A stretch of DNA of 64,000 nt from Emcibacter sp. SYSU 3D8 (GTDB lineage: Bacteria; Pseudomonadota; Alphaproteobacteria; SMXS01). The first letter of the stretch is position 1. Every line of letters begins with the position of its first letter. The stretch covers positions 62,001-126,000 of the forward strand of contig NZ_JBBYXK010000005.1 in the NCBI RefSeq assembly GCF_039655875.1, given 5' to 3'. The notes beneath the pieces are model-generated. The model ran no database searches and was not told the DNA's origin. It saw only the letters and a program-made list of their open reading frames with translations. The position numbers were made by a program, and so were the translations under genes. Of the stretch, positions 1-64,000 are shown one piece after another.

Positions 1-173
1 TGCTGTTCGACCTGACCGAGGGCATGTGGCGCACCGGCTATTTCATCCTGGGTCTGGTGACCCTGATCGTCGCCATGCTGACGCTGATGCGCTTCGGTTT
101 CACCCGCGAGGACGCCCAACTCGTGGTGCCGAAAAAGCTCGCCAAGCGGCTGCCCTTCCTGGTGCGCAGGTAA
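1..173 (+). CDS. C-terminal fragment of a membrane protein, possibly a transporter
   Basis: An open frame runs from the window edge to a TAA at 171-173 and encodes about 56 residues. It contains one clear hydrophobic segment (GYFILGLVTLIVAMLTLM) followed by a basic, soluble tail ending in LVRR. That is how the last transmembrane helix and cytoplasmic tail of a polytopic permease such as an MFS protein often look. The N-terminal part lies outside the window, so the family cannot be settled. The next gene on the same strand starts about 100 bases downstream. Confidence 0.55.
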   Translation, partial: LFDLTEGMWRTGYFILGLVTLIVAMLTLMRFGFTREDAQLVVPKKLAKRLPFLVRR

Positions 174-276
174 GCCTTCCGGTGTTTCAGGTTGGATATT
201 GCCGCCGGCAGGACTATTTTCCGCCCGTCCGTGATAGAGTACGGACACCGGTCAGGCTATCTGGGACAACGCTATC

Positions 277-1041
277 GTGATCCTCAAGCTCGGTTTCTGG
301 AGTCGGCGGCGCCATCACCTCGACAAGATGACGCTGGGAGAGCTGGTGAAGGCCTATTTCCAGTATTACGCCATCCAGGCCTACATCGTGGTCGCCATCG
401 TCGGCTACGCCTACTCGCTGACGTCCGGCGCGCCGCTGCGCGGGCTCGCGCTGACGGGACTGGCCGCGGTGCTGCTCTATCCGCTTGCCTGGTACGGCAT
501 CCACCGGTTCATCCTGCATGGCAACTGGCTGGCCAAGTCGCCGCTGACCGCGTCGGTGTGGAAACGCATTCATTACGATCACCACCAGGACCCGCACGAC
601 CTGCACATCCTATTCGGCGCGCTTTACACCACGCTGCCGACGGTTGCCGCCGTCACCATGCCGGTGGGCTACTATTTCGCGGGCTGGCCGGGCGCGGCGT
701 TCGGCCTGGCGACCGGCTGCGCGATCACCTGCTTCTACGAGTTCTGCCACTGCATCGAACATCTGTCCTACAAGCCGAAGAATCCGATCCTGATCCGGAT
801 GAAGCAGCTGCACATGGCGCACCATTTCCACAACGAACAGGGCAATTTCGGCATCACAAACTTCCTGTGGGACCGGGTATTCGCCACGCTCTACACCAAC
901 GAACGGCGGCCGCCCAAGAGCGCCACCGTATTCAACCTGGGCTATGACGACGCCATGGCCGCGCGCTATCCGTGGGTGGCCGAGCTTTCCGGTGGTGTCG
1001 CAAAGGGCACACCCCGCGACCGCCGACGCGACGCGGCCTGA
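277..1041 (+). CDS. Sterol desaturase / fatty acid hydroxylase family protein
   Basis: Integral membrane di-iron enzyme of the fatty acid hydroxylase superfamily, 254 residues. The histidine clusters that bind the two irons are visible in order: H76xxxxH81, H99xxHH103, H158xxxH162 and H179xxHH183. They lie between hydrophobic segments at about 34-72 and 117-155. The family inserts oxygen into or desaturates lipids such as fatty acids, sterols or carotenoids; the substrate here is unknown. The start chosen is GTG at 277. An ATG at 328 (Met18) is an alternative that leaves all histidines intact. The gene ends 5 bases before the next ATG on the same strand, suggesting co-transcription with the GNAT-like gene. 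Confidence 0.85.
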   Translation: MILKLGFWSRRRHHLDKMTLGELVKAYFQYYAIQAYIVVAIVGYAYSLTSGAPLRGLALTGLAAVLLYPLAWYGIHRFILHGNWLAKSPLTASVWKRIHYDHHQDPHDLHILFGALYTTLPTVAAVTMPVGYYFAGWPGAAFGLATGCAITCFYEFCHCIEHLSYKPKNPILIRMKQLHMAHHFHNEQGNFGITNFLWDRVFATLYTNERRPPKSATVFNLGYDDAMAARYPWVAELSGGVAKGTPRDRRRDAA

Positions 1042-1046
1042 TCTCC

Positions 1047-2198
1047 ATGAGCTTTGGCGAGGGCGGCGTTCAGGTCGCCGAGGTCACCACGAAGGCTGAC
1101 CTCGAAGCTTTCATCGACGTTCCCTGGACCATCTACCGGGGCGATCCCTATTGGGTGCCGCCGTTGCGGTTCGAACGGCGCGACATGCTGAACCGGGACA
1201 AGAACCCCTACTTCCAGCACGCCGAGGCCGCCTATTTCATCGCCCGCATGGACGGCCGGCCTGTGGGACGCATCAGCGCCCAGGTGGATCAGCTTGCCCA
1301 GACCCACCAGGGTCCGGGCACCGGCCATTTCGGTTTCCTGGAAGCCGTCGACGACCCGCTGGTATTCGACGCCCTGTTCGAGGCCGCCGAGACCTGGCTG
1401 CGCGAGCGCGGCATGACCCGGATCATCGGTCCGTTCTGCCCGTCGATCAACGAGGAGTCCGGCCTGCTGGTCGAAGGCTTCGATGAGCCGCCGCGGGTGA
1501 TGATGGGCCATGCGCGGCCGTATTACGGCGAACACGTGGAAGAGTTGGGATACGCCAAGATCCAGGACCTGTGGGCCTACGACCTGAACATCACCCACGA
1601 ATTCCCGGCCAGCGTTCAGCGCATCCTGGCCAAGGCCCGCAAGCAGGAGAAGCTGAAGCTTCGCCGGATACGCAAGAAGGACTTCGACAGCGAGTTGAAG
1701 ATCATCATCGATATCTTCAACGACGCCTGGCAGGACAATTGGGGCTTCATCCCCATGACCGAAGCCGAGATCGAGAAGATGGGCAAGGACCTGAAGCCGT
1801 TCATCAAGGAACAGGGCTGCATGATCGCCGAATGGGACGGCGTGCCCACGGCCTTCATGCTGACCGTGCCCGACATCAACCAGGCCGCCGCCGACCTCGA
1901 CGGCAACATGCTGCCGTTCGGCTGGGCAAAGCTGGCCTGGCGCCTGCTGGTGAAATCGCCGACCCGCTGCCGGGTGCCGCTGATGGGCGTGCGCCAGCAA
2001 TTCCAGGGCACCCTCGCCGGCGCGTCCATGGCGCTGCTGATGATCGAGGAAATCCGCACGGCAACCGTCAAGGAAGTGGGCTACCGCCGCGCCGAATTGT
2101 CATGGATCCTGGAAAGCAACGTGCCCATGCAGCGCATTCTGGAGATGATCTTGTGCCGGCATTACAAGACATACCGGATGTACGAGAAGACGCTGTAG
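1047..2198 (+). CDS. GNAT-like N-acetyltransferase (YghO-like)
   Basis: A 383-residue soluble protein resembling the YghO-type GNAT-fold family of uncharacterised acyltransferases. Recognisable segments are the N-terminal VPWTIYRGDPYWVPPL, the central IIGPFCPSINEESGLLVEGF, and the C-terminal AELSWILESNVPMQRILE typical of the second half of these proteins. No substrate is known to me. The ATG at 1047 is preferred because it sits 5 bases after the hydroxylase stop; an upstream in-frame ATG at 972 would overlap that gene by 70 bases. The arrangement suggests a two-gene operon, perhaps involved in lipid modification (inference). Confidence 0.75.
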   Translation: MSFGEGGVQVAEVTTKADLEAFIDVPWTIYRGDPYWVPPLRFERRDMLNRDKNPYFQHAEAAYFIARMDGRPVGRISAQVDQLAQTHQGPGTGHFGFLEAVDDPLVFDALFEAAETWLRERGMTRIIGPFCPSINEESGLLVEGFDEPPRVMMGHARPYYGEHVEELGYAKIQDLWAYDLNITHEFPASVQRILAKARKQEKLKLRRIRKKDFDSELKIIIDIFNDAWQDNWGFIPMTEAEIEKMGKDLKPFIKEQGCMIAEWDGVPTAFMLTVPDINQAAADLDGNMLPFGWAKLAWRLLVKSPTRCRVPLMGVRQQFQGTLAGASMALLMIEEIRTATVKEVGYRRAELSWILESNVPMQRILEMILCRHYKTYRMYEKTL

Positions 2199-2275
2199 AG
2201 CCGGCGCCGGCCACTTTCTGGATTTTCTGACGCAGCAACTTCCCCACCGGCCCGCGGCAAGCGCGGCCGGCACCA

Positions 2276-2303
2276 TTGTCGTATCGAAATAATCTGATAT
2301 GCT
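2276..2303 (+). promoter_or_regulatory. Candidate sigma-70-type promoter of the secreted protein gene
   Basis: TTGTCG at 2276-2281 and TATGCT at 2298-2303 are separated by 16 bases. Each matches the consensus hexamer at 4 of 6 positions. The predicted start of transcription, near 2310, leaves a short leader before the GGGGGGAGA ribosome-binding site and the ATG at 2331. Confidence 0.3.
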
Positions 2304-2330
2304 TTGGACATACTCCGGGGGGAGACATCC

Positions 2331-5036
2331 ATGAGCAATGCCATCAAGTGGCCCCTGCGTGCAGTTGCTGCTGCTCTCTGCATCCTGGCGGTTGGCGCCG
2401 TGCCGCGGCCTTCCACCGGGCAGATGCCGCCGGTTCCCCAGCCGATCATGTCCAACCCGAACGAGGTTGGATCGGCCGGCGACCGGACGGACAAGAAACC
2501 ATCTCCTCCCCCGAGCACGAACGACACGAGCACGAACGACACGCGCGCCAACAATGAGAGTGGCGCCAGCGGCGCGTCCGTGCCGGACAACGTCGCACGA
2601 GGGTCGGATTCGGCGGCGCCGGTAGCGGTCCCGTTCACGGCGGTGGCGGATACCTCCAGGCCGAACCGGACAACGGCCGCGCCGGCAAAGAAGATCTGCC
2701 CCAAGAAGCCACAGCCGATCATCGTCGGCTCGAACGGCAAGGTGGGCTCGGGCGCGCGCGCCAAGGCGAAGGCCATCTCGACCCTGTCGGGGCTGGCTGG
2801 CGGCCTGCTCGGCGGTGGCGGCGGCAGCAAGGGCAAAGGCAAGGGCGGCCCGCCCCTGGTCAAGTGCAAGATCAAGAACAAGGAAATGACCGTGTTCACC
2901 GATCCGGGAACCGGCATATCCCTCAAGGTCGGCGCCAAGCAGGCCGGCGATTCGGTGAATGTCATCGCCGAGGTGTCAAAGTCGCGGGACAACGGCACCT
3001 TCCAGACCGCCTATATGAACCCTCCCGGCGAATCTCCCCAGGCTCCCCAGGAGGTTGGCATCTGCGGCCTGTGGGGCGAATGGTCGCTGAGCGTCTCGTG
3101 GACCAAGACCACCTATGTGGATGGCCAGAAGGTCAGCGAGGAATCGGGCGGCTATTCCCGGGCCGGAAACTTCAACATTCCGGGTACCGTGTCATCGGAC
3201 CAGGCGCCCGCCGGCTTATGGAAGCAGTTGGGATTCTCCAACGCCTCCCACGGCGCCCGGGAAATTCTCATGCGGTACCGGCCGCCGGCCGCGCTCGACG
3301 CCGGCCAGCCGGTCAACATGGTGATCCACGTCACCCGCCCCGGCGAGGACCCGGTCACGACGGTGCCATTCAACCTGCTGATGACCAGGACGCCGAAGGG
3401 CTTCATGTTCCAGCAGGCGCCCGATGAAGAGTGTCCGGACGATATCGGTGGCACGCAAACGGCGGTCAACGACAACGGCGGCGCGGGCGAACCGCAACCG
3501 CAGGGAGAGGGCGGGCAAGGAACATCGCCTCCGGCCGGAACCGGCACGGCTGTTGCACCCGGATCGCCAGGATCAGGCACTGCCGGGACCGGGACAACCG
3601 GTGCTGCGGGCAATGCCTCGGCCGCCGCGAAGGATCCCTGCGAGGAGCATCTGCGGCGCGCCAGGGACCGACTCAAATCCCGGCCGAAGGGCGGCGACGA
3701 TTCACTCGAGGCCATGCGTGAGCGCGCATCGCAGGAGGCGGACATCGCCCGCGGCATCGCCGGCGATGCGAGCCGGGCGCGCTACGACCTGGAGGACGCG
3801 GAACGCAAGGCCGAAGACGCCCAGCGAGAGGCCGACTTCCGCAAGGGTCTCTACGACAAATTCGGCACGCACCAGAAAGGCCAGACAAGCGCCTATGGCG
3901 ATCTGGCGGATTCGGCACGGGCCATGGGGGCCGACATGGAGGCCCGTGCGGCGGAGGCGGAAAGGCGCGCCGCCAACTGGGACGAGGCTGCCAAGCGGTA
4001 CGACAAGATCGCAGAGACAACCGACGACCCAAGTCTCGCCGACGCTGCAAGGCAGGCGGCGGACAACGCGCGGGAAGACGCTGGCGCGCTCAGGGACACG
4101 GCGGCGGACAACCGGAAACAGGCGAAGGAAGACTACGACCGCGCCGGCCAGAGAGAACAGTCGGGCGACAGGATCCAGGCCGACACCGACAAGATGGAGA
4201 AGGATGCCCAGGAGGCCGCCCGCGCGGCGGCCGACGCCAGGGCGCTGGCGGAGTGCCTCAAGCGGGCCGTGGCAGAGCTGGACAAGATGGCGGCGGCACA
4301 GGCGCAGGCCGCACAGGCGGCCGCCGAGGAACTTGCCCAGCGCCCGCCAGATCCGCCGAAGGAGAGCGACGATACGCCGCCCGGCGATGGATCGACCACC
4401 GGCCCCTCGCTGCCTCCGGCCAGTGGCCCCAGGTCGCTGCCGCTGGCGACCGGGAGCGCCCAGTCCAGCATCGCTGCCGTAAGCGCCATGGGTTCGTGCC
4501 CCTGGCCGACCGGCAAGGTCAGCCTCCATCTGGTCGACGCCGATGTGTATACGCCGATATTGTATGGCACCAGCGACACCTTCACCGACCTGGCCGACAT
4601 CGTGGCTCAGGTGAAGGCCAAGGTGGCGCCCCACTACGATCCCCAGGCGCTCTGCGGCAAGTGTCTCCAGCAACTGGATATCTGGGGTCATGGCGATACG
4701 GGCGGCGGCTATATCAGCTTCGGCCCCAACGATGCCCAGATCGGCAAGACCCCAATGGGCGCCAATTTCGACCAGAACCTGGCCGCGCTGGGCGGTTTGA
4801 TGTGCGTCGGCGGCAAGGTGGTGATCAACCAGTGCAAGGCCGGCACGGGCACGAAAGGCACTGACGCCCTGCAGGCCCTGTCCGACAAGATCGGCGTCAC
4901 GGTGGCCGGGCCAACCGACGCAATAAAGGGCTGCCGGATCTTCGGCGGGGCGCTGACCAGCTACAAGGAGCAGACACCCGGCCCCAACGCGAAGACGCCG
5001 GACAAGAACGAGGCGGGACCTGTCGAGACCGAGTAG
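2331..5036 (+). CDS. Large secreted protein with coiled-coil region and apparent caspase-like (clan CD) C-terminal domain
   Basis: A 901-residue protein I cannot name. A basic N-terminus and hydrophobic stretch (about residues 6-23) form a likely Sec signal peptide. A Pro/Ser/Thr/Asn-rich linker reaches about residue 150 and includes a Gly/Lys-rich patch. Residues 175-370 look like a beta-rich domain. About 435-675 is alanine- and charge-rich helix, predicted coiled coil. A Pro/Ser linker leads to a C-terminal domain from about 720. There LDIWGHGD (His787-Gly788) and VVINQCKAG (Cys835) follow beta-strand-like segments, the His-Gly then Cys layout of DUF4347 and caspase-fold peptidases. The start at 2331 has a strong ribosome-binding site. 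The gene stands alone, convergent with its downstream neighbour. Peptidase activity is inference; it could be a non-catalytic relative. Confidence 0.7.
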   Translation: MSNAIKWPLRAVAAALCILAVGAVPRPSTGQMPPVPQPIMSNPNEVGSAGDRTDKKPSPPPSTNDTSTNDTRANNESGASGASVPDNVARGSDSAAPVAVPFTAVADTSRPNRTTAAPAKKICPKKPQPIIVGSNGKVGSGARAKAKAISTLSGLAGGLLGGGGGSKGKGKGGPPLVKCKIKNKEMTVFTDPGTGISLKVGAKQAGDSVNVIAEVSKSRDNGTFQTAYMNPPGESPQAPQEVGICGLWGEWSLSVSWTKTTYVDGQKVSEESGGYSRAGNFNIPGTVSSDQAPAGLWKQLGFSNASHGAREILMRYRPPAALDAGQPVNMVIHVTRPGEDPVTTVPFNLLMTRTPKGFMFQQAPDEECPDDIGGTQTAVNDNGGAGEPQPQGEGGQGTSPPAGTGTAVAPGSPGSGTAGTGTTGAAGNASAAAKDPCEEHLRRARDRLKSRPKGGDDSLEAMRERASQEADIARGIAGDASRARYDLEDAERKAEDAQREADFRKGLYDKFGTHQKGQTSAYGDLADSARAMGADMEARAAEAERRAANWDEAAKRYDKIAETTDDPSLADAARQAADNAREDAGALRDTAADNRKQAKEDYDRAGQREQSGDRIQADTDKMEKDAQEAARAAADARALAECLKRAVAELDKMAAAQAQAAQAAAEELAQRPPDPPKESDDTPPGDGSTTGPSLPPASGPRSLPLATGSAQSSIAAVSAMGSCPWPTGKVSLHLVDADVYTPILYGTSDTFTDLADIVAQVKAKVAPHYDPQALCGKCLQQLDIWGHGDTGGGYISFGPNDAQIGKTPMGANFDQNLAALGGLMCVGGKVVINQCKAGTGTKGTDALQALSDKIGVTVAGPTDAIKGCRIFGGALTSYKEQTPGPNAKTPDKNEAGPVETE

Positions 5037-5078
5037 CCGCGCCGCGCCGGGGCCTGGCTCTGCCGATCCGGTCGACCG

Positions 5079-5552
5079 CTAATATGCCCCGCCCAGCTTG
5101 GTGTGATCCCAGCTGATGGTTTTCACCGGTGTGAACCGGATGATCACCCGCTTGCGCGCCGAATAGCGGATGCCGTCCATCTCCTCGTCCGGGAAGTCCT
5201 GCTTCGACGGATCGCGCTGGCGGCGGATGTTCATCATGGTTTCGACGACGAAGTCGTTGTCATCGATGATCTCGGCCGTGGCCTCGGCCATCATGGACTG
5301 AAGCTCGGCATAATCGTGGCCGGCTTCGATCAGCAGCGCGGCCTTGGGATCGCGCCGCAGGTTCACGACCTTCTGGCTGGTCCCATAGGTCGAGACCAGG
5401 AAGCGGCCCTGCTCGTCATAATAGAAGAACATGGGCATGGGATGGGGGAAGCCGTGCGGGCCGTTGGAGACGATGATCAGCGTGTGCTCGCGCAGGATGA
5501 ACGCCTTGAGCTCGTCGGGTGTCATGGTGATCTGGTCGCGCCGTGATGCCAT
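5079..5552 (-). CDS. Pyridoxamine 5'-phosphate oxidase-family flavin-binding protein
   Basis: A 157-residue split-barrel protein of the PNPOx-like superfamily. Visible features are the opening helix TPDELKAFILREHTLIIVSNG, followed by GFPHPMPMFFYYDEQGRFLVSTY and the RDPKAALLIEAG strand typical of TIGR-type PPOX-class enzymes. These bind FMN, F420 or heme. The specific substrate is unknown; the residues around the expected phosphate contact do not settle it. The ATG at 5552 begins 4 bases after the stop of the NTF2-like gene, so the two are likely co-transcribed. Confidence 0.75.
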   Translation of the reverse strand: MASRRDQITMTPDELKAFILREHTLIIVSNGPHGFPHPMPMFFYYDEQGRFLVSTYGTSQKVVNLRRDPKAALLIEAGHDYAELQSMMAEATAEIIDDNDFVVETMMNIRRQRDPSKQDFPDEEMDGIRYSARKRVIIRFTPVKTISWDHTKLGGAY

Positions 5553-5556
5553 GGGA

Positions 5557-5985
5557 TCAGTCCTTCGCGGGTTTGAAGCTCGACAGGCCCACATAGACCA
5601 GCATCTCGGTGATCAGGCCTTCGTCGTTGCAGGTGATGACGTTGGCGCTCTCGACGTCGAGCGGCTGGCCGTCGGCTGAGACCCGGGCGATCGAGCAGGC
5701 GAGCGCCCGGTTGCCGGCAACCCGCGCGGCGCCCTCGGGCCGCATGGAAATGCTCCCGCCGGAGGCACCAAGCGCGGCCGTGTAGCGGGCGCGGATGGCG
5801 TCATGGCCAATGGACGGAGCAGAGCCAACCGGCTCTTCCCAACGCGCATCGGGCGCGAACAGGGCGACGATCCCGTCAACATCGCCTGCGCCCATCAGAT
5901 CGCGGTAGCGGTCGAAGATGCCATGCATGTGCGCATCGCCCGGCTTCTTCGCCAATCCGCCGAAAATTTTCTCAAGCCGAGACAT
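5557..5985 (-). CDS. SnoaL / NTF2-like protein, possible steroid delta-isomerase
   Basis: A 142-residue NTF2-fold protein. The core MHGIFDRYRDLMGAGDVDGI followed by ALFAPDARWEEPVG resembles ketosteroid isomerase-like SnoaL proteins, in which a Tyr and an Asp act in proton transfer; a Tyr (DRYRDL) and an Asp (FAPDARW) are present. The later VYVGL strand fits the family. Such proteins isomerise, hydrate or simply bind small hydrophobic ligands, so the function is open. It is the first gene of a two-gene unit with the PNPOx-like gene, and lies next to an SDR. Confidence 0.7.
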   Translation of the reverse strand: MSRLEKIFGGLAKKPGDAHMHGIFDRYRDLMGAGDVDGIVALFAPDARWEEPVGSAPSIGHDAIRARYTAALGASGGSISMRPEGAARVAGNRALACSIARVSADGQPLDVESANVITCNDEGLITEMLVYVGLSSFKPAKD

Positions 5986-6049
5986 GGTCCCTCCCGTCCG
6001 CAGTGCTTCCTGTCTCCGGCCTATAGGAGCGCCGGGCGCTTTTCAACGC

Positions 6050-6844
6050 CTACAGCGCCGTGCCCACCACGCCGCCTTCGACCAGCATGGCCGCGCCGGT
6101 TGTCGCCGATGCCTGTGGCGAGCAGACATAGACGACCATGTTGGCGACTTCCTCGGGCGTGGTGAAGCGGTGCAGGATCGAGGTTGGCTTCTGGGTCTTT
6201 AGAAAGGTCTCGCCGAACGCCTCCGGCGTGATGCCCTGCTTCTTCGAAACCGCATTGACGAAACCGCCAACCGCGCGGGATGTGGTCGGGCCAGGCAACA
6301 CGGAATTGACCGTGACACCGGTCCCTGCCGCCGACTCGGCAAGACCGCGGGCCAGCGCGATCTGGGCCATCTTGGTGGTGCCGTAATGGACCATGTCCCT
6401 GGGCACACGCTGGGCCGATTCCGACGAGATGAATACGATCCGGCCCCAGTTCCGCGTCAGCATGCCCCCCATATAGGCGCGCGACATGCGCACCCCCGAC
6501 ATGACGTTGGTCTCCCAATAGCGGGTCCACTCCCCGTCGGCCAGATCGAGAAAGGGCGAGGCGGAAAAAGTGGCCACGTTGTTGACGAGAATATCGACGT
6601 CCTTCACGACGGCCGTGACGGCGGCGCAGCCGTCCGCGCCGGATATGTCGGCGGCCACGCCGCGCACCGAAACGGCGGGATAAGCCGCGCCAAGCTCGCT
6701 CACCGCCTGATCCACCGCCGCCTGTGTTCGGCCGTTGACCACGATATCCGCGCCCGCCCCGGCCAGACCCTCAAGGATCGCCCGGCCGATTCCGGCCGTC
6801 GAACCGGTCACCAGCGCGGTCTTGCCGCCCAGATCGATACGCAT
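6050..6844 (-). CDS. Short-chain dehydrogenase/reductase (SDR)
   Basis: A 264-residue classical SDR. The cofactor motif TGSTAGIG is at about residues 14-21, NNVA replaces the usual NNAG, and the catalytic Ser is in FISSES with the Tyr/Lys pair in HYGTTK. The family oxidises or reduces alcohols and ketones with NAD(P). VNGRT after the second strand, with Arg at its end, leans towards NADP (inference). The ATG at 6842-6844 follows a GGGGAGA ribosome-binding site. The gene is transcribed in the same direction as the NTF2-like gene about 64 bases downstream. The substrate cannot be read from the sequence. Confidence 0.85.
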   Translation of the reverse strand: MRIDLGGKTALVTGSTAGIGRAILEGLAGAGADIVVNGRTQAAVDQAVSELGAAYPAVSVRGVAADISGADGCAAVTAVVKDVDILVNNVATFSASPFLDLADGEWTRYWETNVMSGVRMSRAYMGGMLTRNWGRIVFISSESAQRVPRDMVHYGTTKMAQIALARGLAESAAGTGVTVNSVLPGPTTSRAVGGFVNAVSKKQGITPEAFGETFLKTQKPTSILHRFTTPEEVANMVVYVCSPQASATTGAAMLVEGGVVGTAL

Positions 6845-7065
6845 GATGTCTCCCCTTCGGTTGCCGCCCGGAGGGTACCGCGTTGGCCATCCGGGAACCA
6901 CCGGCTTGCGCTGCCGCGCCGGGTCCCGTATGGGATGCCGTCTTTCGTGCCTTGACGCGGCTTTCTGTCTCGAAGCGGAATTCTTGATTCCGCCCCATAC
7001 CCGGCGCAATCTGCCAAGATTCGCAACCACTTGTGAAGGAAATCCATGGGTCAGGAACCAGCTTG

Positions 7066-8286
7066 ATGACAGCCGCCACGCCACAGGCGCCGGAGAGGTA
7101 CGAGGTGTTGGACGGGCTGCGTGGCTACTTCCTGGTCTTCATGCTGCTCAATCACCTGTCCTTCCAGTACAGCTATTTCCTGGTGAAGGTGAATCACGGC
7201 GAATTGGGCTTCGTTCAGGACGCGCAGGGTTTCGTGTTCCTGTCGGGCCTGCTGATCGGCATGGTCTATGCCGGCCGCATGACATCGCGCGGGTTGCTGG
7301 CGACCGGGACGATCATGTGGCGCAGAGCCCTCGAATTGTTCGTATACGCGGTTTCCTGCCTGGCGATCATCCTGGTTCTCGCGCGTCTGCTGCCATCCGC
7401 CCAGGCGGCATGGAAACCCTGGCTCGGGGATCTGCTGGGCGGCGGCCCCGCCTACAAGGTGGCGGCGCTGTTCCTGCTCTATCAGCCGACCTACATGGAC
7501 ATTCTGCCGCAATATATCGTCTATCTAATCGCCGCGCCGCCGTTGCTGTGGCTGTGCGTACACGGCAAGTGGCACTGGATGGCGATCGGCTCGGCGCTGC
7601 TGTGGTTCTGCGTGCAGATCGGCTTTCACCTGCCCTTGAGCGGCTATATCGACGATGCCCTCGACAGCGCCAAGGGCGGCCTGGCCATGCGCACCACCTT
7701 CAATATGCTCGCCTGGCAGATCGTGTTCATGGGCGGCATGGTGCTGGGCACGCTGACGCGCCGGGGCACCATCGACTGGCGCGGGGTATTCAGCCCGGGG
7801 CGCCGTGTACTGATGAACGCATCGCTGGCCGTCGTGGTCTTCTTCATGTGCATCAAGCTTGGCTGGACCGCGGGCCTGTTGCCGGCCGAGATGCTGGCGC
7901 GGTTCGGCGAATTCAACAACCGTCCCGAGTTCAGCACGGTCTATCTCTTGAATTTCGCGGCGCTCGCTTATCTCGTAGGCTGGCTGCTGACCGCCGGGCC
8001 GCAGTCTTCCAGGCGGTTCGAAAGACTTGTCGGCGCGCTGCTGAACCGCCTGTTCAGGCTGCGCTTCCTGCGCCTGTTGGGACGCCATTCGCTACAGGTC
8101 TATGCCTGGCATGTGGTGCTGGTCTATCTGCTTGCCGCACTCGACCGCCAGACCGGGCCGCTGGACGAACTGGTCAAGAACCTGCTGGCGGTGATGGCGG
8201 TTGCCGCACTGGCGCTTCCGGCGTTGTGGCGCGAGCGGCGAGCCATCTTCAGCGCCGAGCCTGACCTGGCCTCGGCCAAACCCTAG
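7066..8286 (+). CDS. OpgC-like membrane acyltransferase family protein
   Basis: A 406-residue polytopic membrane protein matching the OpgC family, relatives of acyltransferase family 3 that decorate periplasmic glucans with succinate. The N-terminal signature YEVLDGLRGYFLVFMLLNHL is the first transmembrane helix with the family's DGLRG motif. Further hydrophobic segments follow at about 56-76, 90-120, 165-205 and 235-255, with several more to 400. ATG 7066 is preferred, with AGGA about 10 bases upstream. No glucan synthesis genes (opgG/opgH) lie nearby, so the acceptor is unknown. Its TAG stop shares four bases (CTAG) with the convergent recG stop. Confidence 0.75.
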   Translation: MTAATPQAPERYEVLDGLRGYFLVFMLLNHLSFQYSYFLVKVNHGELGFVQDAQGFVFLSGLLIGMVYAGRMTSRGLLATGTIMWRRALELFVYAVSCLAIILVLARLLPSAQAAWKPWLGDLLGGGPAYKVAALFLLYQPTYMDILPQYIVYLIAAPPLLWLCVHGKWHWMAIGSALLWFCVQIGFHLPLSGYIDDALDSAKGGLAMRTTFNMLAWQIVFMGGMVLGTLTRRGTIDWRGVFSPGRRVLMNASLAVVVFFMCIKLGWTAGLLPAEMLARFGEFNNRPEFSTVYLLNFAALAYLVGWLLTAGPQSSRRFERLVGALLNRLFRLRFLRLLGRHSLQVYAWHVVLVYLLAALDRQTGPLDELVKNLLAVMAVAALALPALWRERRAIFSAEPDLASAKP

Positions 8287-10406
8287 CCCGAGGTCAGGTA
8301 CCGGATCGCGGCATCGCGCTCGAACAGGTACAGCAGCACACGCAGCGCCTCGCCCCTTCGGGAATTCAGTGCCGGATCGTCCTTCAGGATCGCCGTGGCG
8401 TCCTCGCGGGCCAGCCGCAACAGGTCACCGTGCATTTCCACATCGGCCAGCCGGAATTGCGGCAGGCCGCTCTGCCTGGTGCCAAGCAATTCGCCCGCGC
8501 CGCGCAGCCGCAGATCCTCTTCGGCGATGACGAAGCCGTCATCGGTATCCCGGATCACCTTCAGGCGCTGCTGGGCGGTTTCCGACAGCGGCGACCCGTA
8601 GAGCAGGATACAGGACGAACGGGTCGAGCCGCGCCCGACACGGCCGCGAAGCTGATGAAGCTGCGCCAATCCGAAGCGCTCGGCGTGCTCGATCACCATG
8701 ATGCTGGCGTTGGGCACATCAACGCCGACCTCGATCACGGTCGTGGCCACCAGGATCGACAGCGCGCCGGCAGAAAAGCGCGCCATCACCGCATCCTTCT
8801 CGGCGGGCTTCATCCGGCCATGCAACAGCCCGACACGGTCCCCGAACTGCCGTTGCAGGGCGGCGAAGCGTTGTTCGGCGGCGGCCACATCGAGCACTTC
8901 GGATTCCTCGACGAGCGGGCACACCCAATAGGCCTGCGCGCCGTTCTCGACGGCGCGGTGCAGGCCGGCGACGACCTCGTCCATACGCGTGGCCGGCACC
9001 GCGCGCGTATCGATAGGCGTGCGGCCGGGCGGTTTCTCGGTCAGGCGCGAGACGTCCATATCGCCATAGGCGGTCAGAGTCAGGGTGCGAGGGATCGGCG
9101 TGGCCGTCATTACCATCACGTCTACGGGTCCGCCGCCCTTGGCCGACAGGGTGAGCCGCTGGTGGACACCGAAGCGGTGCTGCTCGTCGATCACCGCCAC
9201 GGCAAGGTCGTTGTAGGCCACGTCTTCCTGCAGCAGCGCGTGGGTGCCGACAATCAGCTGAACCACACCCGATGCCAGATCGGCCAGCAATGCCTCGCGC
9301 GCCTTGCCCTTGTCGCGGCCGGTCAGCAACCGGACCTGAATGCCAAGCGCATCGGCAAAGGGACGAATCGTCTCGTAATGCTGGCGGGCGAGGATTTCGG
9401 TGGGCGCCAGCAGCGCGGCCTGGGCGCCCTCCTCGACCGCGGTCAGCATGGCATGCAACGCCACGATCGTCTTGCCGCTGCCGACATCGCCCTGCAACAG
9501 GCGCAGCATCCGGTCGGCCGAGCCCAGGTCGGCGAGGATCTCGGCAATGGCGGTCTTCTGGGCGCCGGTCAGTTGATAGGGCAGCAGCGCCACCAGCGAG
9601 GCGCACAGGTCGCCGGTTCCCTTCAGCGGCCGGCCCTTGGCGCGGCGCATGCGGGTGCGCACCAGCGCCAGCGCCAGCTGATTCGCGAGAAGTTCGTCAT
9701 AGGCGAGCCGCTGACGCGCGCGGGCATTGGGATCGAGATCGGTTATTGCTTCCGGGCTGTGCGCCGTCCTGAGCGCATCGGACCATGCCGACCAGCCGCC
9801 CCGCGACAACGTGGCCCTGTCGAGCCATTCGGGCAATGATGGCAGCACTGTCAGCGCGGACCTTACCGCCTTGGTGAGAATCTTGGGCGACAGGCCCGCG
9901 GTCAGCGGATAGACCGGCTCGACGATCTGAATACTGGCCTTCTCCTCGGGACTGACGACGTAGTCCGGGTGGCTCATCTGCCGGCCCCCGTTGAATTCCT
10001 CGATCGTGCCGCTGACCACGCGGGTCGCGCCTTCCGGCAGAATGCGGCGCAGGTAGTCGTCGCGGGCGCTGAAGAATATCAAGGCGATGAAGCCGGTATC
10101 GTCGCTGCACAGCACCCGGTACGGGCTACGCTGATTGCCGGGCTTCTCGTGCCGGTCTACCTGCAGTGTCAACGTCACCACCTGCCCGACCGGCGCCTCG
10201 GCAACCTTGGGGGAAAACCGCCGGTCGATCAGGCCGGTTGGCAAATGCCAGCAAAGGTCGACGACCTTGTCGCCGGCCACTTTCTCGACCAGTTTGGCCA
10301 TGCGCGGGCCCACGCCGGGGATCGACGTGACGGGTTTGAACAGTGGAAACAGGACCTCGGGACGCAAGGCAGCCTTCCGGGTGCTGACAGACAGGTGCGG
10401 AGACAT
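8283..10406 (-). CDS. recG: ATP-dependent DNA helicase RecG
   Basis: RecG remodels stalled replication forks and branch-migrates Holliday junctions. The 707-residue length is normal. An N-terminal wedge/OB domain (LFPLFKPVTSIPGVGPRMAKL, then LCWHLPTGLIDRR) precedes the two helicase lobes. Walker A GDVGSGKT is near residue 306, the DEQH box is in VIDEQHRFGVHQR, and motif VI appears as QLRGRVGRG. ATG 10406 is chosen because it precedes the usual RPEVLFPLF start region and leaves 31 bases to the divergent sdhE; upstream starts would overlap sdhE. The recG / sdhE / mfd neighbourhood is familiar from alphaproteobacteria. Confidence 0.97.
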   Translation of the reverse strand: MSPHLSVSTRKAALRPEVLFPLFKPVTSIPGVGPRMAKLVEKVAGDKVVDLCWHLPTGLIDRRFSPKVAEAPVGQVVTLTLQVDRHEKPGNQRSPYRVLCSDDTGFIALIFFSARDDYLRRILPEGATRVVSGTIEEFNGGRQMSHPDYVVSPEEKASIQIVEPVYPLTAGLSPKILTKAVRSALTVLPSLPEWLDRATLSRGGWSAWSDALRTAHSPEAITDLDPNARARQRLAYDELLANQLALALVRTRMRRAKGRPLKGTGDLCASLVALLPYQLTGAQKTAIAEILADLGSADRMLRLLQGDVGSGKTIVALHAMLTAVEEGAQAALLAPTEILARQHYETIRPFADALGIQVRLLTGRDKGKAREALLADLASGVVQLIVGTHALLQEDVAYNDLAVAVIDEQHRFGVHQRLTLSAKGGGPVDVMVMTATPIPRTLTLTAYGDMDVSRLTEKPPGRTPIDTRAVPATRMDEVVAGLHRAVENGAQAYWVCPLVEESEVLDVAAAEQRFAALQRQFGDRVGLLHGRMKPAEKDAVMARFSAGALSILVATTVIEVGVDVPNASIMVIEHAERFGLAQLHQLRGRVGRGSTRSSCILLYGSPLSETAQQRLKVIRDTDDGFVIAEEDLRLRGAGELLGTRQSGLPQFRLADVEMHGDLLRLAREDATAILKDDPALNSRRGEALRVLLYLFERDAAIRYLTSG

Positions 10407-10437
10407 TATATCGGGGGCCGCGAAGGGAGCGAGCGCC

Positions 10438-10713
10438 ATGACTGAGAGTCTCGACGTAACACGGAAGAAATTGCGCTTCCGTGCCTGGCACCGGGGTACC
10501 AAGGAAGCCGATCTGATGATGGGCCGGTTCGCCGACACGTATCTGCAGGGCTTCGGCGCTGACGACCTGGCCGTGTTTTCGGCATTGCTGGAGGAACAGG
10601 ACCTGGACGTCTATGGCTGGGTGATCGGGCGTGATCCAGTGCCGCCGGAACACCGAACCAGAGTCATGGAGTTGTTGCAGGCATTCGATTTCACCATCGA
10701 GGGACTCCGTTGA
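10438..10713 (+). CDS. sdhE: FAD assembly factor SdhE
   Basis: A 91-residue protein of the SdhE/Sdh5 family, which helps attach FAD covalently to the succinate dehydrogenase flavoprotein. The family's signature RGxxE motif is present as R19-GTK-E23 within FRAWHRGTKEADLMMG, and the later DVYGWV segment with a C-terminal helix fits the five-helix fold. The ATG at 10438 follows GGGAGCGAG. It is divergent from recG and overlaps the start of mfd (TTGA at 10710-10713), so sdhE and mfd are likely translated from one message. Confidence 0.95.
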   Translation: MTESLDVTRKKLRFRAWHRGTKEADLMMGRFADTYLQGFGADDLAVFSALLEEQDLDVYGWVIGRDPVPPEHRTRVMELLQAFDFTIEGLR

Positions 10714-13700
10714 ACCCACGCGTTCTCGAAATGGCCGGCCGCCTGACGCTTTGCGGCGTCCCGGAAGGCGCCGATGCGTTGATCATCGCCGAGGTAGCGC
10801 GTGCCCGCGCCGCCGAGGGCGAGTTGGGCGGCGTGTTGCACATTGCCCGCGACGATGCGCGTCTTTCCGCGCTGGCCGATGCGCTGGAGTTCTTCGCGCC
10901 CGAGATCGAGATCGTCACCCTGCACGCCTGGGACTGCCTGCCCTATGACCGCATCTCGCCCAATCCGGTGTTGTGCGCCAGGCGCATGGAAACGCTGGCG
11001 CTGCTGGCGGGTCCGTCGGCCGGGGGGCGCGTGATCCTGACAACCGTGAATGCCGCCAGCCAGCGCATGCCGTCCCGCGACGTCCTGCGCCGGAACAGTT
11101 TCACCGCCCGAATCGGCGACACGGTGAACAGCGACAATCTCGTAAAATTCCTGTCCGAGAACGGCTATGTGCGCTCCAGCACAGTAAGCGAAGCCGGTGA
11201 ATACGCGGTGCGCGGCGGCCTGGTGGACATCTTCCCCGCCGGTGCCGACGAACCGATCCGGCTAGATTTCTTCGGCGATTCGCTCGACGGCATTCGCCGG
11301 TTCGATCCGTTGAGCCAGATGACGACGGGCAAGGAACAGCGCTTCCGCCTGGTGCCGGTGAGCGAGGCGCCGCTGGACGAGGCGTCCATCGCCCGATTCC
11401 GCGCCGGCTACCGCGAATTGTTCGGGGCCGTGACGGGCGGCGACCCGCTCTATGAGGCGGTCAGCGAAGGCCGCAAATATCAAGGCATGGAACACTGGCT
11501 GCCGCTGTTCTATGACCATGTCGAGACGGTCTTCGACTATCTGCCCGGCGCCTTCGTCAGCCTGGACCATCTGGTGGACGAATCCTTCACCGCGCGGCGC
11601 GAGATGATCGACGACTATTACAACGCGCGCAGCGAGCAGGCCCAGCTGCGCGGCGAAAGCCGCTATCATCCGCTGGCGCCGGATCGGCTCTACCTGACCA
11701 TGGCCGAGTGGAACGAGAGCCTCGAGAAGCTGGACGCGCGTGCGTTCAGCGCCTACCAGCTTCCCGACGCGGCCAATGTGGTCGATTACGGCGCGCGGCG
11801 CGGCCGTGACTTCGCTCCCGAGCGCAACCAGCGCGAAATCAACATCTACGACGCCATGCGCGCGCACCTGATCGACCTGGTGGGCGAAGGCAAACGCGTG
11901 CTGATCGCGTCCTATTCCGAAGGCTCACGCGAGCGGCTGGGGCTGGTCATGGCCGATCACGGCATGACGGCGACCAAGCGGATCGACCACTGGTCCGAGG
12001 TGGCTGCCCTGCCGAAAAACCTGGCCGGTCTCGCCGTACTGCGGCTGGAGCACGGCTTCGAGACGGCCGACCTGGCGTTGATCACCGAACAGGACATCCT
12101 GGGCGACCGGCTGATCCGCAAGCCGAAGAGGTCGCGCCGGGCGGAAAACTTCATCGCCGAAGCGTCGGCGCTGAACGAGGGCGATTACGTGGTCCATATC
12201 GACCACGGCATCGGTCGCTACGAAGGTCTTGAGACCATCGAGATATCCGGCGCGCCGCACGATTGCGTGATGATCGTCTATGCCGGCGGCGACAAGCTGT
12301 TCGTGCCGGTCGAGAATATCGACGTGCTGTCGCGCTACGGCTCCGAAGACGCCATCGTGCAGCTCGACAAGCTGGGTGGCCAGGCGTGGCAAAGCCGCAA
12401 GTCCGCGCTGAAGCAGCGGCTGAAGGACATGGCCGAGGAACTGATGAAGGTGGCGGCCCAGCGCGAGCTGCGCGTCGCACCCAAATTGCTGCCGCCCCAG
12501 GGCCTGTACGACGAGTTCTGCGCCCGATTCCCCTACCAGGAGACCGACGACCAGCTCCGCGCAATCGACGACGTGGCCCACGATCTCGTCGAGGGCAAGC
12601 CCATGGACCGGCTGATCTGCGGCGACGTGGGCTTCGGCAAGACCGAAGTGGCCCTGCGCAGCGCGTTCATCGCCGCCCTCGACGGCAAGCAGGTCGCGGT
12701 GATCGCGCCGACGACGCTGCTGGTGCGCCAGCATCTGAAATCGTTCACGGAACGCTTCGCCGGCCTGCCTGTCCGCATCGAGCAGCTGTCGCGCATGGTC
12801 TCGGCCAAGAACGCCAAGCTGATCAAGGAAAACCTGGCCAGCGGCCATGTCGACATCGTCATCGGCACCCATGCACTGCTGGGCAAAGGCATCAAGTTCA
12901 AGGATCTGGGCCTGCTGGTTATCGACGAGGAGCAGCATTTCGGGGTGCGCCACAAGGAGCGTCTGAAAGCGTTGCGTGAGGACGTGCATGTGCTGACGCT
13001 GACTGCCACGCCGATCCCGCGCACCCTTCAGCTCGCCATGAGCGGCATGCGCGGCCTGAGCATTATCGCCACGCCGCCGGTTGACCGGCTGGCGGTACGC
13101 ACCTTCGTGATGCCGATGGACCCGCTGGCCGTGCGCGAGGCGCTGCTGCGCGAACATTATCGGGGCGGACAGTCCTATTATGTCTGCCCGCGCATCGCCG
13201 ACCTGGCCGAGATCGAGGCGTTCCTGAAGGAAGAAGTGCCCGAGGTCAAATTCGCGGTGGCCCATGGCCAGATGGCGTCCGAGCAGCTCGAGGACGTGAT
13301 GAACGCGTTCTACGACAACCGGTTCGACGTGCTGTTGTCCACCACGATCATCGAGTCCGGCATCGACATTCCGACGGTCAATACCATGATCATCCACCGC
13401 GCCGACCAGTTCGGGCTGGCCCAGCTCTACCAGTTGCGCGGCCGGATCGGCCGGTCAAAGCTGCGCGCCTACGCCTATCTGACTGTGCCGCCCGGCAAGC
13501 CGCTGACGAAGACCGCCGAGAAACGCCTCAAGGTCTTGCAATCCCTGGATGAACTGGGCGCCGGCTTCACCCTGGCCAGCCACGATCTCGATATTCGCGG
13601 CGCCGGCAACTTGCTGGGCGAGGAACAGTCCGGGCATATCAAGGAAGTGGGCGTGGAACTCTACCAGCACCTGCTGGAAGAAGCCGTCGTCCGTGCCCGG

Positions 13701-14195
13701 TCGGAACAGAGCGGCAGCGACGTGGCCATGCCGGACGAATGGTCGGCCTCGGTCAATCTCGGCACAGCGGTGCTGATCCCGGAGGCCTATGTATCGGATC
13801 TGGGCATCCGGCTTGGCCTTTACCGGCGCATCGCGCAACTGCAGACGCCGGAGGAGATCGAATCGCTGGCGGGCGAGATGATCGACCGTTTCGGCAGCCT
13901 GCCCGCCGAGGTGGAAAGCCTGCTGAAGATCGTCTCGATCAAGCAGCTGTGCCAGCAGGCCGGAGTCGCCAAGCTGGACGCCGGGCCACGCGGCGCCACG
14001 GTGAGCTTCCACAACGCGTCGTTCAACAATCCGGGCGGGCTGGTGGAGTTCCTGTCCAAGCAGTCCGGCACCGCCAAGCTGCGGCCCGATCACACGCTGG
14101 TGCTGATGCGCGACTGGTCCGACGACAAGAAGCGCGTCCGCGGGGCCCATGATCTGATCAAGGCGCTGGCCGGCATCGCAGCCAAGGCGGCTTGA
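10710..14195 (+). CDS. mfd: Transcription-repair coupling factor Mfd
   Basis: Mfd removes RNA polymerase stalled at DNA lesions and recruits UvrA. The 1161-residue length is typical. Order: N-terminal UvrB-like module, RNA polymerase-interacting domain (about 480-560, beginning EGDYVVHIDHGIGRYEGLE), RecG-like translocase with Walker A GDVGFGKT at 638-645 and DEEQ at 739-742, the QLRGRIGRS motif, and the C-terminal TRCF domain. The start taken is TTG at 10710, overlapping the sdhE stop; an ATG at 10731 (Met8) is a weaker alternative. The TTG start and overlap suggest translational coupling to sdhE. Confidence 0.96.
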   Translation: MNPRVLEMAGRLTLCGVPEGADALIIAEVARARAAEGELGGVLHIARDDARLSALADALEFFAPEIEIVTLHAWDCLPYDRISPNPVLCARRMETLALLAGPSAGGRVILTTVNAASQRMPSRDVLRRNSFTARIGDTVNSDNLVKFLSENGYVRSSTVSEAGEYAVRGGLVDIFPAGADEPIRLDFFGDSLDGIRRFDPLSQMTTGKEQRFRLVPVSEAPLDEASIARFRAGYRELFGAVTGGDPLYEAVSEGRKYQGMEHWLPLFYDHVETVFDYLPGAFVSLDHLVDESFTARREMIDDYYNARSEQAQLRGESRYHPLAPDRLYLTMAEWNESLEKLDARAFSAYQLPDAANVVDYGARRGRDFAPERNQREINIYDAMRAHLIDLVGEGKRVLIASYSEGSRERLGLVMADHGMTATKRIDHWSEVAALPKNLAGLAVLRLEHGFETADLALITEQDILGDRLIRKPKRSRRAENFIAEASALNEGDYVVHIDHGIGRYEGLETIEISGAPHDCVMIVYAGGDKLFVPVENIDVLSRYGSEDAIVQLDKLGGQAWQSRKSALKQRLKDMAEELMKVAAQRELRVAPKLLPPQGLYDEFCARFPYQETDDQLRAIDDVAHDLVEGKPMDRLICGDVGFGKTEVALRSAFIAALDGKQVAVIAPTTLLVRQHLKSFTERFAGLPVRIEQLSRMVSAKNAKLIKENLASGHVDIVIGTHALLGKGIKFKDLGLLVIDEEQHFGVRHKERLKALREDVHVLTLTATPIPRTLQLAMSGMRGLSIIATPPVDRLAVRTFVMPMDPLAVREALLREHYRGGQSYYVCPRIADLAEIEAFLKEEVPEVKFAVAHGQMASEQLEDVMNAFYDNRFDVLLSTTIIESGIDIPTVNTMIIHRADQFGLAQLYQLRGRIGRSKLRAYAYLTVPPGKPLTKTAEKRLKVLQSLDELGAGFTLASHDLDIRGAGNLLGEEQSGHIKEVGVELYQHLLEEAVVRARSEQSGSDVAMPDEWSASVNLGTAVLIPEAYVSDLGIRLGLYRRIAQLQTPEEIESLAGEMIDRFGSLPAEVESLLKIVSIKQLCQQAGVAKLDAGPRGATVSFHNASFNNPGGLVEFLSKQSGTAKLRPDHTLVLMRDWSDDKKRVRGAHDLIKALAGIAAKAA

Positions 14196-14211
14196 ACCGG
14201 CGCTCGATCAG

Positions 14212-14234
14212 TTTCCCCTTGATCCAGAGGGAAA
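14212..14234. terminator. Small hairpin between convergent mfd and GNAT genes
   Basis: TTTCCC (14212-14217) pairs with GGGAAA (14229-14234) across an 11-base loop, 16 bases after the mfd stop. There is no clear T-run on either side, so termination is only a possibility. Confidence 0.25.
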
Positions 14235-14269
14235 TACAAAGATGAAGGTATTACAGTGGCTTGTGCCTT

Positions 14270-14764
14270 CTATAAAATCTTCTGCATCAACACCAAGGTC
14301 AGCCATCTGTCGAATTTCTGGCCCACTTCCGGCATCCGCGCGACTTCGCTGAAACCCAGGGACCGGTGGAGCGCGATGCTGGCCGCGTTCTCGTCGGCGA
14401 TGCCGCCGACCAATATGTGAACACCGTTATCCCTGGCACGCGCTATCAGAGTACCCAGCAGCATGCGGCCGATCCCCATGCCCCGGACCGAGCCGTCCAC
14501 ATACACCGAATGTTCCCGGGTGCCCCGATATCCGGTGTGCGGGCGGAATTCTCCATAGCTGGCGTAGCCGAGCACCCGCCCCTCGCCGCGCGCCACCAGC
14601 ACCGGCCAGCCCTTCAGACGCTTGAGTTCGAACCATGCGTCCATCCAGTCCCGCGTACGCGGTTCGTCGTACCAGACCGACGTCGTGTTCTCGATGGCCT
14701 CGTTGAGGATGACAGCGATGGCGGGCAGATCGTCGGCCAGGGCGTTCTCGATCTTGACGTCCAC
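14270..14764 (-). CDS. GNAT N-acetyltransferase, phosphinothricin acetyltransferase-like
   Basis: A 164-residue single-domain GNAT enzyme most like the Pat/Bar/YncA group, which acetylate phosphinothricin, methionine sulfoximine or related amino compounds. Features are the opening IENALADDLPAIAVILNEAI, the substrate loop TTSVWYDEPRT, the AYGEF-like ASYGEFRP strand, and the acetyl-CoA pyrophosphate loop RGMGIGRMLL. GGIADENAASIALHRSLGF is the usual C-terminal signature. The gene is divergent from moaA. The natural substrate cannot be told from sequence. Confidence 0.85.
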   Translation of the reverse strand: MDVKIENALADDLPAIAVILNEAIENTTSVWYDEPRTRDWMDAWFELKRLKGWPVLVARGEGRVLGYASYGEFRPHTGYRGTREHSVYVDGSVRGMGIGRMLLGTLIARARDNGVHILVGGIADENAASIALHRSLGFSEVARMPEVGQKFDRWLTLVLMQKIL

Positions 14765-14846
14765 GCGGTACCCTCTCGCCGAAAGCCCTTAATTCCTGCA
14801 GGTATCCTGCTATATAAGGAACCTTGATGGGAACAGGGAACCAACC

Positions 14847-15836
14847 GTGATCGACCCCTTCGGCCGGCACATCAGCTACCTTCGCGTATCGGTGACCGAC
14901 CGATGCGATTTTCGCTGTGTCTACTGCATGGCCGAGGACATGACGTTCCTGCCCAAGTCGGACGTGCTGTCGCTGGAGGAGCTGGACCGGCTGTGCACCG
15001 CGTTCATCGGCAAGGGCGTGCGCAAGCTGCGTCTGACCGGCGGTGAGCCGCTGGTGCGGCGCGATATCATGACGCTGATCCGGTCGCTGGGACGCCACCT
15101 GCGGACCGGCGCGCTCGACGAACTGACGCTGACCACCAACGGCAGTCAACTTGCAAAATATGCGGGTGATCTGGTCGAGGCCGGCGTCAAGCGGATCAAT
15201 GTGTCGGTCGACACGCTCGACCCGGAAAAATTCACCCGCATCACCCGCTGGGGCAAGCTGGCGCAGGTGCAGGAAGGGTTGCGCGCGGCCCGGGACGCCG
15301 GCCTGCAGATCAAGATCAACACCGTGGCGCTGCGCGGCGTGAATGACGACGAAGTGCTCGACCTGATCGGCTGGGCCGGCCGGGAAGGCTTCGACCTCAC
15401 CTTTATCGAGACCATGCCCCTGGGCGAGGTGGATGTCGCCCGGGTCGACAACTACCTGCCGCTGTCGCTGGTAAAGGCACAGATCGGCCAACGCCACACC
15501 ATGCTGGAATCCAGCCACACGACGGGTGGGCCGGCGCGCTACGTGACGCTTGCCGAAACCGGCCAGCGTGTCGGCTTCATCACGCCGCTGACCCACAATT
15601 TCTGCGAATCCTGCAACCGGGTGCGCGTGACCTGCACGGGCATGCTGTATATGTGCCTGGGCCAGGAGGATTCGGCCGACCTGCGGACGGCGCTGCGTGC
15701 CGATACAGATGACACGGCCCTCAACGACGCTATTGACGAGGCGATCGGACGGAAGCCGAAAGGTCATGATTTCGTGATAGACCGGCGCCGCCAGACGCCG
15801 GCCCTATCGCGCCATATGAGCGTGACCGGCGGCTGA
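14847..15836 (+). CDS. moaA: GTP 3',8-cyclase MoaA (molybdenum cofactor synthesis)
   Basis: Radical SAM enzyme that converts GTP to 3',8-cyclo-dihydro-GTP, the first step of molybdenum cofactor synthesis. The SAM cluster motif is C20xxxC24xxC27. The GTP-binding C-terminal cluster is C253xxC256 followed 14 residues later by C270. [12 protein letters not shown] is the SAM-binding GGEP region. The protein ends in Gly-Gly, as active MoaA proteins do. Length, 329 residues, is normal. No other moa genes are in the window. The gene is followed closely by nadK in the same direction, perhaps one transcript. Confidence 0.96.
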
Positions 15837-15861
15837 CGCCGTTCCACCTTCCGAAAGTCCC

Positions 15862-16629
15862 ATGACCAAACCAGCCGTCGCGTTCGCCGCCAACCCCACG
15901 CCCAAGGCACAGGCCATCCTGCGCACCCTGTCGGCGCGCTACAGAAGCGTGCCGGTCGCCGACGCCGACGTGATCGTCGCTTTGGGCGGCGACGGTTTCA
16001 TGCTGCGCACCCTGCACAGCGTGCTCAAGCATGGGCTGCCGGTCTACGGCATGAACGCCGGCTCGCTGGGCTTTCTGATGAACGACTACGCGGAAGATGA
16101 CCTGCTGGAGCGCATCGAGGCGGCCGAGCTGGTGGAATTGCACCCGCTGCGCATGCGGGCGCACGCCATCGACGGCTCGTACACCGAGGCGCTTGCCATC
16201 AACGAGGTCTCGCTGCTGCGCCAGACCTATCAGGCGGCCAAGCTGGCCATCCAGATCGACGGCAAGCCGCGCATGACGGAACTGGTCTGCGACGGCATTC
16301 TGGTTGCCACGCCCGCCGGCAGCACCGCCTATAATCTGTCTGCGCACGGGCCCATCGTGCCGATCGATTCCGACATCCTGTGCCTGACGCCGATCAGCGC
16401 CTTCCGGCCGCGCCGCTGGCGCGGCGCCCTGCTGCCGCACGATGCCCATGTCGAATTCATCGTCGACGACCCCGCCGAACGGCCGGTCAGCGCGACCGCC
16501 GACAACCTTGAAGTGAGGGACGTCTCTCGCGTCGAGGTGCAGGAGGACCGGAACCTGACCCTGAGGCTGCTCTACGACCCCGGCCACAATCTCGCCGAGC
16601 GCATCCTGGCCGAGCAGTTCGAGGCCTGA
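15862..16629 (+). CDS. nadK: NAD kinase
   Basis: Phosphorylates NAD to NADP using ATP or polyphosphate. The 255-residue protein has the catalytic GGDG motif at 42-45 ([14 protein letters not shown]), the NAD-binding [13 protein letters not shown] segment, and [21 protein letters not shown], all diagnostic of the bacterial family. Length is normal. It starts 25 bases after moaA and ends 4 bases before the convergent membrane protein gene. Confidence 0.96.
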
Positions 16630-16633
16630 GCCA

Positions 16634-17209
16634 CTAACGTCGCCGTCCCGGCCCGCGGTCGCCGCCGGCAAACAGCACGAGCGGCAGCCAGAACACACAC
16701 AAGGCGCCCTGGGCATAATATGGTCCGGTCCAGCCAGGCGTGCCGCCGATCGGCAGGCCGTGCTTGAAGAACTCGACGAATGGCACCGACAGCCACCAGG
16801 CAGCGGCCACCAGCAGCGCCATGATGATGCCGCCAGCGATATTGCGGTTCAGGCAGAGTACGCGGGCAGCCGCAGGCATGGCGACACCGGCGGCCAGGCC
16901 GGTCAGCGTCAGCGCCGCCGCGCCGTCCGTATAGTCGCCGGCCCACTCGGCGAACCAGTACAGGCCAAGGATGGACAGGATCAGCGACAGCGCCAGGGCC
17001 AGCCGTGTCGTCCCGGGCGCGGCCGTCATGCCCACCGCTGCGCCCATGGCGTAACCCGCCGGAAAACTCGCCAGCAGAAGAATTTCGTCATATGCGCCCG
17101 GCCGCCACAATGTGCGGAAACCTTCGGCCAGAGGCACAGCACCGGTCGCGGTCAGGTGCAGGATCGCGAAGACGGGCAGGACGACCAGAAACCTTTTCCA
17201 GGCAAGCAC
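16634..17209 (-). CDS. Hypothetical polytopic membrane protein
   Basis: I do not recognise this 191-residue protein. It has about five hydrophobic segments, at roughly 7-22, 43-62, 70-86, 97-118 and 128-145, with a last one near 168-183 and an Arg-rich tail (GPGRRR). The start taken is GTG at 17209, preceded by GGGGGA at a suitable distance. It is convergent with nadK and divergent from the MlaC-family gene. Codon use and composition look like its neighbours, so it is probably a genuine gene. Confidence 0.6.
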   Translation of the reverse strand: MLAWKRFLVVLPVFAILHLTATGAVPLAEGFRTLWRPGAYDEILLLASFPAGYAMGAAVGMTAAPGTTRLALALSLILSILGLYWFAEWAGDYTDGAAALTLTGLAAGVAMPAAARVLCLNRNIAGGIIMALLVAAAWWLSVPFVEFFKHGLPIGGTPGWTGPYYAQGALCVFWLPLVLFAGGDRGPGRRR

Positions 17210-17304
17210 CGTTCATTCCCCCAAGCGCGCCACTATATTCGAAGAAGCCGACAGGCTGGCGCAATAAGCCGTTTTTGTCAAAAAGGTGGGCTTCCACGCG
17301 GGCT

Positions 17305-17333
17305 TTGCGATGCGGCTTGCCTGCCCCTATATT
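17305..17333 (+). promoter_or_regulatory. Candidate sigma-70-type promoter of the MlaC-family gene
   Basis: TTGCGA at 17305-17310 and TATATT at 17328-17333 are separated by exactly 17 bases. Transcription would begin near 17340, leaving about 40 bases before the TTG start at 17381. This is the best promoter-like pair noticed in the intergenic regions inspected. Confidence 0.4.
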
Positions 17334-17380
17334 CCCAACGGCGACGCGCCTGCGTCGTCCATGTTCAGGAGGCTATCCGG

Positions 17381-17995
17381 TTGAAATCTGTAATCGCCGC
17401 GCTGCTTTTCGCGGCTTTGTTCGTTCCGGGCGCCCGGGCAGAGGCCTCGTTGACGCCTGGCTCGGCCCAGGCCGCCGTCGACGAGTTGCAGACCGGGATG
17501 ATCGGGATTCTCAAGAAGACCAGCGGCCAGCCGTTCGACAAGCGGGTCGATGCGCTGTGCCCCGTTCTCGAGGCCAGGATGGACGTGAAACTGCAAAGCG
17601 CCATGGCCATCGGCCGCAGCGTCTGGAACAGCTGGAGCGACGAGCAGCGCACGGCCTATGTGGCCAAGTTCAAACAGTACCTTTGCGCGATCTATGCCAG
17701 CCGCTTCAAGTCCTTCACCGGCCAGACCCTGGCCGTGACCGGTGAGCGGCCGGGCCCCTCAGGCGCGGTGATCGTCAACAGCGAGGTGCGGATTCCGCAA
17801 GAGGCCTCGATCCCCATCGACTATGTCATGCGCAAGACCGGCGAGACATGGAAGGTCTCCGACCTCTATCTGGGCGGCCGTATCAGCGAAATCGCGCTGC
17901 GCCGTTCGGAATTCGCCAACGTGCTGAGAACCCAGGGCTTCGATGGCCTGATCGCGGCAATCGGCGTCAGAACAGCGGCGCAAGGCGGCAAGTAG
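17381..17995 (+). CDS. MlaC/Ttg2D-family periplasmic phospholipid-binding protein
   Basis: A 204-residue secreted protein of the MlaC (toluene tolerance Ttg2D) family. These carry phospholipids between outer and inner membrane complexes; HpnM of hopanoid clusters is a relative. A signal peptide (KSVIAALLFAALFVPGARA) is followed by helical segments, with FKQYLCAIYASRFKSFTGQTL as the recognisable core and DYVMRKTGETWKVSDLYLGG as the typical lipid-binding strand. The start is TTG at 17381 with a perfect AGGAGG at 17367-17372, 8 bases upstream; no in-frame ATG fits. The mlaFED partners are not adjacent. Whether it serves Mla or hopanoid traffic is open. Confidence 0.82.
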   Translation: MKSVIAALLFAALFVPGARAEASLTPGSAQAAVDELQTGMIGILKKTSGQPFDKRVDALCPVLEARMDVKLQSAMAIGRSVWNSWSDEQRTAYVAKFKQYLCAIYASRFKSFTGQTLAVTGERPGPSGAVIVNSEVRIPQEASIPIDYVMRKTGETWKVSDLYLGGRISEIALRRSEFANVLRTQGFDGLIAAIGVRTAAQGGK

Positions 17996-18000
17996 CGTCC

Positions 18001-18014
18001 TTGACCCGGATCAA
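18001..18014. promoter_or_regulatory. FNR/FixK-type binding site upstream of the universal stress protein gene
   Basis: TTGACCCGGATCAA matches the established FNR/FixK/ANR core TTGA-N6-TCAA exactly. It lies 71 bases before the ATG of the stress protein gene, in an 89-base gap. With a start of transcription near 18049 the site would be centred close to -41.5, the usual activating position. Universal stress genes are common targets of this regulator class. Confidence 0.5.
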
Positions 18015-18044
18015 TTGCCTTTCGGGACGGCGGTGTCATTCTGC

Positions 18045-18063
18045 CCTATAGTGAGACTATAGG
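18045..18063. promoter_or_regulatory. Perfect inverted repeat in the stress protein leader
   Basis: CCTATAGT and ACTATAGG are perfect 8-base arms around a 3-base spacer, 21 bases before the ATG at 18085. The left arm contains TATAGT, a possible -10 box. It may be an operator or a small leader hairpin. Confidence 0.35.
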
Positions 18064-18084
18064 TCACATGATGGGGAGACGGTT

Positions 18085-18909
18085 ATGGCAATCCGCAATA
18101 TTCTGTTTCACGCGTTCGAAGGTCAGGCTGGCCAGTCAATCGAAGACGTGGCGTTTTCACTGGCGCAGCTCCACGGTGCATCGCTGACGGCGCTCTGCGT
18201 GATCGAAAACATGCTGATGCCGTCCTACGTGGTGCCGTACGTTCCGGCAAATATCGCGGAAAGCTACATCGACGAAGCGCGGGCAGCGGCCCGCAAGATC
18301 GAGGAGCGCATCAAGGCGCGCGAGGCCGCGACCGGCATCCGAACCGAGTGGCGCTACCACGAAGGCGACATTCGCGCCATATTCGCCCAGCATTCCCATT
18401 ACACCGATCTCGTCTTGCTGGCCCAGGGGACCGGCGATGACGTGCCCATAGGCCCGGCGAACAACCTGCCAGGTGATTTGGTGCTGACCGCCGGCCGACC
18501 GGTAATGGTCGTGCCCTGGCACGGCGCTTCGCTGACGGTGGGCAAGCGCGTCATCATCGGCTGGAACAGCAGCAAGGAAGCGACGCGCGCCCTCAACGAC
18601 GCGTTGCCGATCCTTGAGAAAGCCGATGCGGTCAAGGTCCTGACCATCGGCGACGACGACAGCCGCCACATACCCGGCGCCGAGATCGCCCAGCATCTGG
18701 CGCGCCACGGCGTCAACGCCGAGGCCGACCACGTTGCCGATGCCGACGGCTCGCCCGGATCGGCACTGGTGTTCGAGGCCAAGGATTTCGGCGCCGATCT
18801 GCTGGTGTGCGGCGCATGGGGCCATTCCCGCATGTTCGAGACGGTCCTGGGGGGCGTTACCCGCGACCTGCTGCGCGGCATGGAATTGCCGCTGTTGCTG
18901 TCGCACTAG
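18085..18909 (+). CDS. Tandem-domain universal stress protein (UspA family)
   Basis: A 274-residue cytoplasmic protein with two Usp domains, about 1-145 and 150-274. The first opens with MAIRNILFHAFEG. The second opens with KRVIIGWNSSKEATRALNDALP and ends with the more conserved nucleotide-binding segment DLLVCGAWGHSRMFETVLGGVTRDLL, close to the GxGHSxxxxxxLGSVT signature. Usp proteins bind ATP or adenylate-type ligands and help survival under oxygen or nutrient limitation. The FNR/FixK-type box upstream suggests induction under low oxygen (inference). Its downstream neighbour is convergent, so it is probably monocistronic. Confidence 0.9.
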   Translation: MAIRNILFHAFEGQAGQSIEDVAFSLAQLHGASLTALCVIENMLMPSYVVPYVPANIAESYIDEARAAARKIEERIKAREAATGIRTEWRYHEGDIRAIFAQHSHYTDLVLLAQGTGDDVPIGPANNLPGDLVLTAGRPVMVVPWHGASLTVGKRVIIGWNSSKEATRALNDALPILEKADAVKVLTIGDDDSRHIPGAEIAQHLARHGVNAEADHVADADGSPGSALVFEAKDFGADLLVCGAWGHSRMFETVLGGVTRDLLRGMELPLLLSH

Positions 18910-18939
18910 GTCGTCCAGCGCCCGGGCGCACCTGCCCGT

Positions 18940-21585
18940 TCAGGCCAGCACAAGAGTGGTCGCCACAACGCCGCCGGCGCCTTCGGGGCGTGCGTGAAAG
19001 CCAAGGCGTGATGCCAGATCAAGCATGGCTTTGTTGTCGGCAAGAACCGTGCCCCACAATTCCTTCGTGCCGCGCGTGCGGGCATAGCGGATCAGCTTTT
19101 CCATCAGCGCCTGCCCGATCCCCGTTCCCTTCAGGTCGGAACGGACAATGACGGCATATTCGGCGCGCTCATTGTCGGGGTCAGCGATGGCGCGGACAAC
19201 GCCCAGCGTCTCGTCCTCGCCTGCCGTCCCGCGCGTGGCGATGAAGCACATCTCGCGGTCGTAGTCGATCTGCGTCAGGCGTGCGAGCGTCTCGTGCCCC
19301 GGCGGCTTGATCGCACCGAAGAAGCGGTGGTGCAGATCCTCCTGATCGAGCCGCTGGAAGAACGCGTCATGCGCGGCCTCATCCTCCGGGCGGATCGGCC
19401 GCAGCACCACGGCTTCGCCCGAGCGTAGCGAGACCGTCTCTTCAAGACCGTCCGGATAGGGCCGGATGGCAAGGCGCGCCAGGCCCGATCCCGTGGCGGG
19501 ATGCACCACGACCCTTGCATCGAGCGCCGTCACGCCTTCATCGTCGGCGAGCAGCGGATTGATGTCGAGTTCTGCGACTTCCGGCAGGTCGCTCATGAGC
19601 TGCGCCAGTTTCAGCAGCACCATGCAGACCGCGTCCATATCCGCCCGGGGCCGATCGCGGTAACCTTCGAGCAAGCGCGAGATTCGGGTCTCCGCGATCA
19701 GGCGCCGGGCGATGGTCATGTTGAGCGGCGGCAGCGCAACGGCCCGGTCGCGGATCACCTCGACCGCGGTACCGCCCTGGCCGAACATGACGATCGGCCC
19801 GAACACATCGTCGACGAAGCAACCCGCGAGCAATTCGTGCGCCGTCGGCCGCGCAACCATCTGCTGCACGGTAAAGCCGTCCAGCGTTGCATCCGGGCGC
19901 ATTTCGGCGACCCGTGCCGTAATCGACTGGACCGCATCCCGCACCGCGTCGGCCGATTTCAGGTTCAGGGCAACGCCGCCCACGTCGGATTTGTGGCTGA
20001 TGTCGCGCGAGAGAATCTTGACCACGACCGGATAACCCATCTCGTCCGCCAGCCTTACCGCCTCGTCCGCATCGCGGGCAACATTGGTGACGACGATGGG
20101 GATGGCGTAGGCATCGAGTAGTTCCTTGGCCTCGAATTCCGTCATCAGGCTGCGCCCATCGGTGAGCACCGCGCCGATCACCGCTCGTGCGCGCTCGAGA
20201 TCAGGCGTGAAGTCGGCCGGATTGGCGGAGGGGGTTTCATAGAGCAGCGCCTGCAGCTTGCGGTAGCCGGTGAGTTGGGTGAACGCATTGACCGCGGCCG
20301 CCGGCGTCTCGAACGACGGCATGCCGGCGTCCTCGAGCAACTGACGGGCGGGCCGGACCACCCTGCCCCCCATCCAGTTCGTCAGGATTGTCTTGTCGGC
20401 GCCGCCCAGCCTGGCGGCAACGCCGCGCGCCACCTCGTCGCTGGAGGTAATGCCGGTCGGCGCATGCATGACCAGCAGCGCATCGGCCTCGGGGGCGCCG
20501 AGCAACACATCGAGCGCATCCACATAGCGAGCGCCGGGCGCGTCACCGATGATGTCCACCGGATTGGCCCGCGACCAGGTGGCCGGCAGCACCTTGTCGA
20601 GCGCGGCCACGGTCGCCTCGGACAGCGCGGCGAGCGTGCCGCCCCGCGCGGCGAACGCATCGGCGGCCATCACGCCGAGACCGCCGCCATTCGTGAGGAT
20701 GACAAGCCCATCGCCGGCGGGTTTGCGAGCCCGGGCCAGCGTTTCCACCGCCTCGAACAGATCCTCGGTGGAATCGACGCGCAGCACGCCGCCCCGCGCG
20801 AGCGCCGCGGAATAGACGTCATCGCGCCCCGCCAGCGCGCCGGTGTGAGAGGCTGCGGCCTTTGCGCCCTGGCCGTAGCGGCCGGCCTTGATGGCGATGA
20901 TCGGCTTGGCCCGCGATGCCGCGCGGCATGCCGAGAGGAACTTGCGCGCGTGCCTGATCGATTCGATGTAGAGCAGGATGGAATCTGTCCCGGGATCCTG
21001 GGCCAGGTAGTCGATGACATCGCCGAAATCCACATCGGCGCTGTTGCCCAGCGAGACGAAGTGGGAAAAGCCGATGCCGCGCTCGGCGGCCCAGTCGAGT
21101 ACCGCGGTACATAGGGCGCCCGACTGGGAGACGAACGCGATCTGTCCGGCATCGAGCGTGCCGGGCGCGAAACTGGCGTTCAGCCCGATCCCCGGCACCA
21201 GCAGGCCGACGCAATTGTGACCCAGGATGCGCAACAGGTGCGGCTTGGCGGCGCTCAACATGGCGTCGCGGTCGACGCCGGCGGTGATGACCACCGCCGC
21301 CTTCGTCCCTTTCTCGCCCAGTGCGGCGATCAGGCCGGGAACGGTCGCCGCCGGCGTGCAGATGACGGCAAGTTCAGGTGCCTCGGGAAGGCTTGCCACG
21401 TCCGGATAGCAGGTCCGGTCGAAGAGACTGGCGCGTTTGGGATTGACCGGGTAAATGGCGCCGCCGAAGCCACCGGCGAGCATGTTCCGCATCACCACCT
21501 CGCCGACCGCCGAGGGCCGATCGGTAGCGCCGATGACGGCAACGGAACCGGGACGAAACAGTTTGTCTAGATTGCGAACAGACAT
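18940..21585 (-). CDS. Pat-type protein acetyltransferase: NDP-forming acyl-CoA synthetase domain fused to GNAT
   Basis: An 881-residue fusion. Residues 1-130 are a CoA-binding domain (KLFRPGSVAVIGATDRPSAVG), 150-460 are succinyl-CoA ligase-like domains, 480-700 are an ATP-grasp domain (LLDAYAIPIVVTNVARDADEAV), and about 720-881 are a GNAT domain ending with VRSDLKGTGIGQALMEKLIR. This is the architecture of bacterial Pat/Pka, which acetylates and switches off enzymes such as acetyl-CoA synthetase. The ADP-forming ligase half is normally catalytically inert in Pat; I cannot decide that here. ATG 21585 follows GGGAG. The gene is convergent with the stress protein gene. Confidence 0.88.
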   Translation of the reverse strand: MSVRNLDKLFRPGSVAVIGATDRPSAVGEVVMRNMLAGGFGGAIYPVNPKRASLFDRTCYPDVASLPEAPELAVICTPAATVPGLIAALGEKGTKAAVVITAGVDRDAMLSAAKPHLLRILGHNCVGLLVPGIGLNASFAPGTLDAGQIAFVSQSGALCTAVLDWAAERGIGFSHFVSLGNSADVDFGDVIDYLAQDPGTDSILLYIESIRHARKFLSACRAASRAKPIIAIKAGRYGQGAKAAASHTGALAGRDDVYSAALARGGVLRVDSTEDLFEAVETLARARKPAGDGLVILTNGGGLGVMAADAFAARGGTLAALSEATVAALDKVLPATWSRANPVDIIGDAPGARYVDALDVLLGAPEADALLVMHAPTGITSSDEVARGVAARLGGADKTILTNWMGGRVVRPARQLLEDAGMPSFETPAAAVNAFTQLTGYRKLQALLYETPSANPADFTPDLERARAVIGAVLTDGRSLMTEFEAKELLDAYAIPIVVTNVARDADEAVRLADEMGYPVVVKILSRDISHKSDVGGVALNLKSADAVRDAVQSITARVAEMRPDATLDGFTVQQMVARPTAHELLAGCFVDDVFGPIVMFGQGGTAVEVIRDRAVALPPLNMTIARRLIAETRISRLLEGYRDRPRADMDAVCMVLLKLAQLMSDLPEVAELDINPLLADDEGVTALDARVVVHPATGSGLARLAIRPYPDGLEETVSLRSGEAVVLRPIRPEDEAAHDAFFQRLDQEDLHHRFFGAIKPPGHETLARLTQIDYDREMCFIATRGTAGEDETLGVVRAIADPDNERAEYAVIVRSDLKGTGIGQALMEKLIRYARTRGTKELWGTVLADNKAMLDLASRLGFHARPEGAGGVVATTLVLA

Positions 21586-21733
21586 GACGCTCCCTTCAGC
21601 ACAGGGGCATGCTAGCCTCTCTCGGCAGCATTTGCATGACATGGACGACAACCGCGGCCTGACCGCTACAAGGGGCCATCAGTCCGCAGGCGAGCGGCTC
21701 GGTATCCGGTGCGATGTCCCGGCGCCGAGATTT

Positions 21734-22417
21734 CTAGTGATCGCCGATGATGTGACGCCGGTTGATGGTGCGCACGAACGGGATCTTCGCGCTATCGCCC
21801 CGGTGCTCGCCATCGTGGATGCGGCGGCGCGCGATCTCGATGATCAGCCGGGTGATATTGGGAAGATCGAGGCTCTGGGCGTCCTTGAGTTTCACCCAAT
21901 TGAGATTGAGCAGTTCACCACTGCCTGCGATGTCGCCGCGCAAATGGTCGGCGTCGACCATCAGGAAGCGCGTGTCGAAGCGCCGCGGCCGGCCGGGCGG
22001 CGTGATGGCGCGGGCAATATATTCCAGCTTGTCGAGTGCCGGCACGAGGCCGCTGGCATAGAACGGCTTCCAGTTCGGCGACCCGGTGCGGATGGGCGCA
22101 TGCTCGGCGCCCAGGATCATGCCCGCCTCCTCGAAGGTCTCGCGTACCGCCGCCATGGCCAGCGCGCGCGCCCGGTTGCCGGACGGCGCGCCCCGCGTCA
22201 GCTTCTCGGCCACGTCCGGCTGCAGGTCGATGGGCCGCGGCACCATGCCGTCGGCACGGTCGACGCGCCCGCCGGGAAAGACGTATTTGTTCGGCATGAA
22301 GGCGTGCCTGGCGCTGCGCACGCCCATCAGCACTTCCTCGCCGCCGCGGATGATCAGCAGCGTCGCCGCATCCTTGGGCTTCAGCTTGTAGGCTTCGACC
22401 GGCTTTTCCTCAGTCAC
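21734..22417 (-). CDS. Nudix hydrolase
   Basis: A 227-residue Nudix-family pyrophosphatase. The Nudix box is complete, with FPGGRVD upstream and the core AVRETFEEAGMIL. A long insertion between GGRVD and REXXEE is typical of the NUDT7/8/19 type, which can hydrolyse CoA derivatives; that assignment is inference. The start overlaps the preceding quinone oxidoreductase gene by 8 bases, so it is the last gene of a four-gene minus-strand operon that handles quinone or acyl substrates. It could also act on a different nucleoside diphosphate. Confidence 0.85.
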   Translation of the reverse strand: MTEEKPVEAYKLKPKDAATLLIIRGGEEVLMGVRSARHAFMPNKYVFPGGRVDRADGMVPRPIDLQPDVAEKLTRGAPSGNRARALAMAAVRETFEEAGMILGAEHAPIRTGSPNWKPFYASGLVPALDKLEYIARAITPPGRPRRFDTRFLMVDADHLRGDIAGSGELLNLNWVKLKDAQSLDLPNITRLIIEIARRRIHDGEHRGDSAKIPFVRTINRRHIIGDH

Positions 22418-23396
22418 GGGATATCTCCATTACGATCCGGCCGGCGACGCTGCGCCCTGCGATCGCATCGAATGCATCGACAAGGCCCTCGAACGGCATC
22501 ACCTGGTGAACATGCGGGTGGAACAGGCCTTCATTGGCCATGCGCATCATCTCGCGCGTCACCTGCCGGCCGCCTTCCGGGTTCTTGCGGCCATATTCTC
22601 CGGCGCGTACACCGATCACCGAGAATTGCTTGATCAGCGGATAGTTCACCGGCAGCGAGGGAATCCGCCCGCTGGTGAATCCGATGATCAGGATCCGCCC
22701 GAAGGTGGCGATACAGCGGATCGACTCGTCGAACACGTCGCCGCCAACCGGATCGTAGATCACGTCGGCGCCACGACCGCCGGTGAGTTCCTTGACCCTG
22801 TCACGGAAGCGCGGCGTATCCCGGTAGTTGATGACGTGATCCGCGCCCATCTTCTTCACGACCTCGAGCCGCCTGTCGTCGCCGCCGGTGCCGATCACGG
22901 TGCAGCCGAGGATCTTGCCCAGCTCCACCGCGGCAAGGCCGACGCCGCCCGAGGCTGCGTGAACCAGCAGGGTTTCGCCCTTCTGAATCTGGCCGCGGGT
23001 GACAATGCCCACATAGGCAGTGCGATAGGCGCTGCCGAACGAGGCGCCGGTGTACCAGTCGAACGCCGCGGGCAGCGGGTTGATCATGGTTTCGTCGGTC
23101 ACGGCCAGTTCGGCATAGGCACCGAAGCGCACCCCGCCCATGACCTTGTCGCCGGGCTTGAAGCGGGTGACGCCCTCGCCCACCGCCAGCACCACACCGG
23201 AACATTCACCGCCCGGGATGAACGGCGTCCTGGGTTTGTGCTGGTGCAGGCCCTGGACCTGCAACATCTCGACAAAAGTGACGCAGGCCGCGCGCGGCTG
23301 GAGCAGCACCTGTCCCGGCCCGGGAACCGGGTCGGGGACGGTGCCGATCACAACGTCATGGTAGTCGCTGAATTCGCGACAGATCCAGGCGCGCAT
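22410..23396 (-). CDS. Zinc-independent medium-chain dehydrogenase, NADPH:quinone oxidoreductase type
   Basis: A 328-residue MDR-family enzyme. The N-terminal GroES-like half carries PFIPGGECSGVVLAVGEGV. The Rossmann half has HAASGGVGLAAVELGKILGC and, for the dinucleotide, GTGGDDRRLEVVKKMGADHV. The zinc-binding cysteines of alcohol dehydrogenases are absent, as expected for quinone oxidoreductases and enoyl reductases. It is the third gene of the operon, 9 bases after the HD gene. It is a paralogue of the gene at 24023-25003, which shares KELTGGKGADVIYD-like segments. Confidence 0.88.
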   Translation of the reverse strand: MRAWICREFSDYHDVVIGTVPDPVPGPGQVLLQPRAACVTFVEMLQVQGLHQHKPRTPFIPGGECSGVVLAVGEGVTRFKPGDKVMGGVRFGAYAELAVTDETMINPLPAAFDWYTGASFGSAYRTAYVGIVTRGQIQKGETLLVHAASGGVGLAAVELGKILGCTVIGTGGDDRRLEVVKKMGADHVINYRDTPRFRDRVKELTGGRGADVIYDPVGGDVFDESIRCIATFGRILIIGFTSGRIPSLPVNYPLIKQFSVIGVRAGEYGRKNPEGGRQVTREMMRMANEGLFHPHVHQVMPFEGLVDAFDAIAGRSVAGRIVMEISRD

Positions 23397-23405
23397 GGCG
23401 CTGGC

Positions 23406-24026
23406 TTACTCGGCGGCGTATTTCGCGATCTTGGACTTGAGCGTCTTGCGCATCACCCGCCGCATCATCGGCTCGAATTCCTCGAGCGTCATGGTCGGGT
23501 ATTTGGGATCGAACGCCGGCATGTCGTACTTGTCGATGAATTCCTTGGTCTGCTCGTAGTACGGGCTGTCGATGAACTTGTCGCGCCGGTTCTTGTCGAG
23601 GCCGACGAACTCGTAATAATAATAGCCCTGAAAATCGGTGTGATTTTCCAGCATCCAGCGGTTCGCCTCGGAGATGAACGGCTTCAGGATCGCCGCCGCC
23701 ACCGCGCCATGCGCGTAGGTGCCCAGCGTGTCGCCGATGTCGTGCAGCAGCGCGCAGACCACATATTCCTCATCCTTGCCGTCGCGGTGGGCGCGGGTCG
23801 CGGTCTGCAGGCTGTGGGTCAGGCGGTCGACCTGGAAGCCGCCGAAATCGCCGTCCAGCAGCTTCATGTGCTGGATGACCCGGTCGACGACGCCGCTCGC
23901 CATCTTCATGTATTCACGGCCGATGATTTCCCAATCCTCGGCGGTGCCTTCGTCCATGCGCGTGAACTGCGACAGTTCCTGAGTCTCTGAATGATCCGTC
24001 ATATTTCCGTTCCCCGGCTGTTTCAT
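23406..24026 (-). CDS. HD-domain protein, PhnZ/TmpB-like putative mixed-valent di-iron protein
   Basis: A 206-residue HD-superfamily protein. Candidate metal ligands are H71 (RLTHSLQTA), H95-D96 (LLHDIGD), H106 (AHGAVAAAIL), H129 (ENHTDFQ) and an Asp near 168-173 (FDPKYPTMTLEEFEP). Ligand spacing and the FDP...FEP tail recall PhnZ, the oxygenase that cleaves 2-aminoethylphosphonate derivatives. The PhnZ substrate residues Tyr24 and Glu27 align here to Phe61 and Phe64, so phosphonate is unlikely to be the substrate (inference). The ATG overlaps the upstream gene stop by 4 bases; MTDHSE at residue 9 is an alternative start. It sits between two quinone oxidoreductases. Confidence 0.72.
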   Translation of the reverse strand: MKQPGNGNMTDHSETQELSQFTRMDEGTAEDWEIIGREYMKMASGVVDRVIQHMKLLDGDFGGFQVDRLTHSLQTATRAHRDGKDEEYVVCALLHDIGDTLGTYAHGAVAAAILKPFISEANRWMLENHTDFQGYYYYEFVGLDKNRRDKFIDSPYYEQTKEFIDKYDMPAFDPKYPTMTLEEFEPMMRRVMRKTLKSKIAKYAAE

Positions 24027-25003
24027 GCGCCTGCTGTGAGGACGATCTTACCCTCGGCCTCGCGATTGACAAACAGGTTCAGGGCTTCCCTCGCCTGCTC
24101 CAGCGGCATACGACGCGATATATGGGGCTTCAGTTTGCCCTGGCGATACAAATCGACGATCTCCGTGATCGCCTGCTCGCTCTTCTCCGGCTCTTCCTGC
24201 TTGAATCGGCCATAGAACACGCCAACGATGGAGCAGCCCTTCAGCAAGGTCAGATTGACCGGCGCCGTCGGGATACGGCCGCTGGCGAAACCGACGACCA
24301 GAATGCGGCCGTTCCAGTTGATGCAGCGCAGCGCCTGGTCGAAATAGTCGCCGCCCACCGCGTCATAGATCACGTCGGCGCCCTTGCCGCCGGTCAGTTC
24401 CTTGACCGTTTCCTTGTACTCGCCCTCGGCATAGTTGATCAGGTGGTCGGCGCCCGACTCCCTGGCAATCTTCAGCTTGGCGTCGCTGGAGGCTGCGGCG
24501 ATCACCGTCGCACCCAGCGCCTTGCCGATCTGAACGGCAGCCAGGCCGACGCCGCCCGCAGCGCCGAGCACCAGCAAGGTCTCGCCCTTGAGCAGATTCG
24601 CCCGGTGGACCAGCGCGTGATAGGAGGTGCCGAAATTGGTCAGAAAGCCGGCGGCCTCGGCGAAGTCCATGCCCGAGGGAAACTTCACGCAGCGATCGGC
24701 CGCGGCCACGATTTCTTCGCAGAAGCTGCCCCAGCTGGTGAGCGCCAGCACGTGATCGCCAACGGCGAACCCCGTCACGTCGTCGGCCACCTCGGTCACC
24801 ACGCCGGCGGCCTCGCCGCCGGGAATGAACGGCATGGGCGGCTTGAACTGGTAGGTGCCCTTGATGATCAGCGTGTCCTGGAAGTTCACGCCGGCCGCGC
24901 GGACCTGCACGCGCACATGGCCCGGCTTCATCTCCGGCGCCGGCAGGTCGACCAGCTTCAGGACATCAGGTGTGCCGTATTCGTCGCACAGAACCGCTTT
25001 CAT
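24023..25003 (-). CDS. Zinc-independent medium-chain dehydrogenase, NADPH:quinone oxidoreductase type
   Basis: A 326-residue MDR-family enzyme, first gene of a four-gene minus-strand operon. PFIPGGEAAGVVTEVADDV marks the GroES-like half and LVLGAAGGVGLAAVQIGKALG the NADPH-binding fold. There are no structural or catalytic zinc cysteines. It is closely related to the second MDR gene of the operon, so one probably arose by duplication. It is divergent from the Rieske oxygenase gene across a 218-base gap with inverted repeats, which may hold shared control sites. Substrate unknown; a quinone or enoyl-CoA is plausible. Confidence 0.88.
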   Translation of the reverse strand: MKAVLCDEYGTPDVLKLVDLPAPEMKPGHVRVQVRAAGVNFQDTLIIKGTYQFKPPMPFIPGGEAAGVVTEVADDVTGFAVGDHVLALTSWGSFCEEIVAAADRCVKFPSGMDFAEAAGFLTNFGTSYHALVHRANLLKGETLLVLGAAGGVGLAAVQIGKALGATVIAAASSDAKLKIARESGADHLINYAEGEYKETVKELTGGKGADVIYDAVGGDYFDQALRCINWNGRILVVGFASGRIPTAPVNLTLLKGCSIVGVFYGRFKQEEPEKSEQAITEIVDLYRQGKLKPHISRRMPLEQAREALNLFVNREAEGKIVLTAGA

Positions 25004-25022
25004 GACCGCTATCCCCGTTCAG

Positions 25023-25062
25023 TTTGGCATTCGGACGCCAAAATACATGCACGTGTGCACGT
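25023..25062. promoter_or_regulatory. Candidate operators in the divergent quinone oxidoreductase / Rieske gap
   Basis: Two inverted repeats lie just upstream of the minus-strand gene: TTTGGC (25023-25028) with GCCAAA (25037-25042), and ACGTG (25051-25055) with CACGT (25058-25062). The latter is inside overlapping TGCAC/GTGCA arms. Both look like dimeric repressor sites. No regulator gene is adjacent. Confidence 0.3.
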
Positions 25063-25221
25063 TGCAAGCTCATGCTCGCTGCGCCACCGATTCTCCGACT
25101 TCTGCCGCTTCCACCTCTTGCATTCGCTGCGGCTCTCAAGCATTATTGATCGGTCGACCAAATCACACGGGATCGCAATGGCGCGTGGTCCTCATCGTTG
25201 TTGCTCGGGGAAAAGTGAACC

Positions 25222-26571
25222 ATGACCGAGACCATCACCCATCCACTTGCCATGAACGGCAAGGATCCCCGTAACCTGCGCGGCGATCCAATCACACCCG
25301 ACCGCTACTACTCGCGCGAGTGGATGCAGAAGGAATGGGATCACCTGTGGACCAAGGTGTGGCACATCGCCGGCCGCGAGAATGAGCTCAAGGAACCGGG
25401 CGATTACATCGTGCACAATTTCATGCACGAATCCGTCATCATCGCGAAGCAGCAGGATGGCAGCCTGAAAGGCTTCTACAACGCCTGCGGTCACCGCGCC
25501 CAGAAGCTGGTGTGGGACAAGGGCTCGCAGGACAGCTGGACCTGCCCGTATCACGGCTGGGAATGGAGCATCGACGGCAGCCTGCTCGACGCCTGCGACC
25601 GCGACGACTTCCCGCAGGGCGACCCGGTCGGCAAGATCCGCCTGATCGAGGTGCGGGTCGACACCTGGGGCAGTTTCATCTGGTACACCATGGACGACGA
25701 CGCGCCGCCGCTGCTGAAGTACCTGGAGCCATTGCCGGATATCTACAGGAACCACCCGTTCGAGACGCTGGTGCGCATCCGCCAGGTGCGCGTGGCGCTG
25801 AACTGCAACTGGAAGTTCGCGGGCGACAATTTCAACGAGTCCTACCACACCCGCACCGCCCATCCCCAGGTGCCGCCGGTGATCGACCAGGACCACTTCA
25901 CCTCGCGCTACGAGATGTTCCCCATGGGCCATGCCCGGATCATCCAGATGGGCCGGCCGTCGCTGCGCGACCGGGTGCCCGAGGGCAAGGAACATCCCTA
26001 CGAGGCCACGCTGCGCTTCTGGGGCATCGATCCCGCCCAATATCCGGACTACGAGACCATGGCCATGCAGGGCTGGCTGGACCTGAAGGCGGCCAAGCGC
26101 AAACTCTGGAAGGAAAAGGGCTTTGTGCAATACGAGAACATGACGGACGAGGATCTGACCGAAAGCCCGTTCGGCGTGCTGTTCCCGAACATCGCCTTCG
26201 GCGCGGCGCCCGACGGCATGTCGTTCTTCCGCTGGGAGCCGCATCCGAGTGACCCGGAGAAGTGCTATTTCGATTACTGGATGCTGGCCTATCCGATCGA
26301 GGGCAAGACCGATTACGTCCACCGGACCGCGTCGAAGCCCTACGAGTTCAAGGAAGGCGAGCTTGAGGTTCGCGACTACGACGGTGGCCGGGGCGTCATG
26401 GACCTGGAAGACACGGTGGTGTTCCAGGACTGGGGCCTGACCGAAGGCCAGCAGGCCGGCTGGCGCTCGCGCGGCTATCAGGAGCCTTACCTGGCCAACC
26501 AGGAAACCCGCGTGCGGCGTTTCCACGAAGTGCTGCACGACTACCTGGACGGCAAGCCGCCAGGACGCTGA
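25222..26571 (+). CDS. Rieske [2Fe-2S] aromatic ring-hydroxylating oxygenase, alpha subunit
   Basis: A 449-residue oxygenase component. The Rieske cluster ligands are C89-G-H91 and C108-PY-H111. The mononuclear iron facial triad starts with H209 and H214 in NFNESYHTRTAHP, with an Asp expected in the C-terminal third. Enzymes of this class insert oxygen into aromatic rings, steroids or alkyl amines using electrons from a separate reductase. No small beta subunit, ferredoxin or reductase gene is next to it, so electrons must come from elsewhere. The upstream divergent quinone oxidoreductase operon may be functionally linked. Substrate cannot be assigned. Confidence 0.92.
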   Translation: MTETITHPLAMNGKDPRNLRGDPITPDRYYSREWMQKEWDHLWTKVWHIAGRENELKEPGDYIVHNFMHESVIIAKQQDGSLKGFYNACGHRAQKLVWDKGSQDSWTCPYHGWEWSIDGSLLDACDRDDFPQGDPVGKIRLIEVRVDTWGSFIWYTMDDDAPPLLKYLEPLPDIYRNHPFETLVRIRQVRVALNCNWKFAGDNFNESYHTRTAHPQVPPVIDQDHFTSRYEMFPMGHARIIQMGRPSLRDRVPEGKEHPYEATLRFWGIDPAQYPDYETMAMQGWLDLKAAKRKLWKEKGFVQYENMTDEDLTESPFGVLFPNIAFGAAPDGMSFFRWEPHPSDPEKCYFDYWMLAYPIEGKTDYVHRTASKPYEFKEGELEVRDYDGGRGVMDLEDTVVFQDWGLTEGQQAGWRSRGYQEPYLANQETRVRRFHEVLHDYLDGKPPGR

Positions 26572-26595
26572 CCACAGCGCATCAGCCAGCGCTGA

Positions 26596-26640
26596 TCGGG
26601 CGGGCGGGGCATGTCCTCGTCCGCCCGAGACTTGTTTGTG
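26596..26640 (+). terminator. Hairpin terminator after the Rieske oxygenase gene
   Basis: TCGGGCGG (26596-26603) pairs with CCGCCCGA (26621-26628), with partial pairing continuing inward. It is followed by GACTTGTTTG, a moderate T-rich tail on the plus strand. It lies between convergent genes. Confidence 0.45.
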
Positions 26641-26650
26641 AAGATCGAAG

Positions 26651-28189
26651 TCAGGCCATAATCGCTTCGATCAGGCGCGGCCCCTTCCCGGCCAGCGCCT
26701 TGTCCAACTCCCGCGCCAGATCGTCTGCCGTATCGACCGCCACGGACGGCACGCCGAAGCCCTCGCCGATCTTCACCCAGTCGAGGAACGGCTTGTCGAG
26801 GCCGGCCATGGATTGTGCGATCGGGCCCGGCTCGGTGATTCCGGCGCGTTGCAGTTCCACGTTGAGGATGTTGTAGCTGCGGTTGGAGCCGATGACGGTC
26901 ACCACGTCCAGATTCTCGCGGGCCTGGGTCCAGAACGCCTGCACCGAATAGGCGCCGCAACCGTCGGACTGAAAGTTGATCACTTTCCGGTCCGGACAGG
27001 CGATGGCCGCGCCCGTCGCCGCGCCAGGGCCCTCGCCGATGGCGCCGCCGGTCAGCATCAGGTGGGTAAAGCGCGGCGCATGGCGCGACGCCTCGAAATA
27101 ATGGACGCCGACGGTCAGTGCCTCGTCCATCATGATGCAGTTCTCCGGCTGCTGCCGGGCGATGATCGCGGCGACCGACTGGGCATCGAGCGGACCGGAC
27201 GGCATGTCCGGCCGGGTGCCGGATTCCGGTGCAATATCGCCGGGCGCGTTTACCTCGACGGCGAGCGCACCGAGCGCACCGAGCGTATCCTCGAGCGGTG
27301 ACGCCAGGGTGATGGCCTGCGCCTCGGTGATGACATGGCTGGGAATGCCCGGATAGCCGAAGAACGCCACCGGCCGACGCGTGCCCGCGACGATGACGTG
27401 TTTGTAGCGCTGCAACAGCGCGATCGCCTCGTCGGGAAAATACGGGACCTTGGCCACATGAGGCAGGCCGCCGCCCCGCTCCATGCGGGCGAAGAAACTG
27501 TCGCAGAGCAGGTCGGCGTCGGTCGCGGCGGCAATGCGGCCGGCCAGTTCGATACCCTCGGCCGACAGACCCTCGGCGCCCAGCAGGATGGCGCATCGGC
27601 TGGTGGCCAGCGCCTTGGCGGCATGGATGACATTGCCCGACGAAAAGGTCTTCACCGGATCGGGCCGGCGCGCCGGGATTGCCGTTCCGGCATCGCCGAG
27701 CTGGGAATCATGGGCCACGGTCAAGGTGGCGACGCGGCCCCCGTTCTGCCTGGCGCCCTCGACCGCGCCGGCCAGGTCCATGGCCACGGTGGTCGCGCCC
27801 AGATTCTCCTTCACGTAGTCGCTGACCGTACGGGCGATCCATTCGATATGGGTGGCGAGCAGCGGGTCGGCCGGCAGGTGCCAGCTAGCATGTTCGCCGA
27901 TGACATTCAGCACCGGCGTGAACGCCCGCTTGGCGTTGTGCAGGTTGGTGAGGCCGTTGGCGAGGCCGGGTCCCAGGTGAAGCAGGCACATGGCCGGGTT
28001 ACGGGTCATGCGGCCATATCCGTCGGCCGCGCCGGTTGCCACGTTCTCGTGCAGGCACAGGATGCCGCGAATCCCCGGCACCGCGTCGAGCGCCAGTACC
28101 AGCGGCATCTCGGTGGTGCCCGGATTGGCGAAACAGACCTCGATGCCTTCGCTGATCGCGGCGGCGACCAGTGCTTCCGCACCGTTCAT
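26651..28189 (-). CDS. Thiamine diphosphate-dependent enzyme, acetolactate synthase / benzoylformate decarboxylase-like
   Basis: A 512-residue ThDP enzyme. The N-terminal Pyr domain carries the activating glutamate E48 in LCLHENVATGAADGYGR. A central domain follows, and the PP domain has the cofactor segment QSDGCGAYSVQAFWTQA with SNRSYNIL closing the GDG...N-like motif; the first Gly is replaced (SDG for GDG). The family includes acetolactate synthase, benzoylformate and other 2-oxo acid decarboxylases. Length is shorter than biosynthetic acetolactate synthase (about 560-590), and no regulatory subunit is near, so a decarboxylase or ligase of unknown 2-oxo acid is likely. Confidence 0.82.
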   Translation of the reverse strand: MNGAEALVAAAISEGIEVCFANPGTTEMPLVLALDAVPGIRGILCLHENVATGAADGYGRMTRNPAMCLLHLGPGLANGLTNLHNAKRAFTPVLNVIGEHASWHLPADPLLATHIEWIARTVSDYVKENLGATTVAMDLAGAVEGARQNGGRVATLTVAHDSQLGDAGTAIPARRPDPVKTFSSGNVIHAAKALATSRCAILLGAEGLSAEGIELAGRIAAATDADLLCDSFFARMERGGGLPHVAKVPYFPDEAIALLQRYKHVIVAGTRRPVAFFGYPGIPSHVITEAQAITLASPLEDTLGALGALAVEVNAPGDIAPESGTRPDMPSGPLDAQSVAAIIARQQPENCIMMDEALTVGVHYFEASRHAPRFTHLMLTGGAIGEGPGAATGAAIACPDRKVINFQSDGCGAYSVQAFWTQARENLDVVTVIGSNRSYNILNVELQRAGITEPGPIAQSMAGLDKPFLDWVKIGEGFGVPSVAVDTADDLARELDKALAGKGPRLIEAIMA

Positions 28190-28251
28190 ATGGCGGCTCC
28201 CCCTCGGATTGGAGGGCAGACTCTAGCGGGCAAGGCAGGACGGTCAACGGA

Positions 28252-28285
28252 ATAAGCCCGCCGACACGGGGAGGAGTCGGCGGGC
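28252..28285 (-). terminator. Strong minus-strand intrinsic terminator
   Basis: A perfect 10-base GC-rich stem (GCCCGCCGAC at 28256-28265 with GTCGGCGGGC at 28276-28285) with a 10-base loop is followed on the minus strand by TTATT. It lies between the symporter gene and the ThDP gene, 63 bases upstream of the latter's start. It would end any transcript coming from 28290-28500. Confidence 0.55.
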
Positions 28286-28436
28286 TCGCTCAGGAGACGT
28301 CATTGCTGACGTCACGGGGATCGCGGTGCGCTTGTCCTGCGGTAGGGGCGCTGGTGAGGGGGAGCGCATGACCCGTATCCGGTGTCATTCCCTCACCAGC
28401 GCGTCCCAGCCGGAACTTGCGAGTGGCTCTCAACTG
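28253..28436 (-). ncRNA. Candidate small RNA in the symporter / ThDP enzyme gap
   Basis: No convincing gene occupies 28190-28506. On the minus strand, TTGCAA (28471-28466) and TACATC (28448-28443) are 17 bases apart and could drive a transcript from about 28436. It would contain the long hairpin at 28348-28402, a 7-base inverted repeat (GACGTCA/TGACGTC, 28296-28313), and end at the terminator at 28252-28285, about 184 bases in all. Fur-like motifs overlap the -35 region. An alternative is a long 3' untranslated region of the symporter message. Confidence 0.25.
28348..28402. repeat. Long imperfect hairpin with 13-base perfect arms
   Basis: GCGCTGGTGAGGG (28348-28360) is a perfect inverted copy of CCCTCACCAGCGC (28390-28402). 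Inside, ATGAC/GTCAT and CCG/CGG arms pair again, giving a stem-loop of more than 50 bases. It could be the body of a structured RNA or a REP-like palindrome. No second copy was noticed in the window. Confidence 0.5.
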
Positions 28437-28455
28437 AAGACAGATGTACTTCACC

Positions 28456-28494
28456 TGAGAATCGCTTGCAACACTTTTTTGCGATTCATTCTCA
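28456..28494. promoter_or_regulatory. Paired Fur-like motifs facing each other
   Basis: TGAGAATCGCTTGCAA on the plus strand (28456-28471) faces TGAGAATGAATCGCAA on the minus strand (28494-28479). Both resemble the TGAGAAT-containing half of iron-regulator (Fur-type) boxes, and together they form an inverted repeat around an A/T run. The targets are unclear, because neither flanking gene is an obvious iron gene. Confidence 0.3.
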
Positions 28495-28506
28495 TAATTT
28501 TGATGA

Positions 28507-29751
28507 CTACAGCTTGTCGCCTTCAAGCGCCGGGTCGTCGACCACATCGGGCAGATAGCGCCCGACCACCGCCGCGCCCACGGCATCACCCCAGACATTG
28601 ACCGAGGTGCGGAACCGGTCGAGGAACCAGTCGACCGTCAGCAGCAGGCCGATGCCCTCCAGCGGCAGGCCCACTGCATTCAGCACGATCACCATGGTGA
28701 CCAGCCCGGCTTCCGGGATGCCCGCTGCGCCGATCGCCGCCAGCGTCGCGGTGATGACGATGATCACCTGATGCTCAAGGCCCAGCGGCACACCGTAGGC
28801 CTGGGCGATGAACATGGCGGCGCACGCCTCGTACAGCGCCGTACCGTTCATGTTGACGGTGGTGCCCAGGGGAATGACGAAGCGCACCGCGCGCGGGTCG
28901 ACCCCCTCTTGCCGTGCGCATTCCAGGGTCAGCGGCATGGTTGCCGAGGAACTGGCGGTGCCGAAGGCGGTCAGCAGCGCGCGCAACAGCCCGGCGAGAT
29001 AGCGCCAGCCCCGTCCGGCGACGAAGAACAGGATCAGCAACAGGACAACGAAGTGAATGGACAATGCCGACAGCACCGTGAGGACATGCAGGCCCACGGC
29101 ACCTACCTCGGCCAGGAACCCGCCATGCAGTTGCGCCGTGCCCAGCCGGGCCGCCACCAGTGCAAAAATGCCCAGCGGCGCCAGATACATCAGCCAGACG
29201 ACCAGCTTCATCATGGCCTCGTTGATGCCGTCGAAGAATTCGATGACATGCGCACCGCGCCGTCCCACGGTGGTCAGTGCAGCGCCAAGCAAGAGCGCGA
29301 ACAGGATGAGGGGCAGCAGGTTCGTCTTGGCCGCCGCATCGACCAGATTCGGCTGGACGATCTGGAACAGGATATCGGTCGGCCCCATATCGGCCTTGGA
29401 AGCGACCTGCTCCGGGATGGTCCCGTCGCCAAGGGCAATGCCGACGCCCGGCTGGATGACGTTGACGACGATCAGGCCGATGACGACGGCGATGCAGGTC
29501 GTCACCAGGAAATAACCGACGGTCAGACCGCCGATCCGCCCCAGCTTCCTGATGTCGCCCAGCGCCGTGACGCCCGACAGCACGGCCGCAAAGATCAGCG
29601 GCACGATCAGCATCTTCAGCATGGTCAGGAAAAGGTCGCCCATCCATTTCAGCGACATGCCCGCCGCCGGCGAAAACCACCCGAGAAGGGCGCCCAGAAC
29701 GACACCGGTGGCGATCGCATAAAGAATGATTTTGGCGTGCTTGTGGCCCAC
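28507..29751 (-). CDS. Dicarboxylate/amino acid:cation symporter (DAACS family)
   Basis: A 414-residue inner-membrane transporter of the glutamate/dicarboxylate symporter family (GltP/DctA). The serine-rich re-entrant loop TAFGTASSSATMPLTL, the NMNGTA variant of the NMDGT sodium/cation motif, and AAIGAAGIPEAG of the second hairpin are all present, with about eight hydrophobic helices. It imports C4-dicarboxylates or glutamate/aspartate with protons or sodium. The Asp-to-Asn change in NMDGT is seen in some members and may affect cation coupling (inference). It is probably a single-gene unit, with the structured gap at its 3' end. Confidence 0.92.
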   Translation of the reverse strand: MGHKHAKIILYAIATGVVLGALLGWFSPAAGMSLKWMGDLFLTMLKMLIVPLIFAAVLSGVTALGDIRKLGRIGGLTVGYFLVTTCIAVVIGLIVVNVIQPGVGIALGDGTIPEQVASKADMGPTDILFQIVQPNLVDAAAKTNLLPLILFALLLGAALTTVGRRGAHVIEFFDGINEAMMKLVVWLMYLAPLGIFALVAARLGTAQLHGGFLAEVGAVGLHVLTVLSALSIHFVVLLLILFFVAGRGWRYLAGLLRALLTAFGTASSSATMPLTLECARQEGVDPRAVRFVIPLGTTVNMNGTALYEACAAMFIAQAYGVPLGLEHQVIIVITATLAAIGAAGIPEAGLVTMVIVLNAVGLPLEGIGLLLTVDWFLDRFRTSVNVWGDAVGAAVVGRYLPDVVDDPALEGDKL

Positions 29752-29864
29752 GTCGTTCCCCCGGTGCTGGTTTTGCGGCGGGTAACGAATGGCCTACCGC
29801 CGGTAATGTTCAGTGTAACGGCAGGCCGGGGCTGGTCAACGACTGCGGCTGGCGGTCGTCCGCC

Positions 29865-30269
29865 TTACAGGTGGCGCAAGGCATCCGGGTCGAATTCCAG
29901 ACCCATCGACGCCAGCCCGTCTTCCAGGAAATCACCCAGCTGGGGCGTGCCGATCAGGTAATCGGCGGTGGCGTTGGTCGCTTCCTGCTTCGCGGTTTCC
30001 ACCGCCTCTTCCCAATCCTCGGCATCGTAGGTGCCGCGGCCGACCCACATCAACGCGACCAGTTCATAGGCCGCGTCGTCGTCCAGATCCTCGATCGCCT
30101 CATGCAGTTCCTGGTAGGTGGGGTCGTCCGCAAAATCCTCGAGAATGATGCGCTCGCCGTCATCGGCTTCGTCCGATCCCGGATTTTCCTCGACGGGATC
30201 GACCTTCACGTCGAATTCTCGGGCCTTGACGATGATGTAGGAAACGACGCCGACGCTCAGTGATTCCAT
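29865..30269 (-). CDS. DUF3775 family protein
   Basis: A 134-residue acidic protein of the uncharacterised DUF3775 family, which I know mainly from alphaproteobacteria. The characteristic pieces are VSYIIVKAREFDVKVDPVEENPGS, the acidic DDDAAYELVALMWVGRGTY, and a C-terminal IGTPQLGDFLEDGL helix. No function is known. The ATG at 30269 sits 5 bases after GGAGG; a TTG 12 bases upstream is an unlikely alternative. It is transcribed in the same direction as DUF1491 upstream. Confidence 0.82.
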   Translation of the reverse strand: MESLSVGVVSYIIVKAREFDVKVDPVEENPGSDEADDGERIILEDFADDPTYQELHEAIEDLDDDAAYELVALMWVGRGTYDAEDWEEAVETAKQEATNATADYLIGTPQLGDFLEDGLASMGLEFDPDALRHL

Positions 30270-30335
30270 GGAACCCTCCAACCATGCACGTGACGGTAAA
30301 TAGGTATACCGCGCAAAGGTTCCAGCCGGAACGCC

Positions 30336-30674
30336 TCAGATAATGGGGTCGTCCAGAAGATGGCTCCCGTCGCGGGATTCGACCTCGACTACCCACAGGT
30401 CCGGATCGAACTTCGCCTGTTTGGCGATGAAGGCGTCGGCCTCGTGGTCCGGGATCGGGTCCGGCCCCGTGGCGCGCAGCCACGCCCGGTTGCCATCCAT
30501 GTCGACCGTGCGTTCGAACACGGTCGAGCCGATGCCGTGCTGATAGAGCTTGATCAGCACCGTGCCCGCCGTGTCGTCACCGTGGCGGACGACCATGGCG
30601 GGAATGGCGCTGATCTCGCACAGCCTGATATATGCCTGGACCCAGAATTTGGCGTTGAGGCGCGGCTGGCTCAG
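30336..30674 (-). CDS. DUF1491 family protein, probably starting at CTG
   Basis: A 112-residue protein of the uncharacterised alphaproteobacterial DUF1491 family. The first ATG (30596) would give only 86 residues and cut off the conserved N-terminus. In the same frame the sequence continues upstream as SQPRLNAKFWVQAYIRLCE, matching the family's usual PRLxxxxWVQAYxRRC opening, back to a CTG at 30674 that overlaps the preceding TGA. No ATG, GTG or TTG is available in that stretch. The C-terminus WVVEVESRDGSHLLDDP is typical. The start is therefore inferred; it may be translationally coupled to the gene before it. Confidence 0.72.
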   Translation of the reverse strand: MSQPRLNAKFWVQAYIRLCEISAIPAMVVRHGDDTAGTVLIKLYQHGIGSTVFERTVDMDGNRAWLRATGPDPIPDHEADAFIAKQAKFDPDLWVVEVESRDGSHLLDDPII

Positions 30675-30961
30675 AGCTCGACCTCGTACAGCTTCTGGAC
30701 CTGCGGCGCGCCGTCGACCACGCCGCCGAGGCGCGGCAGGACCGAGGCCACGTGCGGCGTATCGCGGTGCGCCTGGAGCGCCGCTTCGTTCTGGTAGATT
30801 TCGATCATGATGAACTCCAGCGGGTCCTCGGTGCGGAACAGCTTGTAGACCACCGTTTCCGGCTCGTTGGCTTCGACCACACCGCTCATGGTGCGGCCAA
30901 CGGCGGCGAATTCCATTTCCTTGCCCGGTTTGACCCGAACCTTGACGATCTGTGCGAACAT
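30671..30961 (-). CDS. Antibiotic biosynthesis monooxygenase (ABM) domain protein
   Basis: A 96-residue dimeric ferredoxin-like (ABM/YgiN) protein. It opens with MFAQIVKVRVKPGKEMEFAAV and contains EPETVVYKLFRTEDPLEFIMIEIYQNEAALQAHRDTPH, where the IYxNEAALxAH segment is the family hallmark. Such proteins oxidise quinols or polyketides without a cofactor, or act as accessory isomerases. It lies 15 bases downstream of the PTGR-type reductase and overlaps the DUF1491 start by 4 bases. Confidence 0.85.
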   Translation of the reverse strand: MFAQIVKVRVKPGKEMEFAAVGRTMSGVVEANEPETVVYKLFRTEDPLEFIMIEIYQNEAALQAHRDTPHVASVLPRLGGVVDGAPQVQKLYEVEL

Positions 30962-30976
30962 GATGCTTTCCTCCTG

Positions 30977-31996
30977 TCAGGCGTCGCTGATCTTCAGCAG
31001 CAGCTTGCCGTCGTGGCTGCCGCTGAACAGCTTGTTGAATACGTCCGGCGCATGCTCGAGGCCCTCACGGACGTCGACCTTGAACTTCAGCTTGCCGGCC
31101 TTGATCCAGTCGTTGATCTGCTCGTAGCCGGGCATGACCCGGTGGAAATAATCCGACACCAGCAACCCTTCCACGTGGGCGCGCTTGACCAGGATATTCC
31201 ACATGTTGCGCGGACCGGGCGGCGGATTGTGGCTGTCATTGTAGGCCGAGATCATGCCGCAGATGGCGATGCGGGCGTGTAGCGCCATGTTGTCCATGGC
31301 CGCCTCGAGGGTCGGCCCGCCGACATTCTCGAAATAGACGTCGAAACCATCCGGGAAGTGTTTGCCGATCTCGCCCGACAGGTCTGTGGTCGCGCGATAG
31401 TCGATCGCCGCATCGAAGCCCAGTTCCTCGGTCAGCCAGCGGCATTTTTCCGCGCCGCCGGCGATGCCGACCACCTTGCACCCCTTGATCTTGCCCATCT
31501 GGCCGACCAGCGAGCCCACGCCGCCCGCCGCACCGGAGACCAGCAGATTCTCGCCATCCTTAAGCCGGCCGATCTCGAACAGACCGTAATAGGCGGTGGC
31601 GCCGACCGCGCCAAGCGGGTGCAGATAGGTGGTGAGATCATGCCCCCAGTCGACGGGCACGGGGCCGAGCATGCCCGGCTTGGCCACCACATAATCGGCC
31701 CAGGCGCCCAGGCCGGAGACGATCTGACCGACCGGATGGGCGTCGACGTTCGACTTGACCACCTTGCCGAGCACCACCGAGCGAACCGGCGAGCCTAGCG
31801 GAATTGGCGGCGCATAATTGCCGCCGGCATCCATCCAGCCGCGAATTGCCGGGTCCATTGCGGCATAGAGGATGCGGACCAGAAACTCGCCCGGACCCGG
31901 TTCGGGCACCGCGCTCTCGAGCCACTGGTAATCGCTTGCCTTCGGCTCGCCCTCGGGCCGCTGCACCAGCAGCCATTCACGATTGGTCTCGGCCAT
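30977..31996 (-). CDS. NADP-dependent oxidoreductase, prostaglandin/leukotriene reductase (PTGR) or curcumin reductase type
   Basis: A 339-residue MDR-family double-bond reductase. LGAVGATAYYGLFEIGRLKDGENLLVSGAAGGVGSLVGQ is the NADP-binding start, and GIAGGAEKCRWLTEELGFDAAIDY with FDVYFENVGG is the signature shared with PTGR1 and CurA. They reduce alpha,beta-unsaturated ketones. ATG 31996 has GGAGG upstream; an ATG at 32035 would be 13 residues longer. A paralogue lies at 57957-58952. Transcribed with the ABM gene. Confidence 0.9.
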   Translation of the reverse strand: MAETNREWLLVQRPEGEPKASDYQWLESAVPEPGPGEFLVRILYAAMDPAIRGWMDAGGNYAPPIPLGSPVRSVVLGKVVKSNVDAHPVGQIVSGLGAWADYVVAKPGMLGPVPVDWGHDLTTYLHPLGAVGATAYYGLFEIGRLKDGENLLVSGAAGGVGSLVGQMGKIKGCKVVGIAGGAEKCRWLTEELGFDAAIDYRATTDLSGEIGKHFPDGFDVYFENVGGPTLEAAMDNMALHARIAICGMISAYNDSHNPPPGPRNMWNILVKRAHVEGLLVSDYFHRVMPGYEQINDWIKAGKLKFKVDVREGLEHAPDVFNKLFSGSHDGKLLLKISDA

Positions 31997-32038
31997 CACA
32001 TCCTCCGCGAAAGTGTCCGCCATCAATACGGCCAACCC

Positions 32039-32428
32039 TCAATAAGGAACAGGCTTGCCGTTGTCGATGATCACGCGCTCCTCACCCAGCCAGATCGGCG
32101 AGCGGGCGAAATCGATGAACCGCGCCTCGTCCTCGACCGCCTCGGCCATGGCGGCCTGCGCCGCCGGGTCCTGCATCCGCTCCTGCAGGAACTCCAGGCT
32201 GGGCCACCATGCCTCGGCGACGCCGTCATAGGGCTCGGGCGCGCCGCGGTCGTCGACAAACAATTTGTTGAGCGGATTGTCGGAGGTGTGGGTCTGCACG
32301 TAGCGGACCATGCCGATGTGCTGCATCAGCCGCTGGCCGAGCCGGCCGTGGTTTTCGTACCAATAGCGCTGGAATTCCTCGCGGCTGAGATGGTCCTGCC
32401 GCCGCAGGCAGAAGGTGAGTTTGAGCAT
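32039..32428 (-). CDS. EthD domain protein
   Basis: A 129-residue dimeric alpha-beta barrel protein of the EthD family. The opening MLKLTFCLRRQDHLSREEFQRYWYENH is the diagnostic segment, with VRYVQTHT and the AEAWWPSLEFLQERMQDP tail. EthD is needed for a cytochrome P450 ether-degradation system but its chemistry is unclear; many relatives sit in hydrocarbon or steroid loci. It is first in the minus-strand group EthD-PTGR-ABM-DUF1491 and divergent from the VOC gene. Confidence 0.85.
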   Translation of the reverse strand: MLKLTFCLRRQDHLSREEFQRYWYENHGRLGQRLMQHIGMVRYVQTHTSDNPLNKLFVDDRGAPEPYDGVAEAWWPSLEFLQERMQDPAAQAAMAEAVEDEARFIDFARSPIWLGEERVIIDNGKPVPY

Positions 32429-32507
32429 GACGTTCCCCGTTTGGCGTGTTGGCATTGGCTGCCAGTATGCGCCACTATGGCTTGAACCGTCATCAGGGGA
32501 GAGATCG

Positions 32508-33065
32508 ATGGCAATGCCGAGCGAACGCAAGATTTTCCAGGACGCGTGGGTCGTCGACGACCTCATGGCCGCCTGCAACCGCTGGATCAAGTTCTACGGC
32601 GTCGGGCCGTTCTACATCACCCAGAACCTCACCATCGGCAACGTGCAGTACCGCGGCGCGCCGGGCGAGTTGCGCATGTCGGTTGCCCTGGCGCAGGCCG
32701 GCGACGTGCAGATCGAGCTGATCGAACAGCACAGCGACAGCAACAGCGCCTACCGCGACATGTACGCGAAGGGCCAGCACGGCTTCCACCATTGCTGCGT
32801 CTGGAGCAGCGACTACGATTCCGACATGAAAGCCTATCCGGCCGCCGGCTATCCGGCGACGACCTATGGCGGCGGCGACGGCAGCGCGCCGCGTTTCGCC
32901 TATTTCGACGCGCGCAAGGACTTCGACATCTTCCTCGAGATCGTCGAGCCCAACGACGCGATCCGCGCCTCGTTCAAACGGGTCGCCGATGCCGCCGCCA
33001 CCTGGGACGGCAAGACCGACCCGATCCGCATCAACCAGCCGGACGGCAGCTACACGGTTCCCTGA
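32508..33065 (+). CDS. VOC (glyoxalase/dioxygenase) superfamily protein
   Basis: A 185-residue vicinal oxygen chelate protein. Two beta-alpha-beta repeats can be seen: FQDAWVVDDLMAACNRWIKFYGVGPFY and GFHHCCVWSSDYDSDMKAYPAAGYPAT. Possible metal ligands are His in FHH, Glu in VQIELIEQ, and Glu in DIFLEIVEP. The family includes glyoxalases, extradiol dioxygenases and methylmalonyl-CoA epimerases. AGGGGAGAG precedes ATG 32508. The LLM gene begins 11 bases later, so the two form an operon. Confidence 0.85.
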   Translation: MAMPSERKIFQDAWVVDDLMAACNRWIKFYGVGPFYITQNLTIGNVQYRGAPGELRMSVALAQAGDVQIELIEQHSDSNSAYRDMYAKGQHGFHHCCVWSSDYDSDMKAYPAAGYPATTYGGGDGSAPRFAYFDARKDFDIFLEIVEPNDAIRASFKRVADAAATWDGKTDPIRINQPDGSYTVP

Positions 33066-33076
33066 AGGAGACGGTC

Positions 33077-33943
33077 ATGAATCTCGGCAGGCGCTCGGTC
33101 TGGGCAGGACTCGACGGCTACACCGCCAAGGAAGCCGCCGGCTTTGCCCGTCGGCTGGAGGACTGGGGCTACGGCACGCTGTGGATTCCCGAAGGCCTGG
33201 GCCGCGAACCACTGTCGCTGGCGGCCTGGCTGCTGGCGAACACGAGGACGCTGACGATCGCCACCGGCATCACCAACATCTACGGCCGGGACGCGCGCAC
33301 CGCGAAAGTGGCGCAGATGGCGCTCAACGAGCAGTCGGGCGGACGGTTCCTGCTGGGACTGGGCGTGTCGCACAAGCCGCTGGTGGAGGGCTTCCGGGGC
33401 CACAGCTATGGCAAGCCCATCGCGGCGATGACCGGCTATCTCGGCGCCATGGCGCAGGTCCAGTACATGGCGCCCGCGCCGGCCGCGACGCCAAAGACGG
33501 TGATCGCGGCGCTGGGCCCGAAGATGCTGGAAGTGGCGCGCGACAAGGCCGACGGCGCCCATCCCTACCTCGTCACGCCGGAGCATACCGCCGGGGCGCG
33601 GCGTATCCTGGGTGCCGGCAAGCTGCTGTGCCCGGAACAGAAGGTGGTGCTGGAGACCGATCCGGCGAAGGCCCGGGAGATCGCCCGAAAAGGCATCGCC
33701 ATCTACCTGGACCTGCCGAACTACCGCAACAACCTGGTGCGGCTGGGTTTCTCGGACGCCGACCTGGACAAGGGCGGCTCGGACACGCTGGTGGACGCGA
33801 TCGTGGCGTGGGGCGACGCGTCGGCGATCAACGAGCGCATCGAGGCCCATCTGGACGCCGGTGCCGATCAGGTCTGCATCCAGGCGCTGAGCGACGATGG
33901 ACGGGCGGATGAAAAGGCACTCGCGGCACTGGCCAAGGGCTGA
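33077..33943 (+). CDS. LLM-class flavoprotein, putative F420-dependent oxidoreductase
   Basis: A 288-residue TIM-barrel protein of the luciferase-like class, close in layout to the TIGR03620 group annotated as F420-dependent. RRLEDWGYGTLWIPEGLGREPLSLAAWLLANTRTLTIATGITNIYGRDA is the N-terminal signature, and GRFLLGLGVSHKPLVEGFRG follows. AAGGAG precedes ATG 33077. Whether it uses F420 or FMN cannot be decided; no F420 biosynthesis genes are in the window. Co-transcribed with the VOC gene. Confidence 0.85.
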   Translation: MNLGRRSVWAGLDGYTAKEAAGFARRLEDWGYGTLWIPEGLGREPLSLAAWLLANTRTLTIATGITNIYGRDARTAKVAQMALNEQSGGRFLLGLGVSHKPLVEGFRGHSYGKPIAAMTGYLGAMAQVQYMAPAPAATPKTVIAALGPKMLEVARDKADGAHPYLVTPEHTAGARRILGAGKLLCPEQKVVLETDPAKAREIARKGIAIYLDLPNYRNNLVRLGFSDADLDKGGSDTLVDAIVAWGDASAINERIEAHLDAGADQVCIQALSDDGRADEKALAALAKG

Positions 33944-33997
33944 TCGCAAGCCGGCGCGTCGTTCCCGCCCGGCCATGCGGGCGGTGATGGGCGGAGG

Positions 33998-34282
33998 CTA
34001 CTTGCCGCGCCGGTAATCGACGGTGGTGCCGGGCGATTGCCGGAATGGCTCGCGGAGCAGGATCATGTCGGGTGGCTCATGCTCATCCTGCTTGGCCGTC
34101 TGCTGATCGCTGCCGTGTTCGGTGACGGGCTGCGATTGCATGGTCCCCGTCTGCGCGGTGCCTTTGTCGTCCGCGTCGCCGGTGAAACGCTTGCCCTGGG
34201 CGTATGCCGCCGTGGCCGTCAGCGCCAATCCCAGCACGCTCGCGAGCATGAACAGGCGGCGTGCGGTCGAATCGGCGTTCAT
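33998..34282 (-). CDS. Small secreted hypothetical protein
   Basis: A 94-residue protein I do not recognise. RRLFMLASVLGLALTATAAYA at about residues 9-29 is a convincing signal peptide with an AYA cleavage site. The mature part is short, polar and Gln/Asp/Thr-rich, ending DMILLREPFRQSPGTTVDYRRGK. The ATG at 34282 is chosen because it places the signal peptide at the N-terminus. It is convergent with the LLM gene. Possibly a periplasmic or lipid-associated peptide. Confidence 0.55.
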   Translation of the reverse strand: MNADSTARRLFMLASVLGLALTATAAYAQGKRFTGDADDKGTAQTGTMQSQPVTEHGSDQQTAKQDEHEPPDMILLREPFRQSPGTTVDYRRGK

Positions 34283-34361
34283 GGCGTCGTCCTCAGGCAG
34301 TTCGGTCCCATCGGGAGAGAGTGAGATGCGTCGGTTGAACGGCACATGAACGCGTCCGCCG

Positions 34362-35894
34362 TCAAATCCGGCGTTCCATGCCGGCCCAGTAGGGCTCGCG
34401 CAGCTTGCGCTTGAATATCTTGCCGGAATCCTCGCGCGGCAACTCAGCGGCGAACTCGATCACCCTCGGCACCTTGTACCCGGCCAGCCGGTCGCGCAGG
34501 AACGCCTTGATGCTGCCGGCATCGAGCGCGCCTTCCCGCTCCGCTTCCACATAGGCGCACAGGGTTTCGCCAAATTCCGCATCGGGAATGCCGAACACGG
34601 CGCAGTCGCGCACGCCCGGCATGGTGATCAGCGTTGCCTCGACCTCGGCCGGATAGATGTTCACGCCACCGGAGATCACCATCTCGATCTTGCGGTCGCA
34701 GAGGAACAGATAGCCATCCTCGTCCAGGTAGCCGATGTCGCCGATGCAGACCAGGTCATTGCGGCCGATCTCGCCGCGCTTCTCGTCCAGGCCGTGATAG
34801 GTGAAGTCGGGCATGCCCTCCATCCACACATAGACTTCGCCGATCTCGCCCGGCGGCAGTTCCTTGCCGTCTTCGTCGAAGATGCCGATACGGGCGCCGG
34901 TGATGGCCTTGCCGACAGTGCCGGGCTTGCGCAGGGCATCGTCGCTGTTCGCCGTGGTGATCAGGCCGATCTCGGTGCCGCCGAAATATTCGTTGATGAC
35001 GGGGCCAAGCCACTCGATCATCTGCCGCTTCACCTCGGGCGAGCATGGCGCGGCGCCGTGGGTGATCCATTCCAGCGACGACGTGTCGTAGCGCGCCTTG
35101 ACCTCGTCGGGCAGCGCCAGCAGGCGCACGAACATGGTCGGCACCATTACCGCGTGGGTAATCCGGTGGCGTTCGACCTGGCGCAGGAAGTCCTCGGCCT
35201 CGAACCGGGGCTGCAGCACCGTATAGGCGCCCATCCCGGCCGCCGCGCTGGCATAACCGTTGGGCGCGGAATGGTACATGGGACCGGTGACCAGCACCCG
35301 GTGATCGGTACCGGTGAAGCCCCAGGCTTCGGATGCGGTGCGGATCATCAGCCCCATGACCTGCTGGAGGTCGATGACGCCGCGCTTGACGCCCTTGGGC
35401 TTGCCGGTGGTGCCCGAGGTGTAGAACATGGCGCCGCGCGAGGCCATCGACGGGTTCGCCATGGGCGGCAACGACACCATCCAGTCGTCCCAGCTGGTCA
35501 TTCCCGCGGGAACAGCCGCCTGCGCGGCGGAAACGCCATAGGCAGCGGCCACTTCAGGCGGCGTCGCGACGACGACGACATCGACCCCTGCGGGCACCGC
35601 CCCGTCGACCTGCGGAAGCAGATCGGCGTGGATGACCAGCGCCCGCGCCTGCGAATCGCGCAGGATGTAGCCCACCTCCTCGCCCTTGAAATGCCAGTTG
35701 ATCGGCACTGCATAGGCACCGGCGAAGGTCGCGCCCCGGCTGGCCTCGAAGAAGGTGAAATCGTTGCGGAGCATGACCGCCACGCCGCTGTCGGACCCAA
35801 CTCCCATGGCCTGAAAGCCCGACGCCGCGCGCAGCGCGTTCTCGGTGATCATATCGTGCGGCCGTGCGCGCTCGCCGCTGTAAATCGCCGTCAT
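34362..35894 (-). CDS. AMP-dependent acyl-CoA synthetase
   Basis: A 510-residue ANL-superfamily ligase that activates carboxylic acids to acyl-CoA through an acyl-adenylate. The phosphate-binding loop AMFYTSGTTGKPKGVKRG is complete. YFGGTEIGLITTANSDD is the A5 motif, LVCIGDIGYLDEDGYLFLCDRK the A7/A8 hinge, and PREDSGKIFKRKL holds the catalytic Lys near the C-terminus. Divergent from the thiolase-like gene, across a 255-base gap. Fatty or aromatic acid specificity cannot be read. Confidence 0.92.
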   Translation of the reverse strand: MTAIYSGERARPHDMITENALRAASGFQAMGVGSDSGVAVMLRNDFTFFEASRGATFAGAYAVPINWHFKGEEVGYILRDSQARALVIHADLLPQVDGAVPAGVDVVVVATPPEVAAAYGVSAAQAAVPAGMTSWDDWMVSLPPMANPSMASRGAMFYTSGTTGKPKGVKRGVIDLQQVMGLMIRTASEAWGFTGTDHRVLVTGPMYHSAPNGYASAAAGMGAYTVLQPRFEAEDFLRQVERHRITHAVMVPTMFVRLLALPDEVKARYDTSSLEWITHGAAPCSPEVKRQMIEWLGPVINEYFGGTEIGLITTANSDDALRKPGTVGKAITGARIGIFDEDGKELPPGEIGEVYVWMEGMPDFTYHGLDEKRGEIGRNDLVCIGDIGYLDEDGYLFLCDRKIEMVISGGVNIYPAEVEATLITMPGVRDCAVFGIPDAEFGETLCAYVEAEREGALDAGSIKAFLRDRLAGYKVPRVIEFAAELPREDSGKIFKRKLREPYWAGMERRI

Positions 35895-36149
35895 CCTGTC
35901 ATCCCGTTCGACTTCCCTATGGTTCTGATAGGCGAAAGCATGCCGCTTTCCAAGCCGCATCGACCGGAGCGCAGCGAAAAGTTACCATACGGGAACTCAG
36001 GTTGGGGAACGGGCCCCATCGGCAGCCATGTACCGCGCCTGCCGGCACGCCTGGAATTGAAGCGGCGGCCGATTTGATACCTCTTGTCTTTCCAAGTTCC
36101 ATTCAAAGGGGTTATCTGGAAACGGGACACACAAGCAGCGGGGAAAGCC

Positions 36150-37682
36150 ATGGAAGACTCGACGCCCATCATTGTCGGCGCCGGCCAGTTCACCGAAAAG
36201 GGCGTCGCCCCGGATCAGGCTCATCCTCCCATGGGGATCGCCGCCGAAGCGGCCAAGGCCGCCATGGCGGACACGGGCCTTGGCGCGGCGCTGGCGCCGC
36301 ATATCTGCACCCTGGCGATGATCCGCATCTTCCCCGATTCGACCAATCGTCCACGCGTGACCCATGGCTTCGGCCGTGCCGAGAATCCGCCGCGCGCCGT
36401 CGCCCGGCGCATCGGCGCCAATCCACGCAACGCCATCTACACCCAGGTCGGCGGCAATACGCCGCAGAAGCTGGTCAGCGAGATGTGCGAGCGGATCGCC
36501 TCCGGCGAGGTCGGCATGGCGCTGATTGCCGGCGCCGAGGCCATCCAGACCACCAAGGACGCCATGCGCCTCGGCATCACGCTGGACTGGCAGGAAGAGG
36601 ACGAAGGTTCGCTGGAGGACCGGGGCATTGGCGCCAACTTCGTCACGCCGCACGAATTCGCGCACGGCATCGGCATCCCGGTCCAGACCTATCCGCTGTT
36701 CGAGAACGTCATTCGCGGCAGGCAGGGGCACAGCATCGAGCAGCACCTGAAGGCCATGGGCGCGCTGTTCGCGCCCTTCACACGGGTCGCGGCCAACAAT
36801 CCCTATGCGTTCTATGGCACCGAACGGACGGCTGCGGAATTGGCCAATCCGGGCGGATCGAACCGATTTATCAGCTTTCCCTATCCGCGCTGGATGAACG
36901 CCATGGACGGCGTGAACCAGGGTTCGGCGGCGATCATGACGTCGGTGGGCAAAGCGCGCGAACTGGGCATTCCACAGGACAAGTGGGTGTTCATCCACGG
37001 CGTCGGCGAAGCGGTCGAGAAGCTGATCAGCTTCCGCCAGCGGCTGGACCGGGCGCCCGCCATGAAACTGAGTGGCCACAAGGCGCTCGACATGGCGGGG
37101 ATCGGCCTGGACGACATCAGCTTCATCGACCTGTACAGCTGCTTTCCATCGGCGGTCGAGGTGGCCTGTGACGAACTGGGCCTTGCCTATGACGACCCGC
37201 GCGGCCTGACGGTGACCGGCGGTCTTCCCTTCTTTGGCGGACCGGGCAATTCCTATTCGCTGAACGCCATCGCCGCCATGCTGCCGAAGCTGCGCGCCAA
37301 ACCCGGGTCCTTTGGCCTGGTCGGCGCCAATGGCGGCTATCTCAGCAAGCAGGGCACCGGGATCTACTCGACCACGCCGACCAGGGGGAACTGGGCACGG
37401 GAAAATCCGGGTTCGTATCAGGGCGAGATCGATTCCCTGCCGGATATGCCCTTCACCGAGACACCCTCGGGCAACGGGACCATCGAGACCTATACGGTTG
37501 CTTTCGGCAGGACGGGACCGGAGCGCGGCATCATCGTGGGCCGGCAAGCGGATGGCGTGCGGTTCATCGCCAACACGCCGGCAGATGCCGCGACGCTGAA
37601 CGGGCTGATGGATGTGGACAGCCTTGGCAGGCCCGGGACGATACGCCATGCCGACGGCCGGAATACTTTCGTTCCGGCTTGA
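36150..37682 (+). CDS. Thiolase-like protein (acetyl-CoA acetyltransferase family), nucleophilic Cys not evident
   Basis: A 510-residue thiolase-superfamily protein of the kind annotated as acetyl-CoA acetyltransferase. SEMCERIASGEVGMALIAGAEA and LVGANGGYLSKQGTGIYST match the family. Where thiolases carry the acylated cysteine, this protein reads QVGGNTPQKLV (about 99-109) with no Cys; the nearest is Cys113. Related thiolase-like proteins without it act as aldolases or are structural, such as the Ltp-type steroid aldolases with DUF35 partners. No DUF35 gene is nearby. ATG 36150 follows GGGGAAAG. Divergent from the acyl-CoA ligase and probably in the same pathway. Confidence 0.82.
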   Translation: MEDSTPIIVGAGQFTEKGVAPDQAHPPMGIAAEAAKAAMADTGLGAALAPHICTLAMIRIFPDSTNRPRVTHGFGRAENPPRAVARRIGANPRNAIYTQVGGNTPQKLVSEMCERIASGEVGMALIAGAEAIQTTKDAMRLGITLDWQEEDEGSLEDRGIGANFVTPHEFAHGIGIPVQTYPLFENVIRGRQGHSIEQHLKAMGALFAPFTRVAANNPYAFYGTERTAAELANPGGSNRFISFPYPRWMNAMDGVNQGSAAIMTSVGKARELGIPQDKWVFIHGVGEAVEKLISFRQRLDRAPAMKLSGHKALDMAGIGLDDISFIDLYSCFPSAVEVACDELGLAYDDPRGLTVTGGLPFFGGPGNSYSLNAIAAMLPKLRAKPGSFGLVGANGGYLSKQGTGIYSTTPTRGNWARENPGSYQGEIDSLPDMPFTETPSGNGTIETYTVAFGRTGPERGIIVGRQADGVRFIANTPADAATLNGLMDVDSLGRPGTIRHADGRNTFVPA

Positions 37683-37718
37683 TCTTGCGCAAAGTGACGG
37701 GGCGCACTTGCTCATAGG

Positions 37719-38099
37719 ATGCAGACCATGAACAGAACAATGTCGATACTCGCTGCCGTTCTCGCCCTGGCCTCCAGTCATGCCCTGGCGGCCGACTCAT
37801 CCGAAGCCGGCGATCCGCCAATTCCCGGTGCGTCCTATTCCCCGGCGGAACAGGGCGCCGACCTGGCGCAGATGTGGTGCAATGCCTGTCATGTCACCGG
37901 CACGAGCGCCAACGAGAGCGCCATGGACGCGGCACCGCCCTTCAAGATGCTGGCGCCGATGGTCACCACGAATCCGGACCATTACCGGACCTTCCTCACC
38001 AGGCCACACGGCTCCATGAAGGAAATCACCCTGAGCCGCGACGAGATCGAGGCGGTTCTCGCCTATATCTCGTCGCTTGACGAGCCTGCAGGCAACTAG
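37719..38099 (+). CDS. Small c-type cytochrome
   Basis: A 126-residue exported single-heme cytochrome c. A signal peptide (TMSILAAVLALASSHALA) precedes the heme motif C54-NA-C57-H58. A Met in the PHGSMKEITLSRDEIEAVLAYISSL region is the likely sixth ligand, and the final helix is typical of class I cytochromes. A second ATG three codons in is possible. It starts 36 bases after the thiolase-like gene on the same strand. Its redox partner is unknown. Confidence 0.88.
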   Translation: MQTMNRTMSILAAVLALASSHALAADSSEAGDPPIPGASYSPAEQGADLAQMWCNACHVTGTSANESAMDAAPPFKMLAPMVTTNPDHYRTFLTRPHGSMKEITLSRDEIEAVLAYISSLDEPAGN

Positions 38100-38108
38100 C
38101 CGCGGGTC

Positions 38109-39047
38109 TCAGAACGCCCGCGCCTGCGCCTTCGCCGCGAACTGGTTGGCGATGGCGAAGAAGCCGTCAACGGTTTCGTCGATGATCTGCTTCACCGGCT
38201 TCACCTCGTGGATCAGGCCGATGCCCTGACCGGCGAGGCCAAGGCTTGCTTCCATGTCGCCGCCGAAATAGAGGTCGAGGACCGAGCCGAAACCCTTGGA
38301 TCGCTCCATGATGCCCGCCTCGGCGATCGCCATCGATCGCTCGGTCTTGAGCGCACGCACGCAGGGCGTTGATTTCTTGTTCAGCACCACGGTACCGGTT
38401 TCGTCACCGTCGACGATGGCGTTCTTGAAGTTCCTGTGCACCGGGCTTTCCACCGAGCTGACGAAGCGGGTGCCCATCTGGATGCCTTCGGCGCCCGACG
38501 CGAACGCCGCTGCCATGCCGCGCCCATCGACGATGGCGCCAGCGGCAACCATGGGGATGTCGCTCTTTTCGCGGATGCTCTGCAGCAGCACGGCGAGCGA
38601 CACTTCCTCGGGGTTCTTGTAACCTCCGCCCTCGGCGCCTTCGACTACCAGACCGTCGACGCCGGCATCGACCGCCTTCATGGCCATCGCCGCCGTCGGC
38701 ACCGCGTGATAGACGGTCAGGCCGCCCTTCTTCAGCTTGTCGATATATTTGGCCGGGCTGCCGGCCGATGTGGTGACGAACTTCACGCCTTCGTCGATCA
38801 CCATGTCGACCATTCGCTCATCGCGCAGGAACAGCAGCGCCAGGTTCACGCCGAACGGCTTGTCGGTGAGAGTCCGCATCTTCCGGATCTCTTCCATGCA
38901 CTGATCGATCTCGCCCGACGAGGTCTCGATGATGCCCAGCGCCCCGGCGTTGGATACGGCAGAGGCGAGCTGCGACCGGGCGATCCATCCCATGGGCGAC
39001 TGGATGATCGGGTATTTGGTGCCGAGATGGTCGAGAACGCGGTTCAT
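38109..39047 (-). CDS. Nitronate monooxygenase / 2-nitropropane dioxygenase-like flavoprotein
   Basis: A 312-residue FMN TIM-barrel protein. The opening LGTKYPIIQSPMGWIARSQLASAVSNAGALGII is typical. VVEGAEGGGYKNPEEVS has the family's glycine-rich EGxEGGG segment, and VAAGAIVDGRGMAAAFASGAEGIQMGTRFV is the FMN phosphate site. True nitronate monooxygenases share this fold, but many relatives are enoyl-ACP reductases (FabK) or have unknown roles. Start at 39047 has GGAAG nearby. Convergent with the cytochrome gene. Confidence 0.86.
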   Translation of the reverse strand: MNRVLDHLGTKYPIIQSPMGWIARSQLASAVSNAGALGIIETSSGEIDQCMEEIRKMRTLTDKPFGVNLALLFLRDERMVDMVIDEGVKFVTTSAGSPAKYIDKLKKGGLTVYHAVPTAAMAMKAVDAGVDGLVVEGAEGGGYKNPEEVSLAVLLQSIREKSDIPMVAAGAIVDGRGMAAAFASGAEGIQMGTRFVSSVESPVHRNFKNAIVDGDETGTVVLNKKSTPCVRALKTERSMAIAEAGIMERSKGFGSVLDLYFGGDMEASLGLAGQGIGLIHEVKPVKQIIDETVDGFFAIANQFAAKAQARAF

Positions 39048-39152
39048 GGCGGCTTCCCTGTTATTGGTCGGACTGAGTGAATTTGTCTGGGCTTTTTTTA
39101 GAGCGCCTATCGTGCATAGTGAGCAGGCCAAATCAACGGGGAACAGTCACGC

Positions 39153-39923
39153 ATGAAGGCTTTATTCGACATCTCGGGCAAAGTCGCCCTGGTAACCGGC
39201 GGCTCGAGCGGCATCGGCAAGATGATCGCCGCCGGCTTTGCAGCCAATGGCGCCAAGACCTACATCGCCTCGCGCAAACTGGACGTCTGCGAGGAAGTCG
39301 CGGCCGAGCTTTCCCGGACCGGCACCTGCATCCCGCTGCGGGCCGACCTGTCGTCTCATGCCGGAATTGTCGCGCTGGCCGACCGCATGAAGGAGCTTGA
39401 GCCGAAGCTGGACGTGCTGGTGAACAATTCAGGCGCTGCCTGGGGCGCGCCGTTTGACGAATTTCCCGAGGCCGGCTGGGACAAGGTTTACGCCATGAAC
39501 GTCAAGGCGCCGTTCTTCCTCATCCAGCAGCTGCGCGGCGCCCTCAAGGCAGCCGCCAGCGCCGAGCGCCCGTCCAAGGTGATCAACATCGCCTCGATCA
39601 ACGGTCTGACCGTGCCCGACATGGACACCTATTCCTATTCGTCGTCCAAGGCGGCGCTGATTCACCTGACGCGTGTGCTGGCGAAGGCGCTGGCCAGGGA
39701 TCACATCCGGGTCAACGCCATCGCGCCCGGCCCCTTCCCCAGCAAGATGATGGCCGAGACCATCGAGAAGACCCGCGACAAGATCCTGGCGCGGGTGCCG
39801 GCGAACCGGCTGGGCGAGCCCGAGGACGCGGCCGGAGTCGCCATCTTCCTTGCCTCGCGGGCGAGCGATTACGTTCACGGCGCCGTCATCCCGATGGATG
39901 GCGGCTCATCGACCACGGTGTAG
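39153..39923 (+). CDS. Short-chain dehydrogenase/reductase (SDR)
   Basis: A 256-residue classical SDR. TGGSSGIGKMIAAGFA is the cofactor loop, IASRK follows the second strand, NNSGAAWGAP replaces NNAG, and YSYSSSKAALIHL contains the catalytic Tyr and Lys with Ser in INIASING. DGGSSTTV is the C-terminus. It begins 5 bases after a purine-rich stretch and is followed 5 bases later by the acyl-CoA dehydrogenase gene, suggesting an acyl-CoA beta-oxidation-like pathway. Confidence 0.9.
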   Translation: MKALFDISGKVALVTGGSSGIGKMIAAGFAANGAKTYIASRKLDVCEEVAAELSRTGTCIPLRADLSSHAGIVALADRMKELEPKLDVLVNNSGAAWGAPFDEFPEAGWDKVYAMNVKAPFFLIQQLRGALKAAASAERPSKVINIASINGLTVPDMDTYSYSSSKAALIHLTRVLAKALARDHIRVNAIAPGPFPSKMMAETIEKTRDKILARVPANRLGEPEDAAGVAIFLASRASDYVHGAVIPMDGGSSTTV

Positions 39924-39928
39924 TCAAG

Positions 39929-41128
39929 ATGGACCTGAGCTTCAGCCCCGAGGACATGGCGTTTCGTGACGAGGTGCGCCGGTTCCTCGACGACAACCTG
40001 ACCGACGACCTGCGCTACGCGGCGCAGACGCAAACCGCCATTTTCGCCGAATTCGAGCCCACCATGCGCTGGCACAAGGTGCTGCACAGACAGGGCTGGA
40101 TCGCGCCGTCCTGGCCGAAGGAGCATGGCGGCACCGGCTGGACCATCCCGCAACGCTACCTGTTCAACAAGGAAATGACCGAGGCCCACGCGCCCAAGCC
40201 GCTGCCGAACGGGCTGGGCATGGTCGGGCCGGTGATCATCAAGTTCGGCACGCCGGCGCAACAGCAGCAATATCTGCCGCGCATCCTGTCGGGCGACGAT
40301 TACTGGGCGCAGGGCTATTCGGAACCGGGCGCCGGCTCCGATCTGTCGTCCCTGCGCACCAAGGCCGTGAGCGATGGCGACCACTACGTCATCAATGGCT
40401 CGAAGATCTGGACCACCTATGCGCAATTTGCCCAGCGCATGTTCTGCCTTGTGCGCACCAGCGACCAGGGCAAGCAGCAACAGGGCATCTCGTTCCTGTT
40501 GTTCGATATGGACACACCCGGCATCACGGTGGAGCCGATCATCACCCTGGGCGGCGACCACGAGGTGAACCAGGTTTTCTTCGACGATGTGCGGGTGCCC
40601 AAATCCGGCCTGATCGGCGAGGAGAACATGGGCTGGACCTATGCCAAATACCTGTTGGAGTGGGAACGCGGCGCCGGCGCCTGGGCGCCGCGCCTGATCG
40701 CCGACCTGAAGCAGTTGCGCCACATGGCGGCCAATGAACGCTCGGACGGCAACCGCCTCGCCGACGACCGGACCTTCGCGGCCATGCTCGATGCGGTCGA
40801 GGTGGAACTGATGGCGCTGGAGATGATAGAACTGCGCATCATGTCGGTGCTGTCAAAAGGCGGCTCGCCTGGTCCCGAGGCATCGATGATCAAGGTGCGC
40901 GGCTCCGAGGCCATGCAGAAGGTGACAACGCTGACCATGGAAGCGGTCGGCTACTATGCTGCGCCGTTTACGATCCACGACGCGCGCCAGCACAACCAGC
41001 AGTCGATCGGACCCGACTACGCCGCGCCCGCCGCGCCGCACTACCTCAATGCCCGGGCCGGTTCGATCTATGCCGGCACCAATGAAGTGCAGCGGGACAT
41101 CATGGCCAAGATGGTGCTCGGTCTCTGA
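39929..41128 (+). CDS. Acyl-CoA dehydrogenase, PimC-like
   Basis: A 399-residue FAD acyl-CoA dehydrogenase of the group with pimeloyl-CoA dehydrogenase large subunit. LPNGLGMVGPVIIKFGTPAQQQQYLPRILSGDDYWAQGYSEPGAGSDLSSLRTKA is the middle-domain start. NGSKIWTTYAQFA is the FAD-stacking strand, and AGSIYAGTNEVQRDIMAKMVLGL is the C-terminal signature. It oxidises acyl-CoA to enoyl-CoA with electrons to ETF. A PimD-like small subunit is not adjacent. Downstream lie a TetR gene and, convergently, DUF6285 and a phosphotransferase, a combination common with such dehydrogenases. Confidence 0.93.
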   Translation: MDLSFSPEDMAFRDEVRRFLDDNLTDDLRYAAQTQTAIFAEFEPTMRWHKVLHRQGWIAPSWPKEHGGTGWTIPQRYLFNKEMTEAHAPKPLPNGLGMVGPVIIKFGTPAQQQQYLPRILSGDDYWAQGYSEPGAGSDLSSLRTKAVSDGDHYVINGSKIWTTYAQFAQRMFCLVRTSDQGKQQQGISFLLFDMDTPGITVEPIITLGGDHEVNQVFFDDVRVPKSGLIGEENMGWTYAKYLLEWERGAGAWAPRLIADLKQLRHMAANERSDGNRLADDRTFAAMLDAVEVELMALEMIELRIMSVLSKGGSPGPEASMIKVRGSEAMQKVTTLTMEAVGYYAAPFTIHDARQHNQQSIGPDYAAPAAPHYLNARAGSIYAGTNEVQRDIMAKMVLGL

Positions 41129-41202
41129 CCCAGGAGGCAAATATTCAAGCCTGCCCAAATTCCCTATGCGACAGGCGGGCTTGGCTTTATGCTCTGGCGA
41201 TT

Positions 41203-41859
41203 ATGAACAGCTCCGATCGAACCGTGACAACTCAGGACAACGACGCCACGACGCGCGATGCGCGCCGGCACCAGACCAAGAAAAGCATCGCGACCCGGAA
41301 CAGTATCCTGGACGCAACCATCCAGTGCTTCCTGGAACTTGGCTACCATCGCACCACGACCACGGAAATCGCGAAGCGGGCCCGCGTGACGCGCGGCGCG
41401 GTTCAATATTATTTCCCCACCACGCCCGATGTGCTGCGCGCGTCCATCGACCACATGATCGACCAGTGGATCGAAACCTATGCCGATGAGCTGCGCAGGA
41501 TGCCGGCGTCGGAGAAGCGGCTGCAGGGCGGCGTCGACATTTACTGGCGCTTCGTCCAGAACCCGCTGTTTGTCGCCTGGCAGGAATTGCAGGCGGCTGG
41601 CCGCACGGACCCTGAACTCGCAGAGATCGTCAAGGACGCCGGCAAGCGCTATGACGAGCGCCGGCTGGAGTTGGGCCGCGAGGTCTATGGCGAGGTTGCC
41701 AGCGTCGAGGATCCCAATTTCGCCGTCGCCCGCGACCTGCTGCGGGTGTCGCTGGAAGGCCTGTCGGTTGCCGAGTTCGGTCACGACAAGGACAAGCGGC
41801 AACAGGCGGTCATCGACCTGCTCAAGCGCATCATGGGCCGGATGATTGGCGGGAAGTAA
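41203..41859 (+). CDS. TetR-family transcriptional regulator
   Basis: A 218-residue one-component repressor. The N-terminal helix-turn-helix is clear: ATIQCFLELGYHRTTTTEIAKRARVTRGAVQYYFPTTPDVL. The C-terminal ligand-binding domain is helical and divergent, so the effector is unknown. ATG 41203 lies 74 bases after the acyl-CoA dehydrogenase. It is the only regulator recognised in the catabolic block and probably controls the neighbouring SDR-dehydrogenase genes or the convergent phosphotransferase operon (inference). Confidence 0.93.
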   Translation: MNSSDRTVTTQDNDATTRDARRHQTKKSIATRNSILDATIQCFLELGYHRTTTTEIAKRARVTRGAVQYYFPTTPDVLRASIDHMIDQWIETYADELRRMPASEKRLQGGVDIYWRFVQNPLFVAWQELQAAGRTDPELAEIVKDAGKRYDERRLELGREVYGEVASVEDPNFAVARDLLRVSLEGLSVAEFGHDKDKRQQAVIDLLKRIMGRMIGGK

Positions 41860-41885
41860 GGACTTTCCCCTCTAACTTTAATCGC

Positions 41886-41921
41886 CATCTCCACGCACGC
41901 GGGAATGACGACTGGAGGTGG
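41886..41921. repeat. Degenerate REP-like palindrome with CGCGGGAATGACGA core
   Basis: In the gap between convergent TetR and DUF6285 genes, CTCCA (41889-41893) pairs with TGGAG (41913-41917) around CGCGGGAATGACGA. That core resembles a repeat common between genes in many proteobacteria. Only one copy was noticed here. Confidence 0.25.
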
Positions 41922-41932
41922 GAGCGCCGCTA

Positions 41933-42304
41933 CTACCCCTTCAACCGCGCATAGGCCGAATATTTCGGATTATCGACGCCCAGGTTCTCGACGGCGACCT
42001 GGCGCAGATGCTCGAGCAGGGCGGGATCGTCCAGGCTGAACTTACCGTTGCGGATGTCCTCGCACAATTCGCGGTTGAGCGTCTCCCGGTCGCCGTCATG
42101 GCCCAGCAACGTCATCAGCCGCTCGCGCTGCGCCTGCTCGATCTCCGGCGACTGGCCGATCTCGCGGCGGACCGAGGCGATGACGTTGGCGGCGACGCGG
42201 GCGTGGAAGTTCAGGTGGCCGGTGACAGCGGGCATCACCTTGTCGCGCAGGAATTCCTCGACGGCTTCGAGCATCTCGTCGGCGGTGGGACGGTCGGGAC
42301 GCAT
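41933..42304 (-). CDS. DUF6285 family protein
   Basis: A 123-residue helical protein matching DUF6285, a small family that often follows the phosphotransferase gene in acyl-CoA dehydrogenase clusters. TADEMLEAVEEFLRDKVMPAVTGHLNFHARVAANVIASVRREI is the recognisable segment. Its ATG overlaps the TGA of the phosphotransferase by one base (TGATG), indicating translational coupling. No activity is known to me; a partner or chaperone of the kinase-like protein is plausible. Confidence 0.8.
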   Translation of the reverse strand: MRPDRPTADEMLEAVEEFLRDKVMPAVTGHLNFHARVAANVIASVRREIGQSPEIEQAQRERLMTLLGHDGDRETLNRELCEDIRNGKFSLDDPALLEHLRQVAVENLGVDNPKYSAYARLKG

Positions 42305-43302
42305 CAGCTTTTCCCCAGCAGGATCATCAGGTCGGCCTCGCATTCGGACGAGCGGCGGCCGATGGCCGGACGCTCGACAGAACGATCATGGCCGGTGAGG
42401 TGGGTGAACGCCATGGAGCGGCAGGTGATGCCCCATCTGAGACTCCCGAAGATTTCCCAGAACTTCACGCGATCCGGGTCGACCTTCACGCCGGAGACCG
42501 CCTCGTAACCCTCGAACATGTCCTCGCGCCGGCCGAAGCCGCCGACCGGCTTGTCGATCTTGCCGAAGCGCCACGAATTGATGCAGATCCAGGCCAGGTC
42601 CTCCATGGGATCGCCGAAATGGGCGATTTCCCAGTCGAGGATCGTGCGCAGGCCTTCCGGTCCCCAGATGATGTTGCCGTTGCGGAAGTCGCCGTGCACC
42701 AGTGTCACGCGGTCGCGCGAAGGTACCCGCTCCTTCAGCCAGCGCAGCGCGTAGTCGAACACCGGGGACGGCGACCATTCGAGGAAATATTTCTCGTAGG
42801 CGTTCCAGGTGTTCTGCCATTGCTGCTGCGGCGTGATCTCCTCGAGGAAATCCAGCTCGTCCATCGGCACCTGGTGGATCGAGGCGGCAGCCTCGCCGCT
42901 CTGCCTGGCCATCTTCGGGCGCGCATCGGCGTAAAGATCGTCGCGCAGGACGCGGGGCGCCAGCGTCTCGCCGGCGATGCGGTCCATGACGAAGCCGACG
43001 CCCAGCCCGTCCGCTTCCTGCAGCACATAGCGCACCCGGGGCGCCTTCACGCCGTGTGCATGACAGATCTGGATCAGCCGCGCCTCACGCACCTGACCAA
43101 TGGCCGTCGATCGGCTTTCCGGGACGCCGCCCGGCGCACGGCGCAGGATCAGTTGCTGAACGCCCTCGGCTGTCGGCGCGTCGAACGACCAGGTTTCCTG
43201 GGACGCGCCGGCCGAGAGCCGCTTCAGGTCGGCGATCCCCGTCGCCGACAAATATTTCCGTGTCGCGGCATCCAATGCCGTCTCGATGCTACCACCCGCC
43301 AT
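42304..43302 (-). CDS. Phosphotransferase family protein (APH-like, ACAD10/11 kinase type)
   Basis: A 332-residue protein of the aminoglycoside phosphotransferase fold. SAGASQETWSFDAP is the nucleotide-binding loop, VHGDFRNGNIIWGPEGLRTILDWE carries the catalytic HGDxxxxN and the metal-binding D of LDWE, and FGDPMEDLAWICINSWRFG completes the C-lobe. Members next to acyl-CoA dehydrogenases phosphorylate hydroxyacyl-CoAs, as ACAD10/11 kinases do; that role here is inference. It overlaps the upstream DsbA-like gene by 14 bases. Confidence 0.88.
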   Translation of the reverse strand: MAGGSIETALDAATRKYLSATGIADLKRLSAGASQETWSFDAPTAEGVQQLILRRAPGGVPESRSTAIGQVREARLIQICHAHGVKAPRVRYVLQEADGLGVGFVMDRIAGETLAPRVLRDDLYADARPKMARQSGEAAASIHQVPMDELDFLEEITPQQQWQNTWNAYEKYFLEWSPSPVFDYALRWLKERVPSRDRVTLVHGDFRNGNIIWGPEGLRTILDWEIAHFGDPMEDLAWICINSWRFGKIDKPVGGFGRREDMFEGYEAVSGVKVDPDRVKFWEIFGSLRWGITCRSMAFTHLTGHDRSVERPAIGRRSSECEADLMILLGKS

Positions 43303-43933
43303 CAGTCAGCCACTTCTCCACCATCCAAAGTCTGTCCGAGCCAAAGAAGGGCTCGCCGTCCACGATGATATAGGGCGAGCCGAACACGCCCTGCTCCATC
43401 GCCTCTTCCGTGTGGCGCTTGTACCGCGCCTTCATATCCGGGTCGTCAGCGCTGGTCCGATATGCCCCCACGTCGAGCCCCAGTTTCCCGACCTCCGCGG
43501 CGATCCAGTCAGGATCGCATGCATTGGTCGCCTCGCAATAGAGCGCATGGTAAATGCGCAGGGCAAGCTGCTTCGCCGCTGCCTCGTCACGGTCGGCCGC
43601 CCAGTAGAATGCGCGGCCCGCCACCGCTGCGTTGGCGCTGCGCATGTCGGCGACGTTCCAGGGAGCGATGCCGTGAAGCCGAGCCAGGCGCGGCACGTCA
43701 TGTTTGAAATATTCGCCCTTGATGGGATAGGCGACCATCGGCCGGTCGAAGCCCGTCGCCACCGCGACCGTCCGGAGATTGAACGGCCGCCAGCGTACGG
43801 CGCGCCCGTGCTTTTCGGCAATCGCATCGATCTGCCTCGCCGTAAAAAATCCGAACGGCGAGATGAAGTCGAAATAGAAATCGATAGGCGTATTGATCGC
43901 TGCCTCCCCGGGCCGGCCGCCATCCTGTAGCAC
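43289..43933 (-). CDS. DsbA-family 2-hydroxychromene-2-carboxylate isomerase-like protein
   Basis: A thioredoxin-fold protein of the HCCA isomerase / kappa-GST family. DFYFDFISPFGFFTARQIDAIAEKHG is the N-terminal signature with SPFGF in place of CxxC. RYKRHTEEAMEQGVFGSPYIIVDGEPFFGSDRL is the C-terminal one. Such enzymes isomerise hydroxychromene carboxylates in naphthalene-type catabolism or conjugate with glutathione. The first canonical start is GTG at 43933 (214 residues) without a ribosome site. An ATC at 43897 sits 5 bases after GGGGAGG and gives the usual N-terminus directly before IDFYFDF. Divergent from the MFS gene. Confidence 0.82.
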   Translation of the reverse strand: MLQDGGRPGEAAINTPIDFYFDFISPFGFFTARQIDAIAEKHGRAVRWRPFNLRTVAVATGFDRPMVAYPIKGEYFKHDVPRLARLHGIAPWNVADMRSANAAVAGRAFYWAADRDEAAAKQLALRIYHALYCEATNACDPDWIAAEVGKLGLDVGAYRTSADDPDMKARYKRHTEEAMEQGVFGSPYIIVDGEPFFGSDRLWMVEKWLTDGGW

Positions 43934-44038
43934 GTTTGCATCATTGCAAGAATATTCTGCAACACAGGCGGCGGCGCACCTTGTCAGAGCACCGGGTGGC
44001 ACCTACAACAACGCCTGACGACCGCCGGAATTTCAACA

Positions 44039-45397
44039 TTGTCGAAAGTACTCACCGCCGCTCCCGCAGCCGCTCCTTCCAAGGGGCTGGCGGTGACGTA
44101 TACGGGTGGGTACCGCTGGTACGTGCTGGGTCTGCTGACCGTGGTGTTCTCGTTCAGCCACATGGACCGCAACATCATTGCGATCCTGCTGAACTCCATC
44201 GCCATCGACCTGAAGCTCACCGACTGGGAAGCAGGCGCCATTTCGGGCCTGGCCTTCACTATCACCTACATCACCCTGGGCGTGCCGCTTGCCTGGGCGG
44301 CTGACCGGGGCAAGCGCAAGCGCATCATTTCGGCATCGCTGGCGCTTTGGAGCCTGATGACGGCGCTGTGCGGCGCCACCCACAATATGTGGCAAATGTT
44401 CCTGGCGCGGATGGGCGTGGGCATCGGCGAGGCCGGCTGCGTTCCTGCCTCCCAGTCGATCATCGCCGACTATTTTCCCAGGGAACGCCGCGCCTTTGCG
44501 CTCGCCATCTTCGGCCTTGGCATCCCGATCGGTTCGTTGGCGGGCTACGCGCTCGGCGGCATCATCAACGACGCCTATGGCTGGCGCGCGGCCCTGGTCA
44601 TCGTGGGCGCGCCCGGCCTGCTCGTCGCGCTATTGCTGCAGCGGACACTGCGGGAGCCGCCGCGCGGCTTCTCCGATCGCCATGACGCGCCTCCCGACGA
44701 GCCGTTGCCGACATTCGGCGAGGTGGTACGATTTATTGTCAACCGCTGGTCGCTGCTGCACCTGTTCGCCGGCACGTCGCTGATCGTGTTTGGCGGCGCC
44801 GTCTCGCAAACCTGGATTCCGGCATTCTTCGAGCGATCCCATGGGCTGAGGTCGAGCCAGATCGGCGTCTGGCTGGCGCCTTCCATCGTTCTTGGCGGCG
44901 GCATCGGCGTATTGCTGGGCGGCTGGCTGGCCGACAAGCTCGCGAAGCGTGACCCGCGCTGGTACGTCTGGATTCCGGGCATCGCCATGATCCCCGCCGT
45001 ACCGATCGCCGCGCTGGTGCTGCTGCTGCCGGCGACGATCTATCAGGTGCTCGGCATTCCAGTGCACAGCTACGTCATCTCGATCGCGCTGATGGCGATC
45101 CCGGGCGCCGCCTATACCTGCTATGTCGGCCCGGTCAACGCGGTGATCCAGCTGATCGTGAGCCTGCGCATGCGCGCCACGGCCATCGCGGTGTTCCTGA
45201 TGATCACCAACCTGGTCGGCATGGGCCTCGGCCCGTTCCTCGTGGGCATGGTCAGCGACTTCATGGTCTCGCGCTTTGGCCACGAATCGCTGCGCTATTC
45301 GATGCTCGTTTTCCTGTTCATCTATGTCTGGGCGGCGTTCCACTTCTTTCGCGCGGGCAAGTATCTGCGTGAAGATCTGGGAGCGCAGTACAGGTAG
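44039..45397 (+). CDS. MFS transporter, spinster-like
   Basis: A 452-residue twelve-helix permease of the major facilitator superfamily. VFSFSHMDRNIIAILLNSIAIDLKLTDWEAG in the first helix and loop, and GVPLAWAADRGKRKRIISASLALWSLMTALCG covering the A-motif region, are typical of the spinster-like group that moves lipids, aromatic acids or lysolipids. ARMGVGIGEAGCVPASQSIIADYFPRERR is the helix 4-5 signature. The start is TTG 44039. It ends 40 bases before hpnC, but its divergent neighbour suggests it belongs to the catabolic block. Confidence 0.88.
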   Translation: MSKVLTAAPAAAPSKGLAVTYTGGYRWYVLGLLTVVFSFSHMDRNIIAILLNSIAIDLKLTDWEAGAISGLAFTITYITLGVPLAWAADRGKRKRIISASLALWSLMTALCGATHNMWQMFLARMGVGIGEAGCVPASQSIIADYFPRERRAFALAIFGLGIPIGSLAGYALGGIINDAYGWRAALVIVGAPGLLVALLLQRTLREPPRGFSDRHDAPPDEPLPTFGEVVRFIVNRWSLLHLFAGTSLIVFGGAVSQTWIPAFFERSHGLRSSQIGVWLAPSIVLGGGIGVLLGGWLADKLAKRDPRWYVWIPGIAMIPAVPIAALVLLLPATIYQVLGIPVHSYVISIALMAIPGAAYTCYVGPVNAVIQLIVSLRMRATAIAVFLMITNLVGMGLGPFLVGMVSDFMVSRFGHESLRYSMLVFLFIYVWAAFHFFRAGKYLREDLGAQYR

Positions 45398-45436
45398 CAG
45401 TCGACCGTTTCGCGGGCCGCTGCTATCACGGCTGCC

Positions 45437-46282
45437 ATGAGCGAGGTCGAAACCCCATCCGGCAAGAACGCGGCGAGCGAGAATTTTCCCGTCGGCTCCT
45501 TCCTGCTGCCCAAGGCGCTACGGCCGCATGTGGCGGTCTTTTACGCATTCGCCCGCGCAATCGACGACGTGGCGGACAATCCGTCCCTCGCGCCCGGCGA
45601 CAAGATGGCAAGGCTGGACGGATTCGCCGCGGCGGTTCGCGGCGAGACCGATGAGGCGGCCTATGCCAAGGGACATGCGATCCGGCGCAGCAACCAGCAG
45701 ACCGGCGTCACCGAAAAGCACTGCCTCGACCTGATCTCGGCATTCAAGCAGGACGCGGTGAAGAGCCGATACGAGAGCTGGGACGACCTGATCGACTATT
45801 GCGACCGGTCGGCCTCGCCCGTCGGCCGCTACCTGCTCGACCTGCACGGCGAGGACAAGGCCGGCTATGGCCGGTCCGACGCGCTGTGCAATGCGCTGCA
45901 GGTCATCAACCATCTCCAGGACTGCGCCGACGATTATGCCGAGATGGACCGCGTCTATCTGCCCCAGGCGTGGCTGCGCGAGGCCGGAGCGGCGACCGAG
46001 GACCTGGCCAGGCCGGTCACGACACCCGGCCTTCGCCGGGTGATGGATCAATGCCTCGATGGCACCGAGGCGCTGCTCAGGGACGCCCGGCGGCTGCCGG
46101 GCGTGCTGGCAAGCCGCCGGCTCGCTCTCGAATCGGCCGTCATCGTCCGCATTGCCGACCGTTTGACGCTGCGCCTGATGCGCGAGGATCCGATCTCCAC
46201 GCGTGTTGCGCTGAGCAAGCCTGCGGCCATGGGTTGCACCGTGTCGGGGTTGCTCGACGTCGTACTGGGCCGCAGGCGGTGA
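45437..46282 (+). CDS. hpnC: HpnC, squalene synthase-family enzyme (hydroxysqualene synthesis)
   Basis: A 281-residue trans-prenyltransferase of the squalene/phytoene synthase family. In the bacterial three-gene squalene route HpnD makes presqualene diphosphate, HpnC makes hydroxysqualene and HpnE reduces it. The first Asp-rich motif is D43DxxD47 in FARAIDDVADNP; the second lies in INHLQDCADDYAEMDRVYLP. It is the first gene of the hpn operon. The TGA overlaps the ATG of hpnB by one base (TGATG), so the two are translationally coupled. Confidence 0.92.
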   Translation: MSEVETPSGKNAASENFPVGSFLLPKALRPHVAVFYAFARAIDDVADNPSLAPGDKMARLDGFAAAVRGETDEAAYAKGHAIRRSNQQTGVTEKHCLDLISAFKQDAVKSRYESWDDLIDYCDRSASPVGRYLLDLHGEDKAGYGRSDALCNALQVINHLQDCADDYAEMDRVYLPQAWLREAGAATEDLARPVTTPGLRRVMDQCLDGTEALLRDARRLPGVLASRRLALESAVIVRIADRLTLRLMREDPISTRVALSKPAAMGCTVSGLLDVVLGRRR

Positions 46283-47421
46283 TGCTGGCGGCGCTGGGCG
46301 TCCTGACGCTCGCCATCTGGGCCTGGCTGCTGCTGTTCCACCACCGCTTCTGGCGCGCCGACCAGCGCCTGCCGGAAGCGGCAGGGCGAAGCCGCTGGCC
46401 GTCGGTGATCGCCATCGTGCCCGCACGCAACGAGGCGGCGACCATCGCCGACTGCGTCAAGGCGATAACTCTTCAGACCTATGCCGGCGACCTGACGGTC
46501 GTGGTTGTCGACGATTCGAGCACCGACGGCACCGGCGACATCGCCCGGGCCGCCGGCGGCAACGTGCGGGTCGTCTCGGGCGAACAGCTGCCTCCAGGCT
46601 GGAGCGGCAAGCTCTGGGCGCTCGAGACCGGCCTGAGGCACACCAACGCATTGCCGGGCGACTATGTCTGGTTCACCGACGCCGACATTGTCCACGCACC
46701 CGGCGTGCTGAGCGACCTGGCCGGCTTTGCCGAGGAGCAGCGGCTGGAGATGGTGTCGCTGATGGCCCGGCTCCACTGCTCCCACTTCTGGGAGCGTCTG
46801 CTGGTGCCGGCCTTCGTGTTCTTCTTCCAGATGCTCTACCCCTTCCCCGCCGTGAACGATCCCGCATCGAAGATTGCCGGAGCGGCGGGCGGCTGCGTGC
46901 TACTGCGCCGGGACGCGCTCGCGCGGATCGGCGGTATCGGCGCGATTCGCGGCGCGCTGATCGACGACTGCTCGCTGGCGGCCGCTGTGAAACGGTCGGG
47001 CGGTCCGATCTGGCTGGGACTGGCCGATGGCACGCGCAGCCTTCGCGTATCTCCCGCGTTGCGGGATCTGTGGCAGATGGTGTCGCGGACCGCCTTTACG
47101 CAATTGCGATATTCGGCCCTGTTGCTGGCAGGGACCCTCGCCGGGCTGCTGATGACATTTCTGGGGCCGCCATTACTGGTGATTTCGTGGCCGATTCACC
47201 ACAATCTGACGGCCTGCGCAGCCGGGCTGGCGGCCTGGGCGATCATGGCCGGCGCATACTGGCCAACGCTGCGCGATTACGGCAGGACGGCGCCCGAGAC
47301 GCTCCTGCTGCCCATTACAGCCGCGCTCTACGGCGCCATGACCCTGGATTCCGCGCTCAATTACTGGCGCGGCACGGCCAGCAACTGGAAGGGCCGGCAG
47401 TACCAAAAAGGACACACCTGA
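46282..47421 (+). CDS. hpnB: Hopene-associated glycosyltransferase HpnB
   Basis: A 379-residue GT2-type glycosyltransferase with an N-terminal transmembrane helix (LGVLTLAIWAWLLLFH). VIAIVPARNEAATIADCVKAI, VVDDSSTDGTGDIA and the DxD-like FTDADIVH define the catalytic domain. LALADGTRSLRVSPALRDLWQMVSR is followed by several hydrophobic segments from about residue 280. HpnB is conserved in hopanoid clusters; its acceptor is not known. It starts in the hpnC stop. The next gene, dxs, starts 174 bases later. Confidence 0.92.
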   Translation: MLAALGVLTLAIWAWLLLFHHRFWRADQRLPEAAGRSRWPSVIAIVPARNEAATIADCVKAITLQTYAGDLTVVVVDDSSTDGTGDIARAAGGNVRVVSGEQLPPGWSGKLWALETGLRHTNALPGDYVWFTDADIVHAPGVLSDLAGFAEEQRLEMVSLMARLHCSHFWERLLVPAFVFFFQMLYPFPAVNDPASKIAGAAGGCVLLRRDALARIGGIGAIRGALIDDCSLAAAVKRSGGPIWLGLADGTRSLRVSPALRDLWQMVSRTAFTQLRYSALLLAGTLAGLLMTFLGPPLLVISWPIHHNLTACAAGLAAWAIMAGAYWPTLRDYGRTAPETLLLPITAALYGAMTLDSALNYWRGTASNWKGRQYQKGHT

Positions 47422-47430
47422 TGGACGATT

Positions 47431-47457
47431 CACCAATGCAATGACAATGCGTTGGTG
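47431..47457 (+). terminator. Hairpin after hpnB
   Basis: CACCAATGC (47431-47439) pairs with GCGTTGGTG (47449-47457) with one mismatch, 10 bases after the hpnB stop. It lacks a T-run, so partial attenuation before dxs is only a possibility. Confidence 0.28.
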
Positions 47458-47595
47458 TCTGGACGATGATCGACTACCATATGTGGAATATGTTGCGAGC
47501 ATCAGGCGTTTAGTGGCGCATATGACTATGCAAAGCGGCCGGGGCAGTGTAACCCGTCCCCTTCCACGAACCATGACCACCAACGACTTGGACAA

Positions 47596-49515
47596 ATGGC
47601 GTTAAAGACCCCGCTACTCGACAGGATCGTCACTCCGGAAATTCTGCGTTCCCTTAATCCGGGTCAGCTTCGGCAGGTCGCCGACGAGCTTCGGGCGGAA
47701 ATCATCGACGCAGCGTCGCAGACCGGCGGCCATTTTGGCGCGGGCCTCGGTGTCGTCGAATTGACTGTTGCGCTGCACTATGTCTTCGCCACGCCGGATG
47801 ACCGGATCATCTGGGACGTGAGCCATCAGGCGTACCCCCACAAGATCCTGACCGGACGCCGCGACCGGATCCGCTCCATTCGCCAGAAGGGTGGCCTGTA
47901 CGGGTTCACCAAGCGCAGCGAAAGCGCATACGACCCGTTCGGCGCCGCGCACAGCTCCACGTCAATTTCCGCCGCGCTGGGCATGGCTGTGGCGCGCGAC
48001 ATGAAGGGCGGCGACAACAATGTCATCGCCATAATCGGTGACGGCGCCATGAGCGCCGGCATGGCCTACGAGGCGATGAACAACGCCGGCGCGCTGAACT
48101 CGCGCCTGCTGGTGGTGCTCAACGACAACGCCATGTCGATCGCACCCGCAGTCGGCGCGCTGAGCCATTATCTTGCGCGGATCGTCGCGGACAACCCGCT
48201 GATGTCGCTGGACGCCATCAAGGAGCGGCTCGAAGCCGCCTTTCCGGTAGACTTCGCCACTGCCCAGGCCCGTGCCCAGAGCTACGCCGAAAGCGGGTTG
48301 GGCAACGGCACCATGTTCGAAAACCTGGGCTTCACCTATGTGGGACCGGTCGACGGCCATGACGTGGAACATCTGGTCACGGTGCTCGACCGCATCCGCG
48401 ATAACGACCGGCAGGGTCCGGTGTTGCTGCACATCGTCACGGAAAAGGGTCATGGCCACCCGTTCACCGCGCCGAACGCGGAGAAGTACCACTCGGTCAA
48501 CAAGTTCGATCCGGAAACGCTGGTGCAGGCCAAGTCGGCCCCCAAGGCGCCGAGCTACACCGCCGTGTTCGCGCAAGGCCTGATCGAGGAAGCCGAGCAC
48601 GATCCGTCCATCGTCGCGATCACCGCCGCCATGCCATCAGGCACCGGCCTGGACGCCTTCGGCAAGCGCTTCCCCGAGCGCACCTATGACGTGGGCATCG
48701 CCGAGCAGCATGCGGTGACCTTCGCAGCCGGCCTCGCCACCGAAGGCATCCGGCCCGTTGTGGCGATCTATTCGACCTTCCTGCAGCGCGCCTACGACCA
48801 GGTGGTGCACGACGTCGCCATCCAGCGGTTGCCCGTGCGTTTCGCCATGGACCGCGCCGGCCTGGTCGGCGCCGATGGCGCGACTCATGCTGGCAGCTAC
48901 GACTTGGCCTATCTGTGCTGCCTGCCCGATTTCGTGGTGATGGCGCCTTCGGATGAGGCCGAACTCAAGCACATGCTGGTCACCTCGCTGGCGATCGACG
49001 ACCGGCCATCGGCGCTGCGCTATCCGCGCGGCGAAGGTGTCGGCGTTCCCCTGCCCGAGCGCGGCCAGGTATTGCCCATCGGCAAAGGCCGCATCCTGCG
49101 CGAGGGCAACCGCATCGCCCTGCTGTCGCTGGGCTCCCGCCTGCACGAATGCCTGCGCGCCGCTGACGAACTGGGCCATTACGGCCTGCGCCCCACGGTG
49201 GCCGACGCACGCTTCGCCAAACCGCTCGACACAGCATTGATCCGCCAGCTGGCGCAGGAACACGAGGTGCTGGTGACCATCGAGGACGGAGCCGCGGGCG
49301 GCTTCGCCGCGCATGTGCTGCAATACATGGCCGGCAACGGCCTGCTGGATAATGGCCTGAAGGTTCGCACCATGACTCTGCCGGATTTCTTCGTGGGTCA
49401 TGGCACGCCAGAGCAGCAATATGCCGAAGCGGGGTTGACGTGGTCCGATGTGGTCACGACAGTGCTGGGAGCGCTTGGCCAGCCGCAACTTTTGCGTGAG
49501 GTTGGCGCCAACTGA
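47596..49515 (+). CDS. dxs: 1-deoxy-D-xylulose-5-phosphate synthase
   Basis: Condenses pyruvate and glyceraldehyde 3-phosphate, the first step of the MEP isoprenoid route, using thiamine diphosphate. The 639-residue length is normal. [18 protein letters not shown], the ThDP motif [18 protein letters not shown], the [11 protein letters not shown] loop, [15 protein letters not shown] with the catalytic Glu and [16 protein letters not shown] are present. ATG 47596 is the first in frame. It lies between hpnB and hpnD, so isoprenoid precursor supply is joined to hopanoid synthesis. Another dxs may exist elsewhere in the genome. Confidence 0.96.
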
Positions 49516-49529
49516 TCCCTGGTATCGAC

Positions 49530-50411
49530 GTGGCGCTCGCTCAACAAACATCATCCTATAGTTCTCCGACTCCCGCCGATCTCGCGCGGGTGCGCGAAAC
49601 CGTGACGGCCGCCGGATCGTCGTTCTATTGGGCGATGCGTTTCCTGCCGCCCGAGAAGCGCGATGCCATATTCGCCGTCTACGCCTTCGCCCGTGAAGTG
49701 GACGACATCGCCGATGGCGACGATCCGGACGACGTCAAGCGCGCCGGCCTGGAATCCTGGCGGGCCGAGATCGAGGCGCTGTACCAGGGCGTTCCCCAAC
49801 ATCCGATCACCCGCGTGATCGCACCCGCCATCAGCACCTATCATCTGGAGAAGAAAGACTTCATCGCGCTCATCGACGGCATGGAAATGGACGGCATCGG
49901 ACCGATCCGCGCGCCGGTGATGGACGAGCTGATCCTCTATTGCGACCGTGTCGCCTGTGCCGTGGGCAGGCTGTGCGTCTGCATCTTCGGCGAGCCCGGC
50001 CCGGCGGGGCAGGCCGTTGCCGATCATCTCGGCCTCGCGCTGCAGCTGACCAACATCCTGCGCGACATCGAGGAAGACGCGGCCATGGGCCGCCTTTACC
50101 TGCCGCGCGAACTGCTGGCGCAGGCGGGCATCGAAGGCGACGAGCCCGGAACCGTCATCGCCGACCCACGGCTGCGCGAGACCTGCAGGGCGCTGGCGGT
50201 ACGGGCCGAGGAAGAATTCCGGCTGGCGGATACGGCGATCGCGCGCTGCTCGCGCAAGGCCATGCGCCCGGCCATCATCATGATGATGGTCTACCGCAAG
50301 ACCCTGGACCGGCTGTTGGAGGAGGACTGGAGCTACCTGCCGAACAGCCCCCGCAACGGCGTATCCAAGCTGGAGAAACTTTGGATCGCCGTGCGTTACG
50401 GCTTGTTCTGA
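49530..50411 (+). CDS. hpnD: HpnD, presqualene diphosphate synthase
   Basis: A 293-residue trans-prenyltransferase that joins two farnesyl diphosphates to presqualene diphosphate. The Asp-rich motif D58DxxD62 is in FAREVDDIADGDDP; the second is in LQLTNILRDIEEDAAMGRLYLP, together with the usual Y and R contacts. GTG at 49530 is the start. It follows dxs by 14 bases and precedes hpnE by 4, so the three are co-transcribed. Confidence 0.94.
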   Translation: MALAQQTSSYSSPTPADLARVRETVTAAGSSFYWAMRFLPPEKRDAIFAVYAFAREVDDIADGDDPDDVKRAGLESWRAEIEALYQGVPQHPITRVIAPAISTYHLEKKDFIALIDGMEMDGIGPIRAPVMDELILYCDRVACAVGRLCVCIFGEPGPAGQAVADHLGLALQLTNILRDIEEDAAMGRLYLPRELLAQAGIEGDEPGTVIADPRLRETCRALAVRAEEEFRLADTAIARCSRKAMRPAIIMMMVYRKTLDRLLEEDWSYLPNSPRNGVSKLEKLWIAVRYGLF

Positions 50412-50415
50412 TCCC

Positions 50416-51684
50416 ATGGCCAGGACCTATGTCATTGGCGCGGGCCTCGCAGGTCTGAGCGCCGCCCTTGCCCTGTCGCGCGGCGGCCGGGCGGTCACCC
50501 TGATCGAAGCGACCAGGCGCGCCGGCGGCCGCTGCCGCTCGTTCCACGACCCCATGCTCGACGCCATTATCGACAACGGCAATCACCTGGTGATGAGCGG
50601 CAACAAGGCCGCCATGAGATTTCTCGACGAGGTCGGCACCCGGCACCGCATGGTCGGACCGCAAGGAGCCGCCTTCCCCTTCGTAGACCTAGCAAGCGGC
50701 GAGCACTGGACCGTCCGGCCCAACTGGGGCCCGATCCCGTTCTGGATATTCGCACCCTGGAGACGCGTGCCGGGTTCGTCTTTCCTGTCGTTCCTGCCGG
50801 CGTTGAAGCTGCTGATGGCGGGCAGCCGGCAGACCGTTGCCGACGTGCTGCCGGCAAAGGGCGCCCTCTACCGCGGCCTGTGGGAGCCGCTGGTGATCGC
50901 GGCGATCAACGCCAGGCCGGACCAGGCCGCCGCCGTGCTGATGAAGCCCGTCCTGCTGGAGACTTTCGCACGCGGATCGAGCGCCTGCCGGCCGCTGATC
51001 GCCAAGGTGAGCCTGGCCGAATCCTTCATCGATCCCGCGATCGACATCCTGGAAGCGCGCGGCGTCGATATCCGCTTTGGCGAACGGGTCCAGGCTCTCA
51101 CCTCGGAAAACGGCAAGGTGAACAGTTTCACCATCGCTGATTCGACGGTCGTGCTGGGCGATGGCGACAACCTGATTCTTGCCGTGCCGCCCTGGGACGC
51201 CGCCTCGTTGCTTCCCGAATTGCAGGTGCCGGCCGCGGGCGAGCCGATCGTCAATGTCCATTTCCGGCTGGTCCGCCCGCCGCGGGGCGAAGGCGCGGTG
51301 GCCTTGCTGGGGGTGATCGGCGGATTCGCACACTGGATCTTCGTGCGTGACGACATCGTCTCGATCACCATCAGCGCCGCCGGCGACGAAGCACAACTGG
51401 ATGCCGACGAAATCGCCTCGCGCTGCTGGGCCGATGTCCAGGTAGCACTTGGTGTCGACGGCGCGGTCCCGCCGTTCCGCGTGGTCAAGGAAAAGCGCGC
51501 CACCTTCGCCCAGGACCCGGCAGCCGTGGCCAGGCGGCCGGACGCCACAACCCGGCTTGATAATCTCTATCTTGCGGGCGACTGGACGAACACCGGCCTG
51601 CCTGCCACCATCGAGGGAGCGATAAGGTCTGGCAGCAAAGCCGCCGGATTGGCCGCAAAACCCGTGAAAGGACGTAAAGCATGA
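50416..51684 (+). CDS. hpnE: HpnE, FAD-dependent hydroxysqualene dehydroxylase
   Basis: A 422-residue flavin amine oxidase-type protein that removes the hydroxyl of hydroxysqualene to give squalene. The FAD-binding motif is G8-A-G10-LA-G13 (YVIGAGLAGLSAALALSRGGR), followed by EATRRAGGRCRSF. The C-terminal LYLAGDWTNTGLPATIEGAIRSG is the second flavin site. It ends four bases into hpnG (ATGA overlap). A shc gene, often found between hpnE and hpnG, is absent here. Confidence 0.94.
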   Translation: MARTYVIGAGLAGLSAALALSRGGRAVTLIEATRRAGGRCRSFHDPMLDAIIDNGNHLVMSGNKAAMRFLDEVGTRHRMVGPQGAAFPFVDLASGEHWTVRPNWGPIPFWIFAPWRRVPGSSFLSFLPALKLLMAGSRQTVADVLPAKGALYRGLWEPLVIAAINARPDQAAAVLMKPVLLETFARGSSACRPLIAKVSLAESFIDPAIDILEARGVDIRFGERVQALTSENGKVNSFTIADSTVVLGDGDNLILAVPPWDAASLLPELQVPAAGEPIVNVHFRLVRPPRGEGAVALLGVIGGFAHWIFVRDDIVSITISAAGDEAQLDADEIASRCWADVQVALGVDGAVPPFRVVKEKRATFAQDPAAVARRPDATTRLDNLYLAGDWTNTGLPATIEGAIRSGSKAAGLAAKPVKGRKA

Positions 51685-52379
51685 CCCGGCTCGGCATCGT
51701 CACCGGAATGCAGTTCGAGGCCGACATCCTGCGGGCGGAACTGGCGAAAGCGGGGTCACCCGACAGCGTCGTCGTCGCGTGCGCCGGACCCAGCTATGTT
51801 TCGGCCCGGCGTGTGGCTGCCGAACTGCTAGACCAGGGCAGCGAAGCCCTGCTGAGCTTCGGCATCGCCGGCGCCCTGATCGAGGGGTTGAAGCCGGGTA
51901 CGCTCCTGATCTCCAGCCAGGTGGTCAACTGGCACCTCACCATTGACACGGATCAGGCCTGGGCCGCCCGGATGACAGAGGGGCTGGGCAAGACGCGTTT
52001 CGCGACCGAAGCCGGCCGGCTGGCCCATAGCGACCCGCCGGCCGTCACGCCGGCCGACAAGCGTGCGCTTCATATCATGACCAAGGCGCTGGGCGTCGAC
52101 ATGGAAAGCTACGGCGTCGGAGAGATCGCGCGCGACCGGGGCGTACCGTTCCTGACGCTGCGCGTGGTCGCCGACGGCGCGACGCGCATTCTGCCTTCAT
52201 CGGCCCTGGCGGCGGCCAACCCGGATGGCACGGTCGATACCGTGCGCGCGCTCACCGAGCTTGCGCTGCATCCGTGGGAGTTTGCCGATATGGTGCGGCT
52301 TGGCCTTCAGACAAGCGCGGCGCGCAAGACCCTACGCAACCTTGCTCTTCTGGGGGCTCCCCGGCTTTTCTTCGTCTAG
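51681..52379 (+). CDS. hpnG: HpnG, hopanoid-associated nucleoside phosphorylase
   Basis: A 232-residue phosphorylase/nucleosidase that removes adenine from adenosylhopane to give ribosylhopane, the step after HpnH. LGIVTGMQFEADIL opens the purine-nucleoside phosphorylase fold; VDMESYGVGEIARDRGVPFLTLRVVADG has the typical ligand segment and its Met-Glu pair. The start overlaps hpnE by four bases. Its last 48 bases overlap the 3' end of hpnH on the other strand. Confidence 0.9.
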   Translation: MTRLGIVTGMQFEADILRAELAKAGSPDSVVVACAGPSYVSARRVAAELLDQGSEALLSFGIAGALIEGLKPGTLLISSQVVNWHLTIDTDQAWAARMTEGLGKTRFATEAGRLAHSDPPAVTPADKRALHIMTKALGVDMESYGVGEIARDRGVPFLTLRVVADGATRILPSSALAAANPDGTVDTVRALTELALHPWEFADMVRLGLQTSAARKTLRNLALLGAPRLFFV

Positions 52380-53477
52380 CATGAAATTGGTGACCTGCTT
52401 CTCGAACACGTAGGCAGCCGGACGCTGGTTATCCAGCGGGATATCCGGCGCCATCGGCGCTTCGGTCGAGACACCCTTCATGAAGACCTTCAGCGCCTTG
52501 AGCGGATTCGATACTGTGTCGGTAACCGCTGTCGGCTCGTAGCCGCAATGGACCATGCAGTTGGCGCACTTCTCGTATTTGCCGGTGCCGTAGGTGTCCC
52601 AATCGGTGGTTTCCATCAGCTCCTTGAACGTCGAGGTATAGCCCTCGCCGACCAGATAGCACGGCTTCTGCCAGCCGAACACGTTGCGCGCCGGGCTGCC
52701 CCAAGGCGTGCATTCGTAGGTCTGGTTGCCCGCGAGAAAATCCAGATAGAGAGTCGACTGGTTGAACACCCAGTTGCTGCCGCGCTTGTTGCCCAGGCGG
52801 AACACGTTGCGGAACAATTCCTTGGTGTCGCGGCGCGACAGGAAGTGATCCTGGGTCGGCGCACGTTCGTAGGCATAGCCTGGCGAAACGGTCACACCCT
52901 CGACGCCAAGGGTCTTCACGTAATCGAAGAAATCGGCGACGCGCTCGGGCTCGGCATTGTTGAACAGAGTGCAGTTGACGGTGACACGGAAGCCGCGTTT
53001 CACCGCTTCCTCGATCGCCTCGACCGCGCGCTCGAACACGCCTTCCTGCGAGACCGACTTGTCGTGCTCGTCCTTCAGGCCGTCCAGATGAACCGAGAAG
53101 GTCAGGTACGGCGACGGCGAGAACAGGTCCATCTTCTTCTTGAGCAGCAACGCATTGGTGCACAGATAGACGAACTTCTTGCGGGCGATGATGCCCTCGA
53201 CGATCTTGTCGATCTCCTTGTGCAGCAAGGGTTCGCCGCCGGGGATCGACACCATGGGCGCGCCGCATTCGTCGACGGCCTGCAAGCATTCCTCGACCGA
53301 CAGGCGCTTGTTCAGAATAGCGTCCGGATAGTCGATCTTGCCGCAGCCGGAGCACGCCAGATTGCAGCGGAACAATGGCTCGAGCATCAGCACCAGCGGA
53401 TAGCGCTTAGTGCCTTTCAGCTTCTGCTTCATGATGTAGCTGGCGACGCGCACTTGCTGGATCAGAGGGACAGCCAA
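52332..53477 (-). CDS. hpnH: HpnH, adenosylhopane synthase (radical SAM)
   Basis: A 381-residue radical SAM enzyme that adds the 5'-deoxyadenosyl radical to hopene. The cluster motif is C38-NLA-C42-SG-C45, SIPGGEPLLHKEID is the SAM-binding GGEP segment, and C-terminal Cys pairs occur in YECTPWG and KCANCMVHCGYEP. Transcribed from the minus strand after ispH, 37 bases apart. The stop lies inside the hpnG coding region, so the two mRNAs share 48 complementary bases. Confidence 0.94.
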   Translation of the reverse strand: MAVPLIQQVRVASYIMKQKLKGTKRYPLVLMLEPLFRCNLACSGCGKIDYPDAILNKRLSVEECLQAVDECGAPMVSIPGGEPLLHKEIDKIVEGIIARKKFVYLCTNALLLKKKMDLFSPSPYLTFSVHLDGLKDEHDKSVSQEGVFERAVEAIEEAVKRGFRVTVNCTLFNNAEPERVADFFDYVKTLGVEGVTVSPGYAYERAPTQDHFLSRRDTKELFRNVFRLGNKRGSNWVFNQSTLYLDFLAGNQTYECTPWGSPARNVFGWQKPCYLVGEGYTSTFKELMETTDWDTYGTGKYEKCANCMVHCGYEPTAVTDTVSNPLKALKVFMKGVSTEAPMAPDIPLDNQRPAAYVFEKQVTNFMLDEEKPGSPQKSKVA

Positions 53478-53514
53478 GGCTTTATCCTTTCAAAAGAACT
53501 TCGTTCCGGTCGCC

Positions 53515-54456
53515 TCAGGCGGCCGGCCGCTGTACGTTTCGGACCTGAGGCGGCAGCTTGAACTGAACGTTCTCGATCAGTCCGTCGAGCATTTCCACGC
53601 CTTCCGCCCCCAGTTCGAGAAGCCGCGCGATCAATTCCCGGACCAGTTCCTCCGGCGCCGAAGCGCCGGCGGTGATGCCGATCACGGCCTTGCCCTCCAG
53701 CCACGCCGGATCGAGACACGTCGCATCGTCGATCAGGTATGACGGAATGTTCATGTCGGCGCCGATCTCGCGCAGCCGGTTTGAATTGGAACTGTTCTGG
53801 GCGCCGACGACGAGCAGCACATCGCAGCGTTCGACCAGGTGCCGGACGGCTTCCTGCCGGTTCTGCGTCGCATAGCATATGTCGCGCACATCCGGTCCCT
53901 TGATGGCAGGATAGTGCTGCTTCAGGGCCGCGATGATATCGCGCGTGTCGTCGACCGACAGCGTCGTCTGCGTCACATAGGCCAGCTTGTTCGGGTCGGT
54001 GATCTGCAACTGGGAAACCTCGGCCACGCTGCCCACCAAATGGGTCGGGCCGTCGATCTGTCCCAGAGTGCCGATGACTTCCGGATGGCCATGATGACCG
54101 ATCAGGATGATTTCATGCCCGTTGCGCGAATACCGCTCGCCTTCCATGTGCACCTTGGCAACCAGCGGACAGGTTGCGTCGATGACCTCGAGGCTGCGAT
54201 CCTCGGCATCCTTCTCGACAATCTTCGCGACACCGTGGGCGGAAAAGATGGTGATGGCCCCGGCCGGCAATTCGTCCAGTTCGTCGACGAAGACGGCGCC
54301 CTTGGCGCGCAGGTCCTCGACCACCCGCTTGTTGTGGACGATTTCGTGACGGACATAGACCGGCGGGCCGTATTTGATCAGTGCCCGCTCGACAATATCG
54401 ATCGCGCGCTCCACGCCGGCACAGAAGCCTCGGGGTTGCGCCAGTAGTATCTTCAT
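53515..54456 (-). CDS. ispH: 4-hydroxy-3-methylbut-2-enyl diphosphate reductase IspH
   Basis: The last enzyme of the MEP route; makes IPP and DMAPP. The [4Fe-4S] cysteines are C12 (PRGFCAGV), C96 (DATCPLV) and C194 ([10 protein letters not shown]). Glu126 in [11 protein letters not shown] is the catalytic acid, and NSSNSNRL is a substrate loop. The 313-residue length is typical. First gene of an ispH-hpnH unit, so isoprenoid supply and hopanoid side-chain synthesis are co-expressed. Confidence 0.96.
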
Positions 54457-54589
54457 GCGTCCGCTTCTCCCGGGACGTTACGTGTCAGGCCCACCGTTTC
54501 CGACGTCGGCTGGCGGTTTCTTGCGCTGTATATAGTAGATTTCATGCTGTTGCGCTGCAACCAATACGCATGGCCGATCCGAAAGCAGG

Positions 54590-54802
54590 TCAGCCGGCGG
54601 ACCCGCGGCGAACCGCCTGCAGGATGCCGATGGCGGTCATGGCGATCCCCGGCCAGATCGTGATGCCGGCCAGGATGCCGAGCCCGATCGGATTGGGATG
54701 CGGGTCGCTGATCAGGCCCAGTTCGTCCGCCGCGGCAAAGCCAAGCAGCGGTCCCGTACCCAGCACGAGAATGGCGATGCCGATCCAGAATAGCTTGGGC
54801 AT
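54590..54802 (-). CDS. Small hypothetical membrane protein
   Basis: A 70-residue protein with two hydrophobic segments, about 4-24 (FWIGIAILVLGTGPLLGFAA) and 42-63 (LGILAGITIWPGIAMTAIGIL), separated by a polar turn with DPHPNPIG. Not recognised. The frame has normal coding character and its ATG at 54802 is preceded by GGAGA, so it is probably real. It lies upstream of ispH on the same strand, 133 bases apart, and is divergent from the HpaB-family gene. Confidence 0.5.
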   Translation of the reverse strand: MPKLFWIGIAILVLGTGPLLGFAAADELGLISDPHPNPIGLGILAGITIWPGIAMTAIGILQAVRRGSAG

Positions 54803-54917
54803 GCAGTCTCCTTGTCACCCCGACCGCCGGACCCTAGCAAAGGACGGCGCCGCTGGACAGCCGCGTGGAGTCCTGCCACCGTTCACGGCGCATGCGGGGA
54901 AACGGGAGACCTGAGCC

Positions 54918-56321
54918 ATGATGACGGGTGAGCAGTACAAGGCGTCGCTGCACGACGGGCGCGCGACCTATTTCGAGGGCGAGCGGATCGCGGATGTGGT
55001 GAGCCACCCGATCCTGGGCAAGACCGTTGCCGACACGGCCGCGTCCTATGACCGGTTCTTCAAGCCGGGCAACGGTGCGGTCAGCGATTACATGACCGTC
55101 CCCGGGTCGGTTGCCGAGCTGCGCGCCAAGGTCGAGATGCACCACGAGGTCGACCTGCTGACCCATGTCACCTATGCCTCGATCATGACCCTGCTGACCG
55201 CCGCCGACCGCATCGGCGACATCCGTCCCCAGGGCGCCGAGGCGATCCACCGCTACGTCAAATATGTGCAGGAGAACGACCTGCGCATTACCGAATGCAT
55301 TACCGACGCCAAGGGCGACCGCAGCCGCAAGCCCGGCCAGCAGGATGACGCCGACGCCTATGTTCATGTGGTCGCGCGCAAGCCCGGCGGCGTGGTGATC
55401 CGCGGCGCCAAGCTGCACATCTCCTGCGCCTCGATGGGCCACGAGTTGATGGTGATCCCGACCAAATCCATGCATGAGGGCGAAGAGGAATACGCCATCG
55501 CCTGCGCCATCCCGGTCAACGCGCCGGGCGTGAAGATCGTCAACACCACCTATGCGCCGCGCCACGGCGACCCGCGTGATTTCCCGATTTCCAGCAACCG
55601 GGTCGTGCCGGAAGGCTTTGTGATCTTCGATGACGTGTTCGTGCCCGATGACCGCATCTTCCTTGACGGCGAATGGCGCGCGGCGGCGGTGTTCGCTCAT
55701 TCGCTGGGCCTGTGGGAGCGGCTGGGCGGCCTCGCATCCATGGCCGACGGCGCCGATCTGCTGGTGGGCTTTGCCCAGCTGATCGCCGAGGCGAACGGGC
55801 TGGAGAAGGTCGGGCACATCAAGGAGAAGATCTCCGAGATGATCATCCATGCCACCCTGGTGCGCGCAACGCTGGAGGCGGCCATTGCCCATAGCGAGGT
55901 AACGGCCGACGGCGCCGCCTTCCCCAACGAGCTGTTCACCAACGCCGGCAAATATCACGGTGCGGCCAATTACAGCCTGATGGTGCGGCACCTGCACGAC
56001 ATTGCCGGTGGCTCGATCCTCACCGTGCCGTCCATGAGCGACCTGGACAATGACGAAACCGGCCACCTGCTGCGGAAATATCTGGGCACCAAACAATCGG
56101 TGGACGGCGTCTACCGCGCCCAGCTGTTCCATGCCATCCGTGACCTTTCGGCCGACGCCTATGGCGGCTACCGCGCAGTGACTAACGTGCAGGCGGGCGG
56201 CGGCCTCTATGCCCAGCGCATCGTCACCCGCAACCATTACGACATGAAACGGGCCAAGGGCCTGGCGCTGGAAATGGCCGGCATCGGCACCGGCGATGCC
56301 GGCCTCAAGGCAGCGGAGTAG
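54918..56321 (+). CDS. 4-hydroxyphenylacetate 3-hydroxylase (HpaB) / 4-hydroxybutyryl-CoA dehydratase family flavoprotein
   Basis: A 467-residue FAD enzyme of the HpaB superfamily. The N-terminal MTGEQYKASLHDGRATYFEGERI, then GVVIRGAKLHISCASMGHELMVIP, VIFDDVFVPDDRIF, and the acyl-CoA dehydrogenase-like helices with the C-terminal domain fit both subgroups. The iron-sulfur ligands of 4-hydroxybutyryl-CoA dehydratase are not visible: no Cys pair near residues 85-105, and the Cys expected 7 after His261 is Arg268. It is therefore more likely a FADH2 monooxygenase or another FAD-only lyase. It leads a run with an acyl-CoA ligase 6 bases downstream. Confidence 0.83.
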   Translation: MMTGEQYKASLHDGRATYFEGERIADVVSHPILGKTVADTAASYDRFFKPGNGAVSDYMTVPGSVAELRAKVEMHHEVDLLTHVTYASIMTLLTAADRIGDIRPQGAEAIHRYVKYVQENDLRITECITDAKGDRSRKPGQQDDADAYVHVVARKPGGVVIRGAKLHISCASMGHELMVIPTKSMHEGEEEYAIACAIPVNAPGVKIVNTTYAPRHGDPRDFPISSNRVVPEGFVIFDDVFVPDDRIFLDGEWRAAAVFAHSLGLWERLGGLASMADGADLLVGFAQLIAEANGLEKVGHIKEKISEMIIHATLVRATLEAAIAHSEVTADGAAFPNELFTNAGKYHGAANYSLMVRHLHDIAGGSILTVPSMSDLDNDETGHLLRKYLGTKQSVDGVYRAQLFHAIRDLSADAYGGYRAVTNVQAGGGLYAQRIVTRNHYDMKRAKGLALEMAGIGTGDAGLKAAE

Positions 56322-56327
56322 CACCAT

Positions 56328-57947
56328 ATGCTGGGTCTGATGCAGCAGCGGCCGCTGCTGATTTCGTCGCTGCTCGAGCACGCCGAACTCAATCACGGCG
56401 AAACCGAAATCGTCTCGTGCCCCGTCGAGGGCGGCGAGCATCGCTACACCTATGCGGATTGCGCCAAACGCACAAGAAAGCTGGCCAAGGCACTGAAATG
56501 GCTTGGTATTCAGACTGGAGACCGGGTCGGCACGCTGGCCTGGAACACCTGGCGGCACTTCGAGTTGTTCTATGCCATCCCTGGCATCGGGGCGGTGTGC
56601 CACACCATCAACCCGCGGCTGTTCGACGACCAGATCGCCTATATCGCCAACCATGCCGAGGACCGGTTCCTGTTCATCGACCTGACCTTCGTGGAACTGG
56701 TCGAACGGTTGATCGGACAGATGCCCTCGGTGGAAGCCGTAATCATCCTGACCGACGCCGGACACATGCCGGACACGTCGCTTCCCAACGTGCTGTGCTA
56801 CGAGGATCTTGTGGCCGCCGAGGACGACGATTTCGCCTGGCCCCAGTTCGACGAAAACACCGCCTCGTCGCTTTGCTACACGTCCGGCACCACCGGCGAT
56901 CCCAAGGGCGTACTCTATGCCCACCGGTCGACCGTCATCCATACCTATGCCGCCTCACTGCCCGACGTCCATGCGTTCAGCGCGTGGGACGTGATCCTGC
57001 CGGTCGCCCCCATGTTCCACGCCAATTCCTGGGGCATTCCCTATTGCGCAGCGGCAGTGGGCGCCAAGCTGGTCCTGCCCGGACGCGACGTCAGCGGTGC
57101 GACCATCTATGCGCTGATGCTGAAGGAGGATGTTACACATTCTGCCGCAGTTCCAACGATCTGGCTGGACTTTCTCAACCAGGTCGAGAACTCGGACATG
57201 GGCATCGGCAAGCTCAACCGGGTGTGCGTCGGCGGCACGGCACCGCCACGCAGCATGATCGAACGGTTCCACAAGCTGGGCATCCAGGTGCGTCAGGGCT
57301 GGGGCATGACCGAAATGAGTCCCATGGGCACCTTCGCCACCCTGAAGCGCGACATGCTGGACTGGCCGGAGGACAGGAAACTCGACGTGCTGGTCAAGCA
57401 AGGCCGCGGCGCGTTCGGCGTGCAGATGCGGATCGTCGACGACACGGGCACCGTGCTGCCCCGCGATGGCAAGACCTTCGGCCACCTTCAGGTGCGCGGC
57501 CCCTGGGTCACATCGGGCTATTTCAAGCGCGACGACTGTCCCATCGACGCCGAGGGGTGGTTCAACACCGGAGACGTGGCCACCATCGATCCGCGCGGCT
57601 TCATGCAGATCACCGACCGGGCCAAGGATGTCATCAAGTCGGGCGGCGAATGGATCAGTTCCATCGAACTGGAGAACGCCGCCATGGGCTTCCCCGGCGT
57701 GGCGGAAGCGGCGGTGATCGGCGCCTATCACCCCAAGTGGGACGAGCGGCCCCTGCTGGTGGTGGTGCCGAAGAATGCGCCGCCGGACAAGCAGGCATTG
57801 ATCGATTTTCTGAGCGGCCATGTGGCCAAGTGGTGGCTGCCCGACGATGTGGTGTTCGTCGAGGAATTGCCGCACACCGCCACCGGCAAGGTCCAGAAGA
57901 CCGCCCTGCGCGAGCAGTTCAGGGACTACAAGCTGCCCACCATCTGA
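56328..57947 (+). CDS. Medium/long-chain acyl-CoA ligase (AlkK-like, ANL superfamily)
   Basis: A 539-residue acyl-CoA synthetase. [21 protein letters not shown] is the phosphate loop; [16 protein letters not shown] the A5 motif; [35 protein letters not shown] the hinge and A8; and [15 protein letters not shown] contains the C-terminal catalytic Lys. The layout, including [13 protein letters not shown], resembles AlkK medium-chain fatty acid ligases. Starts 6 bases after the HpaB-family gene and ends 9 bases before the reductase gene; one operon. Confidence 0.92.
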
Positions 57948-57956
57948 GGGACCGCC

Positions 57957-58952
57957 ATGACCAACCGCCAGTTCATGCTCGCACGCATTCCCAGCGGTCC
58001 GCTGACGGCGGACTGCTTTCACCTGAACCATGGCGAGATTCCCCGGCCCGGCGACGGCGAGGTTCTGCTGAAAGCCCGCTATATCTCGCTCGACGCCGCC
58101 AACCGGGCCTGGATGCAAGGCGCCACCTACCGCGACGCCATCGAGGAAGGCACGGTGATGGCGGGCGGTGCGCTGGGCGAAGTGATCGAATCCCGCCACC
58201 CGGACTTCAAACCCGGGGACATCGCCTCGGGTGATTGCGGCTGGCAGGAATATGCCGCAAGGCCTGGAAACAATTTAACAAAACAGCCCACCATCGAGCC
58301 GCTTCGGCACCTGCTGAGCGTCTATGGCATCACCGGCCTGACCGCCTATTTCGGCCTGCTCGAAGTGGGGCAACCCAAGCCGGGAGAGACCGTGGTGGTA
58401 TCTGCCGCCGCCGGCGCGGTCGGCAATATCGTTGGGCAGATCGCGAAGCTGGTCGGCTGCCGCGTCGTCGGCATCGCTGGCTCGGACGAGAAGTGCCGCT
58501 GGCTGACCGACGAACTCGGCTTCGACGCCGCCGTGAACTACAAGGCCGGCCCGGTCTACAAGAGTCTGAAGGCCGCCTGCCCGGACGGCATCGATGTCTA
58601 TTTCGACAATGTGGGCGGCGACATTTTCGAGGCCGTGCTGTTCCAGATGAATCTGATGGGCCGTATCGCCTGCTGCGGGGCGGTTTCCGCCTATGACGGA
58701 ACGCCGCCCGCCCACGGACCGCGGGGCGTTCCGGGCATGTTCGTGGTCAAACGGCTGACCGTGCGCGGTTTCATCGTCTCGGACTTCTTCGCCAAGCGGG
58801 ACGAGGCGCTGGCCCAACTGCGGTCGTGGGTGACGGACGGCAGGCTGACTGTCTTCGAGGACGTCATCGACGGATTCGAAAACCTTCCACAGGCGCTGAT
58901 CGGCCTGCTGCACGGCGAGAACCGGGGCAAGCGCATGGTGAAGGTCGGATGA
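57957..58952 (+). CDS. NADP-dependent oxidoreductase, PTGR/curcumin reductase type
   Basis: A 331-residue MDR double-bond reductase. VVVSAAAGAVGNIVGQIAKLVGCRVVGIAGSDEKCRWLTDELGFDAAVNYK is the NADP-binding fold, and DVYFDNVGGDIFEAVL is the family hallmark. It shares long stretches with the paralogue at 30977-31996, so the two catabolic blocks use related chemistry. Third gene of the HpaB-ligase operon. Confidence 0.91.
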   Translation: MTNRQFMLARIPSGPLTADCFHLNHGEIPRPGDGEVLLKARYISLDAANRAWMQGATYRDAIEEGTVMAGGALGEVIESRHPDFKPGDIASGDCGWQEYAARPGNNLTKQPTIEPLRHLLSVYGITGLTAYFGLLEVGQPKPGETVVVSAAAGAVGNIVGQIAKLVGCRVVGIAGSDEKCRWLTDELGFDAAVNYKAGPVYKSLKAACPDGIDVYFDNVGGDIFEAVLFQMNLMGRIACCGAVSAYDGTPPAHGPRGVPGMFVVKRLTVRGFIVSDFFAKRDEALAQLRSWVTDGRLTVFEDVIDGFENLPQALIGLLHGENRGKRMVKVG

Positions 58953-58990
58953 TGATCTGGCCATACGCTGGTCAGGAGGAAAGGACGATC

Positions 58991-60559
58991 ATGTCATGGA
59001 CGCGCGCGGCCGCACTGTCCGTGATGATCGGCGCACTGGCGCTGGGGCTTCCCGGCGCGGCTGCGACCGAGGCAACGCTTGTCGTCCATACCGCATCCGG
59101 GCCGGTAAGGGGCGCCTTGCAGGATGGCATGGCCGCCTTCAAGGGCATTCCTTTCGCCGCGCCGCCGGTGGGCACGCTGCGCTGGCGGCCGCCGCAGCCG
59201 ATAACGCCGTGGACCGGGGTGCGCGACGCCACCGAATTCGGCGCCATGTGCGCGCAGCCGACACTGCCCAGTGGCCCCGCCAGGGGCAGCGAGGACTGCC
59301 TGAGCATCAATGTCTGGACACCTGACGGCAAGACCGTTGGCAAGCGGCCGGTGATGGTGTGGATCTATGGTGGCGCTTTCGTCGTTGGCTCGAGCGCCCA
59401 GTTGCTTGACCAGGGCGCCACCGAACTGTCCAAACGCGGCGTGGTGCTGGTCTCGTTCAACTATCGCGTCGGCCGGTTCGGCTTCTTCGCTCACCCCGAC
59501 ATGGCGAAGGCGCATCCGGGCGAACCCGGCGCCAATTACTGGCTGATGGACCAGATCGCCGCACTGAAATGGGTAAAGGCGAATATCTCGGCGTTTGGCG
59601 GCGATCCGGACAATGTAACCATCTTCGGTGTCTCGGCCGGCGGCACCAGCGTCAATGCACTGGTCGCCTCGCCCGCGGCCCGCGGGCTGTTTCACAAGGC
59701 CATATCCCAGTCGGGCGGCGGGCTGTTCAACTCCAGCATGCCCCTGGCACAGGCCAGGCGGGCCGGGATGGCAATAGCGGCGCGGGCCGGCGTGGCCGGT
59801 CCCGGTTCGCTTGACCGGTTGCGGGCCATGTCCACTGCCCAAATCCTGGCCAACGAACAGGGTCCGCCCGAATTCCTCCCGGTGGTGGACGGCATGCTGC
59901 TGACCGACACTCTGCCCGCCATGTTCGCCAAAGGCCACATCGCGCCCGTTCCCTTCCTGGCTGGCACCAACAGTAACGAGTTCAGCGTGTTCGGCCTTAT
60001 GGGCTTTACCGGCGAGACGCTCGGGAAGCGTTTCGGCGTGAATATCGAGACCGCGAAACCGGTCTATAATGAGCAAGGCGCCCTCAGCGACAACCAGCTG
60101 GTGTCGCAGATCGGCACTGACTTCATCTTCACCGCCGGCTCGATGGGGCTTGCCAGCATGGCCGCGAAGGCGGGCAATCCCGCCTACACCTACCGGCTTG
60201 CCTACATTGCCGACGAGTTCCGGCCAGCGCTGAAGGGCGTGCCCCATGCCGGCGACCAGATGTACGTGTTCGGCCTAGACTACAAGCCCGAGGTGATCTT
60301 CTCACCGGGCACATCGGCCTCGAGTCCCAGCGACAAGGACCGGCGCATCTCGGCGATGATGGCCGACTACTGGACCAATTTCGCCAGGACCGGCGACCCG
60401 AACGGCAAGGGGCTGCCCGTCTGGGGAATGTTCAAACCGCCCGCGCCGATGACCTTGGTGATCGACGACGAAACCGCATCGGTGCCGGATTTCCGCAAGG
60501 CGCAACTGAGCCTCTGGTACCGGATGTGGGAGCGCCAGAGCGGCCTGACGGTGGAGTGA
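58991..60559 (+). CDS. Secreted type-B carboxylesterase
   Basis: A 522-residue alpha/beta hydrolase. A signal peptide (WTRAAALSVMIGALALGLPGAAA) precedes the esterase core. KGIPFAAPPVGTLRWRPP is the N-terminal signature, MVWIYGGAFVVGSS the oxyanion strand, and Ser215 is the nucleophile in GVSAGGTS. The acid and His are expected in the C-terminal half (LAGTNSNEFSVF and VPHAGDQMYVFG regions). AGGAGG (58976-58981) precedes ATG 58991. Fourth gene of the run; it may hydrolyse an ester outside the cytoplasm before uptake. Confidence 0.9.
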   Translation: MSWTRAAALSVMIGALALGLPGAAATEATLVVHTASGPVRGALQDGMAAFKGIPFAAPPVGTLRWRPPQPITPWTGVRDATEFGAMCAQPTLPSGPARGSEDCLSINVWTPDGKTVGKRPVMVWIYGGAFVVGSSAQLLDQGATELSKRGVVLVSFNYRVGRFGFFAHPDMAKAHPGEPGANYWLMDQIAALKWVKANISAFGGDPDNVTIFGVSAGGTSVNALVASPAARGLFHKAISQSGGGLFNSSMPLAQARRAGMAIAARAGVAGPGSLDRLRAMSTAQILANEQGPPEFLPVVDGMLLTDTLPAMFAKGHIAPVPFLAGTNSNEFSVFGLMGFTGETLGKRFGVNIETAKPVYNEQGALSDNQLVSQIGTDFIFTAGSMGLASMAAKAGNPAYTYRLAYIADEFRPALKGVPHAGDQMYVFGLDYKPEVIFSPGTSASSPSDKDRRISAMMADYWTNFARTGDPNGKGLPVWGMFKPPAPMTLVIDDETASVPDFRKAQLSLWYRMWERQSGLTVE

Positions 60560-60593
60560 AGCCACCCGATCTGCCCAACAAGGTAGCCCCGAA

Positions 60594-60645
60594 GGCCACA
60601 AAGCCGTAGACTGACCGGGTAAGTCGCTACCGGGCTTTGGGGGCC
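60594..60645. promoter_or_regulatory. Nested hairpin in the leader of the orphan gene
   Basis: CAAAGCC (60599-60605) pairs with GGCTTTG (60633-60639), extended by GGCC (60594-60597 with 60642-60645). Inside, GTA/TAC and GACT/AGTC pair again. It lies between the esterase stop and the ribosome-binding site of the gene at 60660. There is no T-run, so it could be a structured leader as well as a terminator. Confidence 0.4.
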
Positions 60646-60659
60646 GATCGGAGGGGGAC

Positions 60660-61442
60660 ATGCCAGAATTCACCTTGGGAAGGCTCAAATTCGAGAGGAA
60701 TTGGCGCGGCAGCAAGGACAGCGCCGAACAGATCATCGCCATCCATGACTGCGCGCCGCCGCCGCGAGGCAGCCGCCTGAACGGCAACCCGGCAACCCAG
60801 TGGCCGGTCGACATCCAGTCCGCGTTTCTCCAGCCCAGCGAAATCGGACGCATCGTTGCGGGCGCGACGGTGCCTGCCGGTCCATCCGATATCACCGCCA
60901 TACTGGCCAGCGTCATGAACAATCTGGACATGACGCCTTTGGCGGTCGACATCAACCTGGTGCCCTCAGGCTGGCACGGGATCACGCCGTGCATGCGCAC
61001 CACCATCGCCTATGTGGTCCAGTACCAGATCATCGACGTTGACGTCACCACGACGGTGGACGCGACCTTCGGCAACGAAACCTATCCGGCGGGAGACCGG
61101 GTCGCCAGTTTCCGCGTCCTCGATCCACGGCGCTATCAATTCGTCCGCCGGCACCAGCACAACCCCGCCTGCTGCCCGGGCGCCCATGTCGCGCCGGCTA
61201 CGGAGCAATCCGACTGGTTCCCCATCAGCGAGCGCGACATCAGGATCTATATCGATCCGGGTCTCGACTGGAAATCGCGGTGGGATCTGACGCCCAGACT
61301 GGAATACAAGTTCTATGAAGGCGAAGGACAGGCACCGGAGGCGCCGGACGATGACAAGAGCCCCGAACTCGACGACCTGAAGCGCAAGCTCCGCGAGCTC
61401 GAGGAAAAATTGCGCAAGCTGTCCGAAGGCACCGGCAATTAG
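60660..61442 (+). CDS. Hypothetical protein with C-terminal coiled coil
   Basis: A 260-residue protein I cannot assign. No signal peptide or membrane segment. The N-terminal half carries FTLGRLKFERNWRG and VPAGPSDITAILASV; the middle has TTIAYVVQYQIIDVDVTTTVDATFG, probably beta-strand, and Cys pairs (ACCPGAH). The C-terminus is a charged heptad-like helix, DDLKRKLRELEEKLRKLSEG. The ATG is preceded by GGAGGGGGAC. Its stop overlaps the convergent epimerase stop by four bases. It resembles no well-known family to me. Confidence 0.6.
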   Translation: MPEFTLGRLKFERNWRGSKDSAEQIIAIHDCAPPPRGSRLNGNPATQWPVDIQSAFLQPSEIGRIVAGATVPAGPSDITAILASVMNNLDMTPLAVDINLVPSGWHGITPCMRTTIAYVVQYQIIDVDVTTTVDATFGNETYPAGDRVASFRVLDPRRYQFVRRHQHNPACCPGAHVAPATEQSDWFPISERDIRIYIDPGLDWKSRWDLTPRLEYKFYEGEGQAPEAPDDDKSPELDDLKRKLRELEEKLRKLSEGTGN

Positions 61443-62665
61443 GTTCGCCCGGCCGCGCCGCCAAGCAGCTCCAGGCAGGTCATCAGCGCGCGGCCGTTGT
61501 GATAGGCTGCCTTCCAGCCATCCGCCTTGTGCCCGATGGGCCTGCCGTTGGTGGCGATTTCGCGGTGCCATTCGCCGTTGGTCCAGTCGGCCTGCACATT
61601 GACGATCCAGTCCAGGGTGCGGAGATAGCAGTCCGCGTAGTCCTGGCGCCCGGTTTCCAGGTAAAGCCACAGCGCGGCCACCAAAGCCTCGGCCTGCACC
61701 CACCAGACCTTGCCCTGCAATGACGCCGCAGCGCCCGGCTGTCCCGTCCAGTAGAAGCCACCCTCCGTGCTGTCCCATCCCCAGCGCATCGCCGTCTCGA
61801 ACAGGTCCGCGTGCCGGGCCAACCGCGCGGACCCGACCACACCGATCCGGCAATCGGCCTCGCGCAGCAGCCATACGGCTTCGACATCGTGGCCGTAATT
61901 TGCCGCGTCGGGCATCGGTGTCCAGTCGGGCAGATGGGCATCGGTACAGGCGCCATACTCGTGGCGCACGACCTTGTCGGTGAGGATATCCACCAGTTCC
62001 GGCAGCCAGGCCTTCGCAGTATCGTCACCCAGCAGATCCACCTGCTCGACCAGCGCCTCGAACCAGTGCAGATGGGTGTTGTAGCGCTTGGTCCCCGCCG
62101 GCACTTCAGACAAATATCCCCGCTCCGTGCCGGTCCACGGCCTCCAGTCCCGCGTGAAAAGCTCACCGTAGCCGCCATGAACGGCGTCGTGCGCCTTCTC
62201 GTGTACAAGCCGGGCAAGCTGGCGCGCCATCGACTCCGCCTGGCCGTCGTCGGACACGGCCGCATAGCGAGAGAGCGCGAACAGGCCGAACGCCTGGCCG
62301 TAAAGATGCTTGGCGTCCTTGACTGGCCGTGCCGACCGGGCATCCACCGTCCAGTAGAAGCCGCCGTGTTCAGGATCCCACATCCGGTCGCGCAGAAACC
62401 GGAAGCCATGGGATGCGGCGTCCAGATGTTCCGGGCCGCCATGGCCGCCCGCCACCAGGCGCGAGAAGAACCAGACCATCCTGGCCTGGGTGACGATCGC
62501 CCGCTCCCATACGCGGCCAGCGGGCCGGCCGCGCACATCCCGCTTCAAGGCATAACCACCCGAATGGGCATCGATGCAGGACGGGAACCAGAAGCCCAGG
62601 CAATTGGCGTGGAGCAACCGTCCAAGCAGAGGGCTTGTCTCCTCCGGGCGGTCAGGAATCGCCAT
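61439..62665 (-). CDS. N-acylglucosamine 2-epimerase / mannose isomerase-like (AGE family)
   Basis: A 408-residue (alpha/alpha)6-barrel protein of the AGE family. LGFWFPSCIDAHSGGYAL is the N-terminal signature; GQAFGLFALSRYAA, NTHLHWFEALVEQVDLLGDD, YGHDVEAVWLLREADCR and WWVQAEALVAALWLYLETG follow with the catalytic His residues of the family. WHREIATNGRPIGHKADGWKAAYHNGRALM is the typical C-terminus. The ATG at 62665 is used because an earlier start would run into the mutase gene. It isomerises or epimerises a sugar; the substrate is not clear. Confidence 0.86.
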   Translation of the reverse strand: MAIPDRPEETSPLLGRLLHANCLGFWFPSCIDAHSGGYALKRDVRGRPAGRVWERAIVTQARMVWFFSRLVAGGHGGPEHLDAASHGFRFLRDRMWDPEHGGFYWTVDARSARPVKDAKHLYGQAFGLFALSRYAAVSDDGQAESMARQLARLVHEKAHDAVHGGYGELFTRDWRPWTGTERGYLSEVPAGTKRYNTHLHWFEALVEQVDLLGDDTAKAWLPELVDILTDKVVRHEYGACTDAHLPDWTPMPDAANYGHDVEAVWLLREADCRIGVVGSARLARHADLFETAMRWGWDSTEGGFYWTGQPGAAASLQGKVWWVQAEALVAALWLYLETGRQDYADCYLRTLDWIVNVQADWTNGEWHREIATNGRPIGHKADGWKAAYHNGRALMTCLELLGGAAGRT

Positions 62666-62756
62666 GCCTGCGCGGCGGAGCGGCACCGGTGGCAGACGCC
62701 GCGTGACGGCCCGTCCCAGCCGGGACGCGTCCCACGCGGCCACGACGATCGCGACC

Positions 62757-64000
62757 TCAGGCGGCGGCGCGCTGCTTGTCGAGCAGGCCGAGAATTTCGG
62801 CGGCTGCCTTCGGGATATTCGTGCCCGGGCCGTAAACCGCCGCGACGCCGGCCGCATAGAGACCATCGTAGTCCTGCGGCGGAATGACGCCGCCACAAAC
62901 GACCAGGATATCGGACGCGCCCTGCTTCTTCAGTTCCTCGATCAACGCCGGCACCAGAGTCTTGTGGCCGGCAGCCTGCGAAGACACGCCGATGACGTGC
63001 ACGTCCGCCTCGACGGCCTGGCGAGCCGCTTCTTCCGGCGTCTGGAACAACGGCCCCACGTCGACGTCGAAGCCGATATCGGCAAACGCCGTGGCGATGA
63101 CCTTGGCGCCGCGGTCGTGGCCGTCCTGGCCCATCTTCACGACGAGCATACGCGGGCGGCGGCCCTCGGCGGCGGCGAATGCCGCAATGTCCTTCTGGAT
63201 GTTCATGAAGCCCTCATCGCCCTCATAGGCGGCGCCATAGACGCCGGAAATGGAACGGATTTCCGCACGGTGACGGCCGAACACCTTCTCCATGGCATCG
63301 GAAATCTCGCCCAGGGTGGCACGGGCCCGCGCCGCGTCAACGGCCAGCGCCAGCAGATTGCCATCACTGGCCGCCCCTTCGGTCAGCGCCACGAGCGCGG
63401 CCTGGCAAGCCGCATCGTCGCGCGTCGAGCGGACGGTCTTCAGGCGGATGACCTGGGCTTCGCGCACCTTCGTATTGTCGATGTCGAACACCTCGAAAGG
63501 CTGCTCGCTGGACGGCTTGTACTTGTTCACGCCGACGACGACTTCCTCGCCCCGGTCGACCCGGGCCTGCTTCCTGGCGGCAGCCTCCTCGATCTTCAGC
63601 TTGGGCATGCCGCTGTCGACGGCCTTGGTCATGCCGCCGAGTCCCTCGACCTCCTGGATCAGGTCCCAGGCCGCGTCGGCCAGCGACTTGGTCAGGCTTT
63701 CCACGTAATAGCTGCCACCGAGCGGATCGATCACATGGGTGATGCCGGTTTCTTCCTGGAGGATCAGCTGAGTGTTGCGGGCAAGCCGGGCCGAGAAGTC
63801 GGTGGGCAGCGCGACCGCTTCGTCGAATGCGTTGGTATGCAGCGACTGGGTACCGCCGAACGCCGCCGCCATGGCCTCGACCGTGGTGCGGATAATGTTG
63901 TTGTAGGCGTCCTTCTCGGTCAGCGACACGCCCGAGGTCTGGCAATGGGTGCGCAGCATCAGCGAGGAATTCTTCTTGGCGCCGAAGTCCTTCATGATTC
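62757..64000 (-). CDS. Methylmalonyl-CoA mutase, C-terminal part (runs off the window)
   Basis: The minus-strand frame continues past the window edge, so the N-terminal region is missing. The last part of the catalytic barrel ([55 protein letters not shown]) is followed by a cobalamin-binding domain with [27 protein letters not shown], the DxHxxG motif. The enzyme interconverts methylmalonyl-CoA and succinyl-CoA (propionate, odd-chain and branched-chain catabolism). Stop at 62757. The symbol scpA/mutB is possible, but the rest of the gene and any partner lie outside. Confidence 0.93.

What the first reader, a model, noticed from the sequence alone, without database searches (positions are those of the whole stretch)
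2331..5036. Secreted coiled-coil protein with an apparent caspase-like His/Cys dyad
The C-terminal domain has LDIWGHGD (His787) and, 48 residues on, VVINQCKAG (Cys835) after a hydrophobic strand. The spacing and flanking strands match the clan CD / DUF4347 pattern. It is attached to a signal peptide, a beta-rich domain and a long coiled coil, an architecture I do not recognise. It may be a secreted self-processing or protein-cleaving factor. Whether the dyad is catalytic is inference.
Basis: partly seen in the sequence, partly recalled or inferred. Interest (0 to 1): 0.6.

Follow-up and report, generated by a model that had tools for sequence, protein, structure and literature searches.

The report
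Exported coiled-coil protein, caspase-like tail
A bacterial gene encodes a probably exported protein whose tail looks like a distant relative of protein-cutting enzymes of the caspase kind; the likeness is well supported, the cutting itself is untested.

Summary
The C-terminal domain is a divergent relative of Pfam DUF4347. The direct match is below Pfam's cut-off (21.8 of 24.6 bits, E 1.8e-4), but a profile of the close family finds proper DUF4347 domains (7 of 8 distinct matches outside the genus), and profile-profile comparison gives E 1.1e-6. The dyad is kept in 5 of 5 close-family domains, window included. A modest model (pLDDT 60) has its best PDB match in the DUF4347 domain of Tce1, a T6SS effector and putative cysteine protease. 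The caspase-like reading is supported; catalysis is not shown.

The gene is accessory: at this site in 3 of 7 genomes of the genus, with no recognised partner. The close family has six invariant cysteines, including a CGxC pair nine residues before the His that the 18 other DUF4347 domains aligned lack. Its beta-rich middle module recurs in other proteobacteria without this domain. New variant of a known kind.

The parts
2317..2324 (+). GGGGGGAG, likely ribosome-binding site
   Evidence: sequence read
2331..5036 (+). ORF of 901 aa, whole protein
   Evidence: relatives over residues 1-899 in G007 (69%) and G005 (66%, with one internal TGA)
2331..2420 (+). probable Sec signal peptide, residues 1-30
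   Evidence: sequence read only; G007, G002 and second G005 proteins also start with a hydrophobic stretch
2421..2675 (+). low-complexity, fast-changing linker, residues 31-115
   Evidence: 43% identity to G007 over residues 1-115, dN/dS 0.52
2676..3455 (+). beta-rich module, residues about 116-375, also found with other partners
   Evidence: 84% identity to G007; homologues in G341, G383, G619, G411, G481; strands in a low-confidence model
3696..4400 (+). coiled-coil region, residues 456-690
   Evidence: period 3.48, 0 of 500 shuffles reach it
4491..4970 (+). C-terminal DUF4347-like, caspase-like domain, about residues 721-880
4653..4664 (+). CGKC, residues 775-778, kept as CGxC in the close family
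   Evidence: invariant in 5 of 5; not in the 18 other rows of A3
4689..4691 (+). His787 codon, putative catalytic His
   Evidence: model residue 77, near the end of strand 68-79
4833..4835 (+). Cys835 codon, putative catalytic Cys
   Evidence: model residue 125, end of strand 114-125

Best explanation
A protein probably exported through the Sec route, built as signal peptide, flexible linker, beta-rich module, coiled coil, flexible linker, and a C-terminal caspase-like cysteine peptidase domain that is a divergent DUF4347 relative. Shown: the frame, its conservation, the DUF4347 relationship, the conserved His/Cys pair; a modest-confidence fold model agrees. Inferred: Cys835 is the nucleophile and His787 its base; the beta module and coil anchor or multimerise the protein and hold the peptidase domain on a tether in the periplasm or outside the cell, where it cuts a protein substrate or itself; some of the five other invariant cysteines form disulfides. 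The gene seems to work without a neighbouring partner and is present in only some species of its genus, as expected for an accessory exported factor.
For: DUF4347 is the only Pfam row of the domain (E 1.8e-4) and of the other four close-family domains, counted at E up to 10. Reverse profile search of 385 class and 398 phylum genomes (partly the same genomes), E up to 0.001 per genome: 8 distinct matches outside the genus, 7 of them DUF4347 above its cut-off. Profile A1 against 18 DUF4347 domains: probability 91, E 1.1e-6, His and Cys in register. His and Cys are among the few nearly invariant columns of 23 domains. Fold: 9qpe_G (Tce1) Foldseek E 1.5e-3, Z 10.2, rmsd 2.9 over 126 residues. DUF4347 profiles find the same chain by sequence (E 2.3e-5 and 1.2e-5); in those alignments the His and Cys columns fall on chain positions that I count, from the paper's domain start at 110, as His186 and Cys240, the dyad it names (PMC13323088, passages). 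That paper reports that the harm Tce2 does to yeast is relieved by mutating its predicted active site. His-Cys spacing is 48 here, 42 in the caspase and 46 in PmC11 of PMC4357240 (passages), 54, 50 and 45 in Tce1, Tce2 and TcdB.
Against: The direct match is under Pfam's cut-off and covers only profile positions 47-128 of 164; for three whole homologues it is E 0.009-0.022. The model has pLDDT 60 and pTM 0.62, and five DUF4347 rows were in its alignment, so the Tce1 match is not wholly independent. No Foldseek PDB match reaches E 0.001, and rows 2-50 of the list are dehydrogenases, flavodoxins and other non-caspase folds. In VIA-align, clan CD chains at Z 4.4-6.3 are mixed with receiver and Rossmann-like chains, a range the tool says may mean only a common arrangement. 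The close-family profile alone did not find Tce1 in the PDB at E up to 10. No activity, substrate or cleavage site is known. Some DUF4347 domains have lost the His or both residues. In the paper, Tce1 itself was not toxic in yeast.
Confidence: 0.6

Rival explanations
1. Autoprocessing domain: it cuts its own chain, for instance in the linker before the domain (residues about 691-720), and releases the front part or itself.
For: A low-complexity linker precedes the domain. Caspase-like domains of secreted bacterial proteins can serve processing (PMC3482391, passages).
Against: [quoted passage not shown] here the domain is last. The sequence before the domain differs between homologues, so no shared cut site is visible by eye.
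Confidence: 0.2
2. Effector that acts on other cells, with the protease-like domain as its C-terminal active part.
For: PMC3482391 links the C-terminal-most position to caspase-like toxin domains. Tce2 harms yeast (PMC13323088). The gene is accessory and changes faster than its neighbour. The genome carries one Hcp gene.
Against: No immunity-like gene was recognised among the window neighbours scanned, though PMC13323088 reports no obvious immunity genes beside tce1 and tce2 either, so this weighs little. A Sec signal and 901 residues do not fit an Hcp cargo (inference).
Confidence: 0.15
3. Catalytically dead caspase-like fold used for peptide binding or structure.
For: Loss of His or of both residues occurs in other DUF4347 domains. 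PMC3482391 notes caspase-domain repeats without catalytic residues.
Against: His, Cys and their flanks are invariant in 5 of 5 close-family domains, the other four 73-77% identical to the window's.
Confidence: 0.2
4. Chance resemblance: an unrelated alpha/beta domain with a GHG and an NQC.
For: Sub-cut-off direct match; non-caspase folds fill Foldseek rows 2-50 and score close to clan CD chains.
Against: Reciprocal profile searches and profile-profile match; Z 10.2 to a DUF4347 chain against 6.3 for the next row.
Confidence: 0.05

Closest known systems
Tce1 (PA0256) of Pseudomonas aeruginosa, C-terminal DUF4347 domain, PDB 9qpe
   Same: Fold match Z 10.2 over 126 residues; His/Cys pair in register through the joint DUF4347 profile.
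   Different: Tce1 is a 310-residue T6SS cargo inside Hcp3 rings (PMC13323088, passages); here a 901-residue protein with a likely Sec signal, beta module and coil.
DUF4347 domains (PF14252) of other proteobacteria
   Same: SHG/AHG and YGC motifs align with GHG and NQC.
   Different: In several loci read, the domain lies towards the N-terminus of a long frame; here it is C-terminal, below the Pfam cut-off, with a CGxC pair and six invariant cysteines.
Clan CD peptidases (caspases, C11, legumain) and CHAT proteins
   Same: Weak fold matches, Z 4.4-6.3; similar His-Cys spacing.
   Different: No Pfam row for such families at E up to 10.

Membership tests
Pfam DUF4347 (PF14252) | Score above the curated cut-off of 24.6 bits | tested here: not met
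   21.8 bits for the domain, 18.3 for the whole protein. Therefore described as a divergent relative, not filed as a member.
Pfam DUF4347 (PF14252) | Match over the whole profile | tested here: not met
   Only positions 47-128 of 164
Pfam DUF4347 (PF14252) | Reciprocal relationship to proper members | tested here: met
   7 of 8 distinct out-of-genus matches of profile A1 are DUF4347 above cut-off; hhalign E 1.1e-6
Pfam DUF4347 (PF14252) | Conserved His-Gly and Cys positions | tested here: met
   His in 21 of 23 rows, Cys in 22 of 23, the window's among them
Clan CD cysteine peptidases | His and Cys at the C-terminal ends of neighbouring strands of a caspase-like sheet | tested here: inconclusive
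   Model strands 68-79 and 114-125 hold His787 (77) and Cys835 (125) at or near their ends, but pLDDT is 60; no coordinates were available to measure the distance; fold matches below Z 8 apart from Tce1
Clan CD cysteine peptidases | Cysteine-dependent proteolysis | not testable with these tools
   Needs an assay
CHAT and peptidase families C11, C14, C25, C80 | Sequence match to the family's Pfam model (models recalled to be in Pfam) | tested here: not met
   Only DUF4347 and a DUF2383 row at E up to 10; HMMER's filters drop most weak matches above about 0.1
Polymorphic toxin systems | Adjacent immunity gene | tested here: inconclusive
   None recognised among five window neighbours scanned by Pfam; small ORFs and other ORFs beside the G007 and G005 copies were not annotated

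The most novel reading that the evidence does not exclude
A redox-gated exported caspase-like protease: the CGxC pair nine residues before His787, with the other invariant cysteines, switches or stabilises the active site in the oxidising periplasm, and the domain is one of several swappable ends of a mosaic family of exported beta-module and coiled-coil proteins.
Probability: 0.15. Interest if true: 0.65.

Novelty: new variant of a known kind. Interest (0 to 1): 0.4.

Why it matters
DUF4347 occurs in 12 of 190 genomes sampled from the class, yet searches of the paper library found 4 papers for DUF4347 and none for PF14252, and the one solved member found here is only putatively a protease. 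A compact C-terminal version with an intact dyad, on a probably exported protein, would give a simple test of whether this fold cuts proteins outside the cytoplasm.

Tried and rejected
Sequence search of the PDB with the close family alone gave three rows that look like chance. NCBIfam gave only coiled-coil type rows at E 0.35 or worse. Plasmids held no match to the domain at E 0.01. Viral contigs held no close relative of the domain; scans with single canonical domains found nothing; scans with alignments of canonical domains found DUF4347 loci L051-L055 and L082, while L080, L081, L083 and L084 repeat loci already held. Fold search of viral proteins gave no match at E 0.001 or better; a few viral caspase rows stand among the weak ones. 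PADLOC (E up to 0.01) and PHROGs (E up to 0.1) gave nothing for three proteins each. No sigma-70-like promoter was found in 1900-5400. The beta module: Pfam gave only a sub-cut-off Big_4 row; its model was too poor for a fold search, and I made none. One search also listed a weak G250 match (E 4.5e-4, a stop inside) that I take as spurious. No shared neighbour was seen among five genes near the second G005 copy or ten genes beside beta-module genes of five other genomes. Of the 8 out-of-genus matches of profile A1, L076 is not DUF4347. Of the 25 DUF4347 places, alignment A2 used 18; left out were L022 (a stop), L030 (partial) and L039-L043 (to keep the set small). A3 used 17 of these 18 (near-duplicate L019 left out), L030 and the five close-family domains. 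Other papers (PMC3482391, PMC4357240) were seen as passages only; further titles only as search listings, and PMC8262886 as passages.

Full report
Observation. The 901-codon ORF at 2331-5036 (+) is open and complete and starts behind GGGGGGAG. His787 and Cys835 are as stated. The gene evolves as a protein: dN/dS 0.26 overall and 0.17 in residues 715-895 against G007. Its synonymous divergence from G007 (dS 0.86 over the gene, 0.55 in the beta module) exceeds that of the neighbouring ORF 1041-2195 (0.42), which hints at a separate history of parts of the gene; saturation is possible.

Relatives. The family and order searches each covered 10 genomes; 4 of 10 have a match, all in the window's genus. 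G007 and one G005 copy match over residues 1-899. The second G005 copy has another N-terminal part and no coil before the domain, but keeps the beta module; G002 keeps only the C-terminal domain. The domain is thus a module attached to different fronts.

The dyad. In the five domains His787 and Cys835 are invariant, as are cysteines 723, 775, 778, 825 and 868. DUF4347 is the only family listed for any of the five domains at E up to 10, the window's at 21.8 of 24.6 bits. Profile A1 searched against 385 genomes of the class and 398 of the phylum (partly the same genomes) found 8 distinct matches outside the genus at E up to 0.001 per genome; 7 of the 8 are DUF4347 above the cut-off, 1 is not. 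Comparison of A1 with 18 DUF4347 domains gave probability 91 and E 1.1e-6. In the joint alignment of 23 domains His is present in 21 and Cys in 22; L020 lacks the His and L035 both. The CGxC pair occurs only in the five close rows.

Fold. A seven-row model of residues 711-901 has pLDDT 60 and pTM 0.62; ten-residue blocks from 41 to 150 of the model average 61-83 except 52 at 91-100. His787 lies near the end of one strand and Cys835 at the end of another, as PMC4357240 describes for PmC11 (passages). Foldseek's first match is 9qpe_G (E 1.5e-3); rows 2-50 are other folds at E 0.04 or worse. VIA-align gives 9qpe_G Z 10.2, then SAVED-CHAT 6.3, Craspase TPR-CHAT chains 4.9-5.5, C11 5.0, drICE 4.7 and legumain 4.4, among receiver and Rossmann-like chains of like score. 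9qpe_G is deposited as a DUF4347 protein and is found by DUF4347 profiles. The paper on it (PMC13323088; abstract, outline and passages seen) calls Tce1 and Tce2 putative cysteine proteases by likeness to TcdB and reports that Tce2's harm to yeast is relieved by mutating its predicted active site; Tce1 was harmless there, neither markedly affected E. coli, and no obvious immunity genes lie beside them.

Surroundings. The gene lies between the 972-2198 ORF (no Pfam match) and a stretch with PNPOx, SnoaL_2, an SDR, OpgC, and genes that I recall as recG, sdhE and mfd. Traced by tblastn in the six other genus genomes, the hydroxylase, the 1041-2195 ORF, PNPOx and recG are found in 6 of 6, the SDR in 5 (not G004), sdhE and mfd in 5 (G006's contig is short), OpgC in 3 and SnoaL in 2. 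The gene itself is at this site in G000, G007 and G005; in G003, G004, G006 and G002 no match was found there at E 1e-8. In G003 only about 10 bases separate the flanking matches; longer gaps of about 750 and 850 bases in G006 and G004 were not examined further. No partner or immunity gene was recognised, but not all ORFs beside the G007 and G005 copies were annotated.

The middle module. The beta-rich module is found without a DUF4347-like match in proteins of G341, G383, G619, G411 and G481; by eye each has a helical or coiled part. The last residues of the G383 protein match the end of the Secretin profile below its cut-off (E 8.3e-5). The module's fold remains unknown.

Reading. The simplest account is an exported, tethered caspase-like peptidase. 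Family relationship and fold: likely (about 0.9 by my judgement). Active peptidase: about 0.6. Target, activation and place of action: unknown.

Noticed in passing
L093 4838-6688 (-) and L092 4195-6225 (+): Beta-module proteins of G383 and G341 end in a tail that looks like a secretin's; for G383 the Secretin profile matches over its last 38 positions at E 8.3e-5, below cut-off (run on L048); for G341 by eye only.
   Followed up: partly
L091 7343-8344 (-): In G481 the beta-module gene lies next to an OmpA/DUF4892 gene, a hint at an outer-membrane or periplasmic setting.
   Followed up: no
L004 (G005:C33): One G005 copy of the gene has an internal TGA in its front part; the rest stays open. Broken gene or assembly error; not resolved.
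   Followed up: no
window 5079-8286: Order and presence of the small PNPOx, SnoaL, SDR and OpgC genes behind the gene differ between genus members.
   Followed up: no
L030 1369-1830 (+): A short divergent DUF4347 in G156, 31.9 bits against a cut-off of 24.6, also keeps GHG and GC.
   Followed up: partly
G000:C1:232453-232770 and G000:C3:477173-477676: The window's genome has one Hcp match and one secretin match above their cut-offs.
   Followed up: no
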